Assembly: GCA_019119555.1 (NCBI GenBank)
Contig: DWWU01000041.1
Span: 1 to 64,000 of the forward strand
Direction of reading: 5' to 3'
Source: Candidatus Fusicatenibacter intestinigallinarum
GTDB lineage: Bacteria; Bacillota; Clostridia; Lachnospirales; Lachnospiraceae
DNA: 64,000 nt
A model generated the notes under the pieces. It did no database searches, was not told where the DNA came from, and worked only from the letters and a program-made list of their open reading frames with translations. Made by a program: the position numbers and the translations under genes. Each line of letters opens with the position of its first letter. The first letter of the stretch is position 1. Of the stretch, positions 1-64,000 are shown piece by piece.

Positions 1-10
1 CAGATACCTC

Positions 11-78
11 TCTGTTCTATAAGATTTGTACTAACCTGCAAAGTCAGCAAATCTTATTTTACTCTGAGGTATCTTTTT
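11..78 (+). terminator. Long imperfect hairpin (GATACCTC...GAGGTATC plus AAGATTTG...CAAATCTT) followed by a T-rich tract; terminator or remnant end of an element lying left of the window
   Basis: Two nested inverted-repeat arms read directly in the first 80 nt, followed by TTTTTAT. Confidence 0.45.
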
Positions 79-200
79 ATCAACCGCCTTTCTTGGAATT
101 CCCTATATTTGAATTATACAGGAAGCTCCTTCTTAGGATATGATTCTAAAGGAGAAGTGTGACCAGAAAATGATATTTTTGTGAAGAAACTGTGAGAAAC

Positions 201-956
201 TTAAATAAATTCCGTCATGTGTTTCCTCATCCAGAGCGGGAGAAAGCCGCGCTGGCAGCGGTAATTTTCTCTGGCTTTGATGCTGACGGAACGGAAAAAT
301 TCTCTCCACAGCTCCGGGTAGGGGTCTTCTTCACGATCGGGAACGTTCAGGCGGAGAAACTCCTCCGGGGTGAGCCGGGTAAGATAAAAGTTTTCGTCCC
401 GCGGATGTACGGCTGCTGTGCGCCGGGTGTCGTCGATAATGATCCAGTATTCCGAGGGCATCCGGTCGGCGAAGTAAGGCGCAGTAAGCGTCAGCACATC
501 GGATTTCGGCGAGATGTGGCTGACCAGCACATCGCCGGGAAAACCGGAAAACCGGATGAATTCCCTGTAGCGGTGCGCTTCGTTTTCCACCCGCCGGTTC
601 AGTTCGAAAAATGTCGCTACCGGGGCTTCCTGAAGCATCTGCAGAGCCCTGGATCCGAAGGCAAAGCCATACCGGAGAAACCGGTAGATGACGTCCGGCT
701 TCTCCGGGCTGGGGGACATGGCACAGCGGTATGCCATCTGCCATGCAGCGCAGGAAATCTTTTTCTCTATCGAGCGCATCACTTTTTCTGCCTTGGCGGG
801 GTCGGCTTCTGTGTGCCTGTAGTCGCAGAACAGCTCCGGCTCCGAAACCGGTTCCGTGATCAGCCGGATCTGTTGGTGGCCGAGCCTGGAATCCCAGGCA
901 TCATAGATACAAGTCATAATCGCCTCAAGGTTATCTTCGCATGTAAAAACGGTCAT
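201..956 (-). CDS. Probable DNA metabolism protein, TIGR03915-like partner of a radical SAM protein
   Basis: ORF MTVFTCEDNLEAIMTCIYDAWDSRLGH...; directly downstream of the rSAM gene; start trimmed to the MTVFTCED methionine. Confidence 0.7.
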   Translation of the reverse strand: MTVFTCEDNLEAIMTCIYDAWDSRLGHQQIRLITEPVSEPELFCDYRHTEADPAKAEKVMRSIEKKISCAAWQMAYRCAMSPSPEKPDVIYRFLRYGFAFGSRALQMLQEAPVATFFELNRRVENEAHRYREFIRFSGFPGDVLVSHISPKSDVLTLTAPYFADRMPSEYWIIIDDTRRTAAVHPRDENFYLTRLTPEEFLRLNVPDREEDPYPELWREFFRSVSIKARENYRCQRGFLPLWMRKHMTEFI

Positions 957-978
957 TGTCTGTCTCCTTTCGAATGGT

Positions 979-2520
979 TCACAGCTGGCCGGTGGCAGAC
1001 ATGCGGAGATCCTCTGCCTGCGGCGGGAGCTGGAAATGAAAATCATCAAACAGGGAAAGCTGGCGGTAGGAATCCGGGTGTTCTATCTCCCAGTTTCCGG
1101 ATCTGTCTTCCCCGATCAGCTGCCGGGTGATAAAATTTTCCTCTACAGGAATCCGGTACATCATCTTTCCGCTGCAGGTGATAAAATATTTTGCCCGTTT
1201 CAGAACGATGCCCATCCGTTTCAGATGTTCAAAGGTCAGAGGGCCATTCTGCCGGCTTCTGACAATGCGCGTTGCAGATTTCACACCGATTCCCGGAACC
1301 TTCAGAAGCTCTGCATAGTCCGCCCGGTTGATTTCCACCGGAAACAGCTCCAGGTGACGGAGCGCCCAGTCGCATTTGGGATCCAGAAAAACATTGAAGC
1401 TCGGCTGTTCCTCGCTGAGCAGGTCTGAGGCCTGGAAGCCGTAGTACCGCAGCAGCCAGTCCGCCTGGTACAGGCGGTGCTCCCGGAGCAGGGGAGGCGC
1501 AGTGTCAACAGAGGGCAGCGCCGGGTCCTCGTTTACAGGAATGTAGGCGGAATAGAAAACCCGTTTCAGATCGTAATTCTGATACATGTACTGACTTGCA
1601 GTCAGAAGCTGATAATCGGTCTCGCCGGAAGCGCCGACAATCATCTGGGTGCTCTGACCGGCGGGCACGAAAGGTCTCTGCCGCTGTTCCGGGGAGACAG
1701 ACAGGTTTCCCGGACCGGAGGACAGTGCCGGAGGCCGCGGAGAACTTTGCTGCCGGCTCCGGGAAGCGGAAACCGGCAGCTGTCCGAAGAGATCCGGCTG
1801 GCTCAGCCGGCGGCCGGGAGCGGCGTCAAAGATCGTGCCCGACAGATACCGGTTCGTGCGGTGGCGTTCCATTTTCCTGTCTTTTCCGACGGCAACCCGG
1901 TATGTCTCGATTCCTTTCTGGATCTGCGCGATCGGTCTGAATATGGAGGAGGGGCTTTTGTGCGGTGCCAGCCGGCGGAGACTTTCGGTGGTCGGGAGCT
2001 CCAGATTGATACTCATCCGGTCGGCAAGGTAACCCATCTCCTGAATCAGTTCAGATGGAGCGTTGGGTATCGCTTTCACATGGATATATCCGTAAAAGCG
2101 GAAACGGGTTCTCAGCATCAGGATCGTCCGGTACATCAGCTCAGCGGTATAGGCCGGATTTTTTACAATCCCGGAACTGAGAAACAGACCTTCTATATAA
2201 TTTCTCCGGTAGAATTCCGTGACCAGCGTACAGATCTCCTCCGGAGTAAAGGTCGCCCGCGCCGTGTCGTTGGAAACCCGGTTGACACAGTATTTGCAGT
2301 CGTATACACAGTCGTTGCTCTGCAGAATTTTCAGCAGGGAAATACAGCGTCCGTCAGCGGAAAAGCTGTGGCAGATTCCTGCTGCGATCGAATTTCCAAG
2401 ACTGCCTTTCTGTCCTTTTCTGTCAACGCCGCTGGACGTACAGGCCACATCGTATTTTGCCGCGTCGGCGAGAATGCTCAGCTTGTCTTTCAGGCTCAGA
2501 TCGTTGTTTCTGATTTCCAT
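979..2520 (-). CDS. Putative DNA modification/repair radical SAM protein (TIGR03916-like)
   Basis: CVYDCKYC (CxxxCxxC) motif, FVPAGQSTQMIVGASGETD motif, C-terminal HhH-like VPGIGVKSATRIV; AGGGGG SD before the ATG at 2520. Confidence 0.8.
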   Translation of the reverse strand: MEIRNNDLSLKDKLSILADAAKYDVACTSSGVDRKGQKGSLGNSIAAGICHSFSADGRCISLLKILQSNDCVYDCKYCVNRVSNDTARATFTPEEICTLVTEFYRRNYIEGLFLSSGIVKNPAYTAELMYRTILMLRTRFRFYGYIHVKAIPNAPSELIQEMGYLADRMSINLELPTTESLRRLAPHKSPSSIFRPIAQIQKGIETYRVAVGKDRKMERHRTNRYLSGTIFDAAPGRRLSQPDLFGQLPVSASRSRQQSSPRPPALSSGPGNLSVSPEQRQRPFVPAGQSTQMIVGASGETDYQLLTASQYMYQNYDLKRVFYSAYIPVNEDPALPSVDTAPPLLREHRLYQADWLLRYYGFQASDLLSEEQPSFNVFLDPKCDWALRHLELFPVEINRADYAELLKVPGIGVKSATRIVRSRQNGPLTFEHLKRMGIVLKRAKYFITCSGKMMYRIPVEENFITRQLIGEDRSGNWEIEHPDSYRQLSLFDDFHFQLPPQAEDLRMSATGQL

Positions 2521-2623
2521 ACAAAATCCCCCTGTTCGGTCCGGCTCTGACTTTTTCACACGTACCGGACATATGTTTTCTATCCGTTATCATAACACGA
2601 ATCGAACATATGTTCAAGTACAA

Positions 2624-2806
2624 TTATTTGCGCTTCAGATAAGCAAGCCAGCCTCCTACGACACATGAGCAAAAGAAATAAACATAAACGATGTTTGTTA
2701 TCAGAATACGGGAAAGATTCAAACGATCCACAAATGCAATTGCCAGTAATAAAACGACGCCAAGCATCATCCATACGCCCAAAATAATATTTCGAATCTT
2801 TTTCAA
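2624..2806 (-). CDS. Small two-helix membrane protein
   Basis: Two hydrophobic stretches (IILGVWMMLGVVLLLAIAF; ILITNIVYVYFFCSCVVGGWLAYL); GGAGGG SD 7 nt before a TTG start at 2806. Confidence 0.55.
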   Translation of the reverse strand: MKKIRNIILGVWMMLGVVLLLAIAFVDRLNLSRILITNIVYVYFFCSCVVGGWLAYLKRK

Positions 2807-2966
2807 TGTGATTCCCTCCATTGTAGTAAGAACAATTAAGAATTCAGTTCTCTCAAACATGTATCCGCAGCATATTCAATACTCGCGTAATCCTTCCCAT
2901 CGGCCTGTACCTCCTTCCGAACTGTTTTGCGTCAATGTAAGTGCATTTCACGATTTTTCTGATAAA

Positions 2967-2995
2967 ATTATATCATGGGAAGAATATTGTGACAA
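2967..2995 (-). promoter_or_regulatory. Sigma-A type promoter TTGTCA-N17-TATAAT (minus strand)
   Basis: Near-consensus hexamers with 17-nt spacing, directed at the 2624-2806 gene. Confidence 0.65.
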
Positions 2996-3368
2996 GTCAG
3001 AATATGTTTGAAGTCCCCTCTGCCGATGGTGACACTGTCACTGTCAATGACAATGGCATTCATATGAATGACCGGATGAGCCGGAATCCATTTGTGAATT
3101 TCCTTTTTTGAAGAATCCGGAAGGGAGATAAAATATCGACAAAGTGCCCTGAATGTGCTATGATTATTTCATATGCATTTAAGGCGCTTCCTGATGGGAG
3201 GGCGGAAAGAACAATGACAATGCAAGAACAAAAAATCAGTAAAGTATGAAAGAATATGCCAAATGATATGTGACATATAGAATGAAACATAACAGAAACG
3301 GTATGGGATACTTGGTAAAGCAGCCGATTAATGAATGAAAATCGCATGGTAATGGGAGTGTATGTACG

Positions 3369-3974
3369 ATGATTGCAATTATTGACTACGATGCCGGAAA
3401 TATAAAGAGCGTGGAAAAGGCGCTGCAGGCGCTGGGAGAGGAGACGGTGCTGACAAGAGACCGGGACTGCCTTCTGGCGGCGGACAAGGTAATTCTTCCC
3501 GGTGTGGGAAGCTTCGGAGACGCAATGGAGAACCTGAAAAATTTCGGACTGATTCCGGTGATCCATGAGATTGTGGAACGAAACGTTCCGTTTCTCGGAA
3601 TCTGTCTGGGGCTGCAGCTCCTGTTCGAGCGGAGTGAGGAGTCGCCGGGTGTGGAAGGCCTGGGAATTCTGCCGGGAGAGATCCTGAGAATTCCGAAAGG
3701 CGAGGGGAGAAAAATCCCCCATATGGGCTGGAATTCTCTGGAGCTTGTGGGCAACGGAAGACTGTTTCAGGGCCTGCCGGAGGAACCTTACGTCTATTTT
3801 GTTCATTCCTATTATCTGAAGGCTTCCGATCCGGAGATTGTGACGGCGGTCACCAGGTACGGTGCGGAAATTCATGCGTCGGTGGAAAAGAATAATGTGT
3901 TTGCCTGTCAGTTCCATCCGGAGAAGAGTTCGGCGACGGGCCTGAAAATTCTGAAAAATTTTGCACAGATCTGA
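3369..3974 (+). CDS. hisH: Imidazole glycerol phosphate synthase subunit HisH
   Basis: [40 protein letters not shown] amidotransferase motifs. Confidence 0.95.
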
Positions 3975-3987
3975 CGGGAGGTATGTT

Positions 3988-4746
3988 ATGTTTACAAAAA
4001 GAATAATTCCATGTCTGGACGTCAACAACGGCAGGGTGGTTAAGGGAGTCAATTTCGTCAATCTGAAAGATGCCGGTGATCCGGTGGAAATCGCAAAAGC
4101 CTACGACAGGGAAGGTGCGGACGAGCTTGTGTTTCTTGATATTACCGCCTCGTCGGACAATCGGAAGACGGCGGTCGAGATGGTGCGGAAAGTAGCGGCA
4201 AGTGTTTTTATTCCGTTTACCGTAGGGGGAGGAATCCGCACCGTGGAGGATTTCCGCAGCCTTCTCCGGGAAGGAGCGGACAAAATTGCAGTCAACTCTG
4301 CGGCGATCATGAATCCGGATCTGATTCGGGAAGCGGCGGACAAGTTCGGCAGTCAGTGTGTGGTGGTTGCCATCGACGCAAAAAGACGGGAAGACGGGGG
4401 ATGGAACATTTACAAAAATGGCGGCCGGGTTGATATGGGGCTGGATGCCGTGGAATGGGCGATGAAGGCGGAACGGCTGGGCGCAGGGGAGATTCTCCTG
4501 ACCAGTATGGACTGTGACGGAACGAAAGCAGGATATGACCTGGAGCTGACCCGTACCATCGCGGAGCATGTGGAGATTCCGGTGATTGCCTCCGGCGGCG
4601 CGGGAACCATGGAGCATTTTTACGATGCGTTTACGGAAGGCAGGGCGGATGCGGTGCTTGCCGCGTCTCTGTTCCATTTCAGAGAACTGGAGATCCGTCA
4701 GGTGAAGGATTATCTCGCGGACAGAGGAATTCCGGTTCGAAGATAA
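3988..4746 (+). CDS. hisF: Imidazole glycerol phosphate synthase subunit HisF
   Basis: [33 protein letters not shown]; start trimmed to MFTKR after GGGAGG. Confidence 0.95.
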
Positions 4747-4788
4747 AATGAATTTGACTGCAGACAAAAGATAAAGGAGGGAACGCTT

Positions 4789-5463
4789 ATGCCGCCGATC
4801 AGCGGAAGCTGGGAAAAGGCTTTAAAAGGCGAGTTTTCCAAAGAGTATTACAAAAAACTGTTCATCAAAGTCCGGGAGGAGTATCAGACAAGGACGATTT
4901 ATCCTCCTGCGGACGATATATTCAATGCCTTTCATTTTACACCTCTGGAGGAAGTGAAGGTGGTGATTCTCGGCCAGGATCCCTACCATGAACCGGGGCA
5001 GGCGCACGGTCTCTGCTTTTCCGTCAAGCCAAACGTGCAGATTCCTCCGTCTCTGATCAATATCTATAAAGAACTGGAAGATGATCTGGGCTGTTACATC
5101 CCCAACAACGGCTACCTGGAAAAATGGGCGCGTCAGGGAGTTCTGATGCTGAACACGGTTCTGACTGTGCGGGCGCATCAGGCAAACTCTCATAAGGATA
5201 TCGGCTGGGAACAGTTTACGGACGCGGCGATCCGCGTGCTGGCGGAACAGGACCGGCCGATGGTTTTTGTGCTCTGGGGAAAGCCTGCGCAGAGAAAAAA
5301 GGAGATGATTCATAATCCGAAGCATCTGGTGCTGGAATCTGCGCATCCGAGTCCTCTGTCCGCTTACCGTGGATTTTTCGGGAGCCGTCCGTTTTCGCGG
5401 ATCAACGAATATCTGAAAGAGAACGGTCTTACTCCGATTGACTGGCAGATTGAGAATATCTGA
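4789..5463 (+). CDS. ung: Uracil-DNA glycosylase (family 1)
   Basis: VVILGQDPYHEPGQAHGLCFSV and HPSPLSAYRGFFG motifs. Confidence 0.95.
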   Translation: MPPISGSWEKALKGEFSKEYYKKLFIKVREEYQTRTIYPPADDIFNAFHFTPLEEVKVVILGQDPYHEPGQAHGLCFSVKPNVQIPPSLINIYKELEDDLGCYIPNNGYLEKWARQGVLMLNTVLTVRAHQANSHKDIGWEQFTDAAIRVLAEQDRPMVFVLWGKPAQRKKEMIHNPKHLVLESAHPSPLSAYRGFFGSRPFSRINEYLKENGLTPIDWQIENI

Positions 5464-5470
5464 AAGCAGA

Positions 5471-5510
5471 ACATTCGTAACAGTTCAGCTGGCTGAACTG
5501 TTACGAATGT
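5471..5510. repeat. Family-1 intergenic palindrome, perfect 19-bp arms with 2-nt centre
   Basis: ACATTCGTAACAGTTCAGC-TG-GCTGAACTGTTACGAATGT. Confidence 0.9.
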
Positions 5511-5566
5511 TACAGAACAGAAAAAAGAATTCCTGATTATGGAAAGAAATAGAGAAGGACGGTGTC

Positions 5567-7183
5567 ATGAAAAAAAGTTCACTTCTGAAAAATACGTCCA
5601 TTCTGATGGTTGCTACGATTGTTTCCAGAGTGATCGGACTTTTGTACCGAAGCCCTCTGGGAGCGGCGATCGGAACCGAAGGATTGGGTTATTACGGTAC
5701 GGCAAGCAATGTCTATGTGATTTTGCTTCTGATTTCTTCTTACAGCATTCCGATGGCTGTCTCAAAAATCGTTTCCGAACGGCTGGCGCTGAAACAGTAT
5801 GAAAATGCCCAGCGGGTGTTTCACGGCGCTCTGATCTATGCGGCGATCGTCGGCGGTCTGGCTGCCTTGGCTGCATTTTTCGGAGGGAAATACCTTCTGG
5901 CCTACAATCAGCAGAATGCTTTGCCTGCGCTGCAGGTGCTTGCGCCTACCATCTTTCTGTCGGCGATCCTCGGCGTGCTGCGGGGATATTTTCAGGCGCA
6001 TAATACGATGGTTCCCACATCCATTTCGCAGATTCTGGAGCAGATCGCTAATGCGATCGTCAGCATTGCTGCCGGTTATCTGCTGATTTCCACGTTTGCA
6101 ACGGACAGCACTTCGAGGGCGATCTATGGTTCGGTGGGAGGCACGATGGGAACGGGAGCCGGGGTTCTGGTCGGGCTTCTGTTTATGATTTTTGTCTATA
6201 GTGTGAACCGGAAGGGAATCCATAAAAAGATCAGGAAAGACAGATATCATGCGCAGGAAAGTTATAGCAGTATTCTGAAAACGCTTTTTTTCATGGTGAC
6301 TCCTGTTATTTTCACAACGTTTATTTACAATGCGAACGCTTACGTGGACAATTATATTTACTCCAGCCTGATGGGGTGGCACGGCGTGGACAGCGGCGTC
6401 ATCAACGAGGCTTACGGTGAGTTTTCCAACTATTATGTGACGCTGATCAACGTACCGCTGGCCCTTGCCAGCGCATCCGCTTCCGCGATGATGCCTGAGG
6501 TTTCCGGTGAGTTTGCCACAGGAAATTATCGTGAGGCGAATTCCAGAATCCTGAAGACGATCCGACTGACCATGTTTGTGTCGATTCCTGCGGCGGTGGG
6601 ACTTGGCGTGCTGTCATTTCCGATTACCGGCGTGCTGTTTCCGGGCAGCACGGAGCTGTCCGCCTGGCTGCTGCTGGGAGGAGCTGGATCGGTTGTGTTT
6701 TCCGCACTGTCGACCATCACCAACAGTGCGCTGCAGTCTATCGGCCAACAGAAGATTGCTCTTCGGAATGCGGCGATTTCTCTGGCGCTGAATGTGGCGG
6801 TCGTCTCGGCGATTCTGTTTGTATCGGAGAAGCCCGGAATCTTTGCGGTGCTGATTGCAAACATTGCGTTCTCGGTCAGCATGTGCTTTCTGAACAATCT
6901 TTCCATACGGAAATATCTGCGGTTCCGGAATGAGTTCCGCAATACTTATCTCAAACCGCTTGCCGCGGCTGCCGGAATGGGCGTCGTGACCTGGATCATT
7001 TATTACGGACTTTATCTTCTGACAAGAAAACCTGTGATCTGTCTGATTGTGGCGATTGCCGTTGCGGTACCGCTCTATCTGATTCTGTATGTGATGATTA
7101 CGCATACCTCAGAGGAAGAGATGCGGAGATTTCCGATGGGAAGCAAAATTGTGAAAGTTCTGAAGATTCTCAGAATCTATTAG
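5567..7183 (+). CDS. Polysaccharide biosynthesis / MATE-like flippase (SpoVB/MurJ superfamily)
   Basis: 538 aa, multiple TM helices, MKKSSLLKNTSILMVATIVSRVIGLLYRSPLGAAIG N-terminus. Confidence 0.85.
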   Translation: MKKSSLLKNTSILMVATIVSRVIGLLYRSPLGAAIGTEGLGYYGTASNVYVILLLISSYSIPMAVSKIVSERLALKQYENAQRVFHGALIYAAIVGGLAALAAFFGGKYLLAYNQQNALPALQVLAPTIFLSAILGVLRGYFQAHNTMVPTSISQILEQIANAIVSIAAGYLLISTFATDSTSRAIYGSVGGTMGTGAGVLVGLLFMIFVYSVNRKGIHKKIRKDRYHAQESYSSILKTLFFMVTPVIFTTFIYNANAYVDNYIYSSLMGWHGVDSGVINEAYGEFSNYYVTLINVPLALASASASAMMPEVSGEFATGNYREANSRILKTIRLTMFVSIPAAVGLGVLSFPITGVLFPGSTELSAWLLLGGAGSVVFSALSTITNSALQSIGQQKIALRNAAISLALNVAVVSAILFVSEKPGIFAVLIANIAFSVSMCFLNNLSIRKYLRFRNEFRNTYLKPLAAAAGMGVVTWIIYYGLYLLTRKPVICLIVAIAVAVPLYLILYVMITHTSEEEMRRFPMGSKIVKVLKILRIY

Positions 7184-7269
7184 ACGTCCGGCCTGTGCGT
7201 TGACTCTTCGTGACGGAGAGATATCTGTGATTTTGTGTTTTTACTTTCGGGTTTTTACTGCGGAAGAAG

Positions 7270-7300
7270 GGGAGACTTCTGGTCAGAGGTCTCCATTTTG
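7270..7300 (+). terminator. Hairpin GGAGAC...GTCTCC followed by ATTTTG
   Basis: Inverted repeat after the flippase gene. Confidence 0.45.
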
Positions 7301-7330
7301 TGACAATTCAGCCAGCGGAACGGTTACGGA
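7301..7330. repeat. Degenerate family-1 element
   Basis: TGACAATTCAGCCAGCGGAACGGTTACGGA. Confidence 0.5.
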
Positions 7331-7355
7331 TATGAAGAGAAAGGGGTGAAAACAG

Positions 7356-8309
7356 ATGAAGAGTGCCTTATACCCGGCGGTTCAGCAGGTGCTGGAACAG
7401 GTGAACCGCGTCATTCTGGGAAAAAGTGAAGAGATTCGGGAAATTATGACCACATTTCTGGCGAATGGACACGTTCTTCTTGAGGACATTCCCGGCGTCG
7501 GCAAGACAACCATTGCGGTGGCGTTTTCCCGTGCAATGGGTCTGGATTATAAACGTGTGCAATTCACGCCTGATGTTCTTCCATCGGATCTGACCGGCTT
7601 TTCCGTTTACCGGAGAGAGAAGGAGCGGTTTGTCTATCAGCCGGGCAGCGTTTTCTGCAACCTCCTGCTGGCAGATGAGATCAACCGCACATCCCCGAAA
7701 ACGCAGTCGGCGCTTCTGGAAGTGATGGAAGAGCGGCGGGTTACGGTGGACGGCGTGACGCGGGAGGTACCAGCCCCGTTTCTGGTGATAGCGACCCAGA
7801 ATCCTGCCGGCACTGCCGGAACCCAGTATCTTCCCGACGCTCAGGTGGACCGTTTTATGGTCAGTATGAGTATCGGTTATCCGGACTATGAAAGTGAACT
7901 TTCCATGGCGAAAGGGGTCGGACCGGAGGAAAAATACAAAACGATACAGCCTTCCCTTTCCGGGGAGAGACTTCTGGAGATACAGAAGGAAGTCGCGCAG
8001 GGTTATCTCAGCGACGCTGTCTGTAAATATCTGCTGCAGCTGGTGCGGGCGACACGGAGCCACCCATCGGTGGAAAGGGGCGCCAGTCCCCGTGCGACGA
8101 TTGCGTTGGTAAAAATGGCAAGGGCCTGTGCATGGATGGACGGACGGGATTATGTGACGCCGGCGGATGTGAGCGGGCAGTTTCCTTATGTGATCCGGCA
8201 CAGGATCCGGATGAGCGGAGCGGCCAGAATGGAGAAAAAAAGTACGGAACAGGTTGTTCAGGAGATCCTGCAGGCGGCGGAGGTTCCGCCGATGGGGGAA
8301 AGACGATGA
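7356..8309 (+). CDS. MoxR family AAA+ ATPase
   Basis: EDIPGVGKTTIA Walker A, LLADEINRTSPKTQSALLEVMEE motif. Confidence 0.93.
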   Translation: MKSALYPAVQQVLEQVNRVILGKSEEIREIMTTFLANGHVLLEDIPGVGKTTIAVAFSRAMGLDYKRVQFTPDVLPSDLTGFSVYRREKERFVYQPGSVFCNLLLADEINRTSPKTQSALLEVMEERRVTVDGVTREVPAPFLVIATQNPAGTAGTQYLPDAQVDRFMVSMSIGYPDYESELSMAKGVGPEEKYKTIQPSLSGERLLEIQKEVAQGYLSDAVCKYLLQLVRATRSHPSVERGASPRATIALVKMARACAWMDGRDYVTPADVSGQFPYVIRHRIRMSGAARMEKKSTEQVVQEILQAAEVPPMGERR

Positions 8310-9382
8310 AGAAAGTTGTTTTTGCTTTTCTTCTCCTCGGGGTATATTACGTTGCGGGAATGTATGGAAGCCCGGCGCTGATGGTACTGTTTCTGACGCA
8401 GCTGCTTCTGATGACGGTCATGTTTTTCCTGGCCATGTATCTGAAACGCAGTCTGACAGTGACATTTGCGGAGACGCTTCTGTTTGCGGAGAAAGGGCAG
8501 ACGCTGGTCTGGAATCTGAAGACGTGGAATAAGGGAAGGCTTCCTGTCAGCCGTTTTGCCGTGCGTTTCCGGATTCGTTCCCCGGGGACAGGCCGTGGAA
8601 CCAGAAAGAAAATTTACGGGGACAGCGACTGCGGGGAGGGAATGCTCTCTGCCAGATATCTTCCGGGGCACTGCGGGAAACTTATCTTTCAGGCGGAGAA
8701 AGTCAGGGTGTATGATTATCTTTCTCTGTTTTCCGGCAGAAAACATCTGAAGGATCAGATGGAAGTCCTTGTATTTCCGCAGCGCTGTGTCATGAAGATC
8801 CATATGGAAGCCGGCCTGCCGGAAAACGAAGTGTCCGTCGACCGGAATTCTTTTGCTGCAGGAAACGATTACGGAGAGATCCGGCAGATCCGCGAGTACC
8901 GGCCGGGAGATTCCGTACGCCATATTCACTGGAATCAGACGGCCCGGAGCGGGCAGCTGTGGGTGAAGGAGTATCAGGAAGAATCCGGCAGCCGGATGCA
9001 TCTGTTTCTGGATCTTCGGGAAGCGCCGGAGTGTTCTCCGGCGGAAATGGATGCGTTTTATACGGCGCTCTATGCACTGCTTTCAGGTCTGCTGGAGTGT
9101 ATGGCTGCCGTTCACGTTTTCTGGAATGAGGCAGAAGGGATGTCAGAGGCCGAGATCCGGGATGACGCCGGATGCAGGGAACTGTTTGCCCGGCTGTATG
9201 ACTGCGCGGGGCGCGGGATAAGCGGTAATTCCAGTCAGCCGGGGGCAGAGCCGGAGAATACGATGCGGCTTACCGTCGGCCTTTCGTTGTATGCAGGAAA
9301 CCGGCTGATACGCAGATTTTCCCGGGAAAATCTTCAGGAAGAGCTGGCGCAGGAAGTTTTCATAACCGCCTGGCAGGACTGA
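8306..9382 (+). CDS. DUF58 domain-containing protein
   Basis: ATGA overlap with moxR; REYRPGDSVRHIHWNQTARSGQLWVKEYQEE is typical of DUF58. Confidence 0.88.
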   Translation: MKKVVFAFLLLGVYYVAGMYGSPALMVLFLTQLLLMTVMFFLAMYLKRSLTVTFAETLLFAEKGQTLVWNLKTWNKGRLPVSRFAVRFRIRSPGTGRGTRKKIYGDSDCGEGMLSARYLPGHCGKLIFQAEKVRVYDYLSLFSGRKHLKDQMEVLVFPQRCVMKIHMEAGLPENEVSVDRNSFAAGNDYGEIRQIREYRPGDSVRHIHWNQTARSGQLWVKEYQEESGSRMHLFLDLREAPECSPAEMDAFYTALYALLSGLLECMAAVHVFWNEAEGMSEAEIRDDAGCRELFARLYDCAGRGISGNSSQPGAEPENTMRLTVGLSLYAGNRLIRRFSRENLQEELAQEVFITAWQD

Positions 9383-9390
9383 ACGGCTGC

Positions 9391-9420
9391 CGTAACCGTT
9401 CCGCTGGCTGAGGGTCACGG
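9391..9420. repeat. Degenerate family-1 element
   Basis: CGTAACCGTTCCGCTGGCTGAGGGTCACGG between DUF58 and transglutaminase genes. Confidence 0.55.
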
Positions 9421-9450
9421 ACAGATGAAGATAGGAGAGGATTCGGACGA

Positions 9451-11721
9451 ATGAAAACGGACAAAAGGGAAAGAAAGAGGAGGGAAAACAGGGGAGTGCA
9501 GGAACTGGCATTTCTCCTTGCGGGAATCTGCAGCGTTCTTCTGGTGCTGTGGGATCTGCCGTACGTTTTTCTGTCGCCTGCGGTGGCTGTGGCCGCTGTG
9601 CTTCTCTGCGCAGGGCTGTATGCTTTGCGGACTGTCCGTCCGGGATGGATTTTTTACGGAGAAGCAGGCAGTCTTCTGGTCTGCCTTCTGGCAGCCGTCG
9701 TCCGGCGGAGGAAATTTGACCGTCAGATACAGGCGCTTCTCAGAAGTCTGACGGATACCGCCGCCCGGGGAGAAGAAAATGTGACGTTTGCGGCGCTGCT
9801 TCTTTCCGGCGTTCTTGTTGTCCTTTTCTTCCAGATGGAAATGGTATGGAAACAGCACTGGTTTCCTTATCTTGTGACGATGGCGGTTCTTGCAGTGACT
9901 CCTCTGTTTGGGATCAGAATCGGAATGCTGCCGGTGCTTGCGGGACTTGTATTTCAGGTGCTTTTCTGGAGCGTTCACGGCGGAACGCGGAGCTCCCGGG
10001 AGGAAAGAAGGCAGAAAAGAGAAAGAGAGCAGAAAAGAGAACGCCGGCTGAGGGGAAAGTGTACTGCTTTCACAGGTGCGGCTCTTGCAGTTCTGACAGC
10101 AGTTTCCTGCCTGATTACAGCGTTGTGGGGAACAGGGCTTTCCCAGGCAGCCTCCGACGGAGAGGGCTTTCTGTCGCGAAGTGTCCGGAGAATGACAGGG
10201 ATAGCGGAAATTCCCGTCTCTGACGGTCATGTGAGCGGAGGAAACAATTATCGCACGGGAGAAACACAGCTGGAGGTGATTCTTCTGACACAGCCGACGG
10301 AAACCTTGTATCTGAAAGGATTCTCCGGCGGCGACTATACAGGGGGAGAATGGGAACTTGCGGAAGAAGGACCTCTGTTTGATGAAATCGCCAGGGAGCT
10401 TGAGTGGGTGGAATGGGCATCCTGGATCCGGGGAATTTATTCCACTCTTTACTTTTCGATGAATGAAACTACAACGGAACAGATGCCGAGAACAGTATTT
10501 CTGCATCATATCGGACAGAACTACCAGACGCTTTACACGCCGTATTACAGCGGATGGGCGGAGTATAGAAATCTGCAGCAGTCAGGATATGGGTATAACT
10601 ATTACGAGGAAAGTGAGATGGCCATCGACTGGGATAACATTCCTGAAGATTACACAACGGTGAGAGACTGGTACCGTCAGGTGGGAGATACTTATATGGA
10701 AGTGATGCCGGAGACCTATACGCAGGTGCCGGAGAACCTTCTGCCCAGGCTGACGGAACTGTGCGCCCGGAACCCGATGAATTCCCGGGAGGAGGTCACG
10801 GCTTTTCTTCAGACATTGTTCCAGTCAACGCTTTCCTATACCCTGACGCCGGGGAGAGCGCCGCTGAATGAGGATATTGTGGAATACTTCCTGTTCGAAA
10901 GCAGGGAAGGCTACTGTGTTCATTTTACCTCTGCCGCAACGTTGATTTACCGTCTGTATGGGATTCCGGCCCGTTACGCCGCCGGTTATGCGGTTCAGCC
11001 GTCTGCATTTTTGGAACAGGAGGACGGAACATGGAGAGCGAAAGTTACGGACGAATCTGCTCACGCATGGACGGAGCTTTATCTGGAGGAATATGGCTGG
11101 ACGCCCGTGGATGTAACTCCTGCGTCCGACGGAGCGTACCACATATCCTATCCTGGGCTTGATGCAGGAACCCTGGCGGGGCTCTCCGATGGAATACGTC
11201 TTAATCTGAGCGTGTCCTCTGAGACGGCGGGTAGCGCCGGAAGTACAGAGACGGGTAACCGGACAGAAGGCGCCGACGGCTTTGACACGTTCACCATTGA
11301 CCTGTCCGGTTACCACGACCAGATCCTCGTTCTGTCGGCTGTCAGCGTGGAAACGCTGCTTCTTCTTCCTGCTTTTCTGGATTATCGCCGGCTCCGGAGA
11401 AGAAAGCAGATGGAACAGATGAGCTGCCGGAGGATTTTCGGACGCTTCCTGAATATGCTCCATGACGCCGGTCGCCTGACCGGCTGCCAGGGGACAGAGA
11501 AAGATTTCCCTGCCAGACTTGCCCGGGAGATCCCTTCCATGACTTCGGAAGAAGCGAACCGCCTGACGGAGATTGTCCGGCGCGCCGCTTACGGAAAAGA
11601 AGCTCCTTCCCGGGAGGAAACGGAATATGTCCGCGGTCTTTATCTGCGGACTGCCGATCAGCTCTGCGAGGAGCTCAAAGGACTGAAAAAGCTGTGGTTT
11701 CAATATCTGAAAGCATATTAG
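9451..11721 (+). CDS. Transglutaminase-like domain membrane protein (TgpA-type)
   Basis: N-terminal TM block, GYCVHFTSAATLIYRLYGIPARYAAGY...HAWTELYLEEYGWTPVDVTP transglutaminase core; third gene of a moxR-DUF58-TGase operon. Confidence 0.9.
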   Translation: MKTDKRERKRRENRGVQELAFLLAGICSVLLVLWDLPYVFLSPAVAVAAVLLCAGLYALRTVRPGWIFYGEAGSLLVCLLAAVVRRRKFDRQIQALLRSLTDTAARGEENVTFAALLLSGVLVVLFFQMEMVWKQHWFPYLVTMAVLAVTPLFGIRIGMLPVLAGLVFQVLFWSVHGGTRSSREERRQKREREQKRERRLRGKCTAFTGAALAVLTAVSCLITALWGTGLSQAASDGEGFLSRSVRRMTGIAEIPVSDGHVSGGNNYRTGETQLEVILLTQPTETLYLKGFSGGDYTGGEWELAEEGPLFDEIARELEWVEWASWIRGIYSTLYFSMNETTTEQMPRTVFLHHIGQNYQTLYTPYYSGWAEYRNLQQSGYGYNYYEESEMAIDWDNIPEDYTTVRDWYRQVGDTYMEVMPETYTQVPENLLPRLTELCARNPMNSREEVTAFLQTLFQSTLSYTLTPGRAPLNEDIVEYFLFESREGYCVHFTSAATLIYRLYGIPARYAAGYAVQPSAFLEQEDGTWRAKVTDESAHAWTELYLEEYGWTPVDVTPASDGAYHISYPGLDAGTLAGLSDGIRLNLSVSSETAGSAGSTETGNRTEGADGFDTFTIDLSGYHDQILVLSAVSVETLLLLPAFLDYRRLRRRKQMEQMSCRRIFGRFLNMLHDAGRLTGCQGTEKDFPARLAREIPSMTSEEANRLTEIVRRAAYGKEAPSREETEYVRGLYLRTADQLCEELKGLKKLWFQYLKAY

Positions 11722-11723
11722 AG

Positions 11724-11752
11724 GCAACCGTTCAGCCTTCTGAACGGTTACT
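11724..11752. repeat. Family-1 intergenic palindrome
   Basis: GCAACCGTTCAGCCTTCTGAACGGTTACTGT starting 3 nt after the stop codon. Confidence 0.8.
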
Positions 11753-11804
11753 GTCAGAGCTCAGGGCCTGACCGCAACAGGGAGTTTTCTGACAGATGAC
11801 AAAG

Positions 11805-11856
11805 AAAAAAGACGTTCCTTTTCCTGAAGATTACGGAAAAGGAACGTCTTTTTTAA
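11805..11856. terminator. Strong bidirectional terminator between convergent genes
   Basis: AAAAAAGACGTTCCTTTTCC...GGAAAAGGAACGTCTTTTTT. Confidence 0.9.
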
Positions 11857-11890
11857 ATTACGGGAAACTTCGTTCCCTGTTATTTAAAAA
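11854..11890. repeat. Family-4 repeat
   Basis: TTAAATTACGGGAAACTTCGTTCCCTGTTATTTAAAAA, cf. 30222 and 46391. Confidence 0.6.
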
Positions 11891-11928
11891 GGTTTGATTT
11901 CGGCCTGCCTGCCGGATGTCTGATCCGG

Positions 11929-14900
11929 TCAGGCATCTTTCTCAAGCTCTGCCGCAAGATTCTTGTTAGCGGTGGAGAGCATCAGTTTAATACGGTTCAG
12001 CTGATTTACCTCGGATGCACCGGGGTCATAATCGACAGCCACGATATTTGCTTTCGGATATTCTTTCCGGATCGCTTTGATAACGCCCTTGCCGACGATA
12101 TGGTTCGGCAGACATGCGAACGGCTGCGTACATACGATGTTGAAAACGCCGCTGTGAATCAGCTCCATCATCTCGCCGGTCAGGAACCATCCTTCGCCGG
12201 TCTGGTTTCCGACGGACACGATCGGCGAAGCGTAACGTGCCAGATCCTGGATGCGTGCCGGCGGATCGAAATGTCTGCTCTTTTTGAATTCGTCCACTGC
12301 CGCGCTGCGCAGCCAGTCAATGGCTTTCAGCCCGGCGTTTGACAGCATTGCCGTTGATTTCTTTGCTCCGAGATACTCCGCCTTGAAATTGGAGTTGTAA
12401 AAGCTGTAGCAGAAGAAGTCGATCAGATCCGGGACCACTGCCTCCGCGCCTTCCTTCTCCAGAAGTTCCGCCAGATGATTGTTGGCTGCCGGAAGAAATT
12501 TTACGAGAATCTCACCGACGATTCCGACCCGCGGTTTCTTTTCATCGGTAATCGGAATATTGTCAAAATCACGGATCATTGTGCGGCAGATCTGTTTGAA
12601 CCGGTTGTGGCTCATACGTTTGCCTGAGACAAATTCGATACAGATCTTTTCCCATTTTTTATGTAACCGGTCGGTGGTTCCTTTTTTCTGCTCGTAGGGG
12701 CGCATCCGGTAGGTACACCGCATCATGATATCGCCGAACTCAGCCGCATAACACAGACGGCGTGCCAGCTCCGGAGTGATTTTGAATCCCGGATTCTCCT
12801 CAAGACCGCTCAGGTTTACTGAGATCACAGGAATCTGAGCCATATCTGCTTTCTCCAGGGCTCTCCGGATGAATCCGATGTAATTGGATGCACGGCATCC
12901 GCCGCCGGTCTGGCTCATAATCACGGCCACGCGGTTCAGATCGTATTTCCCTGACAGCAGCGCCTGCATAATCTGACCGACCACCATCAGAGACGGATAG
13001 CAGGCATCATTGTTGACGTATTTCAGACCCACATCTACGGCTTCCTTGTTGTCGTTGGGAAGCACTTCCAGATGGTAGCCGCAGGCGTTGAATGCCGGCT
13101 GCAGCAGATTAAAGTGGATCGGCGACATCTGAGGACAGAGGATCGTGTAATCCTTCCGCATCTCTTTTGTGAACACCGGTTTCTTGATGGACGCCGGAAG
13201 AATATCTCTCGGTTCGTCCTTTTTCTCATGGGCGCGGATTGCAGCCAGCAGAGAACGGACACGGATACGGGCGGCGCCCAGGTTGTTGACCTCGTCGATC
13301 TTCAGGCAGGTGTAAATTTTGCCGCTGTTGGTCAGGATTTCGTAGACCTGATCCGTGGTAACCGCATCGAGACCGCAGCCGAAAGAATTCAGCTGAATCA
13401 GATCCAGATTCTCCTGCGTCTTTACAAAATTGGCCGCCGCATACAGGCGTGTGTGATACATCCACTGGTCATTGACGCGAAGCGGCCGCTCCAGCGGAGC
13501 CAGATGGGAGACAGAATCCTCCGTCAGAACACACAGGCCATAGGAGTTGATCATATCCGGGATTCCGTGATGGATTTCCGGATCGATATGGTAAGGACGT
13601 CCCGCCAGCACGATACCGCGGCGTCCGGTTTCTTTCATATAGCGAAGAGTTTCCTCTCCCTTTTTCTGAATGTCCCTGCGCGCCCGGGCAAGCTCCTGCC
13701 ATGCCGCGTGAACGGCAGCCCGGACTTCCTGCTCCGGAATTGCGGAAAACTCTTTTACCAGGCCATCCGCCGCAATGGACTCACTGGTCAGGGCAAGGAA
13801 CGGATTGCGGAACACAATGGTCGGATCGTTCAGTTCATCCACGTTGTTTTTGATGTTCTCCGCATAGGAGGTGACGATCGGACAGTTGTAGTGGTTGACG
13901 GCATCCGGAAATTCATTCCGCTCGTAAGGAATGCAGGGATAAAAGATAAATTTGACCCCATGTTTCAGCAGCCAGGTCACATGTCCGTGGGCGAGCTTCG
14001 CCGGATAGCATTCGGACTCGCTGGGGATGGATTCGATGCCGAGCTCATAAATTTTTCTGGTGGAGGTTGGCGAAAGTACAACCTGATACTTCAGTTTCGT
14101 AAAGAAAGTGAACCAGAACGGATAGTTTTCAAACATGTTCAGCACACGGGGGATTCCCACTTTTCCGCGGACAGCTTCGTCTTCCGGAAGCGGGGTATAT
14201 CCGAAGATCGTCTTGTATTTGTACTCAAACAGGTTCGGAATATGATCCTTGTTCTTTTCCTTTCCGATTCCGCGCTCACAGCGGTTGCCGCTGATGTACT
14301 GGCGTCCGCCGGAAAACTTATTGATGGTCAGACGGCAGTTGTTGGTGCAGCCTTTGCAGTTAGCCATCGTTGTGGAATATTTCAGCGTATTGATCTTTTC
14401 GATCGGAAGCATCGTGGTTTCTTTGTCTGTGCTGTAGCGCTCCCGTGCGATCAGCGCGGCGCCGAACGCTCCCATGATTCCGGCAATGTCCGGACGGATC
14501 GCTTCGCAGTCAGCAATGCGCTCAAAGCTCCGGAGCACTGCGTCGTTATAGAAAGTACCGCCCTGGACAACAATATGACGGCCAAGCTCTGTCGCATCGG
14601 AAACCTTGATGACTTTATACAGTGCGTTTTTGATTACCGAGTAGGCAAGACCGGCGGAGATATCTGCAACGGACGCGCCTTCTTTCTGCGCCTGCTTCAC
14701 CTTTGAGTTCATAAATACGGTACACCGTGTTCCAAGATCGATGGGATGTTTTGCAAACAGGGCTTCATGGGCGAAATCCTGAACGCTGTAGTTCAGCGAC
14801 TGGGCAAAGTTTTCAATGAAAGAGCCGCAGCCGGAGGAACATGCCTCATTCAGCTGCACGCTGTCGACGGTGCCGTTTTTGATCTTGATACATTTCATAT

Positions 14901-16176
14901 CCTGTCCGCCGATATCAAGGATACAGTCCACTTCCGGATCAAAGAACGCAGCCGCATAATAATGAGAGATCGTCTCCACCTCGCCCTCGTCCAGCAGAAG
15001 CGCGGCTTTGATCAGCGCCTCTCCGTAGCCGGTGGAGCAGGAGTAAGCGATATGTGCGCTGTCCGGCATCTGCTCATAGATTTCCTGAATGGCGCGGATG
15101 GAAGTTGCCAGAGGATTTCCGTTATTGTTGCTGTAGAAAGAATACAGCAGGGAACCGTCCTCGCCCACAAGCGCTGCTTTTGTGGTGGTGGAGCCGGCGT
15201 CAATGCCCAGATAGCAGTTTCCCTCATAAGTGGAGAGATCGGCGGTAGCCACATTGTTGACGCTCTGGCGCTCCAGAAACCTGTCGTAATCCTCCTGGGT
15301 GGCAAACAGAGGCTCCATACGGGCAACCTCGAACTCCAGGGTAACCTTTTCCTCCATGCGCTTCTGAAGCGCAGACAGGGATACGGAAACTTTCTCATCT
15401 GCGTTCATCGCGGAGCCCATCGCTGCAAACAGATGGGAATTTTCCGGAGCGATTGTGTGTTCCTCATCCAGTTTCAGCGTGCGGACAAACGCCGCTTTCA
15501 GCTCGGAAAGAAAGTGCAGCGGACCTCCGAGAAACGCCACATGGCCGCGGATCGGCTTTCCGCAGGCAAGACCGGAGATGGTCTGGTTGACAACCGCCTG
15601 GAAAATGGACGCCGCAAGGTCTTCCTTGGTGGCGCCGTCATTGATCAGCGGCTGAATATCGGTCTTTGCGAACACGCCGCAGCGCGCGGCGATCGGGTAG
15701 ATGGCCCTGTATTTTTTTGCGTATTCATTCAGGCCGGTTGCGTCGCACTGAAGCAGGGAAGCCATCTGGTCGATGAAGGAGCCGGTTCCGCCGGCACAGA
15801 TTCCGTTCATACGCTGCTCCACATTGCCGCCCTCAAAATAAATGATTTTTGCATCCTCACCGCCCAGCTCGATGGCCACGTCTGTCTGCGGAGCCAGCGC
15901 CTTCAGAGAAGTGGATACGGCGATGACTTCCTGGACAAACGGTATTTCCAGATGCTTTGCCAGGGTAAGACCGCCGGAGCCGGTGATGACCGGATGCAGT
16001 GTATGTTCACCGATCTGCTCATATGCTTTCCTGAGCAGATGGGCCAGTGTCTCCTGGATATTGGCGTAGTGACGCTCATAGTCGGAAAACAGAAGGTTCT
16101 GCGCTTCATCCAGAATGGCGATTTTTACGGTGGTGGAACCGATGTCGATTCCAAGATTGTATGTTTTTTCGTTCAT
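11929..16176 (-). CDS. 2-hydroxyacyl-CoA dehydratase activase / dehydratase-like fusion (tandem BadF/BcrA ATPase domains + DUF2229 + HgdB-like region)
   Basis: Two [21 protein letters not shown] ATPase motifs, [22 protein letters not shown], 1415 aa. Confidence 0.88.
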
Positions 16177-16326
16177 AGATGCTCATTCTCCTTACTAAAT
16201 TCCATGACATCAGAATAAGTGCTCCGGTGTGAATTCCCGTAAAAAAACAGGATTGCCGACCGTCCGAAGACAGTGGCAATGATGAGGAATCCGCACAGAG
16301 CGCTATATTAAGTAGGAATCGTACAC

Positions 16327-16355
16327 ATTATACGACAAAAGCCGAGGAAATACAA
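16327..16355 (-). promoter_or_regulatory. Promoter TTGTAT-N17-TATAAT (minus strand)
   Basis: Hexamers read on the minus strand, about 150 nt upstream of the 1415-aa ORF. Confidence 0.5.
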
Positions 16356-16495
16356 ATGGAAAAACCAGGCGTCAATCTTATTTTTTTATAAAATGTGCAT
16401 AAAGGGAAGAGAGAAGCGTCAGTGAAAACTGTCAGAAACAGCGCCCCAATTCCTGTTCTGGCAACCGTGCGGGTATCCGGCCATTGAAAATTTTA

Positions 16496-16524
16496 TTGAA
16501 AATTGTGCGGGGAGACGGTATAAT
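16496..16524 (+). promoter_or_regulatory. Promoter TTGAAA-N17-TATAAT upstream of tgt
   Basis: Near-consensus sigma-A promoter about 75 nt before the tgt ATG. Confidence 0.75.
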
Positions 16525-16598
16525 AGGGAGAATGTATACCTGCGGAAGAAGGATCTGTCCGTTCCGCGGCGGATTTTTGAAGAGAAAGGACGTTTTGG

Positions 16599-17741
16599 AT
16601 GGGAAAGTATAGAATTCTGGCGGAGGAAGGACGTGCAAAGAGAGCGGAGTTTGAGACGGTTCACGGGACGATTCAGACGCCGGTGTTTATGAATGTGGGG
16701 ACGGCGGCGGCAATCAAGGGCGCGGTTTCCACAATGGATCTGCAGGAGATCAAGACACAGGTGGAGCTGTCGAACACGTACCATCTTCATGTGCGGCCGG
16801 GAGATGAGATCGTGAAAAAAATGGGAGGCCTGCACAAGTTTATGGTCTGGGACAAACCGATTCTTACAGATTCCGGCGGGTTTCAGGTGTTCTCTCTGGC
16901 CGGACTGAGGAAGATTAAGGAGGAAGGCGTTTATTTCAACTCCCATGTGGACGGACGCAAAATTTTCATGGGGCCGGAGGAGAGCATGCAGATTCAGTCG
17001 AATCTGGCGTCAACGATCGCGATGGCGTTTGACGAGTGCCCTTCCAGCGTCGCCGACAGAAAGTATGTGCAGGATTCGGTGGACCGGACGGCGCGGTGGC
17101 TGCTTCGCTGCAAAAAGAAGATGCAGGAGCTGAATCAGCGCGAGGATACGATCAATCCGCATCAGATGCTGTTCGGGATCAACCAAGGGGCGATCTATGC
17201 GGATATCCGGATCGATCACGCGAAAAGGATCCGTGAGATGGATCTGGACGGTTATGCGGTCGGCGGTCTTGCGGTCGGTGAAAGTCATGAGGAAATGTAC
17301 CATATTCTGGAAGAAGTGGTTCCCTATCTCCCGAAGGACAAGCCGACGTATCTGATGGGCGTCGGAACGCCGGCGAATATTCTGGAAGGGGTGGAACGGG
17401 GCATTGACTTTTTTGACTGCGTATACCCCAGCAGAAACGGACGGCACGGACATGTTTATACCAACAGCGGCAAGCTGAATCTGTTCAACCAGAAATACGA
17501 GCTGGATCCCCGCCCCATCGAGGAAGGCTGCCAGTGTCCGGCCTGCCGTCATTACAGCAGGGCGTACATCCGCCATCTGCTGAAGGCGAAAGAGATGCTG
17601 GGTATGCGGCTCTGTGTTCTGCACAACCTGTATTTCTACAATAATATGATGGAAGAAATCCGCACCGCTCTGGAGGAAGGCCGTTTTGCGGAGTACAAGC
17701 GGGCGAAACTGGATGGCATGATGGAATCCTCCGGCCGTTGA
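16599..17741 (+). CDS. tgt: Queuine tRNA-ribosyltransferase
   Basis: ILTDSGGFQVFSL, CQCPACRHYSRAYIRHL zinc motif. Confidence 0.95.
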   Translation: MGKYRILAEEGRAKRAEFETVHGTIQTPVFMNVGTAAAIKGAVSTMDLQEIKTQVELSNTYHLHVRPGDEIVKKMGGLHKFMVWDKPILTDSGGFQVFSLAGLRKIKEEGVYFNSHVDGRKIFMGPEESMQIQSNLASTIAMAFDECPSSVADRKYVQDSVDRTARWLLRCKKKMQELNQREDTINPHQMLFGINQGAIYADIRIDHAKRIREMDLDGYAVGGLAVGESHEEMYHILEEVVPYLPKDKPTYLMGVGTPANILEGVERGIDFFDCVYPSRNGRHGHVYTNSGKLNLFNQKYELDPRPIEEGCQCPACRHYSRAYIRHLLKAKEMLGMRLCVLHNLYFYNNMMEEIRTALEEGRFAEYKRAKLDGMMESSGR

Positions 17742-17768
17742 AAATCGCTTCGCGATGGGCCGGATGCC
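17738..17768. repeat. Family-5 repeat (TTGAAAATCGCTTCGCGATGGGCCGGATGCC); supplies the tgt stop codon
   Basis: Same words at 30093, 62676 (reverse), 25524, 50111 and 16472. Confidence 0.7.
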
Positions 17769-17790
17769 TGCAGGAACCATACTTTCATAC

Positions 17791-17815
17791 GGTTTGTACA
17801 GGGAATGCACAGACC
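17791..17815 (-). repeat. Family-2 hairpin (reverse orientation)
   Basis: Reverse complement GGTCTGTGCATTCCCTGTACAAACC; matches 38825 and 61454. Confidence 0.65.
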
Positions 17816-17859
17816 TGACTGCATGGCAGCCCATTTTTAAACAAAATTCCAGAAAAGGG

Positions 17860-17888
17860 TTGCCGAAACGGCAAATATTGTGTATTAT
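17860..17888 (+). promoter_or_regulatory. Promoter TTGCCG-N17-TATTAT upstream of yajC
   Basis: Hexamers and 17-nt spacing. Confidence 0.55.
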
Positions 17889-17946
17889 GGATATAGTTTT
17901 TTCCGATATGGGGAAAGCGAGTTGTTAAAAAGCAGGAGGAATGGAA

Positions 17947-18309
17947 ATGTTAATTGCAAGCAGCAGTTCTGCTTCGGGCGCATATGGCATGGGTTCAATG
18001 CTGATCTGGATTGTTGTCATGATCGCCATGTTCTATTTTCTGCTGATTCGTCCGCAGAAAAAAGAGCAGAAAAAGGTACAGGCAATGCTCAGCGAGATGG
18101 CAGTAGGTGATGCAGTTGTCACTACGGGAGGATTCTACGGAATCATTATTGATATTACAGAGGAAGACGTGATCGTCGAGTTTGGAAATAACAAAAACTG
18201 CCGGATTCCGATGCGCAAGAGCGCAATCGCTGAGGTGGAAAAGCCGGAGCTGGCTACTTCCGAGACCAAGGACAAGGAAGAAAAGAAAAAGGACGAAAAA
18301 AAGAAATAA
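17947..18309 (+). CDS. yajC: Preprotein translocase subunit YajC
   Basis: Single TM then LIRPQKKEQKKVQAMLSEMAVGDAVVTTGGFYG; second ATG chosen for SD spacing. Confidence 0.93.
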   Translation: MLIASSSSASGAYGMGSMLIWIVVMIAMFYFLLIRPQKKEQKKVQAMLSEMAVGDAVVTTGGFYGIIIDITEEDVIVEFGNNKNCRIPMRKSAIAEVEKPELATSETKDKEEKKKDEKKK

Positions 18310-18347
18310 ATCTGCGGAACAGTTACACAAAATAATACTGCAGAATC

Positions 18348-18398
18348 ATGTATGGCGCCACGAAATTTTCAGTGTTGTGGCGCCATATTTGCTTTTTA
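18348..18398 (+). terminator. Intrinsic terminator after yajC
   Basis: TATGGCGCCAC...GTGGCGCCATA then TTTGCTTTTTAT. Confidence 0.85.
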
Positions 18399-18410
18399 TA
18401 CAAATTTTTA

Positions 18411-18439
18411 TTGAAATCACCCTAAAAATGCCGTATTAT
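18411..18439 (+). promoter_or_regulatory. Promoter TTGAAA-N17-TATTAT upstream of leuB
   Basis: Hexamers and 17-nt spacing. Confidence 0.65.
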
Positions 18440-18476
18440 ATAACCTAAGAATTCTTTGAGGAAAGAGGTAGAGGTT

Positions 18477-19565
18477 ATGGAATATCGGATTGGACTGATT
18501 CATGGAGACGGCATAGGACCGGAGATTGTCGGTGAGGCAAAGAAGGTTCTGGATGCCGTTTCTTACGTATATGGGCATACTTTTGATTATACGAATCTTC
18601 TTCTGGGCGGCGCGTCCATTGACGCCTGCGGAGTTCCGCTGACCGACGAGACAGTCGCAGAGGCGAAGCGTTGTGACGCCGTGCTGATGGGTTCCATCGG
18701 CGGCGATGCCAAAACTTCCCCGTGGTATCAGCTTCCCCCGGAGAAACGTCCGGAGGCCGGGCTGCTTCGGATCCGTAAGGAACTGGGACTGTTTGCAAAC
18801 CTGCGTCCCGCGTATCTCTATGAAGAACTGAAAGATGCGTGCCCGCTGAAACCGGAGATTATAGCTGACGGTTTTGACCTGGTCATCATGCGGGAACTGA
18901 CCGGAGGCCTGTATTTCGGCGAACGGAAGACGGTTGTGGAGAACGGTGTGAGAAAGGCTGTGGATACTCTGACATATAATGAAAATGAGATCCGCCGCAT
19001 TGCAATCCGTGCCTTCGATATCGCAAGGAAGAGAAGGAGAAAAGTGACAAGCGTGGACAAGGCAAATGTTCTGGATTCTTCCCGCCTCTGGAGAGCGGTT
19101 GTGGAGGAAGTCGCAGGAGATTATCCGGACGTATCCCTGGAGCATATGCTGGTGGATAACTGCGCGATGCAGCTGGTTCGTGACCCTGCTCAGTTTGACG
19201 TGATTCTGACGGAAAATATGTTCGGAGATATTCTTTCGGATGAGGCCAGCATGGTAACCGGATCGATCGGAATGCTGTCGTCCGCCAGCCTGAATGAGAC
19301 CAGTTTCGGCCTTTATGAGCCCAGTCATGGCTCTGCTCCGGACATTGCCGGGAAGAATATCGCCAACCCGATCGCAACGGTGCTTTCCGCTGCGATGCTG
19401 CTCCGGTATTCTCTGAATCTGGATGCGGAAGCGGACGCTGTGGAGCGTGCGGTGAAGTGCGTTCTGGAAAAGGGATACCGCACGGTGGATATTATGTCCG
19501 ACGGATGCACGCAGGTTTCCACGACGGAAATGGGAGATCTTCTGGTGAAGGAAATCCGGAAATGA
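18477..19565 (+). CDS. leuB: 3-isopropylmalate dehydrogenase
   Basis: [24 protein letters not shown]-like [33 protein letters not shown]. Confidence 0.94.
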
Positions 19566-19666
19566 CAGTTGAAAGCAATGGAGGTTTCTGTGAAACAGCC
19601 GCCGGAACAGGCAGAAAGGTTCCGCGGCAGCCGCAGAACGGCCAATGACGTAAGGAGGAGAAGAAA

Positions 19667-21334
19667 ATGAAAAGTGATGCAGTGAAGAAAGGAATTGCTC
19701 AGTCACCGCAGCGTTCGCTGCTGCGTGCGCTGGGATTGTCTGAAGAGGAACTGAAAAAACCGCTGGTAGGAATCGTCAGCTCCTATAATGAGATTGTACC
19801 CGGCCATATGAATCTGGATAAGATCACGGAGGCCGTTAAAATGGGTGTTGCGATGGCCGGAGGAGTGCCGATTGTTTTTCCGGCAATTGCTGTCTGCGAC
19901 GGAATCGCGATGGGACATATCGGAATGAAATATTCCCTGGTTACCCGTGACCTGATCGCGGATTCCACGGAATGTATGGCGACGGCACATCAGTTTGACG
20001 CGCTGGTATGCATTCCAAACTGTGATAAAAACGTGCCGGGCCTTCTGATGGCTGCGGCAAGAATCAACGTACCTACCGTATTTGTGAGCGGCGGTCCGAT
20101 GCTGGCGGGACGGGTAAAAGGAAACAAAACCAGCCTTTCCAGTATGTTTGAGGCGGTCGGCTCCTACGCGGCCGGAACCATGACGGAAGAGGATGTTATG
20201 GAATTCGAGTGCAAAACATGTCCGACCTGCGGTTCCTGCTCCGGTATGTATACGGCGAACAGCATGAACTGCCTGACCGAAGTGCTTGGAATGGGACTGA
20301 AAGGAAACGGAACCATCCCGGCTGTATATTCCGAACGTCTGGTGCTGGCAAAACAGGCAGGCATGAAGGTAATGGAACTGCTGGAAAAGAATATCCGCCC
20401 CAGCGATATTCTGACCCAAGATGCGTTTATGAACGCTCTGACTGTGGATATGGCTCTTGGATGCTCCACCAACAGTATGCTTCACCTTCCGGCAATCGCC
20501 CATGAGGCTGGCGTGGAGCTGAATCCGGAGATTGCAAACGCAATCAGCGAGAAGACCCCGAACCTGTGCCATCTGGCTCCGGCGGGGCACACCTATATCG
20601 AAGAGCTGAACGAGGCCGGCGGTGTTTACGCAGTGATGAACGAACTGAACAAACTGGGGCTGATCCATACAGACTGTATGACTGTGACAGGAAAGACAGT
20701 GGGAGAAAATATTGAGGGATGCGTCAACAAAAATCCGGATGTGATTCGTCCGGTGGAGAATCCGTACAGCAAAACCGGCGGAATCGCTGTTCTGAAGGGA
20801 AATCTGGCTCCGGAGACGGCTGTCGTCAAACGTTCCGCAGTCTGCGATGAGATGCTGGTGCATGAAGGACCTGCCCGCGTGTTTGACTGCGAGGAGGATG
20901 CGATCGAGGCGATCCGCGGAGGAAAAATCGTTCCCGGCGATGTGGTCGTGATCCGCTACGAGGGTCCGAAAGGCGGTCCGGGCATGAGAGAAATGCTGAA
21001 TCCTACCAGTGCGATTGCAGGCATGGGACTTGGCGACACGGTTGCGCTGATCACGGACGGACGGTTTTCGGGAGCGTCCCGCGGCGCATCCATCGGCCAT
21101 GTATGTCCGGAAGCGGCAGTGGGCGGACCGATTGCTCTGGTACAGGAAGGCGACCTGATTCGGATCAATATCCCGGAGCATTCTCTGGAGCTGGCAGTCG
21201 ACGAGGAGGAACTTGCAAGAAGAAAAGCGGAGTGGAAGCCCCGCAAACCGTCCGTAACCACCGGTTATCTGGGAAGGTACGCGAAGATGGTGACAAGCGC
21301 CAGAAGGGGAGCGATTCTTGAGATTCCTGACTAA
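19667..21334 (+). CDS. ilvD: Dihydroxy-acid dehydratase
   Basis: [55 protein letters not shown]. Confidence 0.96.
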
Positions 21335-21385
21335 TGCGGCGGACAGAACTGTTACTGTAAAACAGATGGAGAGGAGAGTGGAACC

Positions 21386-23053
21386 ATGCAGCTGACAGGT
21401 TCACAGATTATTATAGAGTGTTTGAAGGAACAAGGTGTAGATACGGTATTCGGATATCCGGGAGGAACGATTCTGAACGTGTACGATGAACTGTACAGCC
21501 ATCCGGAGATTCATCATATCCTGACTTCCCACGAGCAGGGTGCTGCCCATGCGGCGGACGGTTATGCCCGCGCGACCGGAAAAGTTGGCGTCTGTATGGC
21601 GACCAGCGGCCCGGGAGCCACAAATTTGGTTACAGGTATCGCGACGGCATATATGGATTCGTCTCCGGTGGTGGCAATCACTGCCAACGTAGGAAAATCA
21701 CTGCTGGGCAGAGACAGCTTTCAGGAGGTGGATATCACAGGCGTTGTGATGCCCATCACGAAGCACAGCATGATTGTAAAGAATATTGAAGATCTGGCGA
21801 AAACTCTGCGCCGTGCGTTTAAAATCGCCAAAAGCGGACGCCCCGGTCCGGTGCTCGTGGATATCACAAAGGATGTTACCGCGGCGAAATATGAATATGA
21901 ATACAAAGAACCGGAAAAAATCGAGCGCCAGGTGAATACGATTACAGAGGAGGCCCTTGAGGAGGCGGCTACACTGATCCGCAAAGCAAAACGCCCGTAT
22001 ATTTTTGTCGGCGGCGGCGCTGTGATTTCCGGAGCGTCGGAGGAAGTGCGGGAGCTGGCGCATAAGCTTCAGGCTCCGGTCTGCGACAGCCTGATGGGAA
22101 AAGGCGTGTTCCCGGGGGATGATCCGTTGTATACGGGAATGCTGGGTATGCATGGAACGAAAACTTCCAATCTGGGCGTGACAAAATGTGATCTGCTGAT
22201 CGTTCTTGGCGCCCGCTTCTCTGACCGGGTGACAGGAGATACCAGCCGGTTTGCAAAGAATGCAAAAATCCTGCAGTTCGATATTGACGCGGCGGAGATC
22301 AACAAAAACGTCGTTGTGGACGCATGCGTGATCGGGGATCTGAAAGAGGCTTTGAAGCGTCTGAATGAACGTCTGGAGCCGAAGGAATATCCGGAATGGC
22401 TTGAGGAGATCCGCGGACTGGAGAAACGTTATCCGATGAAACATGAAGACGGCCTGACCGGTCCGGCGGTTATGGAGGAACTTTACCGTGTGACCAAGGG
22501 GGATGCGGTGATTACCACGGATGTCGGCCAGCATCAGATGTGGGCGGCGCAGTATTATATCTACAAAGAACCGAGGGAACTTCTGACTTCCGGAGGACTG
22601 GGCACCATGGGCTTCGGCCTCGGCGCTGCTATGGGAGCGAAGATGGGAAGACCGGAGAAAACCGTGATTAATATCGCGGGCGACGGCTGCTTCCGCATGA
22701 ACATGAATGAGATTGCAACTCTGTCCAGATATCAGATTCCGGTGATTGAAATTGTCATCAACAATCATGTGCTTGGAATGGTGCGTCAGTGGCAGACTCT
22801 GTTCTACAAACAGCGTTATTCCTATACGGTTCTGGACGACGCGACAGATTTTGTGAAAGTTGCGGAGGCTCTGGGCGCCAAGGGAATCCGCGTGACAAAG
22901 AAAGAGGAGATCGCTCCCGCGATCGAGGAAGCGATTGCATACGGCGGACCGGTTGTCATCGACTGTCAGATTGACAGAGACGACAAGGTATTCCCGATGG
23001 TGGCGGCCGGCGCAGCGATTGAGGAAGTGTTTGACGCGGATGACTTGGATTGA
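21386..23053 (+). CDS. ilvB: Acetolactate synthase large subunit
   Basis: FGYPGGTILNVYDEL, ATSGPGATNLVTGIATAYMDS, TDVGQHQMWAAQYY. Confidence 0.95.
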   Translation: MQLTGSQIIIECLKEQGVDTVFGYPGGTILNVYDELYSHPEIHHILTSHEQGAAHAADGYARATGKVGVCMATSGPGATNLVTGIATAYMDSSPVVAITANVGKSLLGRDSFQEVDITGVVMPITKHSMIVKNIEDLAKTLRRAFKIAKSGRPGPVLVDITKDVTAAKYEYEYKEPEKIERQVNTITEEALEEAATLIRKAKRPYIFVGGGAVISGASEEVRELAHKLQAPVCDSLMGKGVFPGDDPLYTGMLGMHGTKTSNLGVTKCDLLIVLGARFSDRVTGDTSRFAKNAKILQFDIDAAEINKNVVVDACVIGDLKEALKRLNERLEPKEYPEWLEEIRGLEKRYPMKHEDGLTGPAVMEELYRVTKGDAVITTDVGQHQMWAAQYYIYKEPRELLTSGGLGTMGFGLGAAMGAKMGRPEKTVINIAGDGCFRMNMNEIATLSRYQIPVIEIVINNHVLGMVRQWQTLFYKQRYSYTVLDDATDFVKVAEALGAKGIRVTKKEEIAPAIEEAIAYGGPVVIDCQIDRDDKVFPMVAAGAAIEEVFDADDLD

Positions 23054-23063
23054 CAGAAAAAGG

Positions 23064-23092
23064 TTGACAGAAACTTAACAGAGATGTATGAT
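23064..23092 (+). promoter_or_regulatory. Promoter TTGACA-N17-TATGAT upstream of serC
   Basis: Near-consensus hexamers. Confidence 0.7.
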
Positions 23093-23124
23093 TGATTTAT
23101 CGCAGTAAAGCGATAGCACGCTAC

Positions 23125-23160
23125 CAGAAGAAATACGGTTGAACAACCGTATTTCTTCTG
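23125..23160. repeat. Perfect palindrome in the serC leader (17-bp arms, AA centre)
   Basis: CAGAAGAAATACGGTTG-AA-CAACCGTATTTCTTCTG. Confidence 0.9.
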
Positions 23161-23194
23161 CAAATAAGCAAAAAATCGCGAGGAGGACGCAAAA

Positions 23195-24277
23195 GTGAGC
23201 AGAGTTTACAATTTTTCCGCAGGTCCGGCGGTTTTGCCGGAGGAAGTTTTGAAAGAGGCGCAGGAAGAACTGATGGATTACCGCGGATGTGGAATGTCCG
23301 TAATGGAAATGAGCCACCGCTCTTCGGTTTTTCAGCAGATTATCGACGAGGCAGAGGCGGATCTCAGGGAACTGATGAATATTCCTTCCGAGTACAGGGT
23401 TCTGTTTCTCCAGGGAGGAGCGTCTCTGCAGTTTGCGATGATTCCGATGAATCTGATGAAGAACCGCGTCGCTGATTATATTGTCACAGGGCAGTGGGCA
23501 AAAAAGGCGTACCAGGAAGCGCAGAAATTCGGAAAGGCCAACAAGATCGCCTCATCCGAGGATAAGACATTCTCCTACATCCCCGACTGTTCGGATCTTC
23601 CGGTAAGTCCGGATGCGGATTATGTGTACATCTGCGAAAACAACACGATTTACGGGACCAAGTTTAAAGAACTTCCCAATACGAAAGGAAAACTTCTGGT
23701 GTCGGATGTGTCCTCCTGTTTTCTGTCGGAACCTGTTGACGTATCGAAGTATGGAATCATCTACGGCGGAGTACAGAAGAACATCGGTCCTGCGGGAATG
23801 GTGATTGCGATCATCCGCGAAGATCTGATTACGGAGGACGTACTTCCGGGAACTCCCACGATGATGGCATACAAAACCCATGCGGACGCCGGTTCCATGT
23901 ACAATACGCCCAACTGCTGGAGCATTTATATGTGCGGAAAGGTGTTCCGGTGGCTGAAACGGATGGGCGGCCTTTCCGTAATGAAAGAGAAAAACGAAGA
24001 GAAAGCAAAAATTCTCTATGACTACCTTGATTCCAGCAGGCTGTTTCGCGGTACGGTTGTTCCGAAAGACCGTTCGCTGATGAATGTGCCTTTTGTGACC
24101 GGCGATAAGGAGCTGGATGCGAAATTTGTAAAGGAGGCAAAAGCCGCAGGGCTGGAAAACCTGAAAGGACACCGCACAGTGGGCGGTATGCGGGCGAGCA
24201 TTTACAATGCGATGCCGAAAGAGGGCGTCGAGGCGCTGGTGGCGTTTATGAAGAAATTTGAGGAGGAAAATCTGTGA
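23195..24277 (+). CDS. serC: Phosphoserine aminotransferase (GTG start)
   Basis: VYNFSAGPAVLPEEVL, GGVQKNIGPAGM; GGAGGA SD before GTG. Confidence 0.95.
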   Translation: MSRVYNFSAGPAVLPEEVLKEAQEELMDYRGCGMSVMEMSHRSSVFQQIIDEAEADLRELMNIPSEYRVLFLQGGASLQFAMIPMNLMKNRVADYIVTGQWAKKAYQEAQKFGKANKIASSEDKTFSYIPDCSDLPVSPDADYVYICENNTIYGTKFKELPNTKGKLLVSDVSSCFLSEPVDVSKYGIIYGGVQKNIGPAGMVIAIIREDLITEDVLPGTPTMMAYKTHADAGSMYNTPNCWSIYMCGKVFRWLKRMGGLSVMKEKNEEKAKILYDYLDSSRLFRGTVVPKDRSLMNVPFVTGDKELDAKFVKEAKAAGLENLKGHRTVGGMRASIYNAMPKEGVEALVAFMKKFEEENL

Positions 24278-25440
24278 TGTATCAGTATTATTGCCTGAAT
24301 CCTATTGCGGAGATCGGACTGGAAAATTTCGGAAGTCAGTATCAGAAGGCGGAGCAGCTGGAAGAGGCACAGGCCGTTCTGGTGCGCAGCGCATCGATGC
24401 ATGAGATGGAACTTCCCGGGAATCTGTACGCGGTAGCCCGCGCCGGCGCCGGCGTCAACAATATTCCACTGAAAGAATGTGCGGAGCGTGGAATCGTCGT
24501 GTTCAACACGCCCGGAGCCAATGCAAACGGCGTCAAGGAGCTTGTGATCGCAGGTATGCTCCTCGCTTCCAGGGATATTGTCGGGGGAATTACCTGGGTA
24601 AAGGAGGAGAAGGATAATCCTGAGATTCAGAAACTTGCGGAGAAAAAGAAAAAGCAGTTTGCAGGCTGTGAGATCAGCGGAAAGAAGCTGGGAATCATCG
24701 GACTTGGCGCGATCGGCCAGCTGGTGGCAAACGCTGCGATTCCGCTGGGGATGGAGGTGTACGGCTATGATCCGTATATTTCCGTGGACGCTGCATGGAA
24801 CCTCTCCCGTGCGATCCGCCATATCCAGAATGTGGAGGATATCTACAGGGAATGCGATTACATAACCATTCACGTCCCGCTTCTTGACAGTACCAGGGGA
24901 ATGCTTGACGAAAAAGCGATTTCCATGATGAAAGACGGCGTGGTGATCCTGAACTATGCACGGGATCTTCTGGCGGACGAGGATGCGATTCTGAGAGGCC
25001 TGAAAAGCGGGAAAATCAAACGGTACGTCACCGATTTTGCAAACCCGAAAGTGGCAGGCGCCGAGGGCGTGATCGTCACCCCGCATCTGGGAGCGTCAAC
25101 GGAAGAGTCAGAGGATAACTGTGCGATTATGGCAGTGAAGGAGATCCGTGACTTTATGGAAAACGGGAATATCCGGAATTCGGTCAATTTCCCCAACTGC
25201 GATATGGGAATGTGTTCTGCCAGAGGGCGTATTTCTATCTGCCACAGAAATATTCCGAATATGCTGAGTCAGTTTACAAAGGTCATGGGTGATGCGGGCG
25301 TCAACATTTCCGATCTTGTCAACAAAGGAAAAGGAGATTACGCCTACACCATGATGGATCTGGAAAGCCCGTCTACAGAAGAAATGGCAAACCTGCTGGG
25401 GCAGGTGGAAGGTGTGCTTCGGGTACGGATCGTAAAATAA
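24274..25440 (+). CDS. serA: D-3-phosphoglycerate dehydrogenase
   Basis: GIIGLGAIGQLVANAA NAD-binding motif, C-terminal ACT-like region; ATGA overlap with serC. Confidence 0.93.
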   Translation: MMYQYYCLNPIAEIGLENFGSQYQKAEQLEEAQAVLVRSASMHEMELPGNLYAVARAGAGVNNIPLKECAERGIVVFNTPGANANGVKELVIAGMLLASRDIVGGITWVKEEKDNPEIQKLAEKKKKQFAGCEISGKKLGIIGLGAIGQLVANAAIPLGMEVYGYDPYISVDAAWNLSRAIRHIQNVEDIYRECDYITIHVPLLDSTRGMLDEKAISMMKDGVVILNYARDLLADEDAILRGLKSGKIKRYVTDFANPKVAGAEGVIVTPHLGASTEESEDNCAIMAVKEIRDFMENGNIRNSVNFPNCDMGMCSARGRISICHRNIPNMLSQFTKVMGDAGVNISDLVNKGKGDYAYTMMDLESPSTEEMANLLGQVEGVLRVRIVK

Positions 25441-25446
25441 ATGGCA

Positions 25447-25492
25447 GGATTGAAGCCGCCGCATGAGGTTAGATGCGGCGGCTTCTTCTGTC
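25447..25492 (+). terminator. Intrinsic terminator after serA
   Basis: GAAGCCGCCGCAT...ATGCGGCGGCTTC then TTCT. Confidence 0.85.
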
Positions 25493-25523
25493 ATTGGGTC
25501 ATTGAAACGGATAGAAAAGAACA

Positions 25524-25545
25524 GAATTTTCAATGACCGGATGCC
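25524..25545. repeat. Family-5 fragment
   Basis: GAATTTTCAATGACCGGATGCC. Confidence 0.5.
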
Positions 25546-25619
25546 GCAGCCGCTCATCCATCTGAACGGCTGCCCGGAAACCGAAAGAAATGGAAAAATA
25601 AAAAAGGAGACCCTGAAAT

Positions 25620-26858
25620 ATGGCAACAATTAAACCGTTTGCAGCCCTGAGACCCGCGAAAGAGCTGGCGGCACAGGTAGCTGCTCTCCCTTACGACGTA
25701 TACAGCAGACAGGAAGCGGCGGAGGCGGTCAAAGGCCATCCGTACAGCTTTCTGAATATTGATCGCCCGGAGACGCAGTTTCCCGCCGGGTACGACATGT
25801 ATGCGCCGGAAGTGTACCGGAAAGCGGCGGAACTGCTCAGTACGCAGATCCGGGCCGGCGTTTACGTCAGGGAGTCTGCGCCCTGCTATTATGTTTATGC
25901 GCTGACAGGAAACGGACGCACACAGACCGGTCTTGCGGCCTGTTCTCTGGTGGATGATTACGACAATGGTGTGATCCGGCGTCACGAGAACACAAGGGCA
26001 GAGAAAGAAGCGGATCGCATCCGCCATGTGGAAGCCTGCGGCGCGCAGACCGGACCGGTTTTCCTGGCATATCGGAAAAACGAAAAGGTCAGCCGTATCC
26101 TGGAGGAACAGAAAAATCATGGGCCGCTGTATGATTTTACGGCGGAGGACGGTGTCCGCCATCAGGTCTGGCGGATTTCTGATCCGGAAATTATGTGTAT
26201 GCTGACTGACTTTTTTGCAGAGATTCCCCATACCTATATCGCGGACGGCCATCATCGTGCCGCTTCTGCGGCTGCGGTCTGCAGAAAATACTGCCGGGAG
26301 CATCCGAAGGCTCCCGGTGATGCGGAGTTCCGGTATTTTCTGTCTGTCCTTTTTTCGGAAGAGGAACTGAGTATCATGGATTATAACCGTGTAGTCAGGG
26401 ACCTGAACGGGAATACGCCGGAAGAATTTCTTGGAAAACTGAGCCGGATTTTTTCCGTTACGGCGGAAGATCAGGCTGTCCGTCCGCAGAAGAAGGGGGA
26501 AATCGGATTGTACCTGAACGATTCCTGGTACCGCCTGGAACTGAGACCGGAACGGGCAGAATCCGATCCGGTGGAGCGCCTGGATACTGCCATGCTGCAG
26601 CGGGAGGTGCTGTCGCCGATTCTCGGAATCCGGGATCCGAAAACCGATTCCAGGATTGACTTTGTAGGGGGAATCCGCGGGCTCGGGGAGCTGGAGCGCC
26701 GGTGCCATAAGGACTGTGCGGCTGCCTTTGCAATGTATCCCACCTCAATGGGAGAGCTTTTCGCCGTGGCTGACGCCGGAAAGCTGATGCCGCCGAAATC
26801 CACCTGGTTTGAACCAAAACTGCGCAGCGGGCTTCTGATTCACGAAATCCGTCTTTGA
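25620..26858 (+). CDS. DUF1015 family protein
   Basis: IKPFAALRPAKELAAQVAALPYDVY N-terminus, IADGHHRAASAAAV motif; adjacent to serC-serA. Confidence 0.9.
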   Translation: MATIKPFAALRPAKELAAQVAALPYDVYSRQEAAEAVKGHPYSFLNIDRPETQFPAGYDMYAPEVYRKAAELLSTQIRAGVYVRESAPCYYVYALTGNGRTQTGLAACSLVDDYDNGVIRRHENTRAEKEADRIRHVEACGAQTGPVFLAYRKNEKVSRILEEQKNHGPLYDFTAEDGVRHQVWRISDPEIMCMLTDFFAEIPHTYIADGHHRAASAAAVCRKYCREHPKAPGDAEFRYFLSVLFSEEELSIMDYNRVVRDLNGNTPEEFLGKLSRIFSVTAEDQAVRPQKKGEIGLYLNDSWYRLELRPERAESDPVERLDTAMLQREVLSPILGIRDPKTDSRIDFVGGIRGLGELERRCHKDCAAAFAMYPTSMGELFAVADAGKLMPPKSTWFEPKLRSGLLIHEIRL

Positions 26859-26879
26859 CTTATGAAATCTGTCTTTCTC

Positions 26880-26908
26880 TTGTACACTTTCCGGAAAAAT
26901 GGTACAAT
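26880..26908 (+). promoter_or_regulatory. Promoter TTGTAC-N17-TACAAT upstream of glgB
   Basis: Hexamers and 17-nt spacing. Confidence 0.6.
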
Positions 26909-26946
26909 AAATGAAAACCAACCGGCGAAGGAGGTCATGGTCACAG

Positions 26947-29256
26947 ATGGAAGATAAGTTGTATGATATGATGGATTGGGCAGAGATTGAAACGGTTGTT
27001 TACTCGGAAGAAAATCAGCCGAGAAATATTCTCGGACCCCACAAAACGAAAAACGGAATCGTTATTCAGGGATATTTTCCGGATGCTTCGGAGGCGGCGG
27101 TGAAGCTTCTTTCTGACGAAAAGACGATCCCGATGGTGCAGGAGGATGAAGGCGGATACTTTGCCGTTCTGCTGCCGGGGACAAAGATTCCCGAATACCG
27201 TTTTGTGGTCACAGGACCGGGCGGCGAGAAGGAAGAATTTTACGATGCCTATGCGTTCCCTTGCCAGTTAGACGAGAAGGCTCAGAGACAGTTTGAAGCC
27301 GGAATCTGCTACGATGTGTATGAGATGCTTGGAGCACATCCGGCTGTGATCGACGGCGTACGTGGAACCTGCTTTGCGGTATGGGCGCCGAATGCGCTCC
27401 GTGTCAGCGTGGTCGGCGACTTCAATCACTGGGACGGCAGAATGCATCAGATGCATCTCCATGATTCCGGAATCTATGAACTGTTTATTCCGGGCGTCGG
27501 GGAAGGGGCGCTGTATAAATATGAGATCAAGGCGAAAGGCGGACTGGTATACCTGAAAGCGGATCCCTACGCCAACGCTGCACAGCTTCGCCCGGATAAT
27601 GCGAGCATCGTTGCAGATCTCGGAAAATATCGCTGGCAGGACGGCGATTGGATGAAGCAGCGCCGCAAGGTCCAGGGAGACAGGACGCCGCTTTACGTTT
27701 ATGAGATGCATCTTGGTTCCTGGAAAAAGCCGGAAGACGGACGTGATTTTTACAATTACCGGGAGATTGCGCCGATGCTGGCGGAATATGTGAAGAAAAT
27801 GGGATTCACCCATGTGGAACTGATGCCGGTGATGGAACATCCGCTGGATGAATCCTGGGGATATCAGGTGACCGGGTATTATGCGCCCACTGCGCGGTAC
27901 GGAACCCCGGACGATTTCAGATATTTTATGGATTATATGCATCAGCAGGGAATCGGCGTGATTCTCGACTGGGTGCCGGCGCATTTCCCTCGCGATACGT
28001 TCGGCTTGTCTGCCTTTGACGGCACATGCCTGTATGAACATCTGGATCCGAGAAAGGGATCGCATCCGCACTGGGGTACGCTGATTTACAACTATGGAAG
28101 ACCTCAGGTGACAAACTTCCTGATCGCGAACGCTCTGTTCTGGGCGAAGGAGTATCATGCGGACGGAATCCGTATGGATGCCGTTGCTTCCATGCTCTAT
28201 CTGGATTACGGCAAACAGGACGGAGAGTGGGTTCCCAATATTTATGGAGGCAATGAGAATCTTGAGGCGATTGAATTTCTGAAGCATCTGAACAGCGTAT
28301 TCAAGAAGAAGTTTCCGGATGCCATGCTGATCGCGGAGGAATCCACCGCATGGCCGAAAGTCACCGGAGATCTGGAGGATGATGGTCTGGGCTTTGACTA
28401 TAAATGGAATATGGGATGGATGAACGATTTCATCGAATATATGAAAAACGATCCGGTATTCCGCGGCGCGCATCATGATCAGCTGACGTTCTCGATGATT
28501 TATGCGTACAGCGAGAAATTCCTTCTCAGCATCTCCCATGACGAGGTGGTTCACATGAAGGGATCGCTTTACACGAAGATGCCGGGAGAGGATCAGCAGA
28601 AACTTGCGAATCTGCGTCTGGCCTACGGCTATCAGCTTGCCCATCCCGGCAAAAAGCTGCTGTTCATGGGGCAGGAATTCGGACAGATCCGGGAGTGGAG
28701 CGAACAGAGATCTCTGGACTGGGAACTTCTGGAGGAGGACGGTCACAGAAAGCTGCAGGAGTATATGCAGGCTTTGCTGAAACTGTATCATTCGTGTCCC
28801 GCGCTGTATGAGTATGATTTCAGCTCCGACGGTTTTGAGTGGATCAACTGTCTTGAATGGGAAAAAAATCTTCTGATTTTCCTGCGGAAAACGAAGAAGA
28901 GGGAGGACACGCTTCTGGTTGTCTGCAATTTCTCCAACGTTGTATATGACAACTTCATGATCGGCGTTCCGTATCCCGGCAAGTACAAAGAGATCTTCAA
29001 CAGCGACGCTGCGGCCTTTGGCGGCGAGGAAGTTGTAAACCCGAGAGTCAAGATGTCAAAGAAAGCAGAATGCGATGAGCGTAAAAATTCCATTACGGTA
29101 AAAATTCCGGCGCTTGGAATGTCCGTCTTCAGCTACAGCCGTCCGGCAGAGAAAGCGAAAGACAATAAGACGGCGAAAACACACCAGAAAAAGACTTCTG
29201 TGAAAAGAAATCTGAAAAAAGAACTGGAGGAGAAATTTGAGACAGAGGAAAAATAA
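26947..29256 (+). CDS. glgB: 1,4-alpha-glucan branching enzyme
   Basis: FAVWAPNALRVSVVGDFNHWDGR, GYYAPTARYGTPDDFRYFMD, DGIRMDAVASMLYLDY, EFGQIREWSEQRSLDW. Confidence 0.95.
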   Translation: MEDKLYDMMDWAEIETVVYSEENQPRNILGPHKTKNGIVIQGYFPDASEAAVKLLSDEKTIPMVQEDEGGYFAVLLPGTKIPEYRFVVTGPGGEKEEFYDAYAFPCQLDEKAQRQFEAGICYDVYEMLGAHPAVIDGVRGTCFAVWAPNALRVSVVGDFNHWDGRMHQMHLHDSGIYELFIPGVGEGALYKYEIKAKGGLVYLKADPYANAAQLRPDNASIVADLGKYRWQDGDWMKQRRKVQGDRTPLYVYEMHLGSWKKPEDGRDFYNYREIAPMLAEYVKKMGFTHVELMPVMEHPLDESWGYQVTGYYAPTARYGTPDDFRYFMDYMHQQGIGVILDWVPAHFPRDTFGLSAFDGTCLYEHLDPRKGSHPHWGTLIYNYGRPQVTNFLIANALFWAKEYHADGIRMDAVASMLYLDYGKQDGEWVPNIYGGNENLEAIEFLKHLNSVFKKKFPDAMLIAEESTAWPKVTGDLEDDGLGFDYKWNMGWMNDFIEYMKNDPVFRGAHHDQLTFSMIYAYSEKFLLSISHDEVVHMKGSLYTKMPGEDQQKLANLRLAYGYQLAHPGKKLLFMGQEFGQIREWSEQRSLDWELLEEDGHRKLQEYMQALLKLYHSCPALYEYDFSSDGFEWINCLEWEKNLLIFLRKTKKREDTLLVVCNFSNVVYDNFMIGVPYPGKYKEIFNSDAAAFGGEEVVNPRVKMSKKAECDERKNSITVKIPALGMSVFSYSRPAEKAKDNKTAKTHQKKTSVKRNLKKELEEKFETEEK

Positions 29257-29259
29257 CAT

Positions 29260-30096
29260 ATGACGGTTCTGGAGAAAATCTTTCTGTATCTTGAGGGGAA
29301 GGTCGGAGGGTTTGCGGACTTTGTTCTGAAGGCCCTCCTGGCCCTGATCATTTATTTTGTCGCCCGCAAGCTGATTGGGAAGCTGTGTGTGCTGATCAGA
29401 AAAAATATGCTGAAATTCCATGCGGACGTTGCAATCACAAGCTTTGTCGTCTCGCTGGTGAAATACTCTCTGAATATATTCCTGGTACTGACGATCATTG
29501 TGCAGCTGAATCTTGTGAAAGAATCTTCGATCACCGCTGCGATCGCGTCTGCCGGCGTGGCGATTTCCCTGGCCCTTCAGGGGGGACTTTCCAACCTGGC
29601 CGGAGGCGTTCTTATTCTTTTGCTGAAGCCGTTCAAGGCGGGGGACTACATTATCTTTCCCAATGAAAATCAGGAAGGAACTGTGCGAAAAATAGAGATG
29701 TACTACACCACAATCAGCAGTGTCGACAACCGTATCATCATGATTCCCAATGCGAATCTTACAAACAGTACGATTGTCAATGTCACGGCAATGGAGAAGA
29801 GAAAACTGGAGATCAAAGTGGGGGTTTCCTATTCGTCCGACCTGAAGGAGGCAAAAGGGATCCTGCAGCGACTGGTGGAGGCGGAACCACGCTTTCTGGC
29901 AGAAGAGCAGCAGTTCTTTGTGGACAGCCTCGGGGAGAGCAGCATTACCGTTGGGCTTCGCGCCTGGGTCAGGACCGACGACTACTGGCCGGTGAAATGG
30001 GAGATGAACGAGAAAATCAAACAGGAGTTTGACCAGGCGGGAATCGAGATCCCCTATCCGCAGCTGGACGTACACCTCAAGGAGCAGGGAAATTGA
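29260..30096 (+). CDS. Small-conductance mechanosensitive channel (MscS family)
   Basis: AGVAISLALQGGLSNLAGGVLILLLKPFKAGDYI, IPNANLTNSTIVN. Confidence 0.93.
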   Translation: MTVLEKIFLYLEGKVGGFADFVLKALLALIIYFVARKLIGKLCVLIRKNMLKFHADVAITSFVVSLVKYSLNIFLVLTIIVQLNLVKESSITAAIASAGVAISLALQGGLSNLAGGVLILLLKPFKAGDYIIFPNENQEGTVRKIEMYYTTISSVDNRIIMIPNANLTNSTIVNVTAMEKRKLEIKVGVSYSSDLKEAKGILQRLVEAEPRFLAEEQQFFVDSLGESSITVGLRAWVRTDDYWPVKWEMNEKIKQEFDQAGIEIPYPQLDVHLKEQGN

Positions 30097-30113
30097 AAAT
30101 CGTCTCGCGATGG
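30093..30113. repeat. Family-5 fragment overlapping the mscS stop codon
   Basis: TTGAAAATCGTCTCGCGATGG, as at 17738. Confidence 0.6.
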
Positions 30114-30136
30114 TTTTGTTCTGCTCAAAAAAAGGC

Positions 30137-30165
30137 TTGCATTTCCTGTGGGAGAGTGCTATACT
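30137..30165 (+). promoter_or_regulatory. Promoter TTGCAT-N17-TATACT for the rimP-nusA operon
   Basis: Hexamers and 17-nt spacing. Confidence 0.65.
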
Positions 30166-30193
30166 GTTATCGTTGAATAGAGTAACTGGCAAA

Positions 30194-30226
30194 GGAGTGG
30201 ACGGCAGCGTCCACTCTTTCTTTTGT
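30194..30226 (+). terminator. Leader hairpin/terminator between this promoter and rimP
   Basis: GAGTGGAC-ggcagc-GTCCACTC then TTTCTTTT. Confidence 0.75.
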
Positions 30227-30260
30227 ATGACAGGAAACTGCGTTCCCTGTTATATAAAAA
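30222..30260. repeat. Family-4 repeat
   Basis: TTTGTATGACAGGAAACTGCGTTCCCTGTTATATAAAAA. Confidence 0.7.
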
Positions 30261-30299
30261 CTAAATGTAAAGAAAACCGGATAAAAAGGTGGTGAGGAT

Positions 30300-30767
30300 T
30301 TGAGCAGAAAAGAAACCTACGAACAGAAAGCAGAGGAACTGATTCTTCCGATTGTGGAAGCCAATGGCTTCGAACTCGTGGACGTGGAATATGTCAGGGA
30401 GGGCGGCAGCTGGTATCTGCGCGCTTATATTGATAAAGAAGGCGGCATCACAGTAGACGACTGCGAGATTGTCAGCCGGGCATTTTCCGACAGGCTGGAT
30501 GAAAACGACTTTATAGAAGACGCCTATATCCTGGAGGTAAGTTCTCCCGGTCTGGGACGTCCGCTCAAAAAGGAGAAAGATTACCGGCGCAGTATGGGAA
30601 AAGAACTGGAAATCAGAACGTATCGTGCCGTTGACCGCTGCAGGGAATTTTACGGGGTTCTCACCGCATATGATGAAGACAGCGTGACGATTGAGGAAGA
30701 GGACGGCACGCTGCGTACTTTCGCAAAAACGGATATCGCTTTGATACGGTTAGCATTTGATTTTTAG
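30300..30767 (+). CDS. rimP: Ribosome maturation factor RimP (TTG start)
   Basis: VEYVREGGSWYLRAYIDKEGGITVDDCE, VSSPGLGRPLKKEKDY; TTG after GGTGAGGA. Confidence 0.94.
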   Translation: MSRKETYEQKAEELILPIVEANGFELVDVEYVREGGSWYLRAYIDKEGGITVDDCEIVSRAFSDRLDENDFIEDAYILEVSSPGLGRPLKKEKDYRRSMGKELEIRTYRAVDRCREFYGVLTAYDEDSVTIEEEDGTLRTFAKTDIALIRLAFDF

Positions 30768-30787
30768 TACAGGAGGAAGAGAAAAAA

Positions 30788-31999
30788 ATGAACACAGAAT
30801 TAATTGAATCCCTGGAAATTCTGGAAAAAGAAAAAAATATCAGCAAGGAGACACTGCTGGAAGCGATTGAGCAGTCCCTTCTTCAGGCATGCAAGAACCA
30901 TTTTGGAAAATCTGACAACGTAAAAGTTGTCATCAATCCGGATACAGGGGATTTCCGTGTGACCGCAGACAAGGAGGTTGTGGAGAACGTGGAGGATCCG
31001 GTGCTTCAGATTTCGCTTGCCGATGCGAAGGAGATGGACTCCCGCTATGAGATCGGCGATATCGTTCCGGTGGAGATCAAATCCAAAGAATTCGGACGAA
31101 TCGCCACGCAGAATGCGAAAAACGTAATTCTTCAGAAAATCCGTGAAGAGGAGAGAAAAGCGCTCTACGATCAGTATCTTGAAAAAGAACACGATGTGAT
31201 GACAGGTATTGTACAGCGGTACACAGGGAAAAATGTCAGCATCAACCTGGGAAAGGTGGATGCGACTCTGACGGAAAACGAGCAGGTGAAAGGCGAGGTT
31301 TTCCGCCCCACCGAGCGTATCAAGCTGTATGTTCTGGAAGTAAAGAATACTCCGAAAGGACCGAAGGTTCTGGTTTCCCGTACGCATCCGGAGCTTGTAA
31401 AACGGCTGTTTGAGGAAGTTGTCACAGAGGTGCGGGAAGGCATCGTGGAGATCAAGAGCATTGCCCGCGAGGCAGGCTCCAGAACCAAGATGGCTGTCTG
31501 GTCCAATGATCCGGACGTCGACGCAGTGGGCGCCTGTGTGGGAATCAACGGCAGCCGTGTCAATGAGGTGGTCAACGAACTGCGGGGTGAGAAGATTGAC
31601 ATTATCACCTGGGATGAGAACCCGGCGCTTCTGATTGAGAATGCGCTGAGTCCGGCGAAGGTTATCTCCGTAATGGCGGATCCGGACGAGAAGACCGCGA
31701 AAGTGATCGTTCCGGATTACCAGCTTTCTCTGGCGATCGGAAAGGAAGGGCAGAACGCAAGGCTTGCAGCCCGTCTGACAGGATTCAAGATCGACATCAA
31801 GAGCGAGACGCAGGCGAAAGAGGAAGGCGATTTCGATTACTTTGAGGAAGAGGAATATCCGGAGGATGAGTATGAGGATCCCATGGATGAGTCTTTCGAG
31901 TACAGTGATGATCCGGAGGAGTTCGACGGGTATGAGGAAGAGGACACCGCAGAGGATACTGTGACCGGAACGGAAACAGAGATCCCGGCGGAAGAATGA
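30788..31999 (+). CDS. nusA: Transcription termination/antitermination factor NusA
   Basis: S1 and KH domains; [29 protein letters not shown]; acidic C-terminal tail. Confidence 0.96.
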
Positions 32000-32020
32000 C
32001 AGTAAAGGCAGGGAGAGCGT

Positions 32021-32293
32021 TTGGGAGCTGTGCGTAAAGTGCCACTGCGCAAATGCATTGGCTGTAATGAGATGAAAAACAAAAAAGAGATGATCCGTGT
32101 TGTGAGAACCACAGACAATGAGATTATTCTCGACACGACAGGAAAAAAGAATGGCCGCGGAGCATATGTGTGCTGTTCGGAATGTCTGGCGAAGGCAGTA
32201 AAAAATAAAGGGCTTTCCCGTTCCCTGAACGCGGAGATCCCGGATGAGGTATATGAAAAACTGAGGGAGGCGTTTGCGGAACTTGAACGTTAA
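32021..32293 (+). CDS. rnpM: YlxR family RNA-binding protein (RnpM)
   Basis: VPLRKCIGCNEMKNKKEMIRVV, GRGAYVC; TTG start; nusA-infB position. Confidence 0.92.
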   Translation: MGAVRKVPLRKCIGCNEMKNKKEMIRVVRTTDNEIILDTTGKKNGRGAYVCCSECLAKAVKNKGLSRSLNAEIPDEVYEKLREAFAELER

Positions 32294-32585
32294 AAAAGCC
32301 TGCGGCATGCTTGGACTTGCGATGCGGGCAGGAAAAGTGGCAAGCGGTGAATTTGCAACGGAAAAAGCAGTGAAGGAGTACAAAGCGTATCTTGTGATCG
32401 TCGCTTCTGACGCATCGGAGAATACGCAGAAAAAATTCCGGAATATGTGTCAGTATTATAAAGTCCCATATCTTGTGTTTGAAACAAAGGAGGAACTGGG
32501 CAGTATCATCGGAAAGGAATACCGGGCCAGCCTTGCGGTGTGCGATAAAAATTTTGCAGAAGTGATTCGGGAGCATCTCTCATAA
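32274..32585 (+). CDS. L7Ae/L30e/S12e/Gadd45 family protein (YlxQ-like), TTG start overlapping ylxR
   Basis: GLAMRAGKVASGEFATEKAVKEYKAYLVIVASDASENTQKKF. Confidence 0.88.
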   Translation: MRNLNVKKACGMLGLAMRAGKVASGEFATEKAVKEYKAYLVIVASDASENTQKKFRNMCQYYKVPYLVFETKEELGSIIGKEYRASLAVCDKNFAEVIREHLS

Positions 32586-32636
32586 GCCTTTTTCCGGATT
32601 TACGGGAGATTCCAGAAAAGAAAGGTCGGTGTATCT

Positions 32637-35468
32637 ATGCCAGGAAAAAGAGTTTACGAACTTGCAGGCGAACTGAACCTTACCAATAAAGAGGTCCTGG
32701 ATTTTTTGCGGTCGAAGAAAATCGACGTGAAAAGTCATATGAGCAGTCTGAAAGAAAACGAGGAAGTTATGGTGCGTCAGGCACTTGGTTCAAAAGAGGA
32801 GAGAAAGCCAGTGGAGAAGAAAGAGACAGAAACCAGAGAAGTACAGAAGAAAACAGGAGAAGAGACGAGGGCGGAGCGTCCGAAAAAGAAGAATATCATC
32901 TCTGTCGTTCGTCCGCAGAACGCGGCGAGCAAGGAAGGCAGAGATTTTGCGAAGAGTCAGAGCCAGAGGGCGAAAGGCAGTCGTCCGGCACGTCCGAAAA
33001 GTGACCGCCCGGCGCGTTCCCAGGATCGTCCGTCCGGCGGAGCACAGTCTTCCCAGGGAGGCCGTCCGACAGGACAGCAGGGGGCGCAGAGTCGTCCGCA
33101 GCAGGAGCGCACGGCGTCGGTGTCCGGGCAGAACCGCTCTTCTGCTGATCGTCCGGCGGTGAGCGCACAGTCCGCACAGGGCCGTCCGGCAGGAGGCGCA
33201 GGCCGTTCCCAGAACAGAGACGGCCGTCCCTCCGGCGGAAATCGTCCGCAGGGTGACCGCCCGGTACGTTCCGGCAGAGATGGCCGTCCGGCAGGCGGAA
33301 ACCGTCCGCAGGGAGATCGTCCGGCACGTCCGTCCGGCGACAGAAACACAGACAAAGGTTCCTTCGGACGCGGAAACGGCCGTCCGGCACGTCCGGATCG
33401 CGGAGCAAGACCATTTGCGAAGGATGAGGACGGTGCAGGCAGCCGTCGTCCGGGCGCGGATGGAAGAAGAGGCGCAAAGGGATCAGAACACAGATCCTCC
33501 GCCGCTGACAGCATGGATCTGGGAATCAAAAAACCGGGCCGTGACACAAGCCGGAAAGAGAAAGACAAGACAAAAGACGATCGCAGAGACAATAAGTTCA
33601 ACGACGACCGCCGCAGCGGAAACCGTCCGAACCAGGGCGGCCGCCAGCAGTCGAGAATTCCGAAGGCGCTTCAGAAACCGGCGAACAAGCCGAAACAGGA
33701 AGCTCCGAAGGAAACGGTAAAGGAGATCAAGCTTCCGGAGAAGATGACCATCCGCGAGCTGGCTGAAAAAATGAAAATGCAGCCGGCGGTGATCGTCAAG
33801 AAACTGTTCATGGAAGGGACTCTTGTCACGGTAAACCATGAAATTGATTTTGAGAAAGCGCAGGAGATCGCGCTGGATTACGATATTATTGCAGAGCCGG
33901 AAGAGAAGGTGGATGTCATCGAAGAGCTGTTGCGCGAGGAGGAAGAGGATGAATCGAAACTCGTTCCGCGCCCGCCGGTTGTCTGCGTTATGGGTCATGT
34001 TGACCATGGAAAAACTTCCCTTCTGGACTGCATTCGTCATACCAATGTGACGGACCGGGAGGCAGGCGGCATCACCCAGCATATCGGTGCCTACACCGTG
34101 TCGGTCAACGGACAGAAGATTACGTTCCTGGATACGCCGGGACATGAAGCGTTTACCGCAATGCGTATGCGCGGCGCCAACGCCACGGATATCGCAATTC
34201 TGGTTGTCGCAGCGGACGACGGCGTAATGCCCCAGACCGTGGAGGCGATCAATCACGCGAAAGCGGCGGGTGTGGAAATCATCGTGGCGATCAATAAGAT
34301 CGACAAGCCGGGCGCCAATGTGGAACGTGTGAAACAGGAGCTTTCCGAGTATGAGCTGATCCCCGAGGACTGGGGCGGAAGCACAGTCTTCGTGCCGGTT
34401 TCCGCGAAGACCCATGAGGGAATCAGCGACCTTCTGGAGATGATTCTTCTGACTGCGGAAGTGCTTGAACTGAAGGCAAATCCGAAACGTCGTGCAAGAG
34501 GTCTCGTCATTGAGGCCGAGCTGGACAAAGGCAAGGGACCGGTTGCGACCATTCTTGTGCAGAAAGGTACCCTGCATGTGGGCGATCCGATTGCAGCCGG
34601 CGCCTGCCACGGAAAAGTCCGTGCGATGATGGATGACAAGGGACGCCGTGTCAAAGAGGCAGGCCCGTCCACGCCGGTAGAGATTCTCGGACTTTCCGAC
34701 GTGCCGAACGCAGGAGAGATTCTTGTGGCGACCGAGTCTGACAAAGAGGCGAAAAACTTTGCGGCAACCTTTGTATCCGAGGGCAAAAAGAGTCTGCTGG
34801 ATGAGACCAGAACGAAGATGTCTCTGGATGATCTGTTCAACCAGATTCAGGAAGGCAATCTGAAGGAACTCTGCATTATCGTCAAGGCGGATGTTCAGGG
34901 TTCTGTGGAGGCCGTAAAACAGAGTCTTGTGAAGCTGTCCAACGATGAGGTGGTTGTTCGTGTGATTCACGGCGGCGTAGGCGCAATCAATGAGTCTGAC
35001 GTTACACTGGCTTCCGCATCCAACGCAATCATCATCGGATTCAACGTGCGTCCGGACGCGACAGCGAAATCGACGGCAGAGCAGGAAGGCGTCGATATCC
35101 GTCTGTACCGTGTCATCTATCAGGCGATCGAGGACGTTGAGGCGGCAATGAAGGGTATGCTGGAGCCGATTTACGAAGAAAAAGTGATCGGACACGGAGA
35201 GGTGCGTCAGCTGTTCAAAGCCTCCGGCGTCGGAACCATTGCCGGAAGCTATGTTCTGGACGGCGTATTCCAGAGAGGATGTAAAGTACGCATCAGCCGC
35301 GAGGGCAAACAGATTTACGAGGGCGCGCTTGCATCTCTGAAGCGTTTCAAGGACGACGTCAAGGAAGTAAAGGCTGGCTACGAGTGCGGCCTTGTATTTG
35401 AAGGATTCAACGATCTTCAGGAACTTGACCAGGTAGAAGCATATATCATGGTGGAAGTGCCGAGATAA
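32637..35468 (+). CDS. infB: Translation initiation factor IF-2
   Basis: [43 protein letters not shown]; long Arg/Pro/Gly-rich N-terminal linker. Confidence 0.96.
33216..33338 (+). repeat. Tandem repeat of about 60 nt within the infB linker ([18 protein letters not shown] unit)
   Basis: Two adjacent, very similar copies starting at 33216 and 33276. Confidence 0.75.
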
Positions 35469-35491
35469 AATACGCCGGCAGGCGGAACATT

Positions 35492-35546
35492 CGGAAGTAA
35501 ACTTCCAGATCTGCCTTGATGACGCAGCAGGTGCGTCAGAAGGAGG
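35492..35546 (+). repeat. Family-3 double-hairpin element ending in an SD, upstream of rbfA
   Basis: CGGAAGTAAACTTCCAGATCTGCCTTGATGACGCAGCAGGTGCGTCAGAAGGAGG; cf. 47815. Confidence 0.8.
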
Positions 35547-35557
35547 AATAAAAATAA

Positions 35558-35941
35558 ATGAGAAAAAACAGCATAAAAAATACCCGTATCAACGGGGAGA
35601 TTCAAAGGGAACTGAGTAATATCATCCGTACAGAACTGAAAGATCCGCGGATCGGGATGATGACTTCTGTGACGGGCGTAGAGACGGCTCCTGATCTCAA
35701 AACCTGCAAGGTATATATCAGTGTTCTTGGAAATCAGGAAGAACTGAAAGCGACGATTCAGGGGCTGCGCAGCGCAGAAGGCTTTGTCCGCAGAATGCTT
35801 GCAAAAAATCTGAACCTGAGAAATACGCCGGAGCTTACCTTTGTACTGGATGAATCCATCGCCTATGGCGTTGCCATGTCGAAGCTGATCGACGAGGTGA
35901 CCCATACGCAAGAGGGGGAAAAGGAAGATGAAGAAGCTTGA
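35558..35941 (+). CDS. rbfA: Ribosome-binding factor A
   Basis: NTRINGEIQRELSNIIRTELKDPRIGMMTSVTGV. Confidence 0.95.
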   Translation: MRKNSIKNTRINGEIQRELSNIIRTELKDPRIGMMTSVTGVETAPDLKTCKVYISVLGNQEELKATIQGLRSAEGFVRRMLAKNLNLRNTPELTFVLDESIAYGVAMSKLIDEVTHTQEGEKEDEEA

Positions 35942-36893
35942 TGAGATCCTGGAAGGTGTTCGTACTGTTGCTGTTGCCGGTCATGTGAATCCGGACGGCG
36001 ACTGTGTCGGTTCCGCGATGGGCGTCTATCTGTATCTGAGGGATAATTTTCCCCGGATACAGACAGATGTATATCTGGAGGGAAAGAAAAAAGATTTCGC
36101 TTTTCTTCCGGAGCTCTCCATTGCCAGAGAGGAAGCGGAAAGCGGAAAGAGTTACGATCTGCTGATCCTTGTGGACGTTTCCAGCGCCGATCGGGTTGCC
36201 GTTGCGGGAGAGTACGTTGAAACGGCAAAAAAAACCGTGTGCATCGATCATCATGTGACAAATGCAGGATTCTGTAGGGAAAATCATGTGGTCCCGGATG
36301 CGAGTTCCACCTGTGAGGTGCTGTACGATCTGATGGATGAAGATAAAATTTCCAGAGATTGTGCCATGGCGCTTTATACAGGGATTGTAACGGACACGGG
36401 AGTCTTTCAGTACAGCTGTACGACGCCTCACACGATGCGGACCGCCGCTTCGCTTCTGGAGAAGGACATTCCGTTTTCGGATATTGTGGAGCAGGCGTTT
36501 TACCGGAAAACGTACGCGCAGAATCAGCTGATGGGAAGAACACTGATGGAGAGCATCATGCTGCTGAACGGCAGATGCATTGTCGGAATTGTCCGCCAGA
36601 AGGAAATGAAGTTTTACGGTCTGACGCCGGCGGATATGGACGGAATCGTCAATCAGCTGAGAAATACAGAGGGCGTTGAGGTCGCGGTTTTCCTGTATGA
36701 GCTGGCGCCGCAGACCTTTAAGGTCAGTATGCGTTCCGCCAGAAAGGTGGATGTCAGTAAGATTGCAAACCTGTTCGGAGGCGGAGGCCATATCCGTGCG
36801 GCAGGGTGTACGATGAACGGAAGCCCGTTTGACGTGGTCAATAATCTGACGCTGTACATCGAACGGCAGCTTCTGGAAAGTGACGGAGAGTAA
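35928..36893 (+). CDS. nrnA: DHH/DHHA1 phosphoesterase (NrnA-type oligoribonuclease/PAP phosphatase)
   Basis: GHVNPDGDCVGSAMG, CIDHHVTN, FGGGGHIRAAGCTM. Confidence 0.9.
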   Translation: MKKLDEILEGVRTVAVAGHVNPDGDCVGSAMGVYLYLRDNFPRIQTDVYLEGKKKDFAFLPELSIAREEAESGKSYDLLILVDVSSADRVAVAGEYVETAKKTVCIDHHVTNAGFCRENHVVPDASSTCEVLYDLMDEDKISRDCAMALYTGIVTDTGVFQYSCTTPHTMRTAASLLEKDIPFSDIVEQAFYRKTYAQNQLMGRTLMESIMLLNGRCIVGIVRQKEMKFYGLTPADMDGIVNQLRNTEGVEVAVFLYELAPQTFKVSMRSARKVDVSKIANLFGGGGHIRAAGCTMNGSPFDVVNNLTLYIERQLLESDGE

Positions 36894-36894
36894 T

Positions 36895-37800
36895 ATGATA
36901 CATGGCGTACTGAATGTTTACAAGGAAGCCGGCTTTACGTCCCACGATGTGGTGGCAAAGCTGAGAGGGATTCTGAAACAGAAAAAAATCGGTCACACAG
37001 GGACTCTGGATCCGGATGCGGTGGGTGTTCTTCCGGTCTGCCTTGGAAAAGGCACGCGTCTGTGCGATATGCTGACGGATGAGACAAAGACATACGAGAC
37101 CGTGCTTCTTCTTGGGAAAAGCACAGATACGCAGGATATCAGCGGAACCGTTATCGCAGAGGCGCAGCCCGAGACGGAAGAAGAGAAAATCCGGGCCTGC
37201 ATTGCAGGCTTTGAGGGAGAATATATGCAGATTCCGCCGATGTATTCTGCGCTGAAAGTGAACGGAAAAAAGCTTTATGAACTCGCAAGAGAGGGCATCC
37301 AGGTGGAGAGAAAGCCACGCCGGGTGCAGTTTCACAGGATCAGAATCCTGGAGCTGGCGCCGCCGAGAGTGAAGATGGAAGTGACCTGTTCCAAGGGTAC
37401 ATATATCCGCACGCTGTGCCATGATATCGGGGAGACACTGGGATGTCACGGATGTATGGAGCATCTAACCCGCACCCGTGTGGGACGTTTCCGGATTTCT
37501 GACAGCAGAAAGCTGTCGGAAATCGAGGAGATTGTCAGGGAGGGCAGACTGGAAGAGATCCTTACGCCGGTAGATCAGATGTTTTCCGGTTATCCCTGCA
37601 TAAGTGTGCGGCCGGAAGCGGACAGTCTTGTGTTTAACGGGAATCCTCTGAAAGAGACCTCCTTTGCCGGAGACAGCCGTCCGGATCGTTCCGACGCTGT
37701 CCGGCTGTACAGCAGCGAAGGCCTGTTTGTGGGCATTTATCAATTTGACGGGAAGAGGGAAATTTGGAAACCTGAGAAAATGTTTCTGGAGCGGCCATGA
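36895..37800 (+). CDS. truB: tRNA pseudouridine(55) synthase
   Basis: GVLNVYKEAGFTSHDVVAKLRGILKQKKIGHTGTLDPDAVGVL. Confidence 0.95.
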   Translation: MIHGVLNVYKEAGFTSHDVVAKLRGILKQKKIGHTGTLDPDAVGVLPVCLGKGTRLCDMLTDETKTYETVLLLGKSTDTQDISGTVIAEAQPETEEEKIRACIAGFEGEYMQIPPMYSALKVNGKKLYELAREGIQVERKPRRVQFHRIRILELAPPRVKMEVTCSKGTYIRTLCHDIGETLGCHGCMEHLTRTRVGRFRISDSRKLSEIEEIVREGRLEEILTPVDQMFSGYPCISVRPEADSLVFNGNPLKETSFAGDSRPDRSDAVRLYSSEGLFVGIYQFDGKREIWKPEKMFLERP

Positions 37801-38732
37801 GATATATTAAAAATACATTATCATTTGAGACAGAGCGCGGCAGCGTTGTCACGCTGGGAAAATTTGACGGACTGCACCGGGGGCACATGCTTCTGGTGAA
37901 TCGTGTGCTGGAGACCGGCAGACAGGAGGGACTGGAGACGGTTGTCTTTACCTTTGCCGTCCCGCCGTCCATGCGGGTGACTCACGAACCGGCCCATCAG
38001 CTTCTGACAAACGAGGAGAGGCATCTGCGCCTGGAGGACTGCGGTGTTGACATTCTGATTGAATGCCCGTTCACCGATGAGGTGATGCATATGGAGCCGG
38101 AGGCGTTTATACGCGAAATCCTTGTGGAGAAGTTGCATGCGGCCTGCGTGATTGTCGGAACGGATTTCCATTTCGGATACCAGAGAAGAGGCGACGCACG
38201 GATGCTGGAGGCTCTGGGGCCTTCCTGTGGTTTCCGCACAGAGATTATTGAGAAAGCCAGGGAAGACGGACGTGAAATCAGCAGTACCTGGATCAAGGAG
38301 GAACTGCGGAAGGGACAGATGGAAAAAGTGGAATCTCTGCTGGGATATCCGTATACAGTCAGAGAGAAGATTGTGCACGGGCGGGCGCTTGGCCGCACCA
38401 TCGGAGTTCCCACGATCAACCAGGTGCCTGTGAAGGAAAAGCTTCTTCCTCCCTACGGTGTATATGTGTCCCGCGTGGAGGTTCTCGGACAGGCGTTTTA
38501 CGGGATGACAAACATCGGAGTGAAACCGACGGTCCGTGAGAACTTTACGGGTGTGGAGACGTATCTCTTTGACTGTGATCTGGATCTTTACGGGCAGACG
38601 GCGGAGGTGGCTCTGCTGCACTATCAGCGGAAAGAGCAGAAATTCCCTTCGGTGGAGGCGCTTCAGGCCCATCTGAAAAAAGATGAGAAGGAGGCCAGGT
38701 CTTTTCTGAAAGAAAAAGGGTATCTCCGGTAA
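37797..38732 (+). CDS. ribF: Bifunctional riboflavin kinase/FAD synthetase
   Basis: VTLGKFDGLHRGH, GRTIGVPTINQVP, YGVYVSRV. Confidence 0.94.
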   Translation: MRYIKNTLSFETERGSVVTLGKFDGLHRGHMLLVNRVLETGRQEGLETVVFTFAVPPSMRVTHEPAHQLLTNEERHLRLEDCGVDILIECPFTDEVMHMEPEAFIREILVEKLHAACVIVGTDFHFGYQRRGDARMLEALGPSCGFRTEIIEKAREDGREISSTWIKEELRKGQMEKVESLLGYPYTVREKIVHGRALGRTIGVPTINQVPVKEKLLPPYGVYVSRVEVLGQAFYGMTNIGVKPTVRENFTGVETYLFDCDLDLYGQTAEVALLHYQRKEQKFPSVEALQAHLKKDEKEARSFLKEKGYLR

Positions 38733-38776
38733 CCGCTGCTCTGCGGCGGCAGAGAGGCCGGAGACCGGAAGTTTCT

Positions 38777-38815
38777 ATGGACGTTCTTTTGGGGAGCGTC
38801 CTTTTTTTATTTAGA
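38777..38815 (+). terminator. Intrinsic terminator after ribF
   Basis: GGACGTTC...GAGCGTCC then TTTTTTTATTT. Confidence 0.75.
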
Positions 38816-38824
38816 GTTTTGCCA

Positions 38825-38858
38825 GGTCTGTGCATGCACTGCACAGACCGTGTGAAAG
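38825..38858 (+). repeat. Family-2 hairpin
   Basis: GGTCTGTGCA-TGCAC-TGCACAGACC-GTGTGAAAG; near-identical at 61454. Confidence 0.85.
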
Positions 38859-38895
38859 CATCGTGTCTGCGGGTATCTGGATTTGAAAAAGCCCC

Positions 38896-38923
38896 TTGAC
38901 AGGAAAATATCTCCTGATATAAT
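38896..38923 (+). promoter_or_regulatory. Promoter TTGACA-N16-TATAAT upstream of the SH3/NlpC gene
   Basis: Consensus hexamers. Confidence 0.8.
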
Positions 38924-38999
38924 ATCTTTGTAATATAAATGTAATAAAATTAATGAAATAGTAAAAAATGTAAAAAAGTGTCAAAGATTATCGAAGATC

Positions 39000-39734
39000 A
39001 TGGAGGTAATGATAGTGATAAGAAAATGTTTTCTGGCCGTATGCGCAGCAGTGTTCCTCATTATTTCGGCGGTGCGGGCACAGGCGGCGCAGGCGCAGAT
39101 TCAGACCTTTGAGGGAGCAAAGAATTACGCGGTTGCGGCGGTCAGCGAAGGCTCTTACGTCAATATCCGCGAGGATGCAGGAACGGAATTCCCCATTGTA
39201 GGGAAACTTGAAAATCACGGACTGTGTTATATCCGTGAGCAGAGCGGAGACTGGTATCGGGTGGTTTCCGGAGAAGTGGAAGGATATATCCGCCAGGATC
39301 TGCTGAAAACCGGTGAGGAAGCATGGATGGAAGTGCATGCGGCCGGAGAGGACGCCATGCCGGTGGCTTCTGTCCTTGATGCGAGGGAGGAGCTGGTAGC
39401 GTTTGCCTGCCAGTTTGTGGGAAATCCGTACGTATGGGGAGGAACCAGCCTGACAGACGGTGCGGACTGTTCCGGATTCACCCAGCAGGTGTTTGCAAAT
39501 TATGGAATCAGCCTTCCCCATTCTTCCCGGGCCCAGGCGGACTGCGGAACACAGATATCTGTCGGCGACGCACAGCCGGGGGATCTGATTTTCTATGCGG
39601 AGGACGGAAGAATTTACCATGTGGTCATCTACATTGGAAACGGACAGGCAGTACACGCCAGCAGCGTGAAAACAGGAATCAAGATTTCTGACGTTCAGTA
39701 TGAAAAGGCTTCCTGCGCCGTAAGTCTGCTGTAG
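39000..39734 (+). CDS. Secreted SH3-domain NlpC/P60 peptidoglycan hydrolase
   Basis: Signal peptide; VNIREDAGTEFPIVGKL SH3b; CQFVGNPYVWGGTSLTDGADCSGFTQQVFANYGISLPHSS...HVVIYIGNG. Confidence 0.93.
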   Translation: MEVMIVIRKCFLAVCAAVFLIISAVRAQAAQAQIQTFEGAKNYAVAAVSEGSYVNIREDAGTEFPIVGKLENHGLCYIREQSGDWYRVVSGEVEGYIRQDLLKTGEEAWMEVHAAGEDAMPVASVLDAREELVAFACQFVGNPYVWGGTSLTDGADCSGFTQQVFANYGISLPHSSRAQADCGTQISVGDAQPGDLIFYAEDGRIYHVVIYIGNGQAVHASSVKTGIKISDVQYEKASCAVSLL

Positions 39735-39773
39735 CCGTCCGGGGATGGCCCGGTAAAAAAATCAAAAACCGTA

Positions 39774-39802
39774 TTTACATTTAAAATTGAATATGATATA
39801 CT
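39774..39802 (+). promoter_or_regulatory. Promoter TTTACA-N17-TATACT upstream of rpsO
   Basis: Hexamers and 17-nt spacing. Confidence 0.65.
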
Positions 39803-39809
39803 TACAAAG

Positions 39810-39890
39810 TATTTGGGATGAGACATCTCGGCCCTGATTCAGAAGACGGACACTCCGACCGCTTCCTAATCAGCGGCGTAAATAAAATAA
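39810..39890 (+). promoter_or_regulatory. Structured rpsO leader, candidate S15 autoregulatory RNA
   Basis: GGGATGAG-acat-CTCGGCCC hairpin, then CTGATT...AATCAG enclosing CGG-acact-CCG, between promoter and rpsO SD. Confidence 0.55.
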
Positions 39891-39905
39891 CAGGAGGAAA
39901 GAAAC

Positions 39906-40172
39906 ATGATTTCGAAAGAAAAGAAACAGGCAATTATGGCTGAGTATGCAAGAACTGAAGGCGACACCGGTTCACCGGAGGTGCAGGTTGCGATTCTGAC
40001 AGCGAGAATCGAGGAACTCACAGAGCATCTGAAGGTACACCACAAAGACCACCACAGCAGAAGAGGTCTTCTGAAAATGGTTGGACAGAGACGTGGACTG
40101 TTGGATTACCTGAAGAAAACTGATATTGAGAGATACCGTGCATTAATCGAAAAACTGGGAATCAGAAAATAA
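39906..40172 (+). CDS. rpsO: 30S ribosomal protein S15
   Basis: [50 protein letters not shown]. Confidence 0.97.
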
Positions 40173-40184
40173 TCAGCTTGTCAG

Positions 40185-40218
40185 CGGGCGGGAACCTTTT
40201 CCGCCCGTTTCTTTTAAG
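40185..40218 (+). terminator. Terminator after rpsO
   Basis: GCGGGCGGgaaccttttCCGCCCGTTTCTTTT. Confidence 0.8.
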
Positions 40219-40282
40219 AGAAATCCTCCGGGCGAAGTGTCCGGGACCACTGAAAAGCACATCGGCGGAAGAGTGGGTGCGT

Positions 40283-40313
40283 TGTAACAGTTCAGCCGGC
40301 TGAACTGTCACGG
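40283..40313. repeat. Family-1 intergenic palindrome
   Basis: TGTAACAGTTCAGCCGGCTGAACTGTCACGG. Confidence 0.85.
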
Positions 40314-40491
40314 TGCGTTTTTCAGTAGTTTCGGAAATGCTTGCAGACCGGAAAAGGTACAGGTCAGATACCCCGCAGGAAGCGGACGGTTCATTTGACC
40401 TTCGCGGCGTCCGTCAGAGGAGCGCGCAGATGCGCCCGCCTGGCTGACTGTCCGCAGGAATAAATAATAGAATAGAAGGAGAACAGTTTTT

Positions 40492-42585
40492 ATGTACAAG
40501 AGTTTTTCCATGGAACTGGCTGGCCGTACGCTGACGGTTGATATTGACCGTGTTGCAAAACAGGCGAACGGCGCGGCATTTATGCACTATGGCGATACCG
40601 TCGTTCTGTCTACTGCCACAGCGTCCGATAAACCGAGGGAGGGAATTGATTTCTTTCCTCTGAGCGTTGAGTACGAAGAGAAAATGTATGCAGTAGGAAA
40701 AATTCCGGGCGGCTTTAACAAGAGAGAGGGAAAAGCCAGCGAGCATGCGATTCTGACCAGTCGTGTCATCGACCGACCGATGCGGCCGCTGTTTCCGAAG
40801 GATTACCGCAACGATGTTACCCTGAATAACATGGTAATGTCTGTAGATCCGGAATGCAACCCGGAGGTTGTGGCGATGCTGGGTTCCGCGATTGCAACCT
40901 GCATCTCGGATATCCCGTTTGACGGTCCCTGTGCGATGACGCAGATGGGTATGATCGACGGAGAACTGATCGTCAACCCGTCCCTGGCTCAGAAGGCGGT
41001 TTCCGATCTGAGTCTGACTGTTGCATCCACCCGTGAGAAAGTCATCATGATCGAGGCCGGTGCCAATGAGATTCCGGAAGCAAAGATGATCGAAGCGATC
41101 TATAAGGCCCACGATGTGAACCAGGAGATTATCAAATTTATTGATGAGATTGTTGCGGCGTGCGGCAAACCGAAGCACACTTATGAAAGCTGTGCGGTTC
41201 CGGAGGAACTGTTTGCGGCAATCCGTGAGATTGTTCCGCCGGAAGAAATGGAAGAGGCGGTATTCACCGATGACAAGCAGACAAGAGAAGAGAATATCCG
41301 CGTGATCACAGAAAAGCTGGAGGAGGCGTTTGCTGAGAACGAAGAGTGGCTGGCAGTGCTGGGCGAGGCGGTATACCAGTATCAGAAAAAGACCGTTCGC
41401 AAGATGATTCTGAAGGATCACAAACGTCCGGACGGACGTGCGATCAATCAGATCCGCCCTCTGGCTGCGGAAGTTGATATTATTCCGAGAGTTCACGGTT
41501 CTGCAATGTTTACCCGCGGACAGACCCAGATCTGTACTGTGACGACACTGGCTCCGCTTTCCGAGTCGCAGAAACTGGACGGACTGGATGAGTTTGAAAT
41601 CTCCAAGAGATATATGCATCAGTATAATTTCCCGTCTTACTCCGTAGGGGAGACAAAGCCCTCCCGCGGACCGGGACGCCGTGAGATCGGCCACGGAGCG
41701 CTGGCGGAGCGTGCATTGATTCCGGTGCTTCCCACGGAGGAAGAATTCCCTTATGCAATCCGTACCGTATCTGAGACCTTTGAATCCAATGGATCCACCT
41801 CTCAGGCAAGTATCTGTGCGTCCACCATGTCGCTGATGGCGGCCGGCGTGCCGATCAGAAAACCTGTGGCAGGAATCTCCTGCGGTCTGGTTACCGGAGA
41901 GACAGATGACGATTACCTGGTACTGACGGATATTCAGGGTCTGGAAGACTTCTTTGGAGATATGGATTTCAAGGTTGCCGGAACCCATGACGGAATCACC
42001 GCGATTCAGATGGATATCAAAATTCACGGACTGACCCGCCAGATCGTGGAGGAGGCAATCGCAAGGACCAAAGAGGCCCGTGAGTATATTCTGACGGAAG
42101 TTATGGAGAAAACCATCGCTGCTCCCCGTCCTACGGTAGGACCGCTGGCTCCGAAGATCATTCAGATCCAGATTGATCCTCAGAAGATTGGTGATGTTGT
42201 TGGACAGAGAGGAAAGACGATCAATGCGATCATCGATGAGACGGGTGTTAAGATTGATATCGATGATGACGGTTCGGTTTCCATCTGCGGCACCGATCAG
42301 GCGATGATGGACAAAGCAGTAGAGTATATTCGTATTATCACAACCGAATTTGAGGCAGGTCAGATCTTTACCGGAAAAGTTGTCAGCATTAAAGAGTTTG
42401 GCGCTTTCCTTGAGTTTGCACCTGGAAAGGAAGGCCTGGTTCATATTTCCAAGATTTCCAAACAGCGGATCAACCATGTGGAAGATGTCCTGACGCTGGG
42501 AGATGTTGTGAAAGTTGTATGCCTGGGCAAAGACAAGATGGGAAGAGTAAGCTTCAGCATGAAGGATGTTCCTGCGGAAGCATAA
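40492..42585 (+). CDS. pnp: Polyribonucleotide nucleotidyltransferase
   Basis: RNase PH repeats, KH (GKTINAIIDETGVKIDI) and S1 domains; downstream of rpsO. Confidence 0.96.
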   Translation: MYKSFSMELAGRTLTVDIDRVAKQANGAAFMHYGDTVVLSTATASDKPREGIDFFPLSVEYEEKMYAVGKIPGGFNKREGKASEHAILTSRVIDRPMRPLFPKDYRNDVTLNNMVMSVDPECNPEVVAMLGSAIATCISDIPFDGPCAMTQMGMIDGELIVNPSLAQKAVSDLSLTVASTREKVIMIEAGANEIPEAKMIEAIYKAHDVNQEIIKFIDEIVAACGKPKHTYESCAVPEELFAAIREIVPPEEMEEAVFTDDKQTREENIRVITEKLEEAFAENEEWLAVLGEAVYQYQKKTVRKMILKDHKRPDGRAINQIRPLAAEVDIIPRVHGSAMFTRGQTQICTVTTLAPLSESQKLDGLDEFEISKRYMHQYNFPSYSVGETKPSRGPGRREIGHGALAERALIPVLPTEEEFPYAIRTVSETFESNGSTSQASICASTMSLMAAGVPIRKPVAGISCGLVTGETDDDYLVLTDIQGLEDFFGDMDFKVAGTHDGITAIQMDIKIHGLTRQIVEEAIARTKEAREYILTEVMEKTIAAPRPTVGPLAPKIIQIQIDPQKIGDVVGQRGKTINAIIDETGVKIDIDDDGSVSICGTDQAMMDKAVEYIRIITTEFEAGQIFTGKVVSIKEFGAFLEFAPGKEGLVHISKISKQRINHVEDVLTLGDVVKVVCLGKDKMGRVSFSMKDVPAEA

Positions 42586-42615
42586 AACAGCATGGTCTGA
42601 AAAGACAACGTATAA

Positions 42616-42672
42616 ACGAACAGAAAGGCTTTGGGGACGGGGCGGATGTCTCGCCCTGAAGCCTTCTTTTTG
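42616..42672 (+). terminator. Terminator-like hairpin after pnp
   Basis: AAAGGCTT...AAGCCTTCTTTTT. Confidence 0.65.
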
Positions 42673-42721
42673 CGGAAACTGTACCGGTGAAAGGTTTTGC
42701 GGAAGAAAGGTAGAGAGGACA

Positions 42722-43234
42722 ATGAGGTATCACAATATTACAAAGGATGACATGTTGAACGGAGACGGACTGAGAGTGGTATTGTGGGTAGCAGGCTGCA
42801 GTCATCACTGCAAGGGATGTCAGAATCCGATTACCTGGGACCCGAACGGAGGAATTCCATTCGATGAGGCGGCGAAACAGGAAATTTTTGAACAGCTGGA
42901 AAAGGATTATATCTCCGGAATCACTTTTTCCGGCGGGGATCCCCTGCATCCGGCGAATGAGGCGGATGTGACCGCTCTGGCCAGGGAAATCAGGGAAAAG
43001 TATCCGTCCAAGGATATCTGGCTTTACACAGGATACCGCTGGGAAGAGATCTGCGACCACGAGATCATTTCCTATACAGATGTGCTGGTAGACGGCCGTT
43101 TTATCCTGGAACAGCTGGACGTAACGCTGCCATGGAAGGGAAGTCCGAACCAGAGGGTGATCGATGTGAAGCGGACGCTGAGGAAGGGAAAGGTTGTACT
43201 GTTTGACGAGGAGGAAGAAGATGGAGAAAATTAA
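42722..43234 (+). CDS. nrdG: Anaerobic ribonucleoside-triphosphate reductase activating protein
   Basis: [22 protein letters not shown] (CxxxCxxC), [14 protein letters not shown]. Confidence 0.93.
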
Positions 43235-43655
43235 GATTCAGTATCTGAACGATGAAATGGAACGTCTTCGTTATATCGACGGAAAATCCGACTGGATCGA
43301 TCTGCGTGCGGCGGAAGATGTGGAAATGAAGGCGGGAGAATTCCGGCTGATTCCTCTGGGAGTGGCCATGCAGCTTCCCAGGGGCTATGAGGCTCATATC
43401 GTTCCGAGAAGCAGCACATTTAAAAATTTCGGAATCATTCAGACGAATCACATGGGAATCATTGACGAATCTTACTGCGGACCAAACGACTGGTTCTTTA
43501 TGCCTGCATATGCGCTGCGGGATACGGTGATCCGTAAAAATGACAGGATCTGTCAGTTCCGGATTCAGAAACATCAGCCGGAAATCATTTTTGAAGAGGT
43601 AGACCGGCTGGACGGAGAAGACCGCGGAGGGATCGGAAGCACAGGGATAAAATAA
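43221..43655 (+). CDS. dut: dUTP diphosphatase
   Basis: [58 protein letters not shown]. Confidence 0.92.
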
Positions 43656-43692
43656 GCCGGCGGCTTTGAGAAGCGCTGGAATATAAAAAAAA

Positions 43693-43886
43693 GTTCAAAG
43701 TTCAATTTATAAATGCAAAAAATCCCGCCGAAGTTGTAAGAAAAATTCAAAAAACCGAAAATCCAGTTGAACTGAACAGGAATCTGTGCTAGCATAGGTT
43801 CATGAACGAAATGTTCATTGAACAAATCGGCGGAAGGGACTATTCTCCGGAGACCACAAAAGTTCAACTTTGTATTCAGAGTTCAA
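43693..43886. promoter_or_regulatory. Promoter TTGAAC-N17-TAGCAT (43767-43795) embedded in a cluster of GTTCAA/TTGAAC motifs
   Basis: GTTCAA at 43693, 43700, 43862, 43881; TTGAAC at 43767; palindromes GTTCATGAAC 43798 and GTTCATTGAAC 43813. Confidence 0.75.
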
Positions 43887-43982
43887 TGAATCAAAAGGCA
43901 ATGAATCAAAAGAAATGCAGCTCTTTTCTGAATATGACAGGGAGGAAAAGCGCCGTGTTTCAAACGGCGGGAGGAAAAAGAA

Positions 43983-45530
43983 ATGTCGAATGAATTGTTT
44001 GCGCAGAGACTGAAGACAGCAATGGAACATCAGCATATGAAACAGATTGATCTGGTGCGTGCGGCGGAAGACCGCGGGATAAAACTGGGCAAGAGCCATG
44101 TGAGCCAGTATGTGAGCGGGAAAACAGTGCCCCGCGAGGAGGTTCTCAGGTTTCTGGCGGAGACGCTGCAGGTGGAGGCCGAATGGCTGATCGGAAAGGC
44201 GGACGGGAGCACAGAAGGGCAGGGAGAGCGGTCGTCTGCTGAGGATCGGAAAAGTTCCGGGCACGAGGATTCGGGCGGCCAGAAATCCGATCAGGATCCT
44301 GACGAAAATGATAATGTCCGCGTGTTCCGGAAATCCACAAAGCTGGACCATGTGCTGTATGATGTCCGCGGACCGGTGGTTGAGGAAGCAGAGCGAATGG
44401 AAAATGAAGGCGTCCGTATTCTGAAACTGAATATCGGAAATCCGGCTCCGTTCGACTTCCATGCGCCGGATGAAGTGGTGTTTGATATGCGCCGGCAGAT
44501 GACGCGATGTGAGGGATATTCCCCGGCCAACGGGCTTTTTTCTGCGCGAAAGGCAATCATGCAGTATGCCCAGCTGAAAAAAATTCCAAATGTGTCGGTG
44601 GACGATATTTATACGGGAAACGGCGTCAGCGAGCTGATCAATCTCTGTATGTCGGCGCTGCTGGACGACGGGGATGAGATTCTGATCCCTTCTCCGGATT
44701 ATCCTCTGTGGACGGCCTGCGCTACGCTTGCCGGAGGAAAAGCCGTTCACTATATCTGCGATGAACAGTCAGACTGGTATCCTGATCTGTCGGATATTCG
44801 CAGAAAGATCACTTCACACACGAAAGCGATTGTGATTATCAATCCCAACAATCCGACAGGAGCCCTCTATCCGAGGGAGGTGCTTCAGCAGATTGTGGAC
44901 ATTGCGAGGGAACATCAGCTGATGATTTTTTCCGATGAGATTTATGACCGTCTGGTCATGGACGGGGAAGAACATGTGTCCATCGCGTCTCTTGCGCCGG
45001 ATCTGTTCTGCGTGACTTTCAGCGGGTTGTCCAAGTCACATATGGTGGCGGGCTTCCGGATCGGCTGGATGATTCTCAGCGGAAACAAAAGGATTGCCCG
45101 GGATTATATCGAGGGAATCAAGATGCTTTCCAACATGAGACTCTGCTCCAATGTCCCGGCACAGTCGATTGTACAGACCGCGCTGGGAGGATACCAGAGT
45201 GTGAACAGCTATATTGAACCGGGCGGAAGGATTTATGAACAGAGGGATTATATTTATCAGGCGCTGACGGATATTCCGGGAATCACGGCAGTGAAGCCGA
45301 AGGCGGCGTTCTATATTTTCCCGAAGCTGGATGTGAAAAAATTCCATATTCTGGATGATGAAAAATTCGTGCTGGATCTGCTGAAAGAAAAGAAGATTCT
45401 TCTGATTCACGGCGGCGGATTCAACTGGGAGCAGCCAGATCATTTCCGCGTGGTGTATCTGCCGAGACTGGAAGTTCTGAAAGAGGCGACCGGAAAGATT
45501 GCTGATTTCCTGAGTACTTACCGTCAGTAG
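43983..45530 (+). CDS. XRE-family HTH domain fused to an AlaT-like class I/II aminotransferase
   Basis: N-term LFAQRLKTAMEHQHMKQIDLVRAAEDRGIKLGKSHVSQYVSGKTVPREE HTH; C-term IINPNNPTGALYPREVL, TFSGLSKSHMVAGFRIGWM PLP-lysine region. Confidence 0.92.
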   Translation: MSNELFAQRLKTAMEHQHMKQIDLVRAAEDRGIKLGKSHVSQYVSGKTVPREEVLRFLAETLQVEAEWLIGKADGSTEGQGERSSAEDRKSSGHEDSGGQKSDQDPDENDNVRVFRKSTKLDHVLYDVRGPVVEEAERMENEGVRILKLNIGNPAPFDFHAPDEVVFDMRRQMTRCEGYSPANGLFSARKAIMQYAQLKKIPNVSVDDIYTGNGVSELINLCMSALLDDGDEILIPSPDYPLWTACATLAGGKAVHYICDEQSDWYPDLSDIRRKITSHTKAIVIINPNNPTGALYPREVLQQIVDIAREHQLMIFSDEIYDRLVMDGEEHVSIASLAPDLFCVTFSGLSKSHMVAGFRIGWMILSGNKRIARDYIEGIKMLSNMRLCSNVPAQSIVQTALGGYQSVNSYIEPGGRIYEQRDYIYQALTDIPGITAVKPKAAFYIFPKLDVKKFHILDDEKFVLDLLKEKKILLIHGGGFNWEQPDHFRVVYLPRLEVLKEATGKIADFLSTYRQ

Positions 45531-45568
45531 GAACTACACCAAATCGTTTGCCTGATTTCCCGATTGCA

Positions 45569-45618
45569 CGGATCAAAAATACTCAGCGTAGCGAGCTACG
45601 CTGAGTATTTTTGATCCG
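45569..45618. terminator. Perfect 24-bp palindrome (GA centre), likely bidirectional terminator
   Basis: CGGATCAAAAATACTCAGCGTAGC-GA-GCTACGCTGAGTATTTTTGATCCG. Confidence 0.85.
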
Positions 45619-45703
45619 CATACCAGAAAAACATTCTGCGCGATTGGTCCGGTTATTTGTCGAACGCTGTACCAGGAAAGATGTTTCAGACACGCTCCCG
45701 GCG

Positions 45704-46328
45704 TTACGGTTCCTGTTGATCTGCGACGCGCAGATCTCTGAAATAGTATTCCAGATCTCTGTCGGTAATCTCGCGGATTACCCGGCAGGGATTTCCGGCG
45801 GCCACACAGTTGGCCGGCCACATCGTGGAGCACAATGCTTCCTGCGCCGATGATGGAATTTTCTCCGATTGTGACGCCGGGACAGATGACCACGTTGCTT
45901 CCGATCCACACATTGTCGCCGATATTCACTTCAAAGGAATACATCTCCCCATGTTCGCGCAGCTTGTGATGGACCGGATGTCCGGTTGTGATGATCACCA
46001 CATTCGGGGCGATCAGGACGCCGTTTCCGATGCGGATGGTATAGTCGTCAACCAGCGTCAGATTGCAATTCACATAGACGTTGTCTCCCAGCGTTACGGT
46101 TTTTCCGATGGCAACTGTCAGCGGCGGCTCCACCTAGGCGTCTTTGCCGACGGATCCGAAAATCTCCGGAAGCATTTCCGCGCGTCTGGCACGCTCTTCC
46201 GGGCGAAGATGATTGAAATCGTAACAGAGACCTTTGGCTCTCGACTGAAGCTGAAAATACTCATCGGTGTCAGTCCAGAGCCATCCTTTTGCTTTGCGCT
46301 CTTCCATTTTTCTGTAGGCATCGCTCAT
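45704..46328 (-). pseudogene. Maltose/sugar O-acetyltransferase pseudogene (in-frame TAG at 46134-46136 plus frameshift near 45822-45826)
   Basis: MSDAYRKMEERKAKGWLWTDTDEYFQ...GKDA*VEPPLTVAIGKTVTLGDNVYVNCNLTLVDDYTIRIGNGV...GSIVLHDV then frame change to NCVAAGNPCRVIREITDRDLEYYFRDL. Confidence 0.85.
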
Positions 46329-46365
46329 AGGTTTTTATTTCCCCCTTTTCTGTAAATTAATATGA

Positions 46366-46530
46366 ACCGGAACGGTTCAGTCGGCTGGCTTTTTTGTATC
46401 ACAGGAAACTGTGTTCCCTGTGATACAAAAAAGCTCCGCGGGATGCGCACTCGCGCGAAGCAGAAAACTGTCGCTAAAGCGACCGCGCTCAGAACGCACA
46501 GATTTGACTGAACTGTAGCGGTACGTTTTT
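46366..46530. repeat. Composite repeat: split family-1 arms flanking a family-4 element and further short palindromes
   Basis: ACGGTTCAGTC near 46370 and GACTGAACTGT near 46505 flank TTTTTGTATCACAGGAAACTGTGTTCCCTGTGATACAAAAAA (46391-46432). Confidence 0.65.
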
Positions 46531-46533
46531 GAC

Positions 46534-47505
46534 TCAGTTTTTTTCTTTCATCTGTACGGTATTGTTTGAAATTTTGAATTTTTTAAAGCTGTTGATAAAG
46601 CTGGAGATTCGGCTGTAGCCGTACTGCTTTACGTCAAATCCCCCGAAATGGCTGCGGAGCGCCTCGTGAACGATACTCAGATTGTCGACGCGGCCGTTAT
46701 TGTTCTGAATAAATTCTGTCAGGAATTTTTCAATTTCCGGACGGGAGACTGTACTGTGCTTTTCCTTGACCAGATAATTGTGCCCCGCTTTGATCAGCTC
46801 AATGTCATCCATGCTTTCCAGAAAGGTGGAAAGCTTTGAATATCCGTAATTCCGAACGTCAAATTCGGAGAACTTCTTCTGCAGAATATTTCCCACCTCG
46901 CTCAGAGTGGTATTTTTTCCGTGATCGTTGTTATCTGTGAGAATTCTTGAGACGGTCCGCTCGATTTCCGATTTGCTGGTGATCGCAGGCGGTTCTTCGA
47001 TGGAACTTCCGTAGCGGACGGAAGAATCCGAGATTACATTCCCGGAGGGAGCGACGTCGTCCTCATTCTGGGAAATTACTTCAAGAATTTTAAAAGAATC
47101 ACAGGCGACGCGAAACGAGGAGGGAGTTTTCTGCTCTCCCATGCCAAGCACATACATGCCGGACTCGCGCAGGCGCTGGGCAAGCTTTGTGAAATCGGAA
47201 TCGGAGGACACCAGGCAAAACCCTTCCACATGGTTGGAATAGAGAATATCCATGGCGTCAATGATCATTGCAGAGTCTGTGGAATTTTTTCCGTTGGTGT
47301 TGCTGTACTGCTGGATCGGGTTGATGGAATACTGAAGAAGCTGCTCTTTCCAGCTCCGCTTTGAGATATCTGTCCAGTCTCCGTAAATTCGTTTGTAGGT
47401 GGCGACCCCCTGATCGGAGACTTCATCGAGAATGTATCTGATATACTTTGGAGATACGTTGTCGGCGTCGATCAGTACGGCGAATCTCCTGTCTTTCTGC
47501 TCCAT
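46534..47505 (-). CDS. NYN domain protein with two OST-HTH/LOTUS domains
   Basis: FAVLIDADNVSPKYIRYILDEV, FCLVSSDSDFTKLAQRLRESGMYVLGMGE; two C-terminal repeats with (F/D)V(R/K)xYGYS. Confidence 0.88.
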   Translation of the reverse strand: MEQKDRRFAVLIDADNVSPKYIRYILDEVSDQGVATYKRIYGDWTDISKRSWKEQLLQYSINPIQQYSNTNGKNSTDSAMIIDAMDILYSNHVEGFCLVSSDSDFTKLAQRLRESGMYVLGMGEQKTPSSFRVACDSFKILEVISQNEDDVAPSGNVISDSSVRYGSSIEEPPAITSKSEIERTVSRILTDNNDHGKNTTLSEVGNILQKKFSEFDVRNYGYSKLSTFLESMDDIELIKAGHNYLVKEKHSTVSRPEIEKFLTEFIQNNNGRVDNLSIVHEALRSHFGGFDVKQYGYSRISSFINSFKKFKISNNTVQMKEKN

Positions 47506-47814
47506 AGGCAATTTTTCCTTCCTTCTTCTAAATATGATAAAATGCGGCATCCCGAAACATGAACTGCCGCAGTATATTCTCAGTTTAGTATAAATCGGCG
47601 AAAGGGTCAATGGACAAACCGATGTATTTCCGGATGATTTTTTGGTGAAATAGGGGAATTGTCTCATTGGCCGGAGGTAGAATTCTTCCGGAGGTTGAAT
47701 CGCTGCAATTCCTGAAGCGACTGTAAGTGAAGGTCGCCAAAAGCAGCTTTTTATGTTATACTATCGGCACGGAAACAGGGGATCAAAAGCAGAAACAGAA
47801 AAGGCGGTGAAAGC

Positions 47815-47871
47815 CCGGAAGTAAACTTCCGGATCTACCAGGATCGACGCAGTAAATGCGTCAGGAGGAGG
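47815..47871 (+). repeat. Family-3 double-hairpin element ending in an SD
   Basis: CCGGAAGTAAACTTCCGGATCTACCAGGATCGACGCAGTAAATGCGTCAGGAGGAGG. Confidence 0.85.
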
Positions 47872-47876
47872 CAAAA

Positions 47877-48767
47877 ATGTTGATGGATCAATTTCTTACT
47901 GCGGCAGAGAGGGAAGGGCTTCTTCCTTTCGGCGCGGAAGTGTGCAGAAACGGTAAAGTCACAGAACACTGGGAGCAGACGCCGGGCAGGAGGTATCCGG
48001 TGTATTCGGCAGCGAAAAGCTTTACGTCCACGGCAGTCGGACTTGCGGTGGATGAGGGAAAGATGGCTCTGGAGGATCCGCTGGAAAAGTTTTTTCCTCA
48101 GGAACTGGACCGGGCAGGGGGAACATCTGGCGATCTGTGGAGACAGGTGACAATCCGCAGGCTGCTGACGATGACGGTGCCTGGGCTGCCTTTCCGCCCG
48201 TCGGGGGAAGACTGGCTGATGGACTGTTTCTCCAGAACCTTCGATATCGGGAGGGGAACAGAGTTTTCCTACTCCAATTTGCCGGCGTATCTGGCCGGCG
48301 TAACAGTGGAACGTGCGGTCGGGGAGCATACGGCGGATTATCTGGAGCGGAAACTGTTTGTTCCGCTTGAAATTCCAAGACCTCCGATGCAGCTTTGCCC
48401 GAAAGGGCATTTTTATGGCGCTACGGGAATGGAACTGACGGCCCATGAACTTGGAATGCTGGGGCAGCTGTATCTGGATCAGGGGGTGTGGAATAGAAAG
48501 AGAATACTGTCGGAGATGTGGAGCCGTGAGGCGGTCCGCCGCCAGGTTTCCAACCGGGAAGGCGGGTACGGCTACTTTTTCTGGGTGCGTCCGGACGGCG
48601 GCTTTACGATTCGTGGAAAGTGGGGCCAGAGATGTTACGTCTTTCCGGAGGCGCATACCGTAGTGTCCTGGGTGTCGCATCTTCCGGAGGAGGAACGGTG
48701 CAGGCGGCAGGAAGAACTGTTCACGGAGGCGGCCATGCAGGAAGGCCTGCTGCCGGGCGAAGACTGA
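47877..48767 (+). CDS. Serine hydrolase (beta-lactamase/class C-like family)
   Basis: YSAAKSFTSTAVGLAVDEGKM (SxxK), FSYSNLPAYLAG (YxN-like); ATG after AGGAGGAGG. Confidence 0.88.
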   Translation: MLMDQFLTAAEREGLLPFGAEVCRNGKVTEHWEQTPGRRYPVYSAAKSFTSTAVGLAVDEGKMALEDPLEKFFPQELDRAGGTSGDLWRQVTIRRLLTMTVPGLPFRPSGEDWLMDCFSRTFDIGRGTEFSYSNLPAYLAGVTVERAVGEHTADYLERKLFVPLEIPRPPMQLCPKGHFYGATGMELTAHELGMLGQLYLDQGVWNRKRILSEMWSREAVRRQVSNREGGYGYFFWVRPDGGFTIRGKWGQRCYVFPEAHTVVSWVSHLPEEERCRRQEELFTEAAMQEGLLPGED

Positions 48768-48886
48768 AGCGTGCGTGTTTAGCGGCAGGCAGCAGGAAAA
48801 TGGAAGAAGAGAGCAGGAAAAGATAAGAAAGAACCAGGATTCTGGAGTATAGTATTGGGTAAACAGGTGTTGAAAAGGAGTATGAA

Positions 48887-49498
48887 ATGAATCAGAAGGA
48901 GAGAATGCTTGCGGAGCTTCCCTATCGTGCCTGGCTGGACGGCCTGGCAGAGGAGCGGCAGGAGACAAAAAAGAAAGTGTTTCAGTTCAATCACACCAGT
49001 CCGGAAGAACAGGAAACGCTGGATCGGCTGATCCGTGAGATCATCGGAGTTCACGGAGAAGCGCTGACTGTGGAGCAGCCGTTTCACTGTGATTACGGCA
49101 GCAATATTGAAGTGGGAGAAAATTTCTTTGCCAACTATAATCTGACGATCCTGGATGTGGCAAAGGTTGTGATAGGAAAAAATGTTCAGATCGCTCCGAA
49201 CGTATCGATTTATACAGCGGGACATCCTCTGGACCCGGAAGCCCGGAACTCCGGGTATGAGTACGGAATCGGGATCACAATCGGAGACAATGTGTGGATC
49301 GGCGGAAATACGGTAGTCAATCCGGGCGTTCACATCGGAAACAATGTGGTCATCGGCTCCGGAAGCGTGGTGACGAAAGATATTCCGGACAATGCGGTGG
49401 CAGCGGGAAATCCGTGCAGAGTGCTTCGGTATCTGACTGAGGAGGACAAGAAGTACTATTACAAAAAACGTGAATTTGACGTGGATTACCGGGAATAA
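48887..49498 (+). CDS. maa: Maltose O-acetyltransferase family protein (intact paralogue of the 45704-46328 pseudogene)
   Basis: Left-handed beta-helix hexapeptides, NFFANYNLTILDVAKVVIGKNVQIAPNVSIYTAGHPLD, GAGS-like GSGSVVTKDIPDNAVAAGNPCRVLR. Confidence 0.9.
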   Translation: MNQKERMLAELPYRAWLDGLAEERQETKKKVFQFNHTSPEEQETLDRLIREIIGVHGEALTVEQPFHCDYGSNIEVGENFFANYNLTILDVAKVVIGKNVQIAPNVSIYTAGHPLDPEARNSGYEYGIGITIGDNVWIGGNTVVNPGVHIGNNVVIGSGSVVTKDIPDNAVAAGNPCRVLRYLTEEDKKYYYKKREFDVDYRE

Positions 49499-49532
49499 GA
49501 AAAAATACAGCCATCCGGGAGGAGATACGGCC

Positions 49533-49580
49533 AGGAAAAAGCCGGCGGGTCACAGAGACGATCCGCCGGCTTTTTCTTTC
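49533..49580. terminator. Bidirectional terminator between convergent maa and NUDIX genes
   Basis: AAAAAGCCGGCGGGTC...GATCCGCCGGCTTTTTCTTT. Confidence 0.85.
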
Positions 49581-50029
49581 TGAAGTTCCACCCATTGCAT
49601 CAGGGGTTTTCTGATGGGCGGGGAGAGTTCCGCAGGAATTTCACTGAACGCAAAAAATTTCAGTTCTTCCACTTCCTGTTCCTGTTTTTGCAGGGTTCCG
49701 GTATAATCCCGACAGATATAAACGATATCAATATTGGAAACTTCGTCTCCATTCGGGTAGATATAATGCAGGTCCTTTCCGGAAAACACACCGAATAGTT
49801 CCAGACGGTTGGCGGTCAGACCCGTCTCTTCAAACAGTTCTCTCTTTGCAGCGTCCTCCACCGTCTCATCCAGCTCTACGGAACCGCCGCAATATCCCCA
49901 GCAGTGGTTATCGCTTCTTCGCTGCAGAAGAATCCGCCCTTTTTCATCTTCCACAATTACGCTGGCTCCCACCTGCAGCAGTGGTCTGTGACCGACGATT
50001 TTTCTCAGTTCCATAATATAATCAGACAT
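49550..50029 (-). CDS. NUDIX hydrolase
   Basis: GGSVELDETVEDAAKRELFEETGL Nudix box. Confidence 0.92.
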   Translation of the reverse strand: MSDYIMELRKIVGHRPLLQVGASVIVEDEKGRILLQRRSDNHCWGYCGGSVELDETVEDAAKRELFEETGLTANRLELFGVFSGKDLHYIYPNGDEVSNIDIVYICRDYTGTLQKQEQEVEELKFFAFSEIPAELSPPIRKPLMQWVELQKEKAGGSSL

Positions 50030-50067
50030 AGGCACTGTTCCTCCGTTTTTTTTCGTATGCCTGTTAA

Positions 50068-50096
50068 ATTATAGCATGACCGGATTTTTCCGGCAA
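50068..50096 (-). promoter_or_regulatory. Promoter TTGCCG-N17-TATAAT (minus strand) for the NUDIX gene
   Basis: Hexamers and spacing. Confidence 0.6.
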
Positions 50097-50110
50097 TGTG
50101 TGAAAGAAAG

Positions 50111-50172
50111 CTTTTCAATGGCCGGACACCATACCCGTTCCCCTGGCGGAACGGGTATGGCGTCTGGCCGGG
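50111..50172. repeat. Family-5-containing long hairpin
   Basis: TTTTCAATGGCCGGACACCATACCCGTTCCcctggcGGAACGGGTATGGCGTCTGGCCGG. Confidence 0.75.
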
Positions 50173-50269
50173 GAGATTGTTCCCAGGGATGAAATGAAAA
50201 AAAGTATTCAGCATCCATATGTTTTGTGGTATGATAGGAGAGAATATGAAAAAAGGAGCATGAAAACAA

Positions 50270-51505
50270 ATGAGTATCCGGATGATTGGAATTGATCACA
50301 GCCTGGCAGCAGTGGATATCAGGGCGAAGTTTTCGTTCACCAAAAAGAGTGCTGCGGAGGCGATGGAGCAATTCAGAGAACTGGAAGGAGTGAAGGGCTG
50401 CGTTCTTCTTTCCACTTGCAATCGTATGGAACTGTGGGCGAGCACCACAAAGGAATGCGAGCAGGATCTTCTCGTCTGGCTGTGCCATTACAAAGGACTT
50501 GCGCCGTTTGAGTATGACCGGTATTTTGTCAGAAGAGAAGGGAAAGACGCGGTGGAGCATCTGTTTGCATTGGCCTGCGGGCTGAAATCCATGATCCTGG
50601 CGGAGGATCAGATTCTGACGCAGGTGCGGGAGGCGCTTTCTCTTTCCAGGGAAAATTACTGCGCGGACAATGTGCTGGAGGTATTGTTCCGGGGCGCAGT
50701 GACGGCGGCCAAGCGTGTCAAGACCGAGGTGGTTTTCACCCACGCGAACAGTACCGCCATGGACCGGGCCATTGCCATGCTTGCGGATACAGGTTACAGT
50801 CTGAAGGGGAAGACCTGTATGGTGATTGGAAACGGAGAGATGGGACGGCTGGCAGCGCTGACTCTGAAGCGCGCGGGCGCCGATGTGACGGTGACTGTGC
50901 GCCAGTACAGAAGCGGCGTCGTCAATATTCCCGAAGGGTGCAGACGAATCAATTACGGAGACCGGATGGAGCTGTTTCCGTCCTGTGATCTGGTGGTGAG
51001 CGCTACTTCCAGTCCCAACTATACGATTCGCAGGGAACTGCTGGACGGAATACGTCTGGAACACCCGATGATTCTTATCGATCTGGCGGTGCCGAGGGAT
51101 ATTGAACCTTCGATCGGAGAGATGGAGCAGATTTCCCTGTATGATATTGACGCTTTTCGGCTGCGGGGAGACGAGGGCAACGAGGCGGCCCTGGAGCAGG
51201 CGCACAGGATTCTGGAGGAGGAAATGGCGGATTTCTATCTCTGGTATGAAGGACGGGATTTTGTGCCGCGGATCAAACATGTGGAGGCGGAGGCTGTGGA
51301 AGATCTGAATCTCCGGATTCAGAAAATCCTGCGGAAGCTGCCGATGGAAGAACAGGAGCAGAAACGCCTGAAGCAGCAGATCGATACGGCAGTGGAAAAG
51401 GTTGTCAATAAGATGCTGTTCGGAATGAAAAATTCCATGGAGCGGGAAAATTTTCTCGCCTGTCTGTCGAGTCTGGAAAAACTGTATCGGGAAGAGGAGA
51501 AATAG
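50270..51505 (+). CDS. hemA: Glutamyl-tRNA reductase
   Basis: LLSTCNRMELWAS, AEDQILTQVREAL, VIGNGEMGRLAALTL. Confidence 0.94.
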   Translation: MSIRMIGIDHSLAAVDIRAKFSFTKKSAAEAMEQFRELEGVKGCVLLSTCNRMELWASTTKECEQDLLVWLCHYKGLAPFEYDRYFVRREGKDAVEHLFALACGLKSMILAEDQILTQVREALSLSRENYCADNVLEVLFRGAVTAAKRVKTEVVFTHANSTAMDRAIAMLADTGYSLKGKTCMVIGNGEMGRLAALTLKRAGADVTVTVRQYRSGVVNIPEGCRRINYGDRMELFPSCDLVVSATSSPNYTIRRELLDGIRLEHPMILIDLAVPRDIEPSIGEMEQISLYDIDAFRLRGDEGNEAALEQAHRILEEEMADFYLWYEGRDFVPRIKHVEAEAVEDLNLRIQKILRKLPMEEQEQKRLKQQIDTAVEKVVNKMLFGMKNSMERENFLACLSSLEKLYREEEK

Positions 51506-51528
51506 TAACCGTTCAAAGGAACGGTTAC
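51505..51528. repeat. Family-1 variant palindrome directly after the hemA stop
   Basis: GTAACCGTTC-AAAG-GAACGGTTAC. Confidence 0.8.
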
Positions 51529-51557
51529 CAGAATTTATCACGTCAGGAGGAAAACGC

Positions 51558-52442
51558 ATGAAAATTCGGATTGGCAGCAGGGAAAGCCGGCTGGCGGTGA
51601 TTCAGAGCGAGATCGTTCAGCACTGGCTGGAGGAACATGTCTCTGATGCAGAGGTTTCATTGATAACGATGAAGACAACGGGAGACATTATTCTTGACCG
51701 TCCGCTTGCCCAGGTGGGAGGAAAAGGACTTTTTGTCAAGGAGCTGGACCGGGCGTTGATGGACGGACGGACGGATCTTTCCGTTCACAGCCTGAAGGAT
51801 CTTCCGATGGAAGTTTCGGAGGAACTTCCGGTGGTGGCCTATTCCCGCAGAGAGGATGAACGGGACGCTCTGATTCTCCCGGAAGGCACAGACGAAATTG
51901 ATTTTTCAAAACCGATCGGCACCTCAAGCCTCCGGAGAGTTCTGCAGCTGAAGCGGCTGTACCCGGAGGCGTCTTTTGAGAGCGTGCGGGGAAATCTCGT
52001 GACCCGTCTGAGAAAGCTGGAGGAAGGAAAGTATTCCGCACTGATTCTGGCGGCTGCGGGAGTAAAGCGGATGGGACTGGAACACCGGATCCGCCGGTAT
52101 TTTACCGTGGACGAAGTAATCCCGGCGGCCGGACAGGGAATCCTTGCGGTACAGGGACGCCGGGGACAGGATTACAGTTACCTGGAAGGGTATGATGACA
52201 GGAACGGTCGGTATGCGGCGCTGGCGGAAAGAGCCTTTGTGCGTGCGCTGGATGGAGGATGTTCCTCACCGGTTGCGGCGCACGCGGTGATCTGCGAGGA
52301 CCGACTGACACTGACCGGATTATATTACGGCGGAGACGGCGATCATTATGAGACGGCGGTTCTTGACGGAGACGTTTCCGACGCGGAAAAAATCGGACTG
52401 GCGCTGGCAGGACAGTTCAGAAAGGATCTGCAGACAGAATGA
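51558..52442 (+). CDS. hemC: Hydroxymethylbilane synthase
   Basis: RIGSRESRLAVIQSE, GTSSLRRVLQLKRLYP, LDGGCSSPVAAHA. Confidence 0.95.
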   Translation: MKIRIGSRESRLAVIQSEIVQHWLEEHVSDAEVSLITMKTTGDIILDRPLAQVGGKGLFVKELDRALMDGRTDLSVHSLKDLPMEVSEELPVVAYSRREDERDALILPEGTDEIDFSKPIGTSSLRRVLQLKRLYPEASFESVRGNLVTRLRKLEEGKYSALILAAAGVKRMGLEHRIRRYFTVDEVIPAAGQGILAVQGRRGQDYSYLEGYDDRNGRYAALAERAFVRALDGGCSSPVAAHAVICEDRLTLTGLYYGGDGDHYETAVLDGDVSDAEKIGLALAGQFRKDLQTE

Positions 52443-54043
52443 CAGAACAGGAAAAACAGAGACCAACAGATGGCCGGACAGGCGGAGAAATACATACAGA
52501 AAACGGAGAACCCAAAAAGAAGATCGGAAAAGTCTGGCTGGTAGGCGCCGGGCCGGGGGATGTGGGGCTGCTGACCCTGAAAGGGGCGCGTGTGCTGGAA
52601 CAGGCGGAGGTGGTTGTCTATGACAGTCTGGTCGGAGACGGCGTTCTTGCCAAGATTCCTCAGGGGATCCGAACGATTAACGTCGGAAAACGGGCCGGAC
52701 ATCATACGATGCCCCAGGAACAGATCAATCAGGTGCTTCTGGAGGAAGCAGAAGCGGGGCGCCGTGTGGTCCGCCTGAAAGGAGGAGACCCGTTTCTGTT
52801 CGGCAGGGGCGGCGAAGAACTGGAACTGCTGGCAGAGCATAAAATTCCTTTTGAGATTGTTCCGGGGATTACATCGGCGATTGCGGTGCCGGCTTACAAC
52901 GGAATTCCTGTGACCCACAGAGATTTCTGTTCGTCCGTTCATATTATTACGGGACATCAGCGGAAAGGCGAACCGCTGAACATAGATTTTGACGCGCTGG
53001 TGCGGATAAAAGGAACGCTTGTGTTCCTGATGGGAATTTCCGCACTGCCGGCGATCATGCAGGGACTTCTGGAGGCCGGGATGCATCCGGACATGCCCTG
53101 CGCGGTACTCTCCCGCGGAACAACGGCCTTTCAGAGCTGTCTGGAGAGCACGGTGGGGCAAATGGAGCAGACGGTGCGGGAACAGGGAGTTGTGACTCCG
53201 GCTATTATTGTTGTGGGAAAGGTCTGCGTACTGCACCGGGAATTTTCCTGGTACGAAAAACTTCCCCTGTCCGGCTGCCGGGTGATTGTGACACGTCCCC
53301 GCGGACGTTCCGGCAGGATGAGCAGACTGCTGCGTGCGAAGGGAGCGGAGGTTCTGGAACTGCCGTCGATCGAGACGGTTCCGTCCGGGGACCTGTCCGG
53401 ACTGGCCGCGGCGCTGGAAAATCTGGGAGCGTATCACTGGACTGCGTTTACCAGCCCCTACGGAGTGATGCTGTTTTTTGAGGAGCTTCTGAAAAGCGGA
53501 CGGGATGCGAGGGCCCTTGCCGGTCTGAAGTTTGCGGCAATCGGCGAGGGGACGAAGAAAGCGCTGGCAGAGCACGGGATACGCGCGGATCTTCTCCCGG
53601 ATGTTTATGACGGCGCCCATCTTGGCATGGCGCTGGCGGAAACATGCGGTTCGGGAGAACGGATCCTTCTGCCCAGGGCTGCCATTGGCTCGGAGGAAAT
53701 TCTTGCGGCGCTGGCAGTCCGGAAGGATCTGACGGTGGACGACGTTCCTGTTTATGAGACTCGGTACACCGGACCGGAGGTTCTGGATGAGACGAAACTG
53801 TTCGTGGAAGGCGCGGTGACGCTGGCGGTATTTACCAGCGCTTCCACTGTCCGCGGTTTTGCGTCGGCGGCGCCCGGTCTGGATCTCCGCCGGGTAACCG
53901 CAGTCTGCATCGGACAGCAGACTGCAGCGGCGGCCAAAGAATTCGGAATGAAAACGGAGATCGCCAGAAAGGCAACAATGGAAAGCCTTGCCGACTGTGT
54001 GGAACAGGTGTATCGGAAGATCAGGCCGACGGATGTATGCTGA
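52439..54043 (+). CDS. cobA-hemD: Fused uroporphyrinogen-III C-methyltransferase / uroporphyrinogen-III synthase
   Basis: [34 protein letters not shown] ... [18 protein letters not shown]-terminal HemD-like half. Confidence 0.93.
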
Positions 54044-54082
54044 CAGGAACGCGGCGGACATCTGCAGGAAAAAGTGAACAAG

Positions 54083-54110
54083 GTTGCCGTTCAGCCGGCT
54101 GAACGGCGAC
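54083..54110. repeat. Family-1 intergenic palindrome
   Basis: GTTGCCGTTCAGCCGGCTGAACGGCGAC. Confidence 0.8.
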
Positions 54111-54141
54111 AGAACAAGAAGTACGTCAGGAGGAAGACAAA

Positions 54142-55434
54142 ATGAAAACAGAGACATCAGACAAACTGTATCAGGAAGCTGTAAAATATATTCCGGGAGG
54201 TGTGAACTCGCCGGTGCGTGCATATGGAAACGTTCATATGAGCCCGCGGTTTATCCAGGGAGCGACCGGACCGTATGTGTTTGACGCGGACGGGAACAAG
54301 TATGTGGACTATGTCTGCTCCTGGGGACCGATGATTCTCGGCCATAATAACCAGGAAGTGCTTCACGCGGTGGTCCGTGCCTGTGACAATGGCCTTAGCT
54401 TTGGCGCAGCTACGGCGATTGAAGTGGAGATGGCGAAGTTTATCTGCGAGAACGTGCCTGCGATCGAGATGATCCGTATGGTAAATTCCGGTACAGAGGC
54501 AGTGATGAGCGCTGTCCGGGCGGCGAGGGGATTTACCGGAAGAAACAAGATTATCAAATTTATGGGATGCTACCATGGACACAGCGACTGTCTGCTGGTA
54601 AAGGCAGGCTCCGGCGTGATGACTGCAGGAATTCCGGACAGCGCCGGCGTTCCGAAGGGCTGTACCGAAGACACGCTTTCCGCGGTATATAACGATCTGA
54701 ACAGCGTGGAAGAACTGCTGGACAACAATAAGGATCAGGTAGCGGCCATCATCGTTGAGCCTGTGGCGGCGAATATGGGCGTTGTGCCGCCGAAGGAGGG
54801 ATTTCTCCAGGGACTGCGCCGTCTCTGCGACAAGCATCAGGCACTTCTGATCTTTGATGAGGTGATTACCGGTTTCCGTCTGGGATTCACCGGAGCTTCC
54901 GGAAAGTACCAGGTGCGTCCGGATCTGATCACTTACGGAAAGATTATCGGCGCAGGCATGCCGGTGGGGGCTTACGGCGGAAGAAAAGAGATCATGGAGA
55001 TGGTTGCTCCCTGCGGACCGGTTTATCAGGCGGGAACCCTCAGCGGAAATCCGGTGGCGATGGCGGCTGGTCTGACGCAGCTGAAATATCTTTATAACAA
55101 TCCGAAGATTTACGAAGATCTTACTGCAAAAGGGGAAAAACTGTACGGCGGAATGCAGGAACTTCTGCGCCGGTATCAGGTGCCGTATACGGTCAACTAT
55201 GTGGATTCTCTGGGCTGCATGTTCTGTACGCCGCAGGAGGTCGGAAATTACGCGCAGGCAAAAACCTCAGACACCGCAGCGTTTGCCGATTATTTTGCGT
55301 GGATGATCAATCATGGTTTCCATCTGGCATCCTCCCAGTTTGAGGCAATGTTCCTCTCTGAGGCACATACTGACGAAATCATTGACGACACACTGAACAC
55401 GGTGGAAGATTATCTGAGAGAGCGAAAAGACTGA
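54142..55434 (+). CDS. hemL: Glutamate-1-semialdehyde 2,1-aminomutase
   Basis: YIPGGVNSPVRAYGNV, GCYHGHSDCLLVKAGSG, LIFDEVITGFR. Confidence 0.95.
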   Translation: MKTETSDKLYQEAVKYIPGGVNSPVRAYGNVHMSPRFIQGATGPYVFDADGNKYVDYVCSWGPMILGHNNQEVLHAVVRACDNGLSFGAATAIEVEMAKFICENVPAIEMIRMVNSGTEAVMSAVRAARGFTGRNKIIKFMGCYHGHSDCLLVKAGSGVMTAGIPDSAGVPKGCTEDTLSAVYNDLNSVEELLDNNKDQVAAIIVEPVAANMGVVPPKEGFLQGLRRLCDKHQALLIFDEVITGFRLGFTGASGKYQVRPDLITYGKIIGAGMPVGAYGGRKEIMEMVAPCGPVYQAGTLSGNPVAMAAGLTQLKYLYNNPKIYEDLTAKGEKLYGGMQELLRRYQVPYTVNYVDSLGCMFCTPQEVGNYAQAKTSDTAAFADYFAWMINHGFHLASSQFEAMFLSEAHTDEIIDDTLNTVEDYLRERKD

Positions 55435-55453
55435 GTATCAGAAGGAGGAGATC

Positions 55454-56659
55454 ATGCAGACAGGTCTGGAAGATGCCTATCTTGTGAAAGACGGGAAAAA
55501 GCTTCGTCTTGGATACACAACAGGCTCCTGCGCCGCAGCGGCGGCGCAGGCGGCGGCCATATGTCTTCTGACCGGAAACAGACCGGACCGTGCGGAGCTG
55601 ATGACGCCGAAAGGAATTCAGCTTTGCCTTCCGGTCTGTTTTTTTCAGGAGACAGAATGTGAAGTGACTTTTGGTGTAAAGAAGGATGGAGGCGATGATC
55701 CGGATGCCACCCACGGGCTGTGGATTCTGGCGACGGTCAGCCGGCTGACAGAACCGGAAATTGTGATTGATGGCGGCAAAGGGGTTGGCCGTGTTACACG
55801 CTCGGGGTTGGATCAGCCTCCGGGCGCTGCCGCCATCAACCGGGTGCCCCGGGCGATGATCCGGGAGCAGGTGCTGAAAGTCATGCAGAAGGAAGGATAT
55901 CCGGGGGGAATCAGAGTTGTGATTTCTGTTCCGGAAGGAGAGGAGACAGCAAAGCGGACGTTTAATCCCCGGCTGGGCATTGTCGGAGGAATTTCGATTC
56001 TCGGTACCAGCGGGATTGTAATGCCCATGAGCGAGGAAGCGCTGATCGCGACGATCCGTGTGGAGATGGAAATGCGGCGGGCGTCCGGAAGCCGGTATCT
56101 GCTGATGGTACCCGGAAATTACGGGGAGGATTTTCTTTCCAGATATCCACAGGTTGACACGGAGCAGGCGGTGAAATGCAGCAATTATGTGGGCGCGGTT
56201 CTTGAGATGGCGGTGGAGATGGGGTTTGAGGGAATTCTGTTTGTCGCTCATATCGGGAAATTCATCAAAGTGTCCGGAGGGATTATGAATACCCACTCTC
56301 ATCAGGCGGACTGCCGTGCGGAACTGCTGGCGGCGCAGGCGCTGCGGCGTGGGGCGGATCCGGAAACCGTCCGGAGGATTCTGGCGACGGACACGACAGA
56401 GGAAGCGGTGGAGATTCTGGTCCATGCAGGCTGTCTGAGCGAGACTATGGAAGAGGTAATGGAACGGATTGTGTTTTATATGCAGCATCACACAGAGGGA
56501 CGCATCCGTACGGAGGCGATTGTTTTTTCCAGCTGGCATGGAGTGTTGGGAGAAAGCGCCGGGGCAGGGGAACTGATCAGACAGTTTCAGAAAAAGTCAA
56601 AAACCCCGCAGCAAGCTACGGGGCATCAAACTTGTCCAGGCGAAGAAGAAAAAGGGTGA
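55454..56659 (+). CDS. cbiD: Cobalt-precorrin-5B (C1)-methyltransferase
   Basis: LRLGYTTGSCAAAAAQAAA, GKGVGRVTRSGLDQPPGAAAINRVPRAMI, HIGKFIKVSGG. Confidence 0.94.
   Translation: MQTGLEDAYLVKDGKKLRLGYTTGSCAAAAAQAAAICLLTGNRPDRAELMTPKGIQLCLPVCFFQETECEVTFGVKKDGGDDPDATHGLWILATVSRLTEPEIVIDGGKGVGRVTRSGLDQPPGAAAINRVPRAMIREQVLKVMQKEGYPGGIRVVISVPEGEETAKRTFNPRLGIVGGISILGTSGIVMPMSEEALIATIRVEMEMRRASGSRYLLMVPGNYGEDFLSRYPQVDTEQAVKCSNYVGAVLEMAVEMGFEGILFVAHIGKFIKVSGGIMNTHSHQADCRAELLAAQALRRGADPETVRRILATDTTEEAVEILVHAGCLSETMEEVMERIVFYMQHHTEGRIRTEAIVFSSWHGVLGESAGAGELIRQFQKKSKTPQQATGHQTCPGEEEKG
56604..56623. repeat. Hairpin CCCCGCAGC-AA-GCTACGGGG inside the 3' end of cbiD, A-tract on its 5' side
   Basis: AAAAAGTCAAAAACCCCGCAGCAAGCTACGGGGC. 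Confidence 0.7.
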
Positions 56660-56669
56660 GCAGGGATGG

Positions 56670-57764
56670 ATGAGGTGTATTTTCAGAGTGAAGGTGTATT
56701 TTCAGAGTGAGTTTCAGGGCGGAGAAAAGCCGGGAGAACAGGGAAAACCGGGCGTGAAGGTGATCGTCGGGAAGGAATTTTCCCGGGAAGGAAAGTACTG
56801 GAAGATTCCGGCTGTCTATTTGTTTGATGAAGGGATCGTGATGGATCTCTGCTGTCGGGTTGCTCCGGATGCACTGAAAAAATATTACAGCGAACGAAAA
56901 CGGTTTTCCAGGCAGGGCTGGACGGATCCGGAAACCTTCGAATACTTCGAAGGAGAAAATCCCTGGCCGCGCAGTTACTGTGTCTGCCTGACAGTCAACG
57001 GAAAAGATCTTCGCCAGGAAGGTTCTTCGTCGGAAATCTGGATGCCGGAAAATACTGCCGGAGAGAAAGAAGCTGCCGCCGGACTGCAGGATTGTGAAAT
57101 CCGGAGGATTCTGGACGCGTATCAGTGTGACAGAGAATATGCATGGTATTTCAGCCGCTGCCGCTTTCGGTGGGCAGAAGGGGAAGCAGGAGAAACACCG
57201 GAGACGCTGCGCACAGTGACGGCAGAATTTGCGGCGGAACCACGGAAGGTTCCAGGATTCTGTTTTGTCACCAGAGAAGGTGAAGCGCCGAAATGTATTC
57301 CGTTTCACTGTCCTCTGAATGGAGAGGAAGGTGTGCTGAAGATCCGGGAATGCTTTTCCCGGAAACTGGATGAGGAAGTTTTTCGCGGGATTCCGTCGCT
57401 GCGGAAAAGAGCAGGCGGACAGGAACCGGAAACTGCGGATGTGGAATTTCCTTTGTACCAGACGGTGATATCCTGGAATACGGAACCGGAAGGGCTGCGC
57501 TCAGTCTGTTCGGTCACCGACTGCTGTCCTTCGGGCGGTCACCCGAGGAGAAAGAGAAAAGAAGACAGCGGACAGAAAACGGACCGCGGAACCACGGAAG
57601 TGATCGGCGCCAGCGCTGTCTGTGTATCCTATTCAGGAGGGGAGAACAGAGAAACCTCCTGGTCCGCTTCCGCTCTGACATTCGAAAAGCAGGCGGAGAC
57701 AAGATGGCAGGCAGATTTTTTTTGTGATGACGGGGACCATCTGCTGGTCGAAGTAATAAAGTAA
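56670..57764 (+). CDS. Uncharacterised protein; start codon context altered by a 19-bp tandem duplication
   Basis: 364-aa ORF following cbiD; no family recognised by eye. Confidence 0.7.
   Translation: MRCIFRVKVYFQSEFQGGEKPGEQGKPGVKVIVGKEFSREGKYWKIPAVYLFDEGIVMDLCCRVAPDALKKYYSERKRFSRQGWTDPETFEYFEGENPWPRSYCVCLTVNGKDLRQEGSSSEIWMPENTAGEKEAAAGLQDCEIRRILDAYQCDREYAWYFSRCRFRWAEGEAGETPETLRTVTAEFAAEPRKVPGFCFVTREGEAPKCIPFHCPLNGEEGVLKIRECFSRKLDEEVFRGIPSLRKRAGGQEPETADVEFPLYQTVISWNTEPEGLRSVCSVTDCCPSGGHPRRKRKEDSGQKTDRGTTEVIGASAVCVSYSGGENRETSWSASALTFEKQAETRWQADFFCDDGDHLLVEVIK
56673..56710 (+). repeat. Perfect 19-bp tandem duplication (AGGTGTATTTTCAGAGTGA x2)
   Basis: 56673-56691 and 56692-56710 are identical. 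Confidence 0.95.
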
Positions 57765-57769
57765 TCCTA

Positions 57770-57824
57770 TGCGCTGCGGCGTGACAGTTTATCAGGCTGT
57801 GTACGCCGCGGCGCATTTTTTGGC
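57770..57824 (+). terminator. Intrinsic terminator
   Basis: ATGCGCTGCGGCGT...ACGCCGCGGCGCATTTTTTGG. Confidence 0.8.
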
Positions 57825-57833
57825 GAATACTCT

Positions 57834-57890
57834 TGACATATATCTTCTACAAATGTAATATGTAATTGTACTACATAAGTAGAAAAGGAG
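57834..57890 (+). promoter_or_regulatory. Promoter (TTGACA...TAATAT) overlapped by BlaI/MecI-type operator motifs
   Basis: TTGACATATATCTTCTACAAATGTAATATG...TACTACATAAGTAGA; TACA-AA-TGTA dyad and CTAC-ATAA-GTAG dyad. Confidence 0.65.
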
Positions 57891-57898
57891 GAGGTATC

Positions 57899-58285
57899 AT
57901 GCGGAGGAAAATTCAGAAATTGCCTGATTCCGAACTGGACGTGATGATTGCCTTATGGAACGGACACGGGGAAATGACCAGAAGCGAGATCGAGGACTTT
58001 ATGAAGCGGAAAAAGAAACTGGCTCCGACAACGATCCTCACACTTCTTTCACGTCTGGAGAAGAAAAAATTTGTTTCCGTAAAAAAGGAAGGAAAAGCAA
58101 ATCTTTACCGTGCGCTTGTCACGCAGGAACAGTATCAGCAGCAGGAAGGGAAACATGTACTGGAAAAGCTGTATGGCAACTCGCTGAAAAATTTTGTGGC
58201 GACTCTGTATCAGGGGAAGCAGATCGACCAGAGTGACATTGAAGAACTGGAAGCTTTTCTGCAGGAATTAGAGAAAGACCAGTAA
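57899..58285 (+). CDS. BlaI/MecI/CopY family transcriptional regulator
   Basis: LPDSELDVMIALWNGHGEMTRSEIEDFMKRKKKLAPTTILTLLSRLEKKKFVSVKKEGKANLYRALV. Confidence 0.94.
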   Translation: MRRKIQKLPDSELDVMIALWNGHGEMTRSEIEDFMKRKKKLAPTTILTLLSRLEKKKFVSVKKEGKANLYRALVTQEQYQQQEGKHVLEKLYGNSLKNFVATLYQGKQIDQSDIEELEAFLQELEKDQ

Positions 58286-58309
58286 CAGTTCAGACGGCGG
58301 AACTGTTGC
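58282..58309. repeat. Family-1 palindrome whose first TAA is the blaI-like stop codon
   Basis: GTAACAGTTCAGACGGCGGAACTGTTGC. Confidence 0.75.
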
Positions 58310-58352
58310 AAAGACGACAGTCTGTGATGCAGCAGGAAAACGGAGGGGTATT

Positions 58353-59468
58353 ATGAGAGAAGGAAAAAGAAAGAAAAAGAGACCATTTGTCTGGATGCTG
58401 TGGCTTATGATTTTCAGCGTTGGGATCTGGGGACTGACGGCCTGTTCCGGAAAAAAAGAGGATGAAAAGCCTGCTTCTGCGGAGAGTAAAAATGCTTCTG
58501 TGACAGGGGACAGCGGGGGAGAACAGGAAACGGCGCAGACATCGTCAGAGACGGAAACGGTAGGAGAATCGGACCGGCAGCAGTCGGATTCCGGTCATGA
58601 TTCTGTGCCTGAGACAGAGGAACCGGATGCGGCGCAGCAGGAGAATCCAGATGCGGGCAATACGGTTTCTATTGAAAACTATATTGTGAACGGTGAATGG
58701 AAAAAGCTGAAGGACGTTCTGAATATGCAGCCGACAGAATCCGGACAGTTCGGAGAAACAGGGGAAGCCTTTGAGACAGGGGGATTTTATATCACATGGA
58801 CCAACGATATGACAGAGGATGACGGGGCGTTTACGATGATAAACAGTGGGAATTCTTCTGTAAATATTTATGGCGTAACGGTAGGTGACGGGATTGGAAC
58901 AGCGGATTCTGCGTTTGAGGAAAATGGCTGGACGGCACTGGATGATGGCCGGCAGTATATTGCTGTTCTGAACGGAAGAAATCTGGCGATTGACTTTGAC
59001 CTGGATGAGAATCAGGTGATCACAGGCTGGTATCTTTGCAACTGGCCGGAAGGCGATTTTTCTGAAAATTTTGAAGGGCTTGAGAATCAGCAGATCAACG
59101 GAGTTCCCGCAAAGGTAAATGTATATGAAGGCGAATACAGATATGATCTTGCACGTACAGGCCTTCCGATCACCGAGTATTATACGGTAATCGTGGAAAA
59201 TGTAACGGAGGATTCCTTTGATTTCACCATTTATTATGTGGATGATCTGGCGGAAACCAGGGATGTTGTTTTCCGGACGCATACGGCGGTTTTTGAGGGG
59301 GACGGAACGTATGCGAAATATCATGGGCAGGAGTATGAACTGGAATTTACGTTCCCGGATAAGCGGAACACCTATCCGGATGCGGTGGACATGCAGATTA
59401 CAGGATATGAGCCTGTCGAAGGCCTGACCTTCTGCAACAATGCGATACCGGGTCATGAATTCAGCTGA
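58353..59468 (+). CDS. Lipoprotein sharing an extracellular module with the downstream M56 sensor
   Basis: WMLWLMIFSVGIWGLTACSGKK lipobox; acidic linker; ...VNIYGVTVG...QVITGWYLCNWPEGDF... Confidence 0.8.
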   Translation: MREGKRKKKRPFVWMLWLMIFSVGIWGLTACSGKKEDEKPASAESKNASVTGDSGGEQETAQTSSETETVGESDRQQSDSGHDSVPETEEPDAAQQENPDAGNTVSIENYIVNGEWKKLKDVLNMQPTESGQFGETGEAFETGGFYITWTNDMTEDDGAFTMINSGNSSVNIYGVTVGDGIGTADSAFEENGWTALDDGRQYIAVLNGRNLAIDFDLDENQVITGWYLCNWPEGDFSENFEGLENQQINGVPAKVNVYEGEYRYDLARTGLPITEYYTVIVENVTEDSFDFTIYYVDDLAETRDVVFRTHTAVFEGDGTYAKYHGQEYELEFTFPDKRNTYPDAVDMQITGYEPVEGLTFCNNAIPGHEFS

Positions 59469-59504
59469 ACCGGCAGATTTCGTCGAACGAAAAGGAGGGG
59501 TGGT

Positions 59505-61430
59505 ATGGCGGATATTCTGTTATATGTATTGAAGATCAATCTGGCGGCTGCGGCTGTGATTTTTCTGACCGCGGTGCTGTCGAGGCATCTGGCCGGGAGA
59601 TATTCGGTTCGCTGGAAATACCGGATCTGGCTGGCGCTGGCGATTCTTCTGCTTCTTCCGGTACAGATTCCGGAAACCTGGAATATCGTACATGTAAATA
59701 TTCCGGCAGCTTTCACCGTGAGAACAGATCAGCTCCGGACTGCCCGGGAGACAGATACAGGGAATGACAGGACAATCGCAGAGACAGATGGGACAGGGCA
59801 GACGGGCCTGCCCTGGTCCGGCGCCGGGAACACTTCTCAGGAGATTCTTTCTCAGTCTTCGCCAGACCTCCAGAACACCGGGAATCTCGTGGCGCCTGCC
59901 GGCGACGTTCAGTGGATTTCAATGGAAACGGCAGCTGACCTTGCGGCGGCTGTGTGGGCGGCCGGAGTGCTGTTCCTGGGAATCAGAAAAACGGTGGAGA
60001 CATATCTGGCAGGAAAAGCGCTGCGCCGATGGAATCTGCCGAACTGGAACCAGCCGCTGGAACGGACGTATCGGAAGATATGCGGAAGCATGAAACTGAA
60101 GCGGACGCCGCGGCTGATGCTGAACAGCCGGCTGACGACGCCTCTGCTTATGGGATTTCTGCATCCGTGTATCTGCATCCCCCAGATCGGATATACGCCG
60201 GAGGAACAGGAACTGATTCTGTTCCATGAACTCTGCCATTACCAAAGAAAAGATCTGTGGTATAAACTTTTGCTGAACATTCTGTGCATTGTGCATTGGT
60301 TTAATCCGGCGCTTTGGTGGATGAAAAAGGAAGCGGACAGAGACCTTGAGTTTCTCTGCGATGAATCAGTGATGGAACGACGCGCTGTACAGGAGAGAAT
60401 GCTGTACAATCGTCTGCTTGCAAAAACAGCCGCAGGGAAAACTTCTGCGCCGGGAATCACGACCGGGTTCAGCGACAGCCTGCGGAATCTGAAAAAGCGG
60501 ATGGCAAACATTATGCGTGCCGGAACAATGAAAAAGGGAAATGTGGTCACCGCGTGTTTTCTGGCATTGTTTGTGCTCTGCAACGCGCTGACGGGATGTT
60601 CTGTTGCGGACAGCTCCGGTTCTTCTCCGGCAGCTGACGGAAAGAAAACAGAGGCGGATTCCGGGCAGGAGCCTGCCGGCCGCCAGATCCCGGACACACA
60701 GGAGGATCAACGGCAGCTTTTGGATACCGTGCCGCTGGATCCGCAGGATGGGGAAAATCGCGGCGTATCCTCCGAAGAAGCAGAACCGCAGGGGCAGGAG
60801 AACGGAGACAGTGGTTCATCTTCAGAAACTCAGGAGGACGACGGATCAGACGTTCAGGCTCCGGCTGACACCCAGCCACCTGCCCGGACGCCATCCGTAC
60901 AGCCGACACAGACGCCCGGGGAACCGGCGGACATGCCGCAGGAAGATCCTTCTCCGACGGACAGCCCCCAGGAATCGGCACCGTCTCCCCCGGAAATTGA
61001 GCTGACCGATTATGTGCATGATAATCTGGTGCAGGAATTTGCGGAAGATATGGGGATGGAACAGGTTTCCGGACAGATGTTCGGGGAGAACGGATATCGG
61101 TATGAAAACTCTTATGCGGGCATTGAATGGCAATATGTGGATGAAACGATTTATGGCGGGGAGGATTTCGACAGCAAATATAATTACATCGGTTCTGTAT
61201 GGTGCGAAGGAAACACAGAGATCAGCGTGTACGGCGTTGCCTGCGGAATGAATATGGACGAAGTACGGGAAAACATGCAGGCAGACGGATGGAAAGTTCT
61301 TGGAGCGCATCAGAATGCTTTCCTGCTGGATGAGAATTCCGGATATGACCGGGAGTATGTCCAGTTTGAGACAGACGGCACGACAATTACCCAATGGTAC
61401 TGGTGCAACTGGCCGGAGGGGGATCTGTAA
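59505..61430 (+). CDS. M56 family (BlaR1/MecR1-like) sensor metallopeptidase with lipoprotein-like C-terminal extracellular domain
   Basis: LILFHELCHYQRKDLWYKLLLNILCIVHWFNPALWWM (HExxH), DLEFLCDESVMERR; LCNALTGCSVADSS after the last TM; C-term ISVYGVACG...TITQWYWCNWPEGDL. Confidence 0.92.
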   Translation: MADILLYVLKINLAAAAVIFLTAVLSRHLAGRYSVRWKYRIWLALAILLLLPVQIPETWNIVHVNIPAAFTVRTDQLRTARETDTGNDRTIAETDGTGQTGLPWSGAGNTSQEILSQSSPDLQNTGNLVAPAGDVQWISMETAADLAAAVWAAGVLFLGIRKTVETYLAGKALRRWNLPNWNQPLERTYRKICGSMKLKRTPRLMLNSRLTTPLLMGFLHPCICIPQIGYTPEEQELILFHELCHYQRKDLWYKLLLNILCIVHWFNPALWWMKKEADRDLEFLCDESVMERRAVQERMLYNRLLAKTAAGKTSAPGITTGFSDSLRNLKKRMANIMRAGTMKKGNVVTACFLALFVLCNALTGCSVADSSGSSPAADGKKTEADSGQEPAGRQIPDTQEDQRQLLDTVPLDPQDGENRGVSSEEAEPQGQENGDSGSSSETQEDDGSDVQAPADTQPPARTPSVQPTQTPGEPADMPQEDPSPTDSPQESAPSPPEIELTDYVHDNLVQEFAEDMGMEQVSGQMFGENGYRYENSYAGIEWQYVDETIYGGEDFDSKYNYIGSVWCEGNTEISVYGVACGMNMDEVRENMQADGWKVLGAHQNAFLLDENSGYDREYVQFETDGTTITQWYWCNWPEGDL

Positions 61431-61453
61431 TAATCAAGGTTATAGTTCGGTCC

Positions 61454-61488
61454 GGTCTGTGCATTCACTGCACAGACCGTATGTAAAG
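61454..61488 (+). repeat. Family-2 hairpin
   Basis: GGTCTGTGCA-TTCAC-TGCACAGACC-GTATGTAAAG. Confidence 0.85.
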
Positions 61489-61505
61489 AATAGAACCTGT
61501 AACCA

Positions 61506-61552
61506 TCAAGCGGCTTCGGAGATGTTTTATTACCTCCGGGCCGCTTGATTCA
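61506..61552 (+). terminator. Hairpin downstream of the M56 gene
   Basis: ATCAAGCGGCttCGGAG...CTCCGgGCCGCTTGAT; no clear T-tract. Confidence 0.5.
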
Positions 61553-61627
61553 TATTACCTATACAGGAGCCGGATCAGGAGGTATAATGCCAGTAAAGAT
61601 ATTTTTCGGATACGGAGGAGGATACAG

Positions 61628-62557
61628 ATGACAGAGATTGTATTCAGCGAGAGCGCTGAGGGCAGCCTGAAGTGGGCGCAGACATATGGAAAAGGCAAGT
61701 GGGCTCCATCATCGATCGGCATGATTGGCAGTAATCTTTCGGCAGCAGAGGCAGACGAGGCACTGCGTGAAGCGGAGCGAAGGGAACAGGCCTCCTGGGA
61801 GCAGGCGGTTCCGCTGGGAGGAAGTCCTGCAGACGTGTTTTCCTTTCCGCTTGTCCACAGCATCGGAGATATATCAGAAGAAGGGATCGGACAGAAGCGT
61901 CTGGAAACGCTGCAGAAGCTGTTTGGTTACAGCTCTGAAACAGAGGGCCACAAAACGGCAGAGCGAATCTGCCGAAATGCAGTCAGAGATTTTCAGACAG
62001 TCAGAACCCGTCTGACAGAAGGCGGGCAGGTACGGATCTGGTACAGTGATCAGCCGGATGAAATGTGCGGAATGTACTGGTTTCTCGCACAGCTGGAGCA
62101 GCAGCGGATGCCTGCCGGCAGGATTGTTCTTGTAAGTCCTGAAGACCGGAATTCTGAACTCTGTCATCTGGGCTGGGGTGCAGCGGAACCCGGGGAGTGG
62201 GGGAAGCATCTTTCTTCTCAGAAAAATATCAGCCAGGAGTTTCTCACCGACATTGCCTGCCGTTGGAAGAAACTTCAGGATGAGCGGGCGGCGCTGCGTG
62301 CAGTCGTCGACGGAAAGCTCTGCAGTGTACCGGAAGACTTTTATGATCCTTTCATACAGAAAGAACTGGATGCACAGGAAGAGATGTTCCCTGAAACTTC
62401 CCTGATGGGCTCCGTCCTCGCCAGACACCGGCTGGGAATCAGCAATGAATGGATTTTCCTGCGCATTCAGAAGATGGTAGAAAGCGGAAGGCTGTCAGTT
62501 GCGGCTGAGGCACCGGAGGATATGACGGCGTGTCATCGATGGTTGAAAAAAATGTGA
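61628..62557 (+). CDS. DUF1835 (and DUF3658-like) family protein
   Basis: MTEIVFSESAEGSLKWAQTYG...FPLVHSIGDISEEG...VRIWYSDQPDEMCGMYWFL; Trp/His-rich C-terminus. Confidence 0.75.
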   Translation: MTEIVFSESAEGSLKWAQTYGKGKWAPSSIGMIGSNLSAAEADEALREAERREQASWEQAVPLGGSPADVFSFPLVHSIGDISEEGIGQKRLETLQKLFGYSSETEGHKTAERICRNAVRDFQTVRTRLTEGGQVRIWYSDQPDEMCGMYWFLAQLEQQRMPAGRIVLVSPEDRNSELCHLGWGAAEPGEWGKHLSSQKNISQEFLTDIACRWKKLQDERAALRAVVDGKLCSVPEDFYDPFIQKELDAQEEMFPETSLMGSVLARHRLGISNEWIFLRIQKMVESGRLSVAAEAPEDMTACHRWLKKM

Positions 62558-62561
62558 ATTG

Positions 62562-62590
62562 TTGCATTTCTTTTTTTCGTATATTATAAT
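62562..62590 (+). promoter_or_regulatory. Promoter TTGCAT-N17-TATAAT for cbiL-cbiF
   Basis: Hexamers and spacing; about 250-nt leader. Confidence 0.65.
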
Positions 62591-62675
62591 GATGAGCGAA
62601 CTACATGTTCAGCAGCCGTTATCCGATGTCTGCAGTGCGGAGGAGAAGCAGACGCCGGTGGGCCTTCGGCCCATC

Positions 62676-62703
62676 GCGTAGCGATTTTCAATGGCCGGAT
62701 GCC
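62676..62703 (-). repeat. Family-5 element (reverse orientation)
   Basis: CGCGTAGCGATTTTCAATGGCCGGATGC. Confidence 0.65.
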
Positions 62704-62732
62704 ATAACAGTTCAGCCAGCTGAACTGTTACT
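62704..62732. repeat. Family-1 palindrome abutting the family-5 element
   Basis: ATAACAGTTCAGCCAGCTGAACTGTTACT. Confidence 0.85.
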
Positions 62733-62841
62733 ACGGTTACAGCGGCAAAGAACATGGAAAAAGAATAAGCGGAAAAAGAATTATAATAAACGGAGCAGGA
62801 CAGAAGCCTCGGTATCAGGCTTTGTCCGAAGAGGAGCAGAC

Positions 62842-63528
62842 ATGAAAAGAGGAACCTTATACGGAGTCGGAATCGGTCCGGGCGATCCGGAACTTCTGAC
62901 ACTGAAAGCAGTCCGTCGGATCCGGGAGGCGCAGGTGATCGCTCTGCCCGGAAAGGAAGCAAAGGAGACCGTTGCCTATCGGATTGCCGTCCAGGCGGTG
63001 CCGGAGCTGGAAAACAAGCATCTGCTGGCGGTGGCCATGCCGATGACGAAGGACAGGACAGAACTGGAGGAAAACCACAAAAAAGCGGCCAAAGCAGTGG
63101 AGCAGGAACTGGACCAGGGAAAGGACGTTGCATTTCTGACCCTTGGAGATCCGACGGTTTATTCCACGTATCTGTATGTCCACAAACGCGTACAGGAGGA
63201 CGGATACGAAGCGAAAATTGTCAGCGGCGTCACTTCCTTCTGTGCGGCTGCGGCGGAACTGGAAATCGGACTTGTGGAAAACTCTCAGCAGCTTCATGTG
63301 ATTCCGGCGTCTTATCAGATTGAGGATGCGCTGAAGCTTCCGGGAACGAAAGTTCTGATGAAGGCCGGACGTAAGATGGAGCAGGTCAAAGAACTTCTGG
63401 AACAGATGGACGCGGAAGTCCTGATGGTGGAAAACTGTGGGATGGAAGGTCAGCGGATCTGCCGCGGAGCGGAGGAGATTCCCGAATCTGCAGGCTATTA
63501 TTCACTGATCGTGGTAAAGGAGAAATAA
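62842..63528 (+). CDS. cbiL: Precorrin-2/cobalt-factor II C20-methyltransferase
   Basis: GTLYGVGIGPGDPELLTLKAVRRIREAQVIALPG, FLTLGDPTVYSTYLYVH. Confidence 0.92.
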   Translation: MKRGTLYGVGIGPGDPELLTLKAVRRIREAQVIALPGKEAKETVAYRIAVQAVPELENKHLLAVAMPMTKDRTELEENHKKAAKAVEQELDQGKDVAFLTLGDPTVYSTYLYVHKRVQEDGYEAKIVSGVTSFCAAAAELEIGLVENSQQLHVIPASYQIEDALKLPGTKVLMKAGRKMEQVKELLEQMDAEVLMVENCGMEGQRICRGAEEIPESAGYYSLIVVKEK

Positions 63529-63529
63529 C

Positions 63530-64000
63530 ATGGTACATTTTGTCGGAGCAGGTCCGGGAGCGCCGGATCTTATTACTGTGCGCGGAAAAAAGCTGCTGGA
63601 GCAGGCGGATGTGATCATCTATGCGGGATCGCTGGTAAACCCGGCGCTGCTTGAGGATTGCAAAGAAGGATGCCAGATTTACAACAGCGCGGTGATGACG
63701 CTGGAACAGGTGATTGATGTGATGAAACAGGCCAATGACCGGGGTGAGGATGTGGTGAGGCTCCACACCGGAGATCCCAGTCTGTACGGTGCGATCCGGG
63801 AACAGATGGACGCCCTGGACGCCCTGGACATTGCTTACGATGACTGTCCGGGCGTCAGCTCTTTTTCGGGAGCGGCGGCGGCTTTAAATATGGAATACAC
63901 ACTGCCGGATGTCTCTCAGAGCGTGATTATCACACGGATGGCAGGCAGAACGCCGGTGCCGGAGCGGGAGAGCATTGCATCCTTTGCGGCCCATCAGGCG
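63530..64000 (+). CDS. cbiF: Cobalt-precorrin-4 C11-methyltransferase (truncated by window end)
   Basis: MVHFVGAGPGAPDLITVRGKKLLEQADVIIYAGSLVNPALL, RLHTGDPSLYGAIREQMDAL. Confidence 0.92.
   Translation, partial: MVHFVGAGPGAPDLITVRGKKLLEQADVIIYAGSLVNPALLEDCKEGCQIYNSAVMTLEQVIDVMKQANDRGEDVVRLHTGDPSLYGAIREQMDALDALDIAYDDCPGVSSFSGAAAALNMEYTLPDVSQSVIITRMAGRTPVPERESIASFAAHQA

Follow-up and report, generated by a model that had tools for sequence, protein, structure and literature searches.

BlaR1 is known almost solely as a penicillin detector. In the BlaR1/BlaI and MecR1/MecI systems of S. aureus, a BlaI-family repressor is encoded in an autoregulated operon together with an M56 gluzincin protease carrying HExxH, and the protease has an extracellular C-terminal domain after its last membrane helix, a signal-peptidase site and a Phe in the autocleavage loop. 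The operon of the present study lies in a window of 64,000 nucleotides (the whole stretch of DNA that was analysed), and it is like both systems in all these features, with the predicted signal-peptidase site at the aligned position. In contrast, its ectodomain is a module called here A, where theirs is penicillin-binding protein (PBP)-like and class-D-like; a Cys within a lipobox stands at the processing site; the BlaI cleavage site reads T/L; the operon includes a lipoprotein that shares modules with the sensor, and it has no beta-lactamase or PBP2a target. In Synechocystis, the BlaI-family regulator PetR and the BlaR1-family protease PetP respond to copper (PMC7896320). This pair is alike in serving a non-beta-lactam cue with a BlaI-type regulator and a BlaR1-type protease, but its signal is copper, its targets are photosynthetic and a module-sharing lipoprotein is not mentioned (PMC7896320). 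We conclude that the operon is a real, unusual variant of the BlaR1-type switch and not a new kind. An open-access literature search, which is weak evidence, found no paper on this operon or on M56 proteins in Lachnospiraceae.

The genes for BlaI, the lipoprotein and the M56 protease form a single operon, all on the + strand:

57899-58285, + strand: blaI, winged-helix repressor of 128 aa (Penicillinase_R, PF03965, 2.2e-30; solved MecI/BlaI structures, 1.5e-11 to 6e-11)
58353-59468, + strand: lipoprotein of 371 aa, with signal peptide, lipobox LTAC, acidic linker, module A (residues ~103-236) and module B (residues ~245-371)
59505-61430, + strand: M56 zinc protease and sensor of 641 aa, with HELCH (Peptidase_M56 2e-41; S. 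aureus BlaR1, 8exp, 1.2e-6)

These three genes had been named in an earlier note made from the letters of the DNA, and all are present (by Pfam, Penicillinase_R 2e-30, no family and Peptidase_M56 2e-41, respectively). The interval given there holds for the triad, except that its start, 57834, lies within the -35 box and thus takes in the promoter; the ATG of blaI is at 57899. The window's BlaI is a member of the winged-helix Penicillinase_R family. Its residues aligned with the N/F cleavage site of S. aureus BlaI are T/L, which bears on the cleavage step only, since family membership is a matter of the DNA-binding fold. The lipoprotein gene at 58353 begins with an N-terminal signal and lipobox of the kind processed by type II signal peptidase (MREGKRKKK...GLTAC), and no Pfam family was found in its product. 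In the survey, a BlaI gene lay upstream within 3 kb for 90 of 107 M56 proteins. The lipoprotein was expected to be syntenic with the M56 gene in relatives, and indeed it stands between blaI and M56 in 4/4 genomes of the genus with an A-type sensor and nowhere else among the 90 BlaI-linked M56 genes.

The control region in front of blaI was read as follows:

57833-57861, + strand: operon promoter, with -35 TTGACA at 57833-57838, a 17-nt spacer and -10 TAATAT at 57856-57861, read directly
57847-57882, + strand: double BlaI-type operator, CTACAAATGTA at 57847-57857 and CTACATAAGTAG at 57871-57882, found by pattern search and conservation

The two boxes are 24 bp apart, start to start, and overlap the -10 and the leader, so that a TACA/TGTA-type operator lies over the operon's own promoter, as for BlaI and MecI. 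The double operator is kept in three relatives of the same genus (G002, G003 and G005), and the promoter-operator layout is alike in relatives. In our judgement and not by computation, the BlaI-M56 operon is very probably autoregulated. In the window's genome, the strict two-box pattern matches only here and before a second BlaI-M56 pair (contig C43), and the reversed pattern gave 0 matches. The full promoter-operator pattern (<=3 mismatches) gave 12 sites in the genus against 0 for reversed-pattern controls: four at triads, one at a BlaI-M56-B operon (the sensor carrying module B), three before another BlaI-M56 pair, two at M56-B genes of G003, near which no blaI was found, and one each in G002 and G005 at a secreted choline-binding/Big_2 protein. 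Sites with the 24-bp spacing are confined to the four triad-bearing genomes, with 0 in G001, G004 and G006, which have no triad. In a looser search allowing two mismatches, the reversed control was uninformative because the reversed pattern matches common sequence. The single full palindrome TCTACANNTGTAGA has no site anywhere in the genus, and neither a beta-lactamase nor a PBP was found behind the operator sites of the window's genome and the genus. The predicted regulon consists of sensors and a cell-surface protein. Its surface part is visible in relatives only, because the window's own genome (76% complete) has just the operator of the other BlaI-M56 pair besides; by our own estimate, which was not computed, a cell-surface regulon within the genus is likely.

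In the M56 protein, the Peptidase_M56 domain (PF05569, 2e-41) covers residues 7-336, and HELCH falls on HEYAH of BlaR1. The autocleavage-loop Phe of BlaR1 (S283/F284) is aligned by phmmer with TTG/F of the window. The sensor half is different: the protein has no match to PF00905 and no transpeptidase domain, and its ectodomain lacks both the SxxK and the K[TS]G motif, so that the C-terminal penicillin-binding (class-D-like) sensor domain, which positive control proteins show in the same tests, is absent, as the earlier note had read from the letters. With the NCBIfam model blaR1_generic the protein reaches 93.1 bits, where 400 is the cut-off. Of the 104 M56 proteins that the family survey covered, about 17 show the PBP motif set, with Pfam confirming all six motif-positive proteins that were scanned, and ~87/104 are without it. 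Thus, the missing PBP domain alone is ordinary, since most surveyed M56 sensors of this gut family have other ectodomains, not of the penicillin type.

The modules which set this operon apart are placed as follows:

58659-59060, + strand: module A of the lipoprotein (A1 profile E 1.4e-58; AlphaFold pLDDT mostly 60-90)
59085-59465, + strand: module B of the lipoprotein, which relatives have as the ectodomain of sister M56 sensors
60987-61427, + strand: module A of the M56 ectodomain (A1 profile E 6.6e-55; AlphaFold pLDDT 81.8, pTM 0.79)

Module A, of ~130 residues, is common to the lipoprotein and the M56 C-terminus, as had been claimed before (BLASTP E 2e-12, partly through the low-complexity linker), and the columns Y-G, G-W and W-Y-x-C-N-W-P-E-G-D are invariant in its alignment. 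The peptidase does stop at the module's end (CNWPEGDL), and the lipoprotein does go on for ~135 residues; this stretch is not a mere continuation, as it had seemed, but a second sensor module, B. In a search for relatives with the lipoprotein as query, four M56 proteins (L006, L009, L010 and L013) matched its second half only, and module B is their ectodomain. The identity of the lipoprotein's module B to M56-B ectodomains is 55-57% within the genus and 43% to L006. The two modules combined in the lipoprotein are therefore exactly those that serve as ectodomains in one M56 clade. Both modules are rare in the family sample (A in 10/298 genera, B in 7/298), and no relatives of either were found in viral contigs. 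Elsewhere, A is part of lone lipoproteins, of SLH and DUF4214 proteins and of a subtilase with fn3. B occurs at the C-terminus of LprI (PF07007) and YARHG (PF13308) surface proteins of Lachnospiraceae, namely two LprI proteins (L062 and L063) and a zinc-ribbon/YARHG protein (L059), which, unlike the window's lipoprotein, have no linkage to blaI or M56. The SLH, DUF4214, subtilase/fn3 and YARHG contexts suggest that A and B serve generally at the surface or in wall binding.

When modelled separately with AlphaFold, the two A modules have a like order of helices and strands, in keeping with the shared fold that the earlier note's claim requires, although the alignments behind the models share rows. 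For the lipoprotein's module A, the block mean pLDDT is mostly between 60 and 90, and module B, with an alignment of four relatives, was predicted poorly. Foldseek of both models against the PDB gave no match with E <= 0.001, and a PDB sequence search with modules A and B gave no credible relative. The weak structural likeness of module A to the folds of BLIP-I and YjgB (DUF4309), with E 0.8-0.9 and probability 0.2-0.3, is far below significance and is a lead, not membership.

In addition, the sensor has a lipobox behind its last membrane helix:

60585-60599, + strand: lipobox-like ALTGC (M56 residues 361-365), closing the last membrane helix on its outer side and aligned to the SpsB site LMG/Q of BlaR1

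In S. aureus, SpsB cuts BlaR1 between Gly331 and Gln332 and the sensor is shed (PMC9834060). The phmmer alignment, of 30 bits overall, puts LTG/CS of the window on LMG/QS of BlaR1, and in all A- and B-type M56 proteins the last membrane helix closes in L/M-x-G-C-S/T (7/7 counted, or 8/8 with a fragment in G005). A lipobox-like motif was found in 7 of 97 other M56 proteins surveyed, under a loose rule by which some are clearly not lipoboxes. With a Cys at the aligned SpsB site, lipid anchoring could replace shedding, which suggests that a BlaR1 shedding site can evolve into a lipid anchor. In our judgement, which was not computed, actual processing of this internal lipobox is somewhat doubtful, and a motif kept inside one clade does not speak independently for it.

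As to ancestry, A-type and B-type sensors have M56 cores that group in one clade (99%), whose outermost member is a B-type protein from another genus. Hence, B is probably the older ectodomain and A its replacement, and the sensor has apparently swapped B for A, as judged from this tree of sequences. The earlier note had called module A duplicated. This word was misleading: the two A copies are not sisters, and each groups more closely with other copies of the family, from secreted proteins or lipoproteins. Local duplication was rejected, as a tree with lipoprotein-A and M56-A in one clade fails the AU test (p 0.001); the group was named by the finding before the tree, and the trees have long branches. 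That the lipoprotein arose out of the 3' portion of an M56 gene (MREGKRKKK...LTAC against MRAGKLKKG...LTGC) is an attractive idea, but we do not claim it, as the match is short and of low complexity (second BLASTP segment E 0.019).

Overall, we propose a BlaR1/BlaI-type switch by regulated proteolysis in which the outside sensor has been replaced and the lipoprotein is an autoregulated co-receptor or feedback competitor, a reading which we rate at about even. BlaI would repress its own operon. An extracellular cue, possibly a feature of the envelope or wall to which the A (or B) modules bind, would activate the M56 protease, which would then cleave BlaI; cleavage on an outside cue is proposed because the families of BlaR1 (PMC9834060) and PetP/PetR (PMC7896320) do so. 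With the loss of BlaI the operon would be expressed, and in relatives cell-surface proteins also. The lipoprotein, with both sensor modules, would act as co-receptor or would compete for the same envelope ligand as negative feedback. Less surely, type II signal peptidase would cut at L-x-G/C and the sensor domain would become lipid-anchored, whereas in S. aureus it is shed. Two earlier suggestions agree with this evidence: an inducing signal other than a beta-lactam fits the absence of a PBP domain in the sensor and of beta-lactamase or PBP among the operator sites, and a co-receptor or decoy fits a lipoprotein that carries both sensor modules in the same operon. For a role of the lipoprotein in sensing as such, our own uncomputed estimate is evenly balanced. 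A wider scenario seems unlikely to us: in this receptor clade the type I signal peptidase site would have become a lipobox, LspA would separate the membrane protease from a sensor held by a lipid anchor, and the A+B lipoprotein would compete or pair with the latter, giving a modular switch for cell-surface remodelling.

The lipoprotein may instead be the effector, taking the part of BlaZ or PBP2a: a surface inhibitor or immunity-type protein which neutralises the sensed agent, such as a hydrolase of the wall or an enzyme like lysozyme. It is the sole non-regulatory gene in the operon, in L062 and L063 module B immediately follows LprI (lysozyme inhibitor) domains, the M56-B genes of G002 and G003 adjoin an endolysin-like/choline-binding protein, and the weak fold leads of module A point the same way. 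However, the LprI linkage is seen in these two proteins only, both from other genera, the fold leads lack significance, and the varied surface contexts of A and B suggest generic wall binding, and we consider this reading rather improbable. Alternatively, the lipoprotein could be a passenger, a surface module inserted between blaI and M56 that takes no part in signalling, its likeness to the sensor reflecting the recurrence of A and B in secreted proteins. Here, the state of the gene in relatives is relevant: in G002 a deletion of ~300 bp has removed the signal peptide and linker, and in G003 an insertion has replaced the last ~11 residues. The lipoprotein, damaged in two of the four genomes, is thus not indispensable, and the non-sister A copies and the spread of A and B over many unrelated secreted proteins also suit a passenger. 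On the other hand, these rare modules are joined in exactly the pair used by this M56 clade, the placement is kept in 4/4 triads and unseen otherwise among 90 BlaI-linked M56 genes, and the lipoprotein's A+B part is under strong purifying selection (dN/dS 0.04-0.12 between species, with some dS values saturated). We find a mere passenger rather improbable.

An ordinary beta-lactam resistance switch with an unrecognised PBP-like sensor would account for BlaI and an M56 core of BlaR1 type, but it is highly improbable, as the ectodomain lacks PF00905, SxxK and K[TS]G while these tests easily pick out the true BlaR1 proteins of the family, and the operator sites are without beta-lactamase or PBP. 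Four features make the operon, read as a switch with a replaced sensor, worth experiment: a lipoprotein that shares the sensor's modules, the apparent change of ectodomain from B to A, the predicted regulon of surface proteins, and a lipobox where BlaR1 has its shedding site. It offers a handle on the cues of non-PBP M56 proteins, with defined sensor modules, a partner lipoprotein, a promoter-operator readout and few predicted targets.

The operon is located between cbiD and cobI. A functional link to cobalamin was considered and rejected, as there is no riboswitch at 36-64 kb and the cbiD-cobI site is read as an insertion spot. In the window and in G005, cbiD is followed by orf364, blaI, the lipoprotein gene and the M56 gene, the cbiD side in G002 and G003 being hidden by contig ends. 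Three other genomes of the genus (G001, G004 and G006) have cbiD adjoining cobI with nothing between, which indicates that the block was inserted into the cobalamin operon.

The cobalamin operon (cbiD/cobI) of the window was found to be split by a block consisting of orf364, blaI, the lipoprotein gene, the M56 gene and DUF1835 (55454-63528), and the same operon is intact in three congeners (comparison with loci L239-L241). In another genus, two fn3-like secreted proteins adjoin the same cobalamin genes as this block (L056:3276-6273), and the matches of both to module A, shared by the lipoprotein and the M56 ectodomain, are weak.

The lipoprotein gene is damaged in two congeneric genomes. In G002, a deletion of about 300 bp has removed the signal peptide and linker (L018:660-760); modules A and B are still open. 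In G003, the end of the gene is cut by an insertion carrying the palindrome GGTCTGTGCAGTAAATTGCACAGACC (L019:2160-2370). A palindrome resembling it lies 3' of the M56 gene in the window, at about 61454-61478.

The window genome also carries another BlaI-M56 pair (G000:C43:10749-12095; L079, L221), whose M56 ectodomain is unrelated to that of the window sensor and which has a double operator of its own, with a step of 27 bp as against 24 bp.

Sensors bearing module B as ectodomain (M56-B) have as neighbour a protein of endolysin-like (ELLD) type, whose repeats are of the peptidoglycan-binding and choline-binding kinds (L065:3973-9795 and L064:3708-7598); at the former locus, two M56-B genes stand in tandem with operators and without blaI. 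Elsewhere, RCC1-like repeats form the ectodomain of an M56 sensor of the family (L168:2983-5535), and three small lipoproteins that carry modules B, B and A respectively lie side by side at a locus lacking both blaI and M56 (L048:4764-7286).
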